Origin: Pedobacter sp.
GTDB taxonomy: Bacteria; Bacteroidota; Bacteroidia; Sphingobacteriales; Sphingobacteriaceae
DNA: 34,845 nt
Direction: 5' to 3'
Assembly: GCA_014377665.1 (NCBI GenBank)
Contig: JACMPF010000217.1
Location: forward strand, 1 to 34,845
Below the pieces are notes generated by a model, which ran no database searches, had not been told where the DNA came from, and saw nothing but the letters and a program-made list of their open reading frames with translations. Within the stretch, counting starts at the first letter, position 1, and each line of letters opens with the position of its first letter. Position numbers and translations under genes: made by a program. Below, piece by piece: positions 1-34,845 of the stretch.

Positions 1-83
1 GATTGCCCAAAAAAGAAACATTTAATGGAGCCAACTACGATTGCTACGATGATAAAGGCAGACCAGATTCTACTTAACGCCAT
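1..83 (-). CDS. Partial N-terminus of a spore-maturation / nucleoside-recognition-like membrane protein
   Basis: An ATG on the minus strand (bases 81-83) opens 27 codons that run off the left edge without a stop. The peptide begins MALSRIWSAFIIVAIVVGS and is one hydrophobic segment, as in an inner-membrane protein. From memory, this opening resembles the Bacteroidota proteins annotated as spore maturation protein A/B or nucleoside recognition domain protein, which are polytopic membrane proteins of unclear role in these non-spore-formers. Only the start is visible, so the family call is tentative. It lies downstream of yidC on the same strand, but a terminator at 356-382 separates the two. 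An 82-codon reading frame on the plus strand over the same DNA shows no recognisable feature and is taken to be a shadow. Confidence 0.5.
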   Translation of the reverse strand, partial: MALSRIWSAFIIVAIVVGSIKCFFFGQ

Positions 84-355
84 TTGCTTATTTTTGAGGT
101 TCAAATTAAGGTATTACACTAAGATTCCATTAAAGAACGATAAAATTATTTTATCGCCTTCAAGAAGGTTGAGATTTGCCAGCGAATCTATTGACAATCA
201 GCTGAGATTGTTATTGCCAACATGGCAATTAGAAGTCTTTTTTCATAACAAGTTTATTCTGAATGTTTGGTAGTTTGGCGGTATAATAGTTGAAAAAAAA
301 ACGCGTAATTTAATTTGTACGGCAATTTTTACATTTTTAGCGGAAATTTGGGCAT
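84..355. other. Intergenic leader region upstream of the left-edge gene
   Basis: No convincing gene is visible here. The stretch is AT-rich and lies between the yidC terminator and the start of the left-edge gene on the minus strand. It holds two adjacent small inverted repeats at 194-211 and 213-229. At 102-109, minus strand, TTAATTTG differs from the Bacteroidota -7 box TAnnTTTG at one position; it is 18 bases upstream of the start codon and could be its promoter. No clear -33 element was seen. Confidence 0.4.
194..229. promoter_or_regulatory. Two adjacent short inverted repeats (possible operator or leader hairpins)
   Basis: ACAATC (194-199) pairs with GATTGT (206-211) across a 6-base spacer. 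One base later, ATTGCCA (213-219) pairs with TGGCAAT (223-229) across a 3-base loop. Both are perfect but short (6 and 7 bp). They lie 110-150 bases upstream of the left-edge minus-strand gene. There is no T-tract beside them, so they are not obvious terminators. Chance is a real possibility in AT-rich DNA. Confidence 0.25.
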
Positions 356-382
356 AAAAAAAGCATCCCTGAGGATGCTTTT
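356..382 (-). terminator. Rho-independent terminator after yidC
   Basis: AAAAGCATCC (359-368) pairs with GGATGCTTTT (373-382) around the 4-base loop CTGA. On the minus strand the hairpin is followed by a run of seven T residues (356-362). It lies 17 bases past the yidC stop codon and closes the pyrG-yidC transcript. Confidence 0.9.
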
Positions 383-399
383 GATGTTATAAGTTGTTA

Positions 400-2193
400 T
401 TAACTATCTTTCTTCTGCTTCAGCTGATTTTGTTGACGCATATAGTCATCCAATCTTGTCTGAAACTTTGATTTCTTTTTCTGGTCAGCAGGCTTTGCTT
501 TATTGTCTTGCAAAGTTTTGTGAATCTTGTCATCATCAACCATTGACTTGATCAGAAATTGTTGAGCAAATGTCAACATATTCGCAAGGAAGTAGTAATA
601 GTTAAGTCCAGCAGGATAGCTGTTCAGTACGCCAAGGAATACAATTGGCATAATGTAGCCAATGTATTTCATCTGACCGGTGGCACCAGATATCTGATTG
701 TTGAAATAGGTATATATTAGTGTAGAGATGGTCATCAGGATACACATTAAACTCAAGTGGTTTCCAATGAATGGAATAGCAACTCCGAATTTAATGAAAT
801 CATCATATGTAGATAGATCCTTCATCCATAAAAAGCTTTGACCCCTCAATTCAAAGAGGTTGGGGAAGAAGAAGAAGAAAGCCATCACAAAAGGTAACTG
901 TAGCAGCATGGGAAGGCATCCACCTATAGGATTAACGCCCACTTGCTTATATAGTTTCAAATATTCCTGTTGTAAAAGGGTAGGATTATCATCGCCAACT
1001 TTCGCTTTGATCACATCCATTTCTGGCTTTAAGATTCTCATCTTAGCCATAGACAAGTAGGACTTGTAGGTAAGCGGAGACATCGCTAATTTAAGCGCTA
1101 CAGTCAAAAGTAAAATAATCAAACCATAATTCCAGCCAAAGCTTTCTAACCAATTGAAAACAGGAAGCACAACAAATCTGTTAATATATTTTAATGGCCA
1201 ATAGCCCATATCTACTTGCTTCTCTATTTCATGTCCCTGAGCTTTAAGTGTGGAGAATTTATTGGTTCCGAAATAAAACTTCATAGGATAAGACTGTGCA
1301 GCAAGTTGGTTAAATTGTAACTGCATATTGGCGGCATACCATTTTATCTCACCAGGTTTTGTGCTTACTTTCACTTCCAATTCGCCATGATCGAAAGGTG
1401 TTTCCGGGATAAGTACAGCAGAGAAAAAGTGTTGTTTGAAAGAGAACCATTCAATTTTACCTTCCTTTAACTCTTCTTTTTCGTCTTTTGCAACGTTCAG
1501 ATGGTCTGGATTCTGATTAATATACTTGTAGTAAGGAGCTGAATAGCGTTGCTCGTTTGAAACAGACTTTTCTTGTTCTAACAAGGTGGTTTCCCAGTTT
1601 AAAGAAACTGAATTTCCTTGTACGACCTGGTTCATTCCATTAAGATTGATATTCATCGCAACATTGCTGCTATTTGGTTTCAAATCGTATCTGAACTCAA
1701 TGAATTTATCAACCAGGTAATTTGCTTTCATACTTAAAGCCGTACCTGTTTTAGTAGCTACAAAAAACAAATCATTTGTACTTACCATTTTACCACCTAT
1801 GTTAAGGATAAGGCCAAACTTGTTTTGATTTCCATCAAATAAGATAATCGGCTTTCCTTCGTAGGTTTTCTGACCTTTAACTTCTACAGAGACTATTTTA
1901 CCACCTTTATTGCTAAAACTGATCTTAAGACTTTCGTTTTCAAGAATTGAAACAGCTTCATTGCCGGTAAGGCTGTTACCAAACGGACCTTTCAGTGTTG
2001 CAGAATCTAATGTTGGGGCTGCTATTGGCGCAACAGTCGCCGGAGCTGCATTTGTACTTACAGATTTAGTCGAATCTGCTGCTATTCTTTCTTTTTCTTT
2101 CTTTATTTCAACTTCGGAAGGTTTAAAAAAGTAGAACGAACCTGCCAGAACGATCATGATCAGGAACAGTCCTGTAAAAGTATTTCTATCCAT
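400..2193 (-). CDS. yidC: Membrane protein insertase YidC
   Basis: YidC inserts inner-membrane proteins, alone or with the SecYEG translocon. The 597-residue protein has the Gram-negative layout: an N-terminal membrane anchor (about residues 6-24), an Ala/Thr/Pro-rich linker, a large periplasmic P1 domain (about 65-330) and then the conserved insertase core. Core hallmarks are SPLTYKSYLSMAKMR (372-386) and GVNPIGGCLPMLLQLP (419-434), followed by further hydrophobic segments. The tail is lysine-rich (KSKFQTRLDDYMRQQNQLKQ region), fitting a ribosome-facing end. By eye alignment, the hydrophilic-groove arginine of E. coli YidC is a lysine here (K368). The gene starts 20 bases after the pyrG stop and is very probably co-transcribed with it; a terminator follows. 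Confidence 0.97.
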   Translation of the reverse strand: MDRNTFTGLFLIMIVLAGSFYFFKPSEVEIKKEKERIAADSTKSVSTNAAPATVAPIAAPTLDSATLKGPFGNSLTGNEAVSILENESLKISFSNKGGKIVSVEVKGQKTYEGKPIILFDGNQNKFGLILNIGGKMVSTNDLFFVATKTGTALSMKANYLVDKFIEFRYDLKPNSSNVAMNINLNGMNQVVQGNSVSLNWETTLLEQEKSVSNEQRYSAPYYKYINQNPDHLNVAKDEKEELKEGKIEWFSFKQHFFSAVLIPETPFDHGELEVKVSTKPGEIKWYAANMQLQFNQLAAQSYPMKFYFGTNKFSTLKAQGHEIEKQVDMGYWPLKYINRFVVLPVFNWLESFGWNYGLIILLLTVALKLAMSPLTYKSYLSMAKMRILKPEMDVIKAKVGDDNPTLLQQEYLKLYKQVGVNPIGGCLPMLLQLPFVMAFFFFFPNLFELRGQSFLWMKDLSTYDDFIKFGVAIPFIGNHLSLMCILMTISTLIYTYFNNQISGATGQMKYIGYIMPIVFLGVLNSYPAGLNYYYFLANMLTFAQQFLIKSMVDDDKIHKTLQDNKAKPADQKKKSKFQTRLDDYMRQQNQLKQKKDS

Positions 2194-2213
2194 TATTATT
2201 AGTTAAACGCGTA

Positions 2214-3830
2214 TTATTTGATTTTCTTCTTCGTAAACTCAACCGCGGCGGCGACAAATTTAACAAAAAGTGGGTGAGGATTAGCAACAGTTGATTTTAA
2301 TTCAGGGTGAAATTGTCCGCCTATAAAGAATGGATGATTTTTAAGCTCTACAATCTCGACAAGCTTACTTTCAGGATTGGTACCTGAAGCAATCATTCCA
2401 GCTTCTTCATAACGACTTAAATATGCATTATTAAACTCATAACGATGCCTATGTCGCTCTGTAATATGCGGTTTACCGTAGGCTGCAAATGCTTTACTTC
2501 CTTTTTTAAGGTCGCAGGCATAGGCACCCAATCTCATGGTACCACCTTTGCTAGTCACGTTTTTCTGCTCTTCCATTATATTGATCACCGGATTTTCGGT
2601 ATTTTCATCAATTTCTGTTGTATTTGCAGCAGTAAGGCCTAGAACATTGCGACCGAATTCTATAACCGCACATTGCATTCCAAGACAGATGCCGAAGAAA
2701 GGAATATTATTTTCGCGAACATATTTGATTGCATCAATTTTTCCTTCGATACCTCTGCTACCAAATCCTGGAGCGACTAAAAGACCGTCGAGGTGACCTA
2801 ACTTTTCCCTCACATTGTCTGGATAAACTCCTTCAGAATGGATATATTCCACTCTTACTTTGCATTCATTCCTCGCACCAGCGTGGACAAATGATTCAGT
2901 AATCGACTTATAAGCATCAGGGAGTTCGACATACTTACCTACAACGCCAATAACAACTTCAGAAATTGGGTTCTTAAGGCGACCTAAGAAATCTTTCCAG
3001 CTTTCCATGTCCGGTTCATTCTTTTGAGCAAGCTTAAGCTTACTTAATACCGTCTTGTCAAGTTGTTCCTTCATCATCAACAAAGGAACATCATAAATTG
3101 TTGAAGCATCAATGGACTCAATAACCGCATTTACGTTCACATTACAGAATAGTGCAATCTTTTTTCGAATGTCCTGATTGATGGGATGCTCTGTACGACA
3201 AACCAGAATGTCCGGTTGAATACCGTATTCAAGCAGTGCTTTTACAGAATGTTGAGTAGGTTTAGTCTTTAGCTCTCCAGCTGCAGCAAGGAAAGGGATC
3301 AAAGTTAAGTGAATTACAATAGCATTGTTGGCGCCTACTTCCCATTTAAACTGACGAACAGCCTCAATGAAAGGCAGAGATTCAATATCGCCTACAGTTC
3401 CGCCAAGCTCAGTGATGATGATATCATACTTACCGCTTTCGCCAAGGATGCGCATGTTCCTTTTAATTTCATCGGTAATATGAGGTACTACTTGTACCGT
3501 TTTACCAAGATATTCACCAAGCCGTTCTTTGTTAATTACGTTTTGGTAAATTCTTCCTGTAGTAATGTTGTTTGCCTGTGATGTAGGAACGTTTAAGAAT
3601 CTTTCGTAGTGACCAAGATCCAGATCCGTTTCTGCGCCATCTTCGGTTACATAACATTCCCCATGCTCGTAAGGATTTAATGTTCCGGGATCGATGTTGA
3701 TGTAGGGGTCGAATTTTTGAATGGTTACGCTATAACCTCTTGCTTGTAGAAGTTTAGCTAATGAAGCGGAGATGATGCCCTTACCTAAAGAGGAAGTAAC
3801 ACCGCCCGTAACAAAAATATACTTAGTCAT
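2214..3830 (-). CDS. pyrG: CTP synthase (glutamine-hydrolysing)
   Basis: PyrG makes CTP from UTP, ATP and glutamine in the cytoplasm, the last step of de novo pyrimidine nucleotide synthesis. At 538 residues it has the usual family length. The amidoligase domain opens with the P-loop-like [11 protein letters not shown] (9-19) and contains [11 protein letters not shown] (141-151). The C-terminal class I glutamine amidotransferase domain has the nucleophile motif GICLGMQCA, with C382, and the partners H508 and E510 in GGQFHPEL. The start ATG at 3830 gives the canonical [10 protein letters not shown] opening. An exact -7 promoter box lies 64-71 bases upstream. The gene heads a two-gene transcript with yidC. 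Confidence 0.98.
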
Positions 3831-3893
3831 GTTGTGAGTTTGTGATATAAAGCAAGTGTTAAAACACAGACTTTATTGTTTTTGTACGGGATA

Positions 3894-3901
3894 CAAAGCT
3901 A
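3894..3901 (-). promoter_or_regulatory. Candidate pyrG promoter, Bacteroidota -7 box
   Basis: The minus strand reads TAGCTTTG, an exact match to the Bacteroidota sigma-ABfr -7 consensus TAnnTTTG. It is 63 bases upstream of the pyrG start, giving a leader of roughly 55-60 bases. No clear -33 TTG element was found at the expected spacing, so the support is the single box plus its position. Confidence 0.5.
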
Positions 3902-4029
3902 GTAAATAAATGCAGTTTTCTTGAATTAATAAAGATTTTGAAAGGAGGGCGTAAGCTGTTCAGACTGAAAAAGTTATAGTAAAGCTTGCTAAAAAGTAGA
4001 ATTTTAAGATCAGGAATCAATTTTTAAGC

Positions 4030-4056
4030 AAAAAAAATGCCCGGATGAACCGGGCA
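4030..4056 (-). terminator. Rho-independent terminator after the kinase-kdsB-lipoprotein operon
   Basis: TGCCCGG (4038-4044) pairs with CCGGGCA (4050-4056) around ATGAA, and the minus-strand transcript then enters a run of T (4030-4037). It is about 150 bases beyond the lipoprotein stop codon, so the transcript has a long 3' untranslated tail. It separates that operon from pyrG. Confidence 0.85.
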
Positions 4057-4203
4057 CTTATTAAAATATATTTGGTTAGAATATGCTGGTTAAAACTAAA
4101 ATTTAATGCTGTATACGTTATTAATTATTTAAATATATGGTAAAGAATATTATTCTCATAATTTTATTTAAAATATTTTCAAACGTTCGAAACGACTTCG
4201 CAA

Positions 4204-4743
4204 CTACTTGCAGCAGTTATAGTAAGGCTTAACCTTATTTTCTTTGGCCGACCAGCCAATATATATCTTTTCCTCTTTACCAAGTCTGTAAAAAAAACCA
4301 TTCAATCCACTTCTTTTTAACTCCTCGTAAAAAACCAGGTCTGGAACATTTTTATCTGGTGTTTCTGTTTCTGTGATTCCCGGCTCCATGAAATTCTCTT
4401 CATCAAAAAAACGGTTTACTTCTGATTGTAGAAAAGTAGCTTGATTCTGCTTCTTTTTCAGGTCAATAGTCGCATCGTAGTTTTTTAATAAACTGGCAGA
4501 TGGAATGTCAACATGATAAATTTCTTTTCCTTTTGAGGTGGTTATTCTAAAATCTAGCTTCTGACTGTCTAGACCTGAGCCAATTATTTTTACAGTAAAA
4601 GTATCTGCAAAAAGGCTGTTACTGAAATTTTTAATAACCTGGCTTTTTATCCCCGCAATTTGCGCAGTTCCTTTTCCGTCCTGATTATTACAACTATAAA
4701 TTAGTAAAAAGGGAAGCAGTAATGTTAGTCTTAGCACCCTCAT
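4204..4743 (-). CDS. Small lipoprotein of unknown function, coupled to kdsB
   Basis: I do not recognise this 179-residue protein. It starts with a short basic tip and a leucine-rich hydrophobic stretch ending in LLIYSC, so C18 is a plausible lipidation site and the mature protein should be anchored to the inner or outer membrane. The rest is hydrophilic and without repeats. It ends in YYNCCK, with two adjacent cysteines near the C-terminus. Its start overlaps the kdsB stop by 4 bases (ATGA), so translation is probably coupled. It is the last gene of the kinase-kdsB set. The position suggests an envelope role, but nothing in the sequence proves it. Confidence 0.8.
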   Translation of the reverse strand: MRVLRLTLLLPFLLIYSCNNQDGKGTAQIAGIKSQVIKNFSNSLFADTFTVKIIGSGLDSQKLDFRITTSKGKEIYHVDIPSASLLKNYDATIDLKKKQNQATFLQSEVNRFFDEENFMEPGITETETPDKNVPDLVFYEELKRSGLNGFFYRLGKEEKIYIGWSAKENKVKPYYNCCK

Positions 4744-5471
4744 AAGCCATTTATTTTAATTAGATCTTCAGGGGTGTCAATCGCTATGGTTTCAATTGCT
4801 GTCTTTCTTGTCTTAACTTTATATCCGGCTTCGATCCATCGCAACTGTTCCAGGCTTTCGGCTAGTTCAAGACTTGATGGCTTCAACTTAGTTATGTGTT
4901 GCAATGCAGTTACTGTGTATCCATAAATCCCGATGTGTTTAAAGAAAGTTCCCTTTTCTAGCCAGTCAGTTTTCAGAACGTTTCTTAAAAAGGGAATAGT
5001 TTGTCGGCTGAAATATATTGCTTCATCCAAGTCATTCAAAATCACTTTTGGAATGTTTTCGTTAAAGAGATCTTCCTGATTATCTACCCTTTTAATTAAC
5101 GTAGCAATTTGCACATTATGGTCATCGAAACATGAAGCCAACAGATCAATTTGCGATGGATCGATAAAAGGCTCATCACCTTGAATGTTGACTACGGAAT
5201 CGAATCCAGAAAGCTTATTTATTACCTCTGCACATCTGTCGGTACCACTGATGTGCGTACTGGCAGTCATCACAAACTTACCTCCAAACCTGGTCACTTC
5301 CTCTGCAATACTGCCATCGTCAGTTGCTACAATAACATCGGCGAGCAAAGTCGATTTAGCGGCTTGCTCATACACACGTTGTATCATACTTTTGCCTCGT
5401 ATTTGTGCTAAAGGCTTTCCAGGAAATCTGGTTGAAGCGAATCTTGCAGGTATGATGCCGAGTATTTTCAT
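4740..5471 (-). CDS. kdsB: 3-deoxy-manno-octulosonate cytidylyltransferase (CMP-Kdo synthetase)
   Basis: KdsB activates Kdo with CTP to give CMP-Kdo, the donor for the inner core of lipopolysaccharide. At 243 residues it is of normal length. Family hallmarks are the nucleotide-binding opening IPARFASTRFPGKPL (7-21), the SGTDR motif, NIQGDEPF, HIGIYGY and ESLEQLRW, with the closing IDTPEDL. The start ATG directly abuts the stop of the upstream kinase gene, and its own stop overlaps the lipoprotein start by 4 bases. The three genes are therefore almost certainly one transcription unit. It confirms a Gram-negative envelope with Kdo-containing LPS. Confidence 0.97.
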   Translation of the reverse strand: MKILGIIPARFASTRFPGKPLAQIRGKSMIQRVYEQAAKSTLLADVIVATDDGSIAEEVTRFGGKFVMTASTHISGTDRCAEVINKLSGFDSVVNIQGDEPFIDPSQIDLLASCFDDHNVQIATLIKRVDNQEDLFNENIPKVILNDLDEAIYFSRQTIPFLRNVLKTDWLEKGTFFKHIGIYGYTVTALQHITKLKPSSLELAESLEQLRWIEAGYKVKTRKTAIETIAIDTPEDLIKINGL

Positions 5472-6086
5472 TTAAAATAATCCGTTTATTTCTGCGTCGA
5501 TCGCTTGGATGATAGTTCCTAGATCTTCTGGAGAGTTTGTGAAATCAAGTTTATCTTTGTCTAAAATCAGCAGTTTTCCTAATTGATAATTCTTGATCCA
5601 GGCTTCGTATTTCTCGTTCAACTTCGAGAGGTAGTCAATTCTGATACTCGCTTCGTACTCGCGGCCACGTCGTTGAATATTATTGACGAGGGTAGGTACT
5701 GACGCCCTTAAATACACTAATAAGTCTGGCGGCTTGATAAAAGAGGTAATATTGGCAAAAATTGCCTTGTAATTTTGATGGTCTCTCGAAGTCATCAATC
5801 CCATCTCATGAAGATTATCTGCGAAAATATGCGCATCCTCATAGATCGTACGGTCCTGGATTACATTTCTATTGAAGTTCTGTATGTCTACAATCTGTTG
5901 AAATCTACTGTTCAAAAAATAGATTTGAAGATTAAAGCTCCAACGCTTCATGTCGCTGTAAAAATCTTCCAGATATGGGTTATTTTCAACCGCCTCATAA
6001 AGGGCTTCTGAATTGTAATGTTTAGCCAGTAGACCTGTTAAAGTCGTTTTTCCAGCGCCTATATTTCCAACTATTGCTATGTGCAT
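5472..6086 (-). CDS. Deoxynucleoside kinase family protein
   Basis: This 204-residue protein belongs to the dNK (deoxyadenosine/deoxyguanosine kinase-like) family, which phosphorylates salvaged deoxynucleosides with ATP. Visible motifs are the P-loop GNIGAGKTT near the N-terminus, the base-binding helix region around MKRWSFNLQIYFL, the DRTIYED motif (DRS-type) and an arginine-rich lid, NIQRRGREYE. Substrate preference cannot be read from the sequence. The gene leads a compact set with kdsB and the small lipoprotein; the functional link to LPS synthesis is not obvious. It lies 70 bases downstream of the trpS stop on the same strand, and no exact -7 box was seen in that gap, so read-through from trpS is possible. 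Confidence 0.92.
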   Translation of the reverse strand: MHIAIVGNIGAGKTTLTGLLAKHYNSEALYEAVENNPYLEDFYSDMKRWSFNLQIYFLNSRFQQIVDIQNFNRNVIQDRTIYEDAHIFADNLHEMGLMTSRDHQNYKAIFANITSFIKPPDLLVYLRASVPTLVNNIQRRGREYEASIRIDYLSKLNEKYEAWIKNYQLGKLLILDKDKLDFTNSPEDLGTIIQAIDAEINGLF

Positions 6087-6156
6087 ATGTATTTGTTATC
6101 ACCCTAAAATGTGTTTGATCCACACAGAAAGTAAGGTAGTTATTTTACTTTAAATC

Positions 6157-7155
6157 TTAAAAGGATTTGAATCCGATAAGTGATCTTACTTCTTTAATCG
6201 TCTTTTGTGCGCTCTCTCTCGCTTTTTCTGCTCCTAGTTTAGCAACTTTAGCGAGGTAGACACTGTCTTCTGATAACGCTTCGATCCGTTCTCTGATAGG
6301 AGCATTAAACACGATCATATCCTCTGCCAATTGCTTTTTAAAATCACCGTACCTAATGGACATCCCATTGTACAGGCTGTCAAAATGAGCTAAGGTATCG
6401 GCAGGTGAAACGATTTTCATCAGGTCAAATAAGTTTTGAACAGCTTCAGGCTTGGATTGATTCTCTGTAGTCGGACCTCCATCTGTAACAGCTCTTGACA
6501 CTTTTTTGCGAATTACCTCCGCCGTGTCAGCAAGATATATGCAACTAATATCACCCTCAGACTTGCTCATTTTACCCTTTCCATCCAGTCCAGGTACCTT
6601 AACTAGATTCTCTGCATAATTAAAAGCAAAGGGTTCAGGGAAGTATTCTGAATTATACAGACGGTTAAATCTATTTCCGAAAGTGCGAGTCATTTCTAAA
6701 TGCTGTTCCTGATCCTTTCCAACAGGAACTTTTGTAGCCTTATGTAATAGGATATCAGCAGCCATTAATGCTGGGTAAGTAAGCAATCCAGCATTAACAT
6801 TATTTGGCTGGGTTCTTATTTTATCCTTAAATGAAGTGCTTCTTTCCAATTCTCCTAAGTAAGCGTTCATATTTAAATACAGGTAAAGCTCTGTAACTTC
6901 AGGTACATCCGATTGGATGTATATTGTGCTTTGTTCAGGGTCGATGCCACAAGCAAGATACTCTACTAAAACGTGCCTTACATAGCCATGTAAGTCTTGA
7001 GGAGTTGGGTGGGTAGTTAAAGAATGCAGATCTGCGATAAAAAAGAAACAATTGTAATCATATTGCATCTTCACAAAATTCTTAACGGCACCAAAATAAT
7101 TTCCAAGGTGTAATTTACCCGTCGGACGTATTCCGCTAACTACAGTTTCTTTCAT
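6157..7155 (-). CDS. trpS: Tryptophanyl-tRNA synthetase
   Basis: TrpS charges tRNA-Trp with tryptophan. It is a class I synthetase with a Rossmann fold. The 332-residue length is typical of bacterial TrpS. The HIGH-type signature appears as PTGKLHLGNYFG (11-22) and the KMSKS loop as GKMSKSEGD (194-202). VPVGKDQEQHLEMTR is the conserved segment between them. The start ATG gives MKETVVSGIRPTG, matching the family opening. It lies divergently from the acyltransferase gene, with 66 bases between start codons. Confidence 0.97.
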   Translation of the reverse strand: MKETVVSGIRPTGKLHLGNYFGAVKNFVKMQYDYNCFFFIADLHSLTTHPTPQDLHGYVRHVLVEYLACGIDPEQSTIYIQSDVPEVTELYLYLNMNAYLGELERSTSFKDKIRTQPNNVNAGLLTYPALMAADILLHKATKVPVGKDQEQHLEMTRTFGNRFNRLYNSEYFPEPFAFNYAENLVKVPGLDGKGKMSKSEGDISCIYLADTAEVIRKKVSRAVTDGGPTTENQSKPEAVQNLFDLMKIVSPADTLAHFDSLYNGMSIRYGDFKKQLAEDMIVFNAPIRERIEALSEDSVYLAKVAKLGAEKARESAQKTIKEVRSLIGFKSF

Positions 7156-7221
7156 GGGTCGAAATTAATAAAAAACGATAAGTTGGCAGGTTATAATTTC
7201 AATTTTTGTAATATTGAATTC

Positions 7222-7953
7222 ATGATAAGAATTCTAAGGAAGATTCACTGGTTCTATTCTATACTGGTAATATTCGTCTTTTCTCTCCTCTTTTTTCCAA
7301 TTTATTATCTCTTTTCAAGAAATGAACGGTATTATAATCTGCTAAATATATCTCGTCAGCTACACAGTCGGATATGTAGTTTGTTTATGGGGATATTCTA
7401 TAAGTTTGAATATGAGGTTGAACTAAAGAAAGGACAGAATTATGTCTTCTGCGCCAATCATAGTTCTAATCTTGACATTATGATCTTATGTATCTTGGGG
7501 AGGGGAAAATTTCACTTCCTGGGTAAAGAAGAATTGCTGAATAATCCGGTATTGAAACTGTTCTTTAAAACGATTGACGTTCCGGTTAATCGTGATAGCA
7601 AGATGTCTTCATTTAGAGCTTTTAAAAAAGTTGGCGAGAATCTGGATAATGGAATGAGTCTCATCATTTTTCCAGAAGGGAAGATTGATGAATATCACTA
7701 TCCGCCCATTCTACAACCTTTTAAAAACGGACCGTTTCGGCTCGCCATCGAAAAAAACGTTCCTATCGTAGCTGTGAGTTTACAAGATGTATGGAAGAAA
7801 ATGTGGGATGATGGATCGAAACATGGAACGAGGCCAGGGCTTTGTCACATCTATATACATAAGCCCTTAGCAACTGTAGAATTCAAAATTGAAGAATCAG
7901 ATATGTTGAAAGACCGTATCTTTGCACTGATAAATACCAAAATCTCAAAATGA
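7222..7953 (+). CDS. 1-acylglycerol-3-phosphate acyltransferase (PlsC family)
   Basis: PlsC-type enzymes transfer an acyl chain to lysophosphatidic acid to make phosphatidic acid at the inner membrane. The protein has an N-terminal membrane segment (about 10-32). The catalytic HX4D motif is seen in CANHSSNLD, a conserved Arg in VPVNRDS, and the glycerol-phosphate motif in FPEGKID, with VPIVAVSL later. I place the start at ATG 7222 (243 residues). A longer frame could begin at TTG 7183, but that region looks like promoter: AATTTTTG at 7201-7208 is one mismatch from the -7 box. The stop overlaps gatC by 4 bases. Acyl substrate is unknown; lysophospholipid or another acyl acceptor is possible. 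Confidence 0.9.
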   Translation: MIRILRKIHWFYSILVIFVFSLLFFPIYYLFSRNERYYNLLNISRQLHSRICSLFMGIFYKFEYEVELKKGQNYVFCANHSSNLDIMILCILGRGKFHFLGKEELLNNPVLKLFFKTIDVPVNRDSKMSSFRAFKKVGENLDNGMSLIIFPEGKIDEYHYPPILQPFKNGPFRLAIEKNVPIVAVSLQDVWKKMWDDGSKHGTRPGLCHIYIHKPLATVEFKIEESDMLKDRIFALINTKISK

Positions 7954-8240
7954 TCATAGATAAGCAGACCATTGCTAAAGTTGCAAACCTTGCCAGAATC
8001 GAAATACAAGAAAATAATGTCGAAGAGTTGATCGTTGATATGAACAAGATTTTAACGTTCATGGAAAAATTGAATGAGCTTGACACAAATGGAGTAGAGC
8101 CTTTAGTTTATATGAACACCGATGAAAATGTATGGCGAGAAGATGTAGTTGAGCAAAAAATCAGTGTAGAAGACGGACTTAAGAATGCAGCAGTGCATAA
8201 TGAGCGCTTTTTTCTTGTACCGAAGATTATCGAAAAATAG
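7950..8240 (+). CDS. gatC: Asp-tRNA(Asn)/Glu-tRNA(Gln) amidotransferase subunit C
   Basis: GatC is the small stabilising subunit of the GatCAB complex, which amidates misacylated Glu-tRNA(Gln) and Asp-tRNA(Asn). The 96-residue length fits. The N-terminal helical part has VANLARIEI and the helix ending in the linker NGVEPLVYM; the C-terminal part has WREDVV, GLKNAAVHNERFFLVPKII, the typical end where the protein wraps GatA. The start overlaps the acyltransferase stop by 4 bases, so the two are translationally coupled. gatA and gatB are not in the window. Confidence 0.94.
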   Translation: MIIDKQTIAKVANLARIEIQENNVEELIVDMNKILTFMEKLNELDTNGVEPLVYMNTDENVWREDVVEQKISVEDGLKNAAVHNERFFLVPKIIEK

Positions 8241-8312
8241 ATTAAGTCTCTATTTAGTTCATCCAAATTGTAACATACCTAACCTCGTAGCGATCTAAAA
8301 CAAAAAATAGCA

Positions 8313-9071
8313 ATGGATAAAGCATTAATAAACATTAAAGATATAGGCCGCAAGTACGTAATAGGGGCAGAAGTAATCCATGCTTTAAAATCGGTATCAT
8401 TGGATATCTTTAAGGGTGAGTTTGTAGCATTGATGGGTCCGTCTGGATCCGGCAAATCAACGTTGATGAATATTCTGGGTTGCCTTGACACGCCTAGCAA
8501 AGGTGACTATATCTTAAATGGAATTAATGTTAGCCAGATGAGTGATGATGAGCTTGCGGAAGTTCGAAACAAAGAGATAGGCTTCGTTTTTCAAACATTT
8601 AATCTGTTACCGCGTTCAACTTCTCTGGATAATGTCGCTTTACCGTTAATCTATGCGGGTGTTAATAAAAAAGACCGTGATGCGCGTTCTCACAAGGCTC
8701 TCGAAAATGTGGGTCTTGGTAACAGGGTCACCCATAAGCCAAATGAATTGTCTGGTGGACAACGCCAAAGGGTTGCCGTTGCAAGGGCATTGATAAATAA
8801 TCCTTCAATTATACTTGCGGATGAGCCTACTGGTAACCTTGATACAAAAACATCAATCGAGATTATGGGACTTCTGGAAGAGATCCATAGCAAAGGAAAC
8901 ACAATTATTCTCGTTACGCATGAAGAGGATATTGCGCAGCATGCACACAGAATCGTTAGGATGCGTGATGGTTTGATAGAAAAGGATTATTTGAACACAG
9001 ACATTAAAACTGTATCTCCACGATTGTCAAATTTGGAGAAAAGAGGAGGCGATTTTGAAAAAATTGAATAA
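8313..9071 (+). CDS. ABC transporter ATP-binding protein, MacB/LolD type
   Basis: This 252-residue ATPase powers an ABC transporter of the MacB/LolD/FtsE type. In order: Walker [10 protein letters not shown] (about 42-50), the Q-loop FQTFNLLP, the signature [15 protein letters not shown], Walker [12 protein letters not shown] and the H-loop LVTHEED. The subgroup call rests on SKGDYILNG and [16 protein letters not shown], typical of LolD/MacB. No permease is adjacent. The nearest candidate is the MacB-type permease at 12153, on the same strand about 3 kb away. The C-terminal tail of about 25 residues (after KDYLNTD) is extra to the core domain. The gene is followed after 6 bases by the cobalamin adenosyltransferase gene. 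Confidence 0.93.
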
Positions 9072-9077
9072 TCATTT

Positions 9078-9626
9078 ATGAAGATTTATACCAAGACAGG
9101 TGACAAGGGTGTCACATCATTAATTGGGGGAACACGCGTACAAAAGTGTGACTTAAGAATAGAGTGCTATGGTACTGTAGACGAACTGAATTCTTATATC
9201 GGTTTAATTGCTTGCCAGGATATTTCAAACGTCTATCAGGAGTATTTAAAAGAGATACAAGATAGACTTTTTACTGTTGGTGCATACCTTGCTTCAGATC
9301 CAGATAAATCAAGAATGAAGATCCCTGATCTCCATGAGGCTGATGTGCAATTTTTGGAAGATCAAATGGATGATATGGGTGTTCAGCTTCCAGAGTTAAA
9401 ACATTTTATCCTTCCCGGTGGCAACACCACCGTTTCTTACTGTCATTTAGCTAGATGTGTTTGCCGAAAGGCCGAACGATTAGTAGTAAAGCTAAGCTTG
9501 GAATCGCATGTTGACGAAAAAATGACGGTGTATTTGAATCGTTTAAGTGATTATTTATTTGTTTTGGCAAGAAAGCTAAATTTTGATTGCGGAACGCCAG
9601 AAAACATATGGAATCCTCGTCAATAA
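9078..9626 (+). CDS. Cob(I)alamin adenosyltransferase, PduO type
   Basis: PduO-type ATR transfers adenosine from ATP to cob(I)alamin to make adenosylcobalamin. The 182-residue protein has the N-terminal ATP-binding signature YTKTGDKGVTSLIGGTR, then YGTVDELNSYIGL, FILPGG, the RCVCRKAERLVV helix and the closing NRLSDYLFVLARKLN. All are characteristic of the family's five-helix bundle. The start follows the ABC ATPase stop by 6 bases, so the two are probably co-transcribed, although their functions are not obviously linked. No other cobalamin gene is nearby, so the protein may serve vitamin B12 salvage for enzymes encoded elsewhere. Confidence 0.95.
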   Translation: MKIYTKTGDKGVTSLIGGTRVQKCDLRIECYGTVDELNSYIGLIACQDISNVYQEYLKEIQDRLFTVGAYLASDPDKSRMKIPDLHEADVQFLEDQMDDMGVQLPELKHFILPGGNTTVSYCHLARCVCRKAERLVVKLSLESHVDEKMTVYLNRLSDYLFVLARKLNFDCGTPENIWNPRQ

Positions 9627-9642
9627 ATGGTGGAAAAATAAG

Positions 9643-9675
9643 TTTGTTTTGCTCAGTATTTTTAATATACTTTTG
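9643..9675 (+). promoter_or_regulatory. Promoter of the DUF2795 gene
   Basis: TTTG at 9643-9646, a 21-base spacer and TACTTTTG at 9668-9675 match both parts of the Bacteroidota consensus (TTTG / TAnnTTTG). This is the best two-part promoter in the window. Transcription should begin near 9682, leaving about 29 bases of A-rich leader before the ATG at 9711. Confidence 0.7.
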
Positions 9676-9710
9676 CGAACATTAATTTAAAAATAATTAG
9701 GTAACAAAAT

Positions 9711-9932
9711 ATGTATTGGACATTAGAACTCGCATCGCATTTGGAAGACGCTCCATGGCCTGCAACAAAAGACGAATTGATTGATTACGGTATAAGATCA
9801 GGAGCACCTGTTGAGGTGATTGAAAACTTACAGGCACTTGAGGATGATGGTGAGCCTTACGAGACGATAGAGGAGATCTGGCCTGATTATCCAACTAAGG
9901 ATGATTTCTTCTTTAACGAGGACGAATACTAA
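9711..9932 (+). CDS. DUF2795 family small acidic protein
   Basis: This 73-residue protein matches, from memory, the strongly conserved Bacteroidota DUF2795 proteins that open with MYWTLELAS and carry LEDAPWPATKDELIDY. The function is unknown. It has 21 Asp/Glu against only three Lys/Arg, and ends in the acidic, aromatic FFFNEDEY. The middle, GAPVEVIENLQALEDDGEPYETIEEIWPDY, looks like a compact helical domain. There is no signal peptide or membrane segment, so it should be cytoplasmic. It is a single-gene unit with a clear promoter (9643-9675) and a strong terminator directly after it, which suggests substantial, independent expression. Confidence 0.9.
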   Translation: MYWTLELASHLEDAPWPATKDELIDYGIRSGAPVEVIENLQALEDDGEPYETIEEIWPDYPTKDDFFFNEDEY

Positions 9933-9945
9933 TCATAACTAATAT

Positions 9946-9975
9946 AAAGGCTACACCTAGGTGTAGCCTTTCTTA
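9946..9975 (+). terminator. Rho-independent terminator after the DUF2795 gene
   Basis: AAAGGCTACA (9946-9955) pairs with TGTAGCCTTT (9962-9971); the six bases between, CCTAGG, are themselves palindromic. T-rich DNA follows. It lies 14 bases past the stop codon. Confidence 0.85.
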
Positions 9976-10065
9976 ATTTTGGAACGATGATTGTTTGTGA
10001 ATTGTCATGGAAGTGTTGTGCTTCTTCAACTATCTAAAAAAACAAAATTCTAAAAATTAAACGTT

Positions 10066-10227
10066 ATGGGAAATCTACTCTATTTAGTCGCTGTTGTCTT
10101 AGTAATACTTTGGGTAATCGGCTTTTTCTTTCAAGGCTTCGGACCAAATGTTGGCGGTCTGATTCACATTTTATTGGTTATTGCAATAATAGCGATCATC
10201 CTTAAAGTGATTAACAGAGCAGCCTAA
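10066..10227 (+). CDS. Small membrane protein, lmo0937 family-like
   Basis: This 53-codon gene starts at ATG 10066 (MGNLLYLVAVVLVILWVIGF) and stops with TAA at 10225-10227. It has two hydrophobic segments (about 4-22 and 31-48), separated by a short Gly/Asn-rich turn, FQGFGPNVGG, and ends in KVINRAA. This layout matches the tiny membrane proteins called lmo0937 family, whose role is unknown; in many bacteria they are thought to be stress-related. It is single, with a terminator beyond its stop shared with the convergent ispD gene. The leader is A-rich, as usual for this phylum. Its small size makes it easy to overlook. Confidence 0.82.
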   Translation: MGNLLYLVAVVLVILWVIGFFFQGFGPNVGGLIHILLVIAIIAIILKVINRAA

Positions 10228-10241
10228 TTACAATCTAATAT

Positions 10242-10273
10242 AAAAAACGTCCTTAGATTTAAGGACGTTTTTT
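10242..10273. terminator. Bidirectional terminator between the small membrane protein gene and ispD
   Basis: AAAAAACGTCCTTA (10242-10255) and TAAGGACGTTTTTT (10260-10273) form a perfect 14-bp stem with a 4-base loop. The A run on one side and T run on the other allow termination in both directions. The right arm lies inside the 3' end of ispD, so part of the hairpin encodes its last residues. Confidence 0.88.
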
Positions 10274-10936
10274 ATTAAACAGCACGGAAGCAATATCCAG
10301 ATCTTCAGGATAAGTTATTTTAATGTTTTCTCTGTTTCCTTCAATAATATTTATGTTCAGACCATAATGCTCCATGACAGATGCATCATCGGTGAACTGC
10401 ACTTTAAACTCAACCTCATAAGCCTTTTTCAGCTCATTTACCCAGAAAGTTTGAGGAGTTTGTACAAGTTTTAATTGTCCTCTATTTAAAGCCGAGGTCA
10501 AGCCATCCGGATTAGTAGTTCTTACAGAATCAACAGGAGGAATTCCAACTACACAGTTGCCTTTCTCTAGCGCAACTTCATATGAAGTTTTAACTACAGA
10601 AGGGGAAATTAAAGGCCGGGCTGCATCATGAACCGCTACGATTCCATCCCGATTAATCTTTGCGAGTCCACTTTTAACAGAATCAAAACGGTGTAGACCA
10701 CTGTTTGCCAAGATATGAGGTATAACGAATTTGTATTCCTTACATAAGTCCAGCCAATGTTTATGTAATTCCTGACCTAAAACAACAATTATTTCTGGCT
10801 TTTGAGGACAGTTGTAAAAAACTTCGATTGCGTGCATTATCACCGGTCGGCCAGCTAACAACAAAAATTGTTTAGGAATAGAATTGTTCATTCTATTCCC
10901 TGAACCTCCGGCAACTATTACTGCATAATAATGCAT
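10259..10936 (-). CDS. ispD: 2-C-methyl-D-erythritol 4-phosphate cytidylyltransferase
   Basis: IspD joins CTP and MEP to form CDP-ME in the non-mevalonate isoprenoid pathway. The 225-residue protein has the nucleotidyltransferase opening VAGGSGNRMNNSIPKQF (8-24, with the catalytic-type Arg15 and Lys22). It also has VHDAARPL, QTPQTF and TDDASVMEHYG, the standard IspD motifs. It lies 7 bases downstream of queA on the same strand and is probably co-transcribed with it. Its last codons form one arm of a bidirectional terminator. Confidence 0.96.
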   Translation of the reverse strand: MHYYAVIVAGGSGNRMNNSIPKQFLLLAGRPVIMHAIEVFYNCPQKPEIIVVLGQELHKHWLDLCKEYKFVIPHILANSGLHRFDSVKSGLAKINRDGIVAVHDAARPLISPSVVKTSYEVALEKGNCVVGIPPVDSVRTTNPDGLTSALNRGQLKLVQTPQTFWVNELKKAYEVEFKVQFTDDASVMEHYGLNINIIEGNRENIKITYPEDLDIASVLFNKKRP

Positions 10937-10943
10937 AAAGAAC

Positions 10944-11993
10944 TTAGATGATCAACATCGCATCACCGTAGCTGTAGAAGCGATATTTCTCTTTCAAAGC
11001 AACTTCATATGCATTTCTAACATAATCATAACCACCAAATGCACTTACCATCATTAACAGTGTAGATTCTGGAGTATGAAAATTGGTAATCATTGAATTC
11101 GCAATACTAAATTCATAGGGAGGAAAAATAAATTTGCTGGTCCAATCGTTAGCTGGTTTTAACCTACCGCCACTAGAAACCGCAGATTCAATAGAACGCA
11201 TTGAAGTAGTACCTACCGCACATATTTTTCTCTTTTCTTCAATTGCTTTATTAACGATGTCAGCATCTTTTTGCTCGATAATGTACTGTTCAGAGTCCAT
11301 TTTATGTTTTGTAAGATCTTCAACTTCAACAGACCTGAATGTTCCTAAACCTACGTGCAAAGTAACCTCTGCAAAGTTAATGCCTTTCAATTCAAGACGT
11401 TTCATCAGCTCCCTGCTAAAGTGTAATCCGGCAGTTGGAGCAGCTACTGCACCTTCGTGCTTAGCAAAAATTGTTTGATAACGTTCTTTATCCTGAGCAG
11501 TTGCTTTGCGTTTAATATATTTTGGTAGTGGAGTTTCCCCCAATATTTCAATGTTCTTTCTGAACTCTTCATCAGTACCATCAAAAAGGAAACGAATTGT
11601 ACGGCCACGGGAAGTAGTATTATCTACAACTTCTGCGACTAGCAAGTCATCGTCACCGAAATAAAGTTTATTTCCAACACGAATTTTACGAGCTGGATCC
11701 ACCAACACGTCCCATAATCGCAGCTCTTTGTTCAATTCACGCAGTAAAAATACCTCGATAGTTGCACCGGTTTTCTCTTTATTGCCATAAAGACGAGCAG
11801 GGAAAACTTTTGTATTATTCAAGATCATCACATCTTGGTCGTCAAAATAACCTAAAACGTCCTTGAATATTTTGTGTTCAATTTTGCCGCTGTCTTTGTG
11901 TAGAACCATTAGACGAGCTTCGTCTCTTTGGTCAGAAGGAGTATTAGCGATAAGAGACTCTGGTAAATTAAACTTAAATTGAGATAACTTCAT
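10944..11993 (-). CDS. queA: S-adenosylmethionine:tRNA ribosyltransferase-isomerase
   Basis: QueA moves the ribosyl part of SAM onto 7-aminomethyl-7-deazaguanine in tRNA, making epoxyqueuosine, the penultimate stage of queuosine synthesis. The 349-residue protein shows the family's conserved blocks in order: [50 protein letters not shown] and the closing [18 protein letters not shown]. The start at 11993 gives [16 protein letters not shown], the normal opening. A -7 box lies about 27 bases upstream. Other queuosine genes are not in the window. Confidence 0.97.
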
Positions 11994-12019
11994 ATTTTTC
12001 GATGTGATAATTAAGGGCG

Positions 12020-12027
12020 CAAATTTA
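12020..12027 (-). promoter_or_regulatory. Candidate queA promoter, -7 box
   Basis: The minus strand reads TAAATTTG, an exact TAnnTTTG match, 26 bases upstream of the queA ATG. No clear -33 element was seen. It would drive queA and ispD. Confidence 0.5.
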
Positions 12028-12106
12028 CTAATTATTATTTTCTTTTTTATAAATAGATTGTTGTGAGTAATTTCCTAGCCCGTATTGTATCTTTTGCAAT
12101 ATATGA

Positions 12107-12137
12107 GTTACAGCTGTAACCTTTTTAGGTACTTTTG
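12107..12137 (+). promoter_or_regulatory. Promoter with 14-bp palindromic operator candidate, MacB-type permease gene
   Basis: GTTACAGCTGTAAC (12107-12120) is a perfect 14-bp palindrome. Ten bases after it comes TACTTTTG (12130-12137), an exact -7 box. The palindrome therefore sits where a -33 element would lie, a classic place for a repressor or activator site. The TTG inside the -7 box could also serve as an upstream in-frame start codon, but as promoter DNA it is unlikely to be one. Confidence 0.5.
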
Positions 12138-12152
12138 GTCAAAGATATAATT

Positions 12153-13394
12153 ATGATAATTTTTAGACTAATAGGAGAAAGTTTTCGATTTGCCGCCGAT
12201 GCGCTCCGCCAGAATAAAACACGTACCATATTATCTCTCCTTGGGATTACCATTGGTATTTTTACTATTATTTTCGTTTTTTCAGCTGTAGATACCCTTA
12301 GGAGTAAGCTTCAGGAAAGCGTAGATAAACTGGGGTCTAAAACTGTTTTCGTTCAAAAATGGCCATGGGGTGGCTTTGGGGATTATCCGTGGTGGAAATA
12401 TGTAAATCGTCCTGAACCATCTCTTAGGGACTACAATTTGCTTAAAAATCGTTTGGAATATGCACAAGGTGTATCATTTGAAATCTCAGCGAATTCACGG
12501 ACGGTTAAATATAGAAGCAGTTCTGTGGAAGGTGTCGGTATTAGGGCAGCATCGCAAGATTTCAATAAAACATGGAACTTGGATTTTCAGGATGGAAGAT
12601 ATTTTACAGAAAATGAAGGAAGGGCTGGTTCGCCTGTTGTTCTCTTGGGCGCAGATGTAGCCGAGGGACTCTTCGACGGTAATGACCCTATTGGCAAGTC
12701 AATCACCGTAATGGGCCGAAAGCTGACTGTTGTAGGCGTTTTCAAAAAAGAAGGTGAGGACATGATGGGAATGTCTCAAGATAAAAACATCGTTATGAAC
12801 CTCAATTTTGCCAAAGGAATTATGGACGTAGAAAGTCAGCGATACGACCCGACAATCACTGTGAGAGGCTACGAGCATATAGATCTTGATGAAATTGAAA
12901 GTGAAATTAGAGGAGCTTTACGCTCTATAAGGAGAATAACACCGGGAGCAGAAGAAGATTTTGCCCTAAACAAAAGTACCATTGCTTCCAACCAGTTAGA
13001 TCAGATGTTTAAAATGGTAGATATCGCCGGATGGGTAATTGGTGGATTTTCTATTTTGGTAGGAGGGTTTGGAATCGCAAATATAATGTTCGTATCAGTT
13101 AAGGAGCGGACAAATATTATAGGAATACAGAAATCACTGGGCGCAAAAAACTACTTTATACTTTTACAGTTTCTCTTTGAGGCTGTAGCACTATGTCTAA
13201 TGGGAGGGGCCTTAGGTTTGTTGTTTGTGTACTTGCTGACGTTGGGAATAACAGCTGCCGGGTTTGAAATGATATTGTTCTTTAAAAACGTTGTTCTTGG
13301 TATAGGAATATCTGTTGCTATTGGGACAATTTCAGGGTTTTGGCCGGCTTTCTCCGCTTCGAGATTAGACCCTGTAGAAGCCATACGTTCTTAA
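12153..13394 (+). CDS. ABC transporter permease, MacB/FtsX type
   Basis: This 413-residue inner-membrane protein has the MacB layout. A cytoplasmic amphipathic start, with TRTILSLLGITIGIFTIIFV, forms the first membrane helix (about 23-43). A periplasmic domain of about 240 residues follows. Three C-terminal helices make the FtsX domain, including SILVGGFGIANIMFVSVKER, GIQKSLGAK and the end SASRLDPVEAIRS. Such permeases export or mechanically couple to periplasmic partners and need a MacB/LolD-type ATPase, probably the one at 8313. I chose ATG 12153 over TTG 12135 because the latter lies in the -7 box. A palindrome in the promoter suggests regulation. It is convergent with the aminotransferase gene. 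Confidence 0.92.
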   Translation: MIIFRLIGESFRFAADALRQNKTRTILSLLGITIGIFTIIFVFSAVDTLRSKLQESVDKLGSKTVFVQKWPWGGFGDYPWWKYVNRPEPSLRDYNLLKNRLEYAQGVSFEISANSRTVKYRSSSVEGVGIRAASQDFNKTWNLDFQDGRYFTENEGRAGSPVVLLGADVAEGLFDGNDPIGKSITVMGRKLTVVGVFKKEGEDMMGMSQDKNIVMNLNFAKGIMDVESQRYDPTITVRGYEHIDLDEIESEIRGALRSIRRITPGAEEDFALNKSTIASNQLDQMFKMVDIAGWVIGGFSILVGGFGIANIMFVSVKERTNIIGIQKSLGAKNYFILLQFLFEAVALCLMGGALGLLFVYLLTLGITAAGFEMILFFKNVVLGIGISVAIGTISGFWPAFSASRLDPVEAIRS

Positions 13395-13413
13395 TGGAAG
13401 AGACACATTTTGT

Positions 13414-13460
13414 AAAAAATAAGCCCTTTCATAATTTCTATGAAAGGGCTTATTTAGTTT
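13414..13460. terminator. Bidirectional terminator between the permease and aminotransferase genes
   Basis: AAATAAGCCCTTTCATA (13417-13433) pairs perfectly with TATGAAAGGGCTTATTT (13439-13455) around the loop ATTTC, a 17-bp stem. A-rich DNA on the left and T-rich DNA on the right allow use from both strands. It separates two convergent genes. Confidence 0.9.
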
Positions 13461-13472
13461 GAATTGTATTTA

Positions 13473-14666
13473 CTAGCTAAGTTTTGCAAGCGCATCTTTA
13501 ATTCTTGTTACCGCTTTACGAAGTTGCTCTTCAGATGCCGCGTAGGAAATCCTTATACAGTCTTCATTGCCAAAGGCTTCTCCAGTAACAGTTGAAACGT
13601 GTGCCTCATTTAAAAGATATAAAGAAAGATCTTCAGCGTTATTGATTTTAGTACCTCCGTTACTTGTCCCGAAATAAGATTTAATCTCCGGGAAGAAATA
13701 GAATGCGCCATCAGGAAGATTGACTTTAACGCCAGGAATCTCAGTAAGCAATGCATAAACTATATCACGTCTTTTTTTGAATTCGGAAACCATCTCATTT
13801 ACGGTGTCAAGTCCACCCTGATACGCTGCCAATGCAGCACGTTGAGCGATAGAAGAAGTCCCAGAAGTAATTTGTCCCTGTAGTTTGTCACATGCATTGG
13901 CGATTTCTTTATTGGAAGCCATATAGCCAACTCTCCATCCAGTCATTGCGTAAGACTTCGAGAAACCGTTGATCAAAATTACTCTCTCTTTAATAGAATC
14001 AAATTCTGCAATCGAAGCGTGTTTTCCGACGAAGTTGATGTGCTCATAAATTTCATCAGAGATGATATAAATATTTGGATGCTTTTCAAATACTGCAACC
14101 AAGTCTGCAAGCTCTTCTTTAGTATATACCGACCCAGTAGGATTACAAGGAGAAGAGAACATAAATAACTTAGTTTTTGGGGTTATTGCCGCCTCTAGTT
14201 CAGCTCCTGTGATCTTGAAGTTGTTCTCCACAGTTGAATTAATAAACACAGTTTTGCCTTCGCCTAATTTAATCATTTCAGAATAGGACACCCAGTAAGG
14301 AGTAGGAACGATGACCTCATCTCCTGGATCTACTAAACACATTACTGCGTTGGCTAACGACTGTTTTGCGCCTGTAGAAACAACAATCTGATCAAAGGTA
14401 TAAGATAAACCATTTTCTCTTAGAAGTTTGTCGGCAACTGATTTTCTCAGATCAGGATATCCTGATACTGGAGTGTAGTAAGAGTAGTTTTCGTCAATGG
14501 CGGTCTTGGCAGCCTCCTTCACAAATTCAGGAGTAAAAAAGTCTGGTTCGCCAAAACTCAGATTAATAACGTCTATCCCTTTTGAGGACAGTTCTCTTCC
14601 TAACTTCGCCATTTTAATAGTCTGCGACTCAGATAGGTTGTTGATTCTTTTGGATAAAAATGTCAT
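13473..14666 (-). CDS. Pyridoxal phosphate aminotransferase, aspartate aminotransferase type (class I)
   Basis: This 397-residue enzyme belongs to the subgroup Ib aspartate aminotransferases, which interconvert aspartate/2-oxoglutarate with oxaloacetate/glutamate. Hallmarks are FGEPDF near residue 38, the substrate-contacting SSPCNPTG (171-178), ISDEIYEH with D204 and Y207, and the Schiff-base lysine K237 in FSKSYAMTGWRVGYM. The C-terminal CIRISYA carries the conserved carboxylate-binding arginine. Some members of this subgroup accept prephenate or other acids, so the exact substrate is not certain. It is a single gene with two candidate -7 boxes upstream and a strong terminator. Confidence 0.93.
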   Translation of the reverse strand: MTFLSKRINNLSESQTIKMAKLGRELSSKGIDVINLSFGEPDFFTPEFVKEAAKTAIDENYSYYTPVSGYPDLRKSVADKLLRENGLSYTFDQIVVSTGAKQSLANAVMCLVDPGDEVIVPTPYWVSYSEMIKLGEGKTVFINSTVENNFKITGAELEAAITPKTKLFMFSSPCNPTGSVYTKEELADLVAVFEKHPNIYIISDEIYEHINFVGKHASIAEFDSIKERVILINGFSKSYAMTGWRVGYMASNKEIANACDKLQGQITSGTSSIAQRAALAAYQGGLDTVNEMVSEFKKRRDIVYALLTEIPGVKVNLPDGAFYFFPEIKSYFGTSNGGTKINNAEDLSLYLLNEAHVSTVTGEAFGNEDCIRISYAASEEQLRKAVTRIKDALAKLS

Positions 14667-14682
14667 AGTTTATAGTGCTCAG

Positions 14683-14712
14683 CAAATTTAATTTTGTGCG
14701 AACGCAAATATA
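14683..14712 (-). promoter_or_regulatory. Candidate aminotransferase promoter(s), two -7 boxes
   Basis: Two exact minus-strand matches to TAnnTTTG lie upstream of the aminotransferase: TAAATTTG at 14683-14690 and TATATTTG at 14705-14712. They are 16 and 38 bases from the ATG. Neither has a clear -33 partner, so one may be fortuitous. Confidence 0.4.
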
Positions 14713-14774
14713 TGAACCTCACGGAATTATAAACTAAATAAAATACTTTTAAATGTTATCCGGATCGTATAGCG

Positions 14775-14782
14775 TATTTTTG
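14775..14782 (+). promoter_or_regulatory. Candidate promoter of the CDF-nudix-bioA-diiron operon, -7 box
   Basis: TATTTTTG is an exact TAnnTTTG box, 20 bases upstream of the TTG start of the transporter gene. Transcription should start near 14789. The same eight bases occur at 23945-23952, before the TonB receptor gene, which also starts with TTG. Confidence 0.5.
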
Positions 14783-14802
14783 AATTTCAAACCCTTCCAA
14801 AT

Positions 14803-15780
14803 TTGCAACCTAAAAAGAAAGCAATACTTCTGTCATTGTGTGTTAGCATTTTGCTAATGCTGGCGAAATTTGTAGCCTATTTCATCACACAATCAAATGC
14901 AATCCTTACCGATGCTTTAGAAAGTATTGTAAACGTTTTGGCCAGCGGTTTTGCATTCTACAGCATATATCTTGCGACATTGCCAAAAGACACAAATCAT
15001 CCCTATGGCCATGGTAAAGTGGAATTTTTCTCAGCTTTTCTTGAAGGAGCGCTTATTAGTATCGCAGGAGTCATAATTATTTTTAAATCGGGCTATGATC
15101 TCGTCTTCTTCAAGCCAATATTTCAACTTTTTCAGGGTGCAATTATAATTGGAGCCACTGGTGTTGTTAACCTTTTAGTTGGTTATTACCTGATAAGTAT
15201 AGGAAAGCAACATCGATCCATTACGCTAGAAGCAGATGGAAAGCATTTGCTAACGGATGCAATAACAAGTGCCGGTCTGGTGATAGGTGTTCTATTAATC
15301 CAGCTAACACAAATATTTTGGCTTGATAGTTTGATTTCGATAATACTAGGATTCTATATTATTTATAATGGATACCTGCTTACCAGACGATCAGTTGGTG
15401 GATTAATGGATGAGAGTAATACAGAATTAGTAAAAGATATCATATCCATTTTACAAAAATACAGGCGTGATCCCTGGGTTGATATTCATAATCTTAGAGC
15501 ACAGCAATACGGCGCTGACCTCCATATAGACTGTCATGTTACAATGCCATATTACTATAATCTCAATCAGGTGCATCAAGAAATTTCTGATCTGGATAGA
15601 ATTATCAATGGTGAAGCTACACACAAAACTGAGCTTTTTATACATACTGACCCATGCTTACCGGATTGTTGTAATTACTGTAAAATGCAAAACTGTGCAG
15701 TCAGGGTTCATCCTTTTATTCAGGAGATTGAATGGACTATTAACAATGCCACCAAGAACCAAAAACATTTTGACCAATGA
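14803..15780 (+). CDS. Cation diffusion facilitator family transporter
   Basis: CDF proteins export Zn, Fe, Mn or similar divalent ions from the cytoplasm by proton exchange. The 325-residue protein has several membrane helices in its first 205 residues or so. The metal-site helices include ILTDALESIVN and LLTDAITSAG, and the conserved YGHGKVEFFSA lies between. The cytoplasmic C-terminal domain begins near residue 215 with HIDCHVTMPYY. It ends with an unusual Cys cluster, CLPDCCNYCKMQNC. The start is TTG 14803: no upstream ATG fits, and the next in-frame ATG would cut away most of the first membrane helix. Its stop overlaps the Nudix gene by 4 bases. The transported ion cannot be read from the sequence. 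Confidence 0.93.
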   Translation: MQPKKKAILLSLCVSILLMLAKFVAYFITQSNAILTDALESIVNVLASGFAFYSIYLATLPKDTNHPYGHGKVEFFSAFLEGALISIAGVIIIFKSGYDLVFFKPIFQLFQGAIIIGATGVVNLLVGYYLISIGKQHRSITLEADGKHLLTDAITSAGLVIGVLLIQLTQIFWLDSLISIILGFYIIYNGYLLTRRSVGGLMDESNTELVKDIISILQKYRRDPWVDIHNLRAQQYGADLHIDCHVTMPYYYNLNQVHQEISDLDRIINGEATHKTELFIHTDPCLPDCCNYCKMQNCAVRVHPFIQEIEWTINNATKNQKHFDQ

Positions 15781-16217
15781 GCTATTTTAATGTAAGAGTA
15801 TATGGAGTCCTGATAAACCACGATAATCAAGTGCTGATTTCAGATGAGCAGTCTGGCGGCAGAACTTTCAGTAAATTTCCAGGCGGCGGACTTGAGTTGG
15901 GCGAAGGCTTAATTGAAGCACTCAAAAGAGAATTTATGGAAGAATGTAACGCGGAAATTGAAGTAGTAAGCCATTTTTATACTACGGACTTTTACGAGCA
16001 GTCCTCTTTCAATGATAGTCAGATTTTAAGCATCTACTATCTTGTTAAAGAATCAAAACCGCTTGTTTTAACATTTAAAACTACGGCTTTTGATTTCGAT
16101 GCAGATTCTCTCCAGTCCTTCAGATGGGTAAGCTTGTCTGAGTTAAAAGCTGAAGATGTAACTTTTCGTACTGATAAAACTGTTATTGAGCTATTATTGA
16201 AACAAATTGATTTATGA
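15777..16217 (+). CDS. Nudix hydrolase
   Basis: Nudix enzymes hydrolyse nucleoside diphosphates linked to another moiety. The 146-residue protein has a single Nudix domain. The signature GX5EX7REUXEEXGU is seen at 37-59 as GGLELGEG...LKREFMEECNAE, with Cys in place of the usual second Gly but all metal-binding acids kept. The opening FNVRVYGVLINHDNQVLI forms the first strands of the fold. The gene overlaps both the CDF gene and bioA by 4 bases each, so it sits inside a coupled operon. The substrate is unknown. A role linked to BioA (S-adenosylmethionine or nucleotide by-products) is speculation. Confidence 0.92.
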   Translation: MSYFNVRVYGVLINHDNQVLISDEQSGGRTFSKFPGGGLELGEGLIEALKREFMEECNAEIEVVSHFYTTDFYEQSSFNDSQILSIYYLVKESKPLVLTFKTTAFDFDADSLQSFRWVSLSELKAEDVTFRTDKTVIELLLKQIDL

Positions 16218-17482
16218 CATTAGCTGAGAGAGATAAAGCGGTTATTTGGCATCCCTACACGCAAATGAAAGGTGCGCTGCCTAATATTCCGATAGTGAGA
16301 GGCGAGGGCGCGCATTTGTTCGATCAAGATGGCAAGAAATATATAGATGCTGTTTCTAGTTGGTGGGTAAATATTCATGGACATGCGCACCCCTATATCG
16401 CAGAAAAAGTTGCTGAGCAGTTAAGGGTTTTAGAGCATGTGATTTTTGCGGGTTTCACACATGAACCTGCAGTGTTGCTTGCAGAAAGGTTGTTGCCGTT
16501 GCTGCCAGGAAAACAAGAGAAGGTATTTTACAGCGATAATGGGTCCACCGCAGTTGAAGTCGCCATCAAGATGTGTTTGCAGTTTTGGGTTAATACTACG
16601 GCTGCTCCAAGAACAAAGATCATTGCGTTTAAAGATGCCTATCATGGCGATACTTTTGGAGCGATGTCTGTAAGTGGTAGAAGTATATTTACCGACCCAT
16701 TTAAATCTTTGCTATTTGATGTAGAATTTATAGACCTCCCTAATGCTCAAAATATCGAGCAATTGAAGTCTAAGATCAATTATTTATCCAACGAAGTGGC
16801 CTGCTTCATATTCGAGCCGAGAGTTTTAGGAGCAGGTGGAATGTTGATGTATGAGGCAGAATACTTGGATCAACTTTTAAGTACTTGTCAGAATCATGGA
16901 ATCCTAACGATTGCAGACGAGGTGATGACTGGCTTTGGGCGAACAGGTACGTTCTTCTCTTGTGAAGTGCTGAACAATGAGCCTGACCTATTTTGCCTAT
17001 CCAAGGGCTTAACTGGAGGCACAATGCCACTGGGAATTACAACCTGTAACAGGAAAATATTTGAAGCGTTTCTGAGTGATGATAAGTTAAAAACTTTATA
17101 TCACGGACATTCATTTACTGCCAACCCTGTTTCAATAGCTGCCTCACTTGCTAGTCTTGATATTCTGCTCAATCCTAGAACGATTGAGAATATCCAAAGA
17201 ATTAGCGAAAAACATAGCGTGTTTGCAAGAACCATTACCGGGCATCCCAAACTAAAAGATGTTAGGCAAACAGGTACTATTCTGGCAATGGAATGGGAAA
17301 CTGGAGGCAACACATCCTATTTAAGTGAATTAAGAAATAATTTATATTTGTTCTTCTTAGAGAGGGGAATAATTTTGCGCCCATTAGGTAACATCCTTTA
17401 CATTTTGCCACCTTATGTGATTAGTAATCAGGATCTCGACTATATTTACGAAACGATTCATCAAGCTTTAAAAGATTTATAA
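16214..17482 (+). CDS. bioA: Adenosylmethionine-8-amino-7-oxononanoate aminotransferase
   Basis: BioA converts KAPA to DAPA in biotin synthesis, using SAM as the amino donor and PLP as cofactor. The 422-residue class III aminotransferase has the BioA-specific opening WHPYTQM (12-18) and SSWWVNIHGHAHP (48-60). The aromatic Y15, W50 and W51 are the substrate-pocket residues by comparison with E. coli. D235 lies in IADEVMTGFGRTG and the PLP lysine K264 in LSKGLTGG. YHGHSFTANP follows. It overlaps the Nudix stop by 4 bases, and the diiron gene follows after 1 base. The other bio genes are not in the window. Confidence 0.96.
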   Translation: MTLAERDKAVIWHPYTQMKGALPNIPIVRGEGAHLFDQDGKKYIDAVSSWWVNIHGHAHPYIAEKVAEQLRVLEHVIFAGFTHEPAVLLAERLLPLLPGKQEKVFYSDNGSTAVEVAIKMCLQFWVNTTAAPRTKIIAFKDAYHGDTFGAMSVSGRSIFTDPFKSLLFDVEFIDLPNAQNIEQLKSKINYLSNEVACFIFEPRVLGAGGMLMYEAEYLDQLLSTCQNHGILTIADEVMTGFGRTGTFFSCEVLNNEPDLFCLSKGLTGGTMPLGITTCNRKIFEAFLSDDKLKTLYHGHSFTANPVSIAASLASLDILLNPRTIENIQRISEKHSVFARTITGHPKLKDVRQTGTILAMEWETGGNTSYLSELRNNLYLFFLERGIILRPLGNILYILPPYVISNQDLDYIYETIHQALKDL

Positions 17483-17483
17483 T

Positions 17484-18116
17484 ATGCTACTAAAATCTAT
17501 TTTAGAAACCATTGTTAACGATAATGTATTGCATTCTAAATGGTTAAATACGCTGTCCTTTATGGAAAATGCAGGCGCAAAAAAGATTTCAGCCTCCGAA
17601 CATAAGGAAGATGTAAACCTAATCATATTGAAACATGCAGCTGAAGAGCATCGCCATGCTTACTATCTAAAAAAGCAGCTAGAGAAGTTAGAAGGTGGTT
17701 TATGCAAGACTTATAAAAGCCATGAATTACTTACGCCAAATTATACGAGATTTTATTTAAACGCTTTGGACATCGCTGTTTGCAGATATTTGAAACAAGA
17801 GTTTAGTCTATTTGGATTCGACCTAAAGTTTGCAGCTTATTTATTCGTTACGTATGCTATTGAAGTGAGGGCAGATGAACTTTATCCTGTTTATCAAGAG
17901 GTCTTGACCAAGGCCAATAGCCGTGTAACAGTTAAATCCATTATCCTGGAAGAGGAAGGGCATCTTGAAGAAATGTTAAATCAATTGAAAGCCTTTTCAA
18001 CAGATTGGGAACATCATGCGGAGATTGTTGTAAAGATTGAGCAAAAAATGTTTAACAATTGGATCAATCAACTGGAAATCGCAATTGGAACCACTTTTTC
18101 TGGAGTGATCGCGTAG
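17484..18116 (+). CDS. Ferritin-like diiron protein of unknown function, in the bioA operon
   Basis: I do not recognise a named family for this 210-residue, all-helical protein. It has a full ferritin-superfamily diiron ligand set: E28 (FMENAGAKK), E55xxH58 (AEEHRH), E127 (AIEVRADE) and E157xxH160 (EEEGHLEEM). The repeat of Glu-only and ExxH helices in order is what such oxygen-activating diiron enzymes show. There is no signal peptide, so it is cytoplasmic. It starts 1 base after the bioA stop and is the last gene of the CDF-nudix-bioA operon. Its 3' end overlaps the convergent pdeM gene by 49 bases. A part in biotin or pimeloyl metabolism is inferred from position only; an oxidase or hydroxylase role, or rubrerythrin-like peroxide handling, are alternatives. 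Confidence 0.82.
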   Translation: MLLKSILETIVNDNVLHSKWLNTLSFMENAGAKKISASEHKEDVNLIILKHAAEEHRHAYYLKKQLEKLEGGLCKTYKSHELLTPNYTRFYLNALDIAVCRYLKQEFSLFGFDLKFAAYLFVTYAIEVRADELYPVYQEVLTKANSRVTVKSIILEEEGHLEEMLNQLKAFSTDWEHHAEIVVKIEQKMFNNWINQLEIAIGTTFSGVIA

Positions 18117-18715
18117 AAACTGTCCCCTTTTTCAGGCTTCATTATGAAAAGACCTGTAAAGACGCTGAAAGCGGGTAAGATACCACAAGTTTCATTGAAG
18201 TAGAAGCAAGGGAATTTAAGTTGTTGTTTTGCCCGACCGAAAATTACTATTCCTGGGTGAATGTGACCACAAAGATTATAGTATTCATCAAATACTTTGG
18301 GTTTATTGTGTATAAATCTAAAAGGATGGCAAAGCAATTCCTTGTGGTGCACCTCAATCCCTAGTGCCACATAATCCTGCGTTTTGAGTTCATCATGGTT
18401 GCCTTTAACCAGTACTACCCTTATTTCACTGTAAGATTTCCTCCATTCTAGAAAAGCATTCGCATCACTATTAATTTTGTTGTGGAACATATCGCCGGTC
18501 ACAAGCAAAGTGAAAGGTTTGAATTCCTTTACTAGGGCTGTTAGTTTTTGAAGATCAGTTTTACCAACTGTGTCAGGCACCTGAATACCCGATTTTCTAA
18601 AGTGAGCTGATTTACCAATATGCAGATCGCTGATGATCAACATTTTTTCTCTCTCCCAATAGATTGCTCTTTCTTTACTTAAATACAATCTTTCTCCACG
18701 GCAATTAATGAACAT
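18068..18715 (-). CDS. pdeM: Ligase-associated DNA damage response endonuclease PdeM
   Basis: PdeM is a calcineurin-like metallophosphoesterase found with the ligase-associated repair genes. The 215-residue protein has the family's metal-binding motifs in order: SDLHIGK (D30, H32), TGDMFH (D75), KGNHDE (N106, H107) and CGHIHPG (H151, H153). It is the last gene of the four-gene operon. Its start overlaps the helicase 3' end by 11 bases, so translation is probably coupled. Its own 3' end overlaps the diiron gene on the other strand by 49 bases, and no terminator was seen between them. Nuclease activity is known for the family by assignment; the substrate in vivo is not. Confidence 0.92.
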   Translation of the reverse strand: MFINCRGERLYLSKERAIYWEREKMLIISDLHIGKSAHFRKSGIQVPDTVGKTDLQKLTALVKEFKPFTLLVTGDMFHNKINSDANAFLEWRKSYSEIRVVLVKGNHDELKTQDYVALGIEVHHKELLCHPFRFIHNKPKVFDEYYNLCGHIHPGIVIFGRAKQQLKFPCFYFNETCGILPAFSVFTGLFIMKPEKGDSFYAITPEKVVPIAISS

Positions 18716-21242
18716 TCTTTTTCCTCACACTTTTCTTTTCTGCTTCTGCAGTCATTCTTTCTATTCTCTGGCTCAACTCTTCAGAACTCATATTATCCCG
18801 CAAACTATCTACCTTTATTGGAAAGCAAAGCGGTGTATAACTCTCTGCTTTGACTACAATTACTTTACTTTTTTGGATTCTATGTAGTGCAGCTGCTAAT
18901 CTTGGTTCTTCTATTTGTTGATAAAAAGCTTCGTCATAAGCCTGGCGCAATAATAAGTTATGTTTATCATAATCACTGAAAACGTTGAAAAATAATGCTG
19001 CCGACGATTGAAGGTGCTTATTGGCAACATATTTACCAGGATATCCTTGAAAAACAAGCCCCGAAATACAAGCAATGTCCCTAAACTTTCTACGTGCCAT
19101 CTCCGTAGCGTTGATACTGGCGATGATGTCGTCAGAAAGGTTTTCAGGACTAAACAACTCTTTGATATTGTCTTCATCGAGCGGGAGCGGCTGTTCGCTT
19201 AACAACTCGAAACCATAATCGTTCATAGCTATGGAGAAGCTTATAGGTTTTAACCGTCCTAATCTATAGGCGATCAAAGAAGCCATTATTTCGTGAACTT
19301 GTCGTCCTTCAAAAGGATAGGCGAAGAGATGATAACCATCCCTTGTATTAATCAATTCAATCAAAAACTCATCACTTTGTGGAACATGGGATACCTTTGC
19401 TTGTCGCTCAAAGAGGGGCAAAATGAAATCGAGTTCTTCATCGTCATGCTGCTTGTCGAGCGTCTCGTTGTATTTTTTCCTCAAGATCACACCTAGATTT
19501 GCGCTTAGTGACATTCGTCCACCCATCCAACTCGGACTCATTGCAGTCTTCTGTTTGCTTTTACGAACGAGCACCATCATATCTTTAATCATTGCAAACT
19601 CCAAAACGCGCCCGGCAAGCGTAAAGCTGGTTCCGACTTTCATTTTAGCTACAAAGGATTCTTCGACCATACCAACAAATCCGCCACTAATATATTTTAC
19701 TTTAAGCATCGCATCGCTAACGATTGTACCGATGTGCAACCGGTGGCGCATTGCGATTTGCCTACTTTCCACCTTCCATAAACCATCAATCTTAGTTACC
19801 TTACTGAATTCATTATAAGCAGTTAAGCTTTCTCCACCTGTAGTAATGAATCGCATGATCCACGCCCATTCATCAGGGAGAAGTTCTCGGAACGCATGCG
19901 TCTCTTTAACTTCTATATAAATCTTTTCATCATCAAACCCATCTCCAACAGCTAAGGTGACGAGGTATTGTATTAAGGTATCGAACGCCATAACTATGGG
20001 ATCCCTACTTTCGATATTTTGCGTTCTAGCGGCTTCTTTTATAGCAGCAGCCTCTACCAGTTCAAGCGCATGAGTAGGTAGAAAGTATATTTTTGATGTT
20101 TCATATGGAGAGTGACCACTTCTGCCAGCTCGTTGTAGAAACCGCGCTACACCTTTTGGTGAACCGATTTGAACTACCGTATCAACTGGTTTAAAGTCTA
20201 CGCCTAAATCGAGTGAAGAAGTGCTAACAACCGCCTTCAAAATGCCAGAATGAATAGAGTCTTCAATCCAGTTTCTTAGCTCAAAATCAATAGATCCATG
20301 GTGAATAGCCAATTGTCCTGCCAAGTTTTCATCCTTTGCCAACAGCGTCTGGTACCATAATTCCGCCTGTCCACGGGTGTTTGTAAAAATAAGTGTTGTT
20401 TTGCTTTTATAAATAATTGGCAATAGTTTGTCTGCTAACTTATGCCCCAAGTGACCGGCCCAAGGCAACATATCGATATGGTCTGGCAGAATAGATTTGA
20501 TGACAATCTTTTTTTCTATATCAGCCTTAACGATTACCTTCAAGACATCTTCATAAGGTACAAGAACATTCAACGCTTGCTCAATATTGCCTATCGTCGC
20601 TGATATTCCCCAAATTCGGAGCAATCGTTCCGGGTGTTTTTCAAGCAACAACCCTTTTATTCTGGAGATTGCAAGTTCGGCCATAACCCCTCTTTTGCTG
20701 CCTAGCAATTCATGCCATTCATCGGCTACAATACATTGCAGGTGTTCAAAATAATTAAAAGTGCTCTTTTGTGCGAGTAACAGATGCATGCTTTCCGGGG
20801 TGATGATCAGCACTTCCGGCATCTGCTTTTTTTGTTTGAGCTTATCGTTTTGAGAGGTATCTCCGTTGCGTACTCCGACTTGCCAGTCGAGTCCCAATTG
20901 CTCACACACTTCACGCATTGCCCTGGAGAGATCTTTAGCCAGCGATCGGAGGGGAGTAATCCAGATTAATTTCAAACCAGTCTGAACCTTTGCTTTCTTA
21001 GTTGTTAATTTTCCTGGTACTACTTTAACTTTCGAAGATTCCTGAGTTGAGTTTAATTCATCGATGACAACAGCAAGGAACAAGGAGAAGGTTTTACCGA
21101 AACCTGTAGGAGCATTTACCAATCCGCTGTATCCCTCTGCATAATATTGCCAAGCATCCGTTTGAAACTTAAAGGGCTTTTTACGAGTGGTTTTAAGCCA
21201 CTTCATAACTTGCTTGTAGCCTTTGCTGGTTTCTATGCCCAT
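18705..21242 (-). CDS. Ligase-associated DEXH-box helicase (Lhr-like)
   Basis: This 845-residue superfamily 2 helicase resembles the core of Lhr, a 3'-to-5' DNA translocase. Motifs: Walker A APTGFGKT (44-51), ITPLRSL, ITPESM, the DEWH box (174-177), the SAT motif in WGISATIGN, TNTRGQAELWYQ, VSTSSLDLGVDF and the arginine finger region QRAGRSGHSP. The C-terminal half is the Lhr-type winged-helix and DEAD-associated region. A lysine-rich stretch (about 70-90, KVKVVPGKLTTKKAKVQ) sits between motifs Q/I and Ia and looks like an insertion. The start lies 1 base past the ligase stop. It works with the neighbouring ligase, exonuclease and PdeM. Confidence 0.95.
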   Translation of the reverse strand: MGIETSKGYKQVMKWLKTTRKKPFKFQTDAWQYYAEGYSGLVNAPTGFGKTFSLFLAVVIDELNSTQESSKVKVVPGKLTTKKAKVQTGLKLIWITPLRSLAKDLSRAMREVCEQLGLDWQVGVRNGDTSQNDKLKQKKQMPEVLIITPESMHLLLAQKSTFNYFEHLQCIVADEWHELLGSKRGVMAELAISRIKGLLLEKHPERLLRIWGISATIGNIEQALNVLVPYEDVLKVIVKADIEKKIVIKSILPDHIDMLPWAGHLGHKLADKLLPIIYKSKTTLIFTNTRGQAELWYQTLLAKDENLAGQLAIHHGSIDFELRNWIEDSIHSGILKAVVSTSSLDLGVDFKPVDTVVQIGSPKGVARFLQRAGRSGHSPYETSKIYFLPTHALELVEAAAIKEAARTQNIESRDPIVMAFDTLIQYLVTLAVGDGFDDEKIYIEVKETHAFRELLPDEWAWIMRFITTGGESLTAYNEFSKVTKIDGLWKVESRQIAMRHRLHIGTIVSDAMLKVKYISGGFVGMVEESFVAKMKVGTSFTLAGRVLEFAMIKDMMVLVRKSKQKTAMSPSWMGGRMSLSANLGVILRKKYNETLDKQHDDEELDFILPLFERQAKVSHVPQSDEFLIELINTRDGYHLFAYPFEGRQVHEIMASLIAYRLGRLKPISFSIAMNDYGFELLSEQPLPLDEDNIKELFSPENLSDDIIASINATEMARRKFRDIACISGLVFQGYPGKYVANKHLQSSAALFFNVFSDYDKHNLLLRQAYDEAFYQQIEEPRLAAALHRIQKSKVIVVKAESYTPLCFPIKVDSLRDNMSSEELSQRIERMTAEAEKKSVRKKNVH

Positions 21243-21243
21243 G

Positions 21244-22845
21244 TTAAGAATTCACTAAAGTTGAAGTCAATAACTGTCTAAGGTCCTCTAACGTGTTGAT
21301 TTCGTCAGCCTTTTTGTCTTTCCGCCAACGTGCAATTCTGGGAAATCTTAGCGCCAAACCCGCCTTATGTCTTTTACTTTCAGCAATGCCTTCAAAAGCG
21401 ATCTCGAATACTAATTCCGGCTTAACGGTACGCACAGGGCCAAATTTCTCTATTGCATTCTTTACCACGAATGAGTTGACTTCTTTAATTTCCTTATCAG
21501 TAAGGCCTGAATAAGCCTTTGCTATGGTAATCAACTTGTCGCCATCTCTAACTGCGAAAGTGTAGTCAGTGAAAAAGTTGGCTCGCCTGCCACTTCCTTT
21601 TTGAGCGTAAATCATCACAGTATCGACTGTATATGGGTTGATCTTCCATTTCCACCAATCCCCACGTTTCCTTCCTGCATGATAGAGTGATTGCAGGTTC
21701 TTGAGCATTATACCTTCACTGTTAATCTTGCGTGCACCTTGTCTAATCTCCGCTAGTTGCTCCCATCTATCAAAGGAAACTACAGGTGACAGTACGATTA
21801 TGTCCTTTTTTTCAATCTGGCTAATTATCTTCTCCAAAAGATTCCTACGAAAAGCCATTGTTTGCTCTCGGAGATCCTCTCCCTGATACTCAAGGATATC
21901 ATACGTATAAAATCCGATAGGAGCATCATTTAACTGCACTTTGTTGATTGTTTTTCTATTTAAACGCTGTTGTAAAATACTAAAAGCCTGAACATTTCCG
22001 TCTTTTACGGAAAGAATTTCGCCATCCAGAACTGTCCCATCCTCTAATTCGTCGACAAGAAAGTGTAGCTCCGGGAATTGTGCCGTTACCAACTCTTCTC
22101 CACGGGACCATATAAAAAGCTCGCCATTCCTTTTTACGATTTGCCCCCGGATACCATCCCATTTCCATTCAGCCTGCCATTCATTTGGTTGACCGAGTGA
22201 GGATGGTTCCATTTCCAACGCATAGGCGAGGCAAAAGGGATAAGGCCATGAACTATCAGTATTTACGTGAGCGCCACCGACCAGGTCATTATAAGTGATC
22301 TCTGTAGGTTCCCATTTACCCATGATACTGTGCATAATTTTATTTGCCTCGGTATCACTTTGCTTTGCCAATGCGTTCACAAGCATCTTATTGGATACAC
22401 CAATCCGGAAATTTCCAGATATTAATTTATTAAAGATGAAACGCTCTTGCGTTTCAAGACTGTTCCATGCATTTAAGATAAAGGCTTTTTTGTCATCTTC
22501 ATCTTTGCTATGAAGACCAGCAAGATCGTTGATCCATTCATGCAGTTTGCGATTTGTCAGATGTTCGGCAGGGGGGAGAACGAGTGCAATTGTTTCACTC
22601 AAATCTCCTACACTATGGTAACTTTCAGCGAACAGCCAATCAGGAATCCCACTCAGCTCGGTTGCCCATTGACGAATAAGGCTGGTGTTTACGGGACGCT
22701 TTGGTTTTTTGCCGGTAAACATCGCTATAACAAAAGGTTTATCAAGTTCATCTGCGTCATTGAAATAGCTGACCAACGCAGCAATTTTGTCGTTGGTCTT
22801 GTTGCTCATTTCCAACTGTTGAATCAGCTCAGTAAACCTTCTCAA
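21244..22845 (-). CDS. ATP-dependent DNA ligase, damage-response type
   Basis: This 533-residue ligase seals DNA nicks using ATP, in addition to the NAD-dependent LigA that is expected elsewhere in the genome. It has an N-terminal DNA-binding domain (about 1-200) and then the catalytic core: nucleotidyl lysine K228 in motif I, EWKWDGIRG; motif III FYTYDIL; motif IV SEGIMLKN; motif V WWKWKI. An OB domain follows, ending in FPRIARWRKDK. It is the type described as the cisplatin damage response ligase. Its start overlaps the exonuclease stop by 4 bases and the helicase follows after 1 base. Confidence 0.96.
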   Translation of the reverse strand: MRRFTELIQQLEMSNKTNDKIAALVSYFNDADELDKPFVIAMFTGKKPKRPVNTSLIRQWATELSGIPDWLFAESYHSVGDLSETIALVLPPAEHLTNRKLHEWINDLAGLHSKDEDDKKAFILNAWNSLETQERFIFNKLISGNFRIGVSNKMLVNALAKQSDTEANKIMHSIMGKWEPTEITYNDLVGGAHVNTDSSWPYPFCLAYALEMEPSSLGQPNEWQAEWKWDGIRGQIVKRNGELFIWSRGEELVTAQFPELHFLVDELEDGTVLDGEILSVKDGNVQAFSILQQRLNRKTINKVQLNDAPIGFYTYDILEYQGEDLREQTMAFRRNLLEKIISQIEKKDIIVLSPVVSFDRWEQLAEIRQGARKINSEGIMLKNLQSLYHAGRKRGDWWKWKINPYTVDTVMIYAQKGSGRRANFFTDYTFAVRDGDKLITIAKAYSGLTDKEIKEVNSFVVKNAIEKFGPVRTVKPELVFEIAFEGIAESKRHKAGLALRFPRIARWRKDKKADEINTLEDLRQLLTSTLVNS

Positions 22846-23873
22846 GATAAATCCTCCTTCACCGTCGGCTGTTCCTCAATTTTCTCATCCTCTTCTTCGT
22901 TCCCATATTGCGTTTTAACTTCTTCAGAATCTATACCAATTTCGTTTAAATATTTCGAGAAAGTAGCAGTAAAACCATGAGTTACAAAAACTTTTTCTGC
23001 TTGAGTAGCCTTAATTGCAGACAAGAGTCCGGGCCAATCTGCATGATCACTTAAGGCGAAACCGGCATCTGCACTCCGCCACCTTCTACTGGCACGTACC
23101 TGCATCCAACCGGAGCAGACACCTGTAGAACCATTTATAAGATTCTTAATCCATCTGCCCTCGGCTAAAGCCGGAGGAACGATTACAATTCCTCTTTGTA
23201 AATCATCTTTTTTAGTATCCGCCGTAATACGAATGGTTTCTGGCAAATCTACACCTGCACGAATAAATGCTTCATTTAAATTGGCGATTGAGTTATGAAC
23301 ATAAATAGAACTATAACCTTCTAGTCCTTTTAAGAGTCTTTGAGCTTTACCAAGACTGTAAGCAACCAAAACACTTGTCTTGTTTTGGTCGTGATTATTA
23401 GAGATCCATGACTTAATTTGTGAAAATATCAGGTCCTGAGGCTGCCATTTATAAATCGGGAGACCAAAAGTACTTTCTGAAACGAATGTGTGACATTTTA
23501 CTGGTTCAAAGGCTGTACTTATGCCGTCATATTCCACCTTATAATCTCCAGATACAACGCATATTTCACCTTTATATTCTAATCTTATTTGAGAAGAACC
23601 AATAACATGCCCGGCAGGAAACAAGCTTAATTTAACTCCATTTATATCTATTTGCTTGTTATATGGCAAGGTTTCGATTTTAAGATCGATTCCCAATCGC
23701 TGGTGCAATATTGGTTTTGTAAGATCATGACAGAGATAGGCCTTATTACCCCATTTTACGTGATCAGCATGACCGTGAGTAGTAACAGCCAAATCAACAG
23801 CCTGCCACGGGTCAATATAAAAATCGCCTTTTTTACAGTAAATTCCTTTGTTGGTAAACCTAAGCAAACTCAT
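22842..23873 (-). CDS. Ligase-associated MBL-fold DNA exonuclease
   Basis: This 343-residue metallo-beta-lactamase fold nuclease carries the metal motif HGHADH (H33, H35, D37, H38), AGHVIGSSQ, SGDYK, and the late ALSDHADW and VTHG, matching the beta-CASP-type family to which SNM1 and CPSF-73 belong. In the ligase-associated operons this protein is the exonuclease. It is the first gene of the set and has a -7 box 18-25 bases upstream. The acidic C-terminal tail (about 315-343, with NEEEDEKIEEQ) has no recognisable motif. Its stop overlaps the ligase start by 4 bases. Confidence 0.95.
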   Translation of the reverse strand: MSLLRFTNKGIYCKKGDFYIDPWQAVDLAVTTHGHADHVKWGNKAYLCHDLTKPILHQRLGIDLKIETLPYNKQIDINGVKLSLFPAGHVIGSSQIRLEYKGEICVVSGDYKVEYDGISTAFEPVKCHTFVSESTFGLPIYKWQPQDLIFSQIKSWISNNHDQNKTSVLVAYSLGKAQRLLKGLEGYSSIYVHNSIANLNEAFIRAGVDLPETIRITADTKKDDLQRGIVIVPPALAEGRWIKNLINGSTGVCSGWMQVRASRRWRSADAGFALSDHADWPGLLSAIKATQAEKVFVTHGFTATFSKYLNEIGIDSEEVKTQYGNEEEDEKIEEQPTVKEDLS

Positions 23874-23890
23874 TTGTTACGTAACACACC

Positions 23891-23898
23891 CAAACCTA
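23891..23898 (-). promoter_or_regulatory. Candidate promoter of the ligase-associated repair operon, -7 box
   Basis: The minus strand reads TAGGTTTG, an exact TAnnTTTG match, 17 bases upstream of the exonuclease ATG. Transcription would start near 23884, about 11 bases before the start codon. No clear -33 TTG was seen. Confidence 0.45.
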
Positions 23899-23944
23899 AC
23901 AAAGTTTTAACATTCGGCCTAGATGCACTAATGGTTTTCTTTAC

Positions 23945-23952
23945 TATTTTTG
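23945..23952 (+). promoter_or_regulatory. Candidate promoter of the TonB-dependent receptor gene, -7 box
   Basis: TATTTTTG is an exact -7 consensus, 25 bases upstream of the TTG start at 23978. It supports that start, because the box and the expected transcription start near 23959 precede it. The region back to back with the exonuclease gene is 104 bases long. Confidence 0.5.
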
Positions 23953-23977
23953 TAAAGACACATATAAACCAAATATC

Positions 23978-26296
23978 TTGCGAAGTTTCCTCCTTGTAGC
24001 TCTGATACTTTTCTCTTTTACATGCTCTTATGGCCAGAATAGATTTACGATAAGTGGCACCGTTTCAGATGAAGCAAGCGGTGAGACCCTAATAGGGGCG
24101 ACTGTAAAGCTCGATGGTCAGGTAGTAACAGGGATCACCACTAATTCTTATGGCTTTTATTCAATTAACATTCCTTCAGGCACATATAAGATATCGGTTA
24201 GTTTCATCGGTTATAAGACTCTGATTCAAAGTATTAAAATTGACAAGAGCGGAAAATTTAATTTCAGTCTTGTAGGCGACAATGAACTTACAGAAGTCGT
24301 GATTTCATCTACCAAGGGAGATGAAAATGTTAGCAATCCTCAAATGGGTTTGCAGAAAGTTAATGTGAGAGAGATCAGTAATGTTCCGGTGCTACTAGGC
24401 GAACGTGATGTATTAAAAACACTTCAGCTATTACCTGGAATTAAATCTGCAGGGGAAGGAAATAGTGGGTTTTACGTTAGAGGAGGTTCAACGGACCAAA
24501 ATCTTATTTTATTGGACGAGGCACCGGTTTACAATGCTTCTCATTTGCTAGGTTTCTTTTCAACTTTTAATTCAGACGCCATAAAAGATTTAAGTGTTTA
24601 TAAAGGAGGCATGCCTGCACAATATGGTGGTCGACTTTCCTCAGTTCTGGATATAAGGATGAATGAGGGTAACCGAAAAAACTATGAAATGGAAGGGGGT
24701 ATAGGCCTAATTTCATCAAGATTAAAAATTGAAGGGCCGCTGGTTAAGGATAAGGGATCTTTCATGATTAGTGCCCGTCGTACTTATTTAGATGCGTTTC
24801 TCGCGCTTTCACCTGATAGTGCTATAAATGGCAATACCTTGTTTTTCTATGATTTAAATGCTAAGGCTAATTATCAATTAGATGATAAGAATACTTTTTA
24901 CCTTTCTGGCTATTTCGGCCGGGATAAGTTAGGGATTTCGAAGTCCTTCGGTTTCAATTGGGGTAATTCGACTTTAACAATGCGTTGGAACCATCTTTAT
25001 GGCGACAGATTATTTTCAAATACTTCGTTAATCTATAGCAATTATAATTACGTTATTCAAAATAATAACGATGTAAACAACTTTGAGGTCAACTCCTCAA
25101 TAAGGGATTTTAACATAAAGCAGGACTATGAGTTCAGCATTAGCAACATTAATAATTTGAAGTTCGGGGTGAATGCTATACATCACACAATATCTCCCGG
25201 GAAACTAACCTCAAGAGGGAATTCTAGTGTGAACCAAATCACTAATGAAAACAGACAGGGTTTAGAACTTGCAGGTTATATTTCTGATGAATGGGCAATA
25301 AGTGATAAGTTCAATATGGTTACTGGACTGAGGTTGAGCTCATTTTCTTTATTAGGTCCTGGAACATTTAAGACATATGATCTTGATGGGATTGCAACTG
25401 ATACCCTTTTGTATGGCAAAGGTAAGGTGATCCAAACTTACCTTTATCTTGAACCTCGTTTTTCTTTAAGCTATCAATTAGGCTCCATCGGTTCGTTGAA
25501 GGCAGCTTATACAAGAAATATTCAGAACATACATCTAATGTCTAATTCCACAACGACATCTCCAACAGATCTTTATATTCTAAACAGTAATAATGTAAAA
25601 CCAGAGATAGCGGATCAGGTGGCTGGGGGTTACTTTAGGAACTTTTTTGATAACACTTATGAGTTTTCTGTTGAATTGTATTATAAGTGGTTGCAAAATC
25701 AGATCGAGTATCGAACAGGAACAGATTTGCGAGGAAACAGTAATGTGGAGGCAGACTTGCTCTATGGCAAGGGCCGAGCTTACGGTATTGAATTCTTTTT
25801 GAAGAAAAGATTTGGTAGGTTTAACGGTTGGATAGGATATACGCTCTCGAAAACTGAACGCCAGTTTGATCAACTCAATGGTGCGTCATGGTTTTATGCA
25901 AAGCAAGATAGAACCCATGATCTTTCTTTAGTAGGAATATTCAAGGCGAGTACACGCTGGAGCTTCTCCTCTGTCTTCGTATATAATACAGGAAATGCTG
26001 TGACCTACCCTAGTGGAAAGTATCAGATAAATGGGCGTACGGCATTCTACTATACAGAAAAGAATGGGTACAGGACACCAGCATATCACCGCCTCGATTT
26101 TGCTGCAACACTTGAAGGAAAACCTGGAAAAAAACTCCAATCAAGCTGGTCTTTTGGCGTATACAACGTTTACAATCGCCAGAATGCTTTTGCGATTAAT
26201 TTTAAAGATGACCCAGATGATGCAACGAAGACTCAGGTAGTCCGCACCACGCTATTTGGTATTATACCATCAGTTACCTGGAATTTTAAATTCTAA
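23978..26296 (+). CDS. TonB-dependent outer membrane receptor
   Basis: This 772-residue protein should take up a ligand through the outer membrane using TonB energy. A signal peptide (about 1-19, ending CSYG) is followed by a carboxypeptidase-regulatory-like domain (about 24-104, with SGTVSDEASGETLIGATV). The plug domain comes next (YVRGGSTDQNLILLDEAPV and SVYKGGMPAQYGGRLSSVL). The beta-barrel ends in TWNFKF, with an aromatic last residue as usual. There is no SusD partner; instead a DUF4249 lipoprotein follows after 3 bases. The start is TTG 23978, since no upstream ATG is in frame and later Met codons would remove the signal peptide. The ligand is unknown. Confidence 0.94.
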   Translation: MRSFLLVALILFSFTCSYGQNRFTISGTVSDEASGETLIGATVKLDGQVVTGITTNSYGFYSINIPSGTYKISVSFIGYKTLIQSIKIDKSGKFNFSLVGDNELTEVVISSTKGDENVSNPQMGLQKVNVREISNVPVLLGERDVLKTLQLLPGIKSAGEGNSGFYVRGGSTDQNLILLDEAPVYNASHLLGFFSTFNSDAIKDLSVYKGGMPAQYGGRLSSVLDIRMNEGNRKNYEMEGGIGLISSRLKIEGPLVKDKGSFMISARRTYLDAFLALSPDSAINGNTLFFYDLNAKANYQLDDKNTFYLSGYFGRDKLGISKSFGFNWGNSTLTMRWNHLYGDRLFSNTSLIYSNYNYVIQNNNDVNNFEVNSSIRDFNIKQDYEFSISNINNLKFGVNAIHHTISPGKLTSRGNSSVNQITNENRQGLELAGYISDEWAISDKFNMVTGLRLSSFSLLGPGTFKTYDLDGIATDTLLYGKGKVIQTYLYLEPRFSLSYQLGSIGSLKAAYTRNIQNIHLMSNSTTTSPTDLYILNSNNVKPEIADQVAGGYFRNFFDNTYEFSVELYYKWLQNQIEYRTGTDLRGNSNVEADLLYGKGRAYGIEFFLKKRFGRFNGWIGYTLSKTERQFDQLNGASWFYAKQDRTHDLSLVGIFKASTRWSFSSVFVYNTGNAVTYPSGKYQINGRTAFYYTEKNGYRTPAYHRLDFAATLEGKPGKKLQSSWSFGVYNVYNRQNAFAINFKDDPDDATKTQVVRTTLFGIIPSVTWNFKF

Positions 26297-26299
26297 ATT

Positions 26300-27094
26300 A
26301 TGAAGAGCACGATAGTAAAACTTATAGTTACTGCAGCGGTTATTGTTACCTCATTATCAAGTTGTGAAAAAGTGATTGATCTGGAGTTAAATAAATCCGA
26401 ACCAGTTATTGTAGTTTATGGCGAAATAAATGACCAGACTGAAAATCAATATGTAAGGATTTCAAGGACTTACAGCTTCACCGAACCAAATAAATTCAAC
26501 GAGGTAACCGGTGCGAGAGTTATCGTAACATCTCAGGCAGGCAGTGTTATTAACTATTCTGAAATCACACCTGGAGTTTACCAGAGTTCCAAATTTCGCG
26601 GTAGAACAGGTGTTCAATACACGCTTGATGTAACTGTAGACGGAAAAAAGTATAGTGCAGTATCAACAATGCCAGAGAAAGTATTTCTCGATTCATTAAA
26701 TTTCAGAGACGTCTCATTTTTTGGAAATAATTCTACATATCTTATTGCCAACTTCTTAGATCCCTTAGGGATTCAAAATCAATACAGATATGTACTATCT
26801 ATTAAGAGTAAAGTTGTTGAAGACTTGGTTAGCGAAGATCGTTTTAATGATGGGAATGTAGTCGCCAATACTATATATTATAAATTGAATGACTTAGAAC
26901 GAGGAGATGCGATAGAACTTGATCTACAGTGTATCGATAGAAATGTATACAAGTATTATTACGCTTTCGGCCAAAATCTAGGTGAAGGAGGACCGCCAGT
27001 AGCGCCCGCAAATCCACCATCAAACATAAGCAATGGTGCCTTAGGAATTTTTAGTGTTCACACCTCTAGTAAAAGGATTGCTAAAGTAATGTGA
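26300..27094 (+). CDS. DUF4249 family lipoprotein
   Basis: DUF4249 proteins are Bacteroidota lipoproteins that accompany TonB receptors; their function is not established. This one has 264 residues. A basic tip and hydrophobic segment end in SLSSC, making C22 the likely lipidated residue. The mature part opens with EKVIDLEL and an immunoglobulin-like stretch PVIVVYGEIND. It starts 3 bases after the receptor gene, so the two are co-transcribed and probably act together at the outer membrane. It ends 1 base from the convergent epimerase-like gene, with no terminator visible between them. Confidence 0.88.
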   Translation: MKSTIVKLIVTAAVIVTSLSSCEKVIDLELNKSEPVIVVYGEINDQTENQYVRISRTYSFTEPNKFNEVTGARVIVTSQAGSVINYSEITPGVYQSSKFRGRTGVQYTLDVTVDGKKYSAVSTMPEKVFLDSLNFRDVSFFGNNSTYLIANFLDPLGIQNQYRYVLSIKSKVVEDLVSEDRFNDGNVVANTIYYKLNDLERGDAIELDLQCIDRNVYKYYYAFGQNLGEGGPPVAPANPPSNISNGALGIFSVHTSSKRIAKVM

Positions 27095-27095
27095 A

Positions 27096-27962
27096 CTAAC
27101 TGATCGCTACACTCCATGTTCTCTTGAAAACCTGCTTTGGAGCTAACTTTATTATTCCTTCTTTGTTTTCCAGGAATTGTTCATGCCTAACTCCATCGGC
27201 AATTCCGCACCATGGTTCAAGGCAAATGAAGTCGGCATCTCTTGCTGCCCATATTCCGAAGTATGGGAAATTCTTAAATTCGAAGTCAATCCTGTTGCTA
27301 TTTTTACGGTTACGTAAGCTTATTTTCTCACTTTTTAGTGTTTTGAATACCAGCGCATCATTATAAAATAGGCGATGATCTAGGGCAAGCTTGCCGCCAT
27401 CTAAAGGTATATTATTAGTGTTATTACTGATTAGATCGTTTTCAATGTCGTGATAATTAAGCATGATATCCTTATCAAACTGTAGATAATAATCAGAATA
27501 TGCACAGCCATTAGACGTATTTATCGCGAAAGCAGGGTGTCCGCCGATTGAAAATAATAGCTCCTTTTCATCGGTATTTAAAACTTCGTAGCTGCAACTC
27601 AGAGTGGTATTATCGAGCTTATACCGGATTCCCAGCATAAACTTGAAGGGGTAGGCTACGAGTGTATCAGCTGAGTGTGATAAGACAAATAGCAACTCAT
27701 CACTATTCTGTATTTCAAGACTAAACTCTTTATCTCTGGCAAAACCGTGTCTGCTAAGTTTATAGCTTCCATCTTTATAGCGGTAAGTATCGTCTTTAAG
27801 ACTGCCAACAATTGGAAAAAGCACTGGACTAAATTTACCCCAAAACTTATTATCACCTTCCCAAAGATAATTTTCGCCATTTTTGATATTTATTAATTGC
27901 TGCAGTTCCGCACCTTTACTGGAGAATCCAGCCTTTATGCAATCATTTTCTATGTAAATCAT
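27096..27962 (-). CDS. Aldose 1-epimerase family protein
   Basis: Aldose 1-epimerase (mutarotase) family enzymes interconvert alpha and beta anomers of sugars. The 288-residue protein has the fold's opening SSKGAELQQL, the catalytic-type histidine region SIGGHPAFAIN, NFPYFGIWAARDAD and the conserved Glu/Trp motif CLEPWCGIADG. The length and motifs fit the shorter LacX-like branch, so the sugar is not certain. It lies 6 bases downstream of mlaD, making it the last gene of the Mla operon, a combination with no obvious functional link. Confidence 0.92.
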   Translation of the reverse strand: MIYIENDCIKAGFSSKGAELQQLINIKNGENYLWEGDNKFWGKFSPVLFPIVGSLKDDTYRYKDGSYKLSRHGFARDKEFSLEIQNSDELLFVLSHSADTLVAYPFKFMLGIRYKLDNTTLSCSYEVLNTDEKELLFSIGGHPAFAINTSNGCAYSDYYLQFDKDIMLNYHDIENDLISNNTNNIPLDGGKLALDHRLFYNDALVFKTLKSEKISLRNRKNSNRIDFEFKNFPYFGIWAARDADFICLEPWCGIADGVRHEQFLENKEGIIKLAPKQVFKRTWSVAIS

Positions 27963-27968
27963 ATTAAT

Positions 27969-28949
27969 CTACAGATTGTCTTTTGCTTGTTCTTTAGCGC
28001 GCTTCTTAAAAAATCCCCGCAATAAGAAATTACTTTGCAACGCTTCCAAGTCCTCATCTAATTTTTTACTGCTAGTTTCAAGGTTTTTCATGATCGATTT
28101 TACCTGACCTGCAGTCTCTTGATCATTGAGTAGCAAACCAACAGCATTGTCTTTTTGATTCAGTTTGGATGAAGCTAAATTTAGATTCTCAGTCAACATT
28201 GCTGCAGACCCAGCGGTTTTTTGAAGTTGGTTTACAGAACGCTGAAGTTTCGAGAACACAGCAGTGTCGGTTAATAAGTTGTCAGCGAGACCACCTTTTG
28301 TGTTGAGTGTTTTGGTAAATACATCAAGCTCTCTGGCCATCTTACTAGCTGACGATGTAGTGGCTTTCAAATTCGCAACTATAGACTTAAAGTCTTCAGC
28401 TACTTGTTGATCTGTCAATAATGAACCAACAGTTCCTTTTCCTTCTACTAAGCCCCTTGCTAATATTTTGAAGTCAGAAGTTACGTCTACCAGGTTTTTG
28501 TTGTTTACCTGGAAGGTCTTCATGATGTCATCTGTAGATAAGGTGGTATTGACTTGTAAATGATCCCCATCCTCCACAAATGGGTATTTCGGACTTCCGC
28601 CAGTAATTACTATGATTTTATTGCCAATCAGCCCATCAGAGCTGATACTTGCTGTAGCATTCTTATGGATATATTTATGTGCTTCTTCCTCTATACTTAA
28701 AAACACCTGAACTTGTGATGTTCCATAAAATTGAATCTTCTTGATGGTGCCAATTTTCACCCCTGAAAACCAGACGTTGTTTCCTGCTTTAAGTCCTTGA
28801 ATGTCGTTAAAAACGACGTCAACGCTAAAGCTCTTTACGAAAGCCTTTTTCTGGCTGCCTAAGGTAAAGACTCCAACAACAAATATCACTAAGCCTAAAA
28901 GTATAAAAGCTCCAACTTTAATTCCACGGCGGTTATTTTTTGCCTGCAT
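27969..28949 (-). CDS. mlaD: MCE domain lipid-transport protein, MlaD type
   Basis: MlaD is the substrate-binding periplasmic subunit of the Mla transporter, which moves phospholipids between the membranes. The 326-residue protein has an N-terminal membrane anchor (about 11-30), then one MCE domain (about 41-118, with VVFNDIQGLKAGNNVWFSG and SDGLIGNKIIVITGG). A long helical C-terminal region of about 190 residues follows, which could extend toward the outer membrane. It is 5 bases downstream of the ATPase gene in the same operon. Confidence 0.92.
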   Translation of the reverse strand: MQAKNNRRGIKVGAFILLGLVIFVVGVFTLGSQKKAFVKSFSVDVVFNDIQGLKAGNNVWFSGVKIGTIKKIQFYGTSQVQVFLSIEEEAHKYIHKNATASISSDGLIGNKIIVITGGSPKYPFVEDGDHLQVNTTLSTDDIMKTFQVNNKNLVDVTSDFKILARGLVEGKGTVGSLLTDQQVAEDFKSIVANLKATTSSASKMARELDVFTKTLNTKGGLADNLLTDTAVFSKLQRSVNQLQKTAGSAAMLTENLNLASSKLNQKDNAVGLLLNDQETAGQVKSIMKNLETSSKKLDEDLEALQSNFLLRGFFKKRAKEQAKDNL

Positions 28950-28954
28950 GTTTT

Positions 28955-29725
28955 CTATTGTATAAAATTGTAATCATAAAATGGTTGAACCCTATCGTCA
29001 GTTGTGTTAAAAACTTCTTCGAAAGTACCCTTATGTTCGAACTTACCACCAAGCAACATAGCAACTCTATTCCCAACCGCTTTGGCACAGGTAAGATCGT
29101 GAGTGATAATAATTGAGCTGGTATGAAAGCGCTCTTGAACCTCGTTAATTAAATTGTTAATCTCAAAACATGTGATAGGATCAAGTCCAGCTGTAGGTTC
29201 ATCATACAGCATAATTTCTGGTCGCAGAATGAGTGTTCTTGCAATGCCAATTCGTTTTCGTTGTCCACCGGAAAGTTCAGATGGCATTTGGTTGATTGTT
29301 TGGGAAAGGCCAACTGCGTCTAGCATTTCTTCAACGGCTATGCTAACCTCTTCTTTTGACAAGTGTTTTTGATTCCTCACCAATGGAAATTCAAGGTTTT
29401 CTCTTATTGTCATACTGTCATATAAAGCACTATTTTGGAACGAAAAACCAACTTTTAACCTCAGCAGTAATAATTCTTTGTAGGATATCTTATCTATAAT
29501 CTGGTTCAACACTTTTACCTCACCCTGGTCTGGTGTGAGTAAGCCCACAATAATTTTAATCAATACAGATTTACCTGTTCCTGATTTCCCAAGAACGACC
29601 AGATTTTCCCCCTTGTATAAATCAAGATCGACACCTTTTAGAACCTCATAATTACCAAAAGCCTTTACAAGACCTTTTATTTCTATTACTTTCTCAGTTG
29701 AAATCGTTTTAGCCTTTTCTTTCAT
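28955..29725 (-). CDS. mlaF: ABC transporter ATPase, MlaF type
   Basis: MlaF powers the Mla lipid transporter. The 256-residue ATPase shows Walker A GKSGTGKSV, the Q-loop SFQNSALYDSMTIREN, the signature LSGGQRKRIGIARTL, Walker B IMLYDEPTAGLDP and the H-loop ITHDL. The SALYDSMT and PTAGLDPIT details are those of the MlaF branch. It lies between mlaE (2 bases) and mlaD (5 bases), so the three form one transporter. Confidence 0.94.
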   Translation of the reverse strand: MKEKAKTISTEKVIEIKGLVKAFGNYEVLKGVDLDLYKGENLVVLGKSGTGKSVLIKIIVGLLTPDQGEVKVLNQIIDKISYKELLLLRLKVGFSFQNSALYDSMTIRENLEFPLVRNQKHLSKEEVSIAVEEMLDAVGLSQTINQMPSELSGGQRKRIGIARTLILRPEIMLYDEPTAGLDPITCFEINNLINEVQERFHTSSIIITHDLTCAKAVGNRVAMLLGGKFEHKGTFEEVFNTTDDRVQPFYDYNFIQ

Positions 29726-29727
29726 AA

Positions 29728-30507
29728 CTAAGTTCTAAATAGACCAAAAAACTGTACAGAAACTACTTCTTCGATAAATATCAGAAACATTCCAACCACT
29801 ACAGCAGAATTAGCCGCTTTCCCAACCCCTTCAGTTCCCTTCGAAGAATTGTAACCTTGGTAACAGCCAACCATACCGATTGTGAAACCAAACAAAATAG
29901 CCTTTACAGTAGAAGCGGTTATGTCTAAAAAAGTTATTGATTCTAACGCGGATTGAAAAAACGCTTTTGCACTCGTCCCTTCGCTTGTCGACACGTTTAA
30001 TAACGCACCGAGCATACCAACCATAGCTGTATAGAAAGTTAAAATGGGGATCGTAATTGTGGCAGCTAAAACCCGGGTTGTTACAAGAAATTTAAAAGGA
30101 TTTGTAGCTGACACTTCCATTGCATCAATTTGTTCAGTAACTCGCATTGATCCTAACTCGGCTCCTATGCTGGATCCTACCTTGCCAGCGGCGATAAGAG
30201 ATGTCAGGAGGGGAGCAAGTGTTCTTAATAGCGCGATACCAACTAGGGAGGGTAGCCATGATGTAGCTCCAAATTCCGCGAGAGATGGTCTTGATTGTTT
30301 CGTAAAAACTACACCAGTTATAAAACCAGTTAAAGAGATTAATGCTAGAGATTTGTAACCAATGTCATAACATTGCTTCATAAGTTCTTTGCCCTCATAA
30401 GGAGGTAGAAATCCTTCCTTAAAAAAACGGCTGATAAACTGAAAAACGTCATATAAGGTAAGAAACATCCTGCTTAATTTACCTGGTGCTTCTGTATTAC
30501 TATCCAT
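29728..30507 (-). CDS. mlaE: ABC transporter permease, MlaE type
   Basis: MlaE is the membrane subunit of the Mla phospholipid transporter. The 259-residue protein has an N-terminal amphipathic part, then about five membrane helices. Family signatures are LISLTGFITGVVF, GKVGSSIGAELGSMRVTEQIDAMEV and FGFTIGMVGCYQGY. The first gene of the operon, it has a -7 box starting just 10 bases upstream, so its leader would be very short. No MlaC or MlaB partner is next to it. Confidence 0.93.
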   Translation of the reverse strand: MDSNTEAPGKLSRMFLTLYDVFQFISRFFKEGFLPPYEGKELMKQCYDIGYKSLALISLTGFITGVVFTKQSRPSLAEFGATSWLPSLVGIALLRTLAPLLTSLIAAGKVGSSIGAELGSMRVTEQIDAMEVSATNPFKFLVTTRVLAATITIPILTFYTAMVGMLGALLNVSTSEGTSAKAFFQSALESITFLDITASTVKAILFGFTIGMVGCYQGYNSSKGTEGVGKAANSAVVVGMFLIFIEEVVSVQFFGLFRT

Positions 30508-30517
30508 ATATTTGTGT

Positions 30518-30525
30518 CAAAGTTA
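30518..30525 (-). promoter_or_regulatory. Candidate promoter of the Mla operon, -7 box
   Basis: The minus strand reads TAACTTTG, an exact TAnnTTTG match, only 10 bases before the mlaE ATG. If used, transcription starts about 4 bases before the start codon, so the messenger would be nearly leaderless. No clear -33 element was seen. Confidence 0.45.
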
Positions 30526-30582
30526 CTAATTTGTCGTTATTCATAATATAAATTATGCAGTTCAAATTGTGCGCCATTATTA

Positions 30583-32745
30583 CTATCTGCCTCCAGGAGG
30601 ACAATTTTTTTGCAAGAATTGTGTGTAGGTAAGGGCTAGGTGTTCGGACGTTCCTGACCCTTCATTTAATGAATGAGTTCGATTTGGATACGACATCATC
30701 TGAAATACTTTTCGATTTTTTATCAACTCATTTATTAGCAGCTCTGCATTTTGATAGTGAACATTATCATCTCCGGTACCATGGACTAAAAGCAAATTAC
30801 CTTGTAAGTTTTTTGCATAGGTAAGAGGAGAACCTTTAATATAAGATTCTTTGCTTTGCAAAGGGGAACCCATATAGCGTTCTTGGTAAACATTATCGTA
30901 AGTTAACTGATTGGCAACTGCCGCAACAGCAATTCCAGTTTTGAAGATTTCAGGATATTGAAATAGAAGGTTAAGCGTTGAAGATCCTCCGCCGCTCCAG
31001 CCCCAAACAGCGACTCTGGATTTGTCTACAAAAGACCATTCTAGTATTTTCTTCGCCGCCATTGCTTGATCTCTAATATTCAGAGTGCCTATTTTCTGAA
31101 AAATACTCTTTCTCCATTCTCTTCCTCTTGGAGCAGGAGTACCTCGGTTGTCGATAGAAACATATATATAGCCGTCTTTTGCCATATCACCAACGTAAAG
31201 ACGGTTATTTGCTACACCATAAGTATCCGTAACTGTCTGTCCCCAAGGTTCTCCATATACATAAAAAATTATAGGATATTTTTTGGTTTGATCAAAATTA
31301 TCAGGCTTTTTCATCCAGCCATCTATCAAAACGCCATCTTCAGTAGTTACTTTAAAAAACTCAACTTTGTTTTTTGGAGGTTTAACTCTTCCAAGTTGGT
31401 TGGTTAAACTACCCTCCATTGTTAAAGGATTAAGGGTAACAAAATTCATCCATTCAGCTATTGGAGGGATGTTAGTGTTTTGGTAGGTATGGCGGGCAAA
31501 AAGTCCGGATGGAGCAATATCGTAGGAATGTGTTCCAGTGAAAATTGAAGAAGTCACCATCTCTAATTTCCCTCCCCCTGAAAGTTTGGTCTTATACAGA
31601 TACTTTTGAGTATAATTGGTTGGAGAAGCCATAAAATATAGATAGCCTGATTTTTCATCGACCAAAGATTTTTCGATAACATCGTAATTACCTTTTGTAA
31701 TCAGCGTTTGCTTTTTACCATCTTTTGAAATTCTATAATAATGATTCCATCCATCTTTATCACTAACCCAAAGAAACTCCTTTCCACCATCAATCCAATT
31801 CCATTCTTTGATTGGATCTATCCAGGCTTCGTCAGTTTCTGTAAGGATGTTGGAGACTGAACCACTAATGATATTTGCTACATAAATTTTGCTGATGTTT
31901 TGTGCCCGATTAAGTTGTTGTAAAATAATTTCATTCGTCCCAGGGATCCAATCCATCCTAGGAATGTAATTCTGAACAAGATCCCCGGGGATTTTCAACC
32001 ATCTCGTCGACGCAGAAGAAATATTAATAACTCCTACTTTACATGCCGATGGATTTTCTCCAACTTTTGGGTACTCCACAGGAATTACAAATGGATATAT
32101 AGAATCGGTATTATTAATCATTAGAAAGTTTTTCGTCTTACTGGCGTCTAACTGCCAATATGCAATCGATTGACTGTCTGGACTCCATCTAAACCCATCC
32201 CTGCAGAAAAATTCTTCTTCATAAACCCAATCGAAGGTGCCATTAATTAAATTTTCTGTTCCATCTGTTGTTAGCGCCTTTGTTATTCCATTGGTCAAAT
32301 CGTCAATATAAAGATTATGTTTACTCACGTAAGCTACTTTGCTACCATCAGGGGAGAATTTCGCAAACATCAACGATGCCGTAGGTTTATCTTTACCAAT
32401 TTTGATGACTTTATTAAGTTTGAGATCCGCAACATAATAATCTCCTCTGGTCTCTTCTCTCCAAACCTTTTTGCTATTTGTAAATACCAGCACCTTAGTC
32501 TCGTCTTCTGAAATAGTGAAATCCTTTATCCTAAGAAGATCGTTACTGGCACCTTCAAGTAAGGCCCTTGGCATAATTATCTTGCGGTCATTTTTGGGAA
32601 GCGTTATGGAAATTATTTCACCGTTAATAGACTGGTAATAAGAATTACCATCTTTGGCCCATTTAATTTCCTGCGCTTTTACACTCCAGGTAAAAAAAGC
32701 GGTGAATATGATTATCAGTTTATATGCTAGTTTATTGACTTTCAT
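30583..32745 (-). CDS. Dipeptidyl peptidase IV-type serine protease (S9 family)
   Basis: This 720-residue S9B protease removes dipeptides from peptide N-termini, usually after proline. It has a signal peptide (about 1-24, ending VKA), a beta-propeller domain and an alpha/beta-hydrolase domain. The active-site triad is S584 in GWSGGGSS, D659 in HGTGDDNVHY and H691 in NRTHSLNEG. The double-Glu motif that holds the substrate amino group is present as DWVYEEEFF (E177, E178 by comparison with human DPP4). The location should be periplasmic. It starts 2 bases after the sulfatase-fold gene and is the last of that operon. Confidence 0.95.
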   Translation of the reverse strand: MKVNKLAYKLIIIFTAFFTWSVKAQEIKWAKDGNSYYQSINGEIISITLPKNDRKIIMPRALLEGASNDLLRIKDFTISEDETKVLVFTNSKKVWREETRGDYYVADLKLNKVIKIGKDKPTASLMFAKFSPDGSKVAYVSKHNLYIDDLTNGITKALTTDGTENLINGTFDWVYEEEFFCRDGFRWSPDSQSIAYWQLDASKTKNFLMINNTDSIYPFVIPVEYPKVGENPSACKVGVINISSASTRWLKIPGDLVQNYIPRMDWIPGTNEIILQQLNRAQNISKIYVANIISGSVSNILTETDEAWIDPIKEWNWIDGGKEFLWVSDKDGWNHYYRISKDGKKQTLITKGNYDVIEKSLVDEKSGYLYFMASPTNYTQKYLYKTKLSGGGKLEMVTSSIFTGTHSYDIAPSGLFARHTYQNTNIPPIAEWMNFVTLNPLTMEGSLTNQLGRVKPPKNKVEFFKVTTEDGVLIDGWMKKPDNFDQTKKYPIIFYVYGEPWGQTVTDTYGVANNRLYVGDMAKDGYIYVSIDNRGTPAPRGREWRKSIFQKIGTLNIRDQAMAAKKILEWSFVDKSRVAVWGWSGGGSSTLNLLFQYPEIFKTGIAVAAVANQLTYDNVYQERYMGSPLQSKESYIKGSPLTYAKNLQGNLLLVHGTGDDNVHYQNAELLINELIKNRKVFQMMSYPNRTHSLNEGSGTSEHLALTYTQFLQKNCPPGGR

Positions 32746-32747
32746 TT

Positions 32748-34610
32748 TTATAAGTTTAGAAATGCATCGTAAACAACTTGGAGGTAGGATTTTGCCAATT
32801 TTAGCGTAGCAGCAGTATTAAGCACATCGTCATTCCTATTATTGTATAACACTACTTTTCCTATGTTGTCAAATGTAACACATTGTTGGTTATCGATAAA
32901 ACCCATTCCATCGTCCCAACTAAAAAATGCGAATGATTTGACATAAGGGTTGAGAAGGTTTTTGCTCCAACGGAATTCTTTGGTATTTAGAGCCAGCTGT
33001 GAGAGTAAAGTTGCCGGCAAATCCGCTTGGCTACCAACTCCATCGAACACCCTTCCTTTAAACTCATTTTTGATCACATCACCATATAGGAGAAGGGGTA
33101 TATGATAGCGTTCAGGAACAAAAACATTCGTTCTATTTTTTGGATAAATGTGACCATGGTCAGCTATAAAAAGAAATAACGTATTCTTATACCACCGTTG
33201 TTTTTTTGCATGTTGTAAATAAGAAATAATGCATGAGTCTGTATAAAATGCCGTGCTTTTAAATTTTTCTACATTGGTTGCGTTACCAAATTTTGATCTT
33301 CCAGGCACGGCAAACGGTTCGTGATTCGTAAGGGATAGAATGGTGGAGAAGAAAGGTTGCTGTGCTGTGTTCATTTCCTTAAGTTGGCGTTTGAATACCG
33401 CACCATCAAATTGACCCCAGCTGGTCACTATTCCGTCCCCGAAATTATTTCGGTCAGTAAGCTGATGAACATCATGGCTTAGTAAAAAAGCCTTATAATT
33501 ATCAAATTCCGATTCTCCACCGTAAAAAAATGAATTTTGATAACCAGCCTTATAAAGAGACTGTGATATTGAAGGAAGTTTCTCCGTTTTCTCAGGCCAT
33601 TTGACAAGGTTAACTGCAGCCAGAGTAGGAAATCCCGCGAGTGTTCCAATAAATCCTTTGTCTGTTCTATTACCTGTAGAATAAATGTTGCTAAATAATA
33701 TTCCCTTGTGAACCAGGCTATCGAAGCCCGGTGTAACGTCCTGCATATTTCCTAGCGTGGCAGTCAGATCTGCCGTAAAGCTTTCCATAATAAATAGAAC
33801 TATGTTAGGACGTTGAGTAGTCAACACATTTATGGTAGTATCTTTAGCTACAGCATAAAGGCCTGAGACAATATCGGCAGCTTCTTTAGTATCTTCATAG
33901 ATGTACGGATTGGCTTTTGTTTTATTTGACGCAATAAGACTAGATAAAAGGTTCCATTCTGTGTTTACTGATGCCAAGTTTAATACCTGTGTGTTGGAGA
34001 AATAGGCCATACTCTGGTTTATTGGAGATCCTGAAATTCCACCTCGTATCATCACAAAATTCAATCCTAATATAACTAAAGCAATGGGTAACTTTATCCA
34101 AATAGATTGGTTGGCAAACGTTAATTTTCCACTCACGACAGTGCGCTGGAGAATAAAACCGAGGACTATAAGTAGCATCAGCACAGCCATAGAAAGACCG
34201 ATAGGGGATGATGCACTAGATGCAAGCGCCTCGTTTGGTGTAGTTGTTGCAACTTCCAATGCTTTTGAATTGATTTTTGAACCCCATTCTCTGAAGATAT
34301 TGAAATTAGCAACAGAAATAATACTGAACAGAACTACCAGTAAGTTTATATATCCACTAAGCCACTTTAGTTCAATATTCATTCTCCCGCTAATCATTGA
34401 TATAATGTAAGCGATAGCTGGTATAATTAGCATATATCCCACCATAGAAATGTCCAATAGTAAGGCATGGAAAAACGTAGAGGCAACCTCGGTAAATGAT
34501 ACGGAGGAAATTATTTTTGCATTTATTAACAGAAAGATCGATCTATCTAACAAGAAATATAGAAGCCAAAAGACAATAAACCTCAAAAAGAAAAGCAAAC
34601 TATTCAGCAT
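32748..34610 (-). CDS. LTA synthase-type sulfatase-fold membrane enzyme
   Basis: The 620-residue protein has about five N-terminal membrane helices (within residues 1-190) and a periplasmic alkaline-phosphatase/sulfatase-fold domain. The domain resembles LtaS-type phosphoglycerol transferases: IVLFIMESFTADL (metal-binding E276), STGNRTDKGF with T316 as likely nucleophile, LTNHEPF and IADHGH (D484, H485, H487). Gram-negative members are thought to modify glycans or lipids with phosphoglycerol or phosphoethanolamine; the substrate is unknown here. It lies between the right-edge gene (9 bases) and the DPP IV gene (2 bases), one transcription unit. Confidence 0.92.
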   Translation of the reverse strand: MLNSLLFFLRFIVFWLLYFLLDRSIFLLINAKIISSVSFTEVASTFFHALLLDISMVGYMLIIPAIAYIISMISGRMNIELKWLSGYINLLVVLFSIISVANFNIFREWGSKINSKALEVATTTPNEALASSASSPIGLSMAVLMLLIVLGFILQRTVVSGKLTFANQSIWIKLPIALVILGLNFVMIRGGISGSPINQSMAYFSNTQVLNLASVNTEWNLLSSLIASNKTKANPYIYEDTKEAADIVSGLYAVAKDTTINVLTTQRPNIVLFIMESFTADLTATLGNMQDVTPGFDSLVHKGILFSNIYSTGNRTDKGFIGTLAGFPTLAAVNLVKWPEKTEKLPSISQSLYKAGYQNSFFYGGESEFDNYKAFLLSHDVHQLTDRNNFGDGIVTSWGQFDGAVFKRQLKEMNTAQQPFFSTILSLTNHEPFAVPGRSKFGNATNVEKFKSTAFYTDSCIISYLQHAKKQRWYKNTLFLFIADHGHIYPKNRTNVFVPERYHIPLLLYGDVIKNEFKGRVFDGVGSQADLPATLLSQLALNTKEFRWSKNLLNPYVKSFAFFSWDDGMGFIDNQQCVTFDNIGKVVLYNNRNDDVLNTAATLKLAKSYLQVVYDAFLNL

Positions 34611-34619
34611 ATCGACAGA

Positions 34620-34845
34620 CTAATTTGTTCCCTTAAGCATTTTAAACATGTCATCAATTTCCTGAACAGATTTCAGCTCATAGCCTATTGGAATAGTTAA
34701 TGAAAAGGGCCCAGTCTTCTCTTCTTTAACATTTTTTAGTGTGAGAATATTTTTGACCCCATATTGTATACTTATATATTTTACCGGCGTGCCTTTTAGC
34801 TCAGCAAACTCTGGTAAGATAGCACCTGGAGATAACTGAAGGTTA
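34620..34845 (-). CDS. Partial C-terminus of an unrecognised protein
   Basis: An uninterrupted minus-strand frame runs from the right edge for about 74 codons to a TAG stop at 34620-34622. The peptide includes LSPGAILPEFAELKGTPVKY and ends in VQEIDDMFKMLKGTN. It is mixed hydrophilic, with no membrane segment or motif I recognise. The stop lies 9 bases before the sulfatase-fold start, so it is probably the upstream gene of that operon. Only the C-terminus is visible and no function is offered. Confidence 0.65.
   Translation of the reverse strand, partial: NLQLSPGAILPEFAELKGTPVKYISIQYGVKNILTLKNVKEEKTGPFSLTIPIGYELKSVQEIDDMFKMLKGTN

Follow-up and report, generated by a model that had tools for sequence, protein, structure and literature searches.

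A very probable BioE-family diiron oxygenase gene following bioA in a CDF-Nudix-bioA array of Pedobacter

The locus

The stretch of DNA considered here (the window) is the whole of positions 1 to 34,845 of contig JACMPF010000217.1, from Pedobacter sp. assembly GCA_014377665.1 (genome G000 in what follows; 3.0 Mb, 80.6% complete), a length of 34,845 nucleotides. Its forward strand carries a compact array of four genes, the last of which, here called bioE, is the one of interest:

14803..15780, plus strand: CDF-family cation efflux transporter, at the start of the array (TIGR01297, 201.8 bits, cut-off 82.35)
15777..16217, plus strand: Nudix-type hydrolase (closest in NCBIfam to mutt, at E 3e-11 and under that model's cut-off)
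16214..17482, plus strand: bioA, adenosylmethionine-8-amino-7-oxononanoate transaminase (TIGR00508, 536.9 bits, cut-off 405)
17484..18116, plus strand: bioE, candidate BioE-family diiron oxygenase of 210 aa (open reading frame, conserved ligands, residue mapping, co-occurrence, model)

The spacing within this array is as the first-pass annotation had described it: the CDF/Nudix and Nudix/bioA junctions are overlaps of 4 bases each (15777-15780 and 16214-16217), and bioE, with its ATG at 17484, starts 1 base after bioA, the stop codon of which ends at 17482. A search of G000 at E 0.001 returned bioE as a single copy.

On the opposite strand (window 18068-23873, minus strand) there is a ligase-associated DNA damage response cluster in the order PdeM, DEXH helicase, ATP-dependent ligase and exonuclease, each of the four genes exceeding an NCBIfam cut-off; the PdeM reading frame and the 3' end of bioE share 49 bases, and the cluster is found downstream of bioE in many Pedobacter loci, whether bioE is bioA-adjacent or not.

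The other biotin genes of G000 lie apart from this array or are harder to pin down. The gene bioB is on a separate contig (C285:17379-18296), and no bioD was found at E 1e-10. For bioF there are three candidates, TIGR00858 matches of 265-382 bits that are all under the cut-off of 426; since even the operon BioF of locus L139, where the genes were named by NCBIfam, scores only 295 bits and likewise falls under this cut-off, TIGR00858 gives no clear answer as to bioF in G000. The missing bioD and sub-cut-off bioF may perhaps both be due to the incompleteness of the assembly.

Diiron ligands and family searches

The first-pass annotation had picked out six residues of the protein encoded by 17484-18116 as the ligands of a ferritin-like diiron enzyme, and all of them (E28, E55xxH58, E127 and E157xxH160) are indeed present at those positions. 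Their codons, with the corresponding residues of the two BioE enzymes from Elizabethkingia meningoseptica (EmBioE) and Chlamydia psittaci (CpBioE) as assigned by residue mapping, are:

17565..17567, plus strand: ligand E28 (EmBioE E26, CpBioE E41)
17646..17657, plus strand: E55xxH58 (EmBioE E53/H56, CpBioE E68/H71)
17862..17864, plus strand: ligand E127 (EmBioE E125, CpBioE E140)
17952..17963, plus strand: E157xxH160 (EmBioE E155/H158, CpBioE E170/H173)

The set EEHEEH is invariant in 98/98 aligned sequences (the window protein included), in which the relatives are 47-84% identical to the window protein, and, judged from these sequences, its occurrence is not a matter of chance.

Family models do not name the protein: every Pfam or NCBIfam match is sub-threshold, the best in Pfam being Rubrerythrin (PF02915; E 0.0014, 19.4 bits, under the cut-off of 22.8), with further weak matches to COQ7 and an amino-acid racemase. 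These searches, taken up to E 10, gave no clear match to a known unrelated family: Rubrerythrin stays under its cut-off and no MiaE- or ADO-named model appears, bearing in mind that HMMER filters drop most weak matches. Sequence searches of solved structures, one up to E 10 and another up to E 1, returned zero matches. In a collection of named genomes, 406 stretches encode a relative of the window protein; among the best 80 of these, nearly all are titled as genera of Sphingobacteriaceae (Pedobacter, Mucilaginibacter, Hufsiella, Desertivirga and others), the closest being Pedobacter, and Elizabethkingia is absent.

BioE as described in the literature

The first-pass annotation could name no such enzyme next to bioA in the known biotin pathways, and this has been overtaken by the description of BioE in December 2025 (PMC12915131). 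BioE is there described as a ferritin-like diiron oxygenase that cleaves long-chain acyl-ACP or acyl-CoA between C7 and C8 to yield the pimeloyl precursor of biotin; two irons, dependence on O2 and a reductant, and formation of the pimeloyl product were shown for BioE enzymes, and BioE substitutes for BioC-BioH in E. coli and rescues E. coli delta-bioH. The criterion used to search for it was >40% identity over >85% of EmBioE, and the carriers listed include Sphingobacteriaceae. The same paper credits the first identification of BioE to a PNAS 2025 paper (PMC12704756), and treats the corresponding enzyme of Bacillus subtilis, BioI, as a heme cytochrome P450 of a family distinct from BioE. The earlier reading of the window gene thus stands in so far as it saw the product as a protein of diiron oxygenase type, linked to biotin and able in principle to provide a precursor of it, and fails in so far as it took the function to be undescribed (PMC12915131).

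Gene neighbourhoods

Carriers of bioE were found in 33/59 genomes searched as relatives and in 7/198 genomes across the class (the window's own genome being included in each), giving 38 carrier genomes overall, of which 32 belong to the window's genus and 6 do not. Linkage to biotin genes, which the first-pass annotation had seen at this one locus, is found in a part of them: bioE adjoins a biotin gene in 23/38 carriers and has none adjoining in 15/38. The commonest partners are bioF (12 carriers) and bioA (10), followed by bioD (1), with bioB in none.

Three kinds of arrangement account for these adjacencies. A contiguous bioE-F-D-B-A run opened by bioE is present in 12/38 carriers (G006, G013, G014, G018, G019, G023, G024, G028, G034, G056, G075 and G111), the order having been read from gene coordinates and, for bioF of G075, which was missed at E 1e-60, from the ORF map. 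In 9/38 bioA lies directly upstream of bioE (G000, G002, G012, G015, G016, G022, G026, G035 and G149), the matches to both genes being partial in G035. Finally, G031 has bioE ahead of bioD and bioB, and G170 has it as the last gene of a bioB-F-D-A-E run. In E. meningoseptica the reported promoters are those of bioEFD and bioBA (PMC12915131), and among the window's relatives the gene is likewise found in or near bio clusters, although in the window itself it differs from EmBioE in following bioA within a CDF-Nudix-bioA array.

This array is common to many relatives. Among the best 80 of the named loci, bioA is directly upstream (within 400 bases) in 46, and CDF and Nudix genes are also present at 44 of these 46; the computed gap between bioA and bioE is exactly 1 base in 25/46 and, counting small overlaps, does not exceed 7 bases in 36/46. 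In 33 of the other 34 loci an E2-type acyltransferase is directly upstream of bioE instead, 32 of these being titled Pedobacter and 1 a Sphingobacteriaceae MAG. At L106 and at G083 (L136) bioE sits behind neither bioA nor an E2-type acyltransferase. At the 33 E2-linked loci (among L053-L090) a thioredoxin-like reading frame comes close after bioE in 25 and slightly farther on in 5; the names E2-type acyltransferase and thioredoxin-like were assigned by inspection of the sequences. The ORF maps used in this analysis omit part of L129 to L133. Some Pedobacter loci also have a reading frame of 284-292 aa inserted between the Nudix gene and bioA (L143, 4898-5752; L048, 3856-4734); at E 1e-5 NCBIfam gave no match to the L143 copy.

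In a tree of 86 rows the 34 loci without adjacent bioA were clustered, requiring 3 changes against 27 in shuffles. The deep joins of this tree are unsure, with long branches and a bootstrap that had not settled, and for this reason no history is drawn from it.

Co-occurrence with biotin genes

Adjacency aside, the presence of bioE may be compared with that of the biotin genes wherever these lie. For bioA, bioB, bioC, bioF, bioW and MocR this was done in 62 genomes, namely 38 from the genus of the window, the 6 carriers lying outside it and a further 18 genomes from outside without bioE (G180 and 17 from the list of relatives; G041, G051-G054 and the other class genomes are not among them), while bioD was counted in 44, the 38 of the genus and the 6 other carriers. 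Within the genus bioA (E 1e-60) is found in 32/32 carriers, bioB (over cut-off) in 31/32, and bioF (E 1e-60) and bioD (E 1e-10) each in 30/32, as against 0/6 non-carriers for every one of the four. The misses are confined to two genomes that are both about 81% complete, G035 (bioB, bioF and bioD) and G000 (bioF and bioD), and the bioF threshold overlooks some genuine copies, as in G075. Of the 6 non-carriers, five have a completeness of 99% or more and the sixth, G021, one of 78%. Fisher tests give p values of 4e-7 to 1e-5, in which genomes are simply counted and shared descent is ignored.

Outside the genus bioB is present in 6/6 carriers, and also in 12/18 non-carriers, so that other members of the class must use another source of pimeloyl groups. 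In line with the BioE reading, BioW had no match in 62/62 genomes, and in 62/62 no BioC (TIGR02072) was found over cut-off; the absence of BioC is weak evidence that offers no contrast, because the 12 bioB-bearing non-carriers are also without BioC over cut-off. The genomes with bioB and without bioE, BioW or any BioC over cut-off are G037, G038, G040, G042, G044, G046, G047, G048, G050, G055, G058 and G180. The ORF maps of G180, G055, G050, G047 and G044 show bioB-F-D-A runs in which no additional gene of the pathway was recognised, and in G038 (L120) there is a reading frame about 1.3 kb upstream of bioB that was named by inspection as alpha/beta-hydrolase-like.

Residue-level comparison with EmBioE and CpBioE

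The comparison with the two characterised enzymes was made by placing their published residue numbers on the window protein at a fixed offset, in place of their full sequences. At an offset of -13 the CpBioE ligands E41, E68, H71, E140, E170 and H173, and at +2 the EmBioE ligands E26, E53, H56, E125, E155 and H158, fall without gaps on the six ligands of the window protein. Over all published functional residues the identities are 18/23 for CpBioE at -13 (next best shift 4) and 9/13 for EmBioE at +2 (next best 3), and in 20,000 composition shuffles neither figure was reached, the maxima being 10 for CpBioE and 6 for EmBioE.

The CpBioE acyl-pocket residues are identical in 9/11 cases, the misses being L40, which corresponds to M27, and L205, which corresponds to N192. 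The four lipid-pocket residues reported for EmBioE, L22, Y117, I124 and L131, all recur (4/4) as L24, Y119, I126 and L133, and these four positions read LYIL in 93/98 of the aligned sequences and LYII in 5/98. Several differences lie in the carrier patch: 3 of the 5 mismatches with CpBioE lie within its 6-residue carrier patch, and 4/7 of the EmBioE carrier-patch positions are changed, K46, Q88 and H91 of the EmBioE CoA patch being I48, F90 and N93 in the window protein. The lack of these three residues might mean that the window protein prefers ACP, and CpBioE is itself reported to be ACP-only and monomeric (PMC12915131).

Taking this residue-level family identity together with the linkage to, and co-occurrence with, biotin genes presented above, it is very probable that the window protein is BioE, the enzyme with which a number of Bacteroidota begin to make biotin and which would here produce the pimeloyl moiety by C7-C8 cleavage of an acyl chain. 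A rival reading is that of a BioE-family protein with drifted specificity, acting on another chain length or carrier, or oxidising some other acyl compound from which biotin can still be made. The differences in the patch (4/7 and 3/6) would fit such a drift, as would the fact that in 33 of the best 80 loci the gene has an E2-type acyltransferase, and no bio gene, directly in front of it. However, the six ligands and 9/11 of the CpBioE acyl-pocket residues are kept, and genomes in which the gene is displaced (e.g. G001, G004 and G029) still carry bioA, bioB, bioF and bioD, so this reading is held to be very improbable.

Some ferritin-like diiron proteins, those of the rubrerythrin type, serve as oxygen scavengers or iron donors. 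A role of this kind, protecting BioB or another SAM-dependent step, would make the window protein a helper of the biotin pathway, and the best Pfam match, sub-threshold as it is, is to Rubrerythrin. A scavenger would need no acyl pocket, however, while the pocket residues of the window protein match those reported as necessary in CpBioE (PMC12915131), and across the 38 carriers the gene is beside bioF, bioA or bioD but never beside bioB. Such a helper role is accordingly considered very unlikely, and the suggestion made at first pass that the protein protects the SAM-using step finds no support.

Predicted structure

The predicted model of the window protein (pLDDT 92.5, pTM 0.89, from an alignment of 54 rows) is a confident helical bundle, with the ligands on four long predicted helices (14-37, 46-66, 111-143 and 151-171). 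Its top structural neighbour is the aldehyde-deformylating-oxygenase-like 5ux1 (Z 15.8, rmsd 2.7, 175 aligned), followed by MiaE 2itb (Z 15.5, rmsd 2.7, 172 aligned) and the ‘ferritin-like’ 3ez0 (Z 15.0), after which come heme-oxygenase-like chains at Z 12-14. Foldseek alone gave no match under E 0.001, the first being AetD with a best E of 0.04. Helical bundles in general can give Z values this high, and because they often do so the fold match falls short of proof. The model agrees with, without proving, the ferritin-like class assigned to BioE in PMC12915131, where a comparison of BioE with cADO is also made.

That the protein is instead a MiaE-type tRNA hydroxylase or a fatty-aldehyde deformylating oxygenase merely lying near bio genes is scarcely credible: these enzymes are the best structural matches (Z 15.5-15.8), but they are 14-15% identical to the window protein over the aligned region, catalyse different reactions and have no sequence-model or PDB-sequence match to it (up to E 10, with the same caveat as to HMMER filters), and the presence or absence of the gene follows that of bioA, bioB, bioD and bioF across the window's genus.

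Regulation

A MocR-type repressor, BioL, is reported to be frequent but not obligatory beside bioE, Chlamydia being without BioL yet counted as having BioE; the published idea is that a promiscuous BioE needs BioL and an ACP-only BioE does not (PMC12915131). Among the 38 carriers a MocR-type gene lies divergently beside bioE in 13, namely the 12 genomes with the bioE-F-D-B-A run and G031, as described for BioL in the same paper, the label BioL being given here by position and type alone. These bioE-adjacent genes are 54-68% identical to that of G056, which served as query. At E 1e-60 the G056 query had no match in 18/38 carriers, G000 included, and the remaining 7/38 have MocR matches of just 39-48% identity elsewhere in the genome. 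In this respect the window genome, which is 80.6% complete and in which a diverged BioL could have escaped the G056 query, may differ from the relatives with a MocR gene beside bioE and may resemble the case of CpBioE, reported as without BioL (PMC12915131). G017 (C4:89254-90726) and G032 (C10:63639-65108) each have a MocR-type gene with 58% identity to that of G056, and at the thresholds used neither genome yielded bioA, bioB, bioD, bioF or BioE; that such genes are kept without bio genes implies that this type of regulator may have other jobs.

It could be imagined that the carrier patch tracks the adjacency of BioL. This was rejected, as position 90 holds a Q like that of EmBioE in only 3/11 of the MocR-adjacent sequences examined, 8/11 having a CpBioE-like aromatic residue there, as most other sequences do. 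The carrier patch does not therefore follow BioL, and the ACP-only idea remains a guess for the window protein.

A search for some other shared control was also made, using 15, 15 and 32 stretches upstream of bioB, of bioF(D) and of the CDF-bioA operon, respectively, in Pedobacter. The stretches were compared for 6-bp dyads without mismatch and for 9-mers in common, and no motif was frequent in all three sets, the best 9-mer being present in 20%, 20% and 31% of them; this is a weak negative, because just exact dyads and words were scanned, without a shuffle control.

These observations lead us to a tentative proposal, on balance an unlikely one though far from negligible, that part of Pedobacter and its kin form a lineage of free-living bacteria in which BioE operates in the absence of BioL. 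Their biotin genes would be scattered, with bioE either in the CDF-Nudix-bioA array or following an E2 acyltransferase, and the toxicity of BioE would be curbed by a regulator of another kind or by its acting on a smaller, ACP-only set of substrates.

Proposed mechanism

Returning to the identification as BioE, we infer that the window protein shares the activity, fold class, donor and substrate range of that family. The positions of its pocket and patch are transferred from the published CpBioE and EmBioE residues, and the reaction sequence is itself put forward as a hypothesis in PMC12915131. On this basis the helical bundle would hold two irons through E28, E55, H58, E127, E157 and H160. 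The acyl-ACP would dock at a basic patch made up of K33, K34 and R89, and its chain would enter a hydrophobic pocket lined by W20, L24, I35, L92, V122, I126, L133, Y134 and Y137, so as to be placed where the diiron centre, with electrons from a donor, may activate O2 beside C7-C8. Successive oxidations would then break the C7-C8 bond, giving pimeloyl-ACP together with a fatty acid of reduced length. The likely substrate is a C14-C18 acyl group on ACP, perhaps on CoA too, and the product pimeloyl-ACP (or pimeloyl-CoA), which BioF, BioA, BioD and BioB would convert to biotin.

Implications

The window protein is very probably an unannotated member of the known BioE family, and the CDF-Nudix-bioA-bioE arrangement in which it is encoded is common to many of its relatives. 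A function can in this way be assigned to a protein that neither Pfam nor NCBIfam names, and the probable start of biotin synthesis in these bacteria is explained. The co-occurrence counts provide independent genomic support for the view that biotin synthesis in the window's genus is entered through BioE. The carriers in which no MocR-type gene adjoins bioE offer natural material on how BioE avoids draining long-chain acyl groups, and, if the proposal of a lineage working without BioL is true, the idea that the need for BioL depends on promiscuity could be tested across close relatives.
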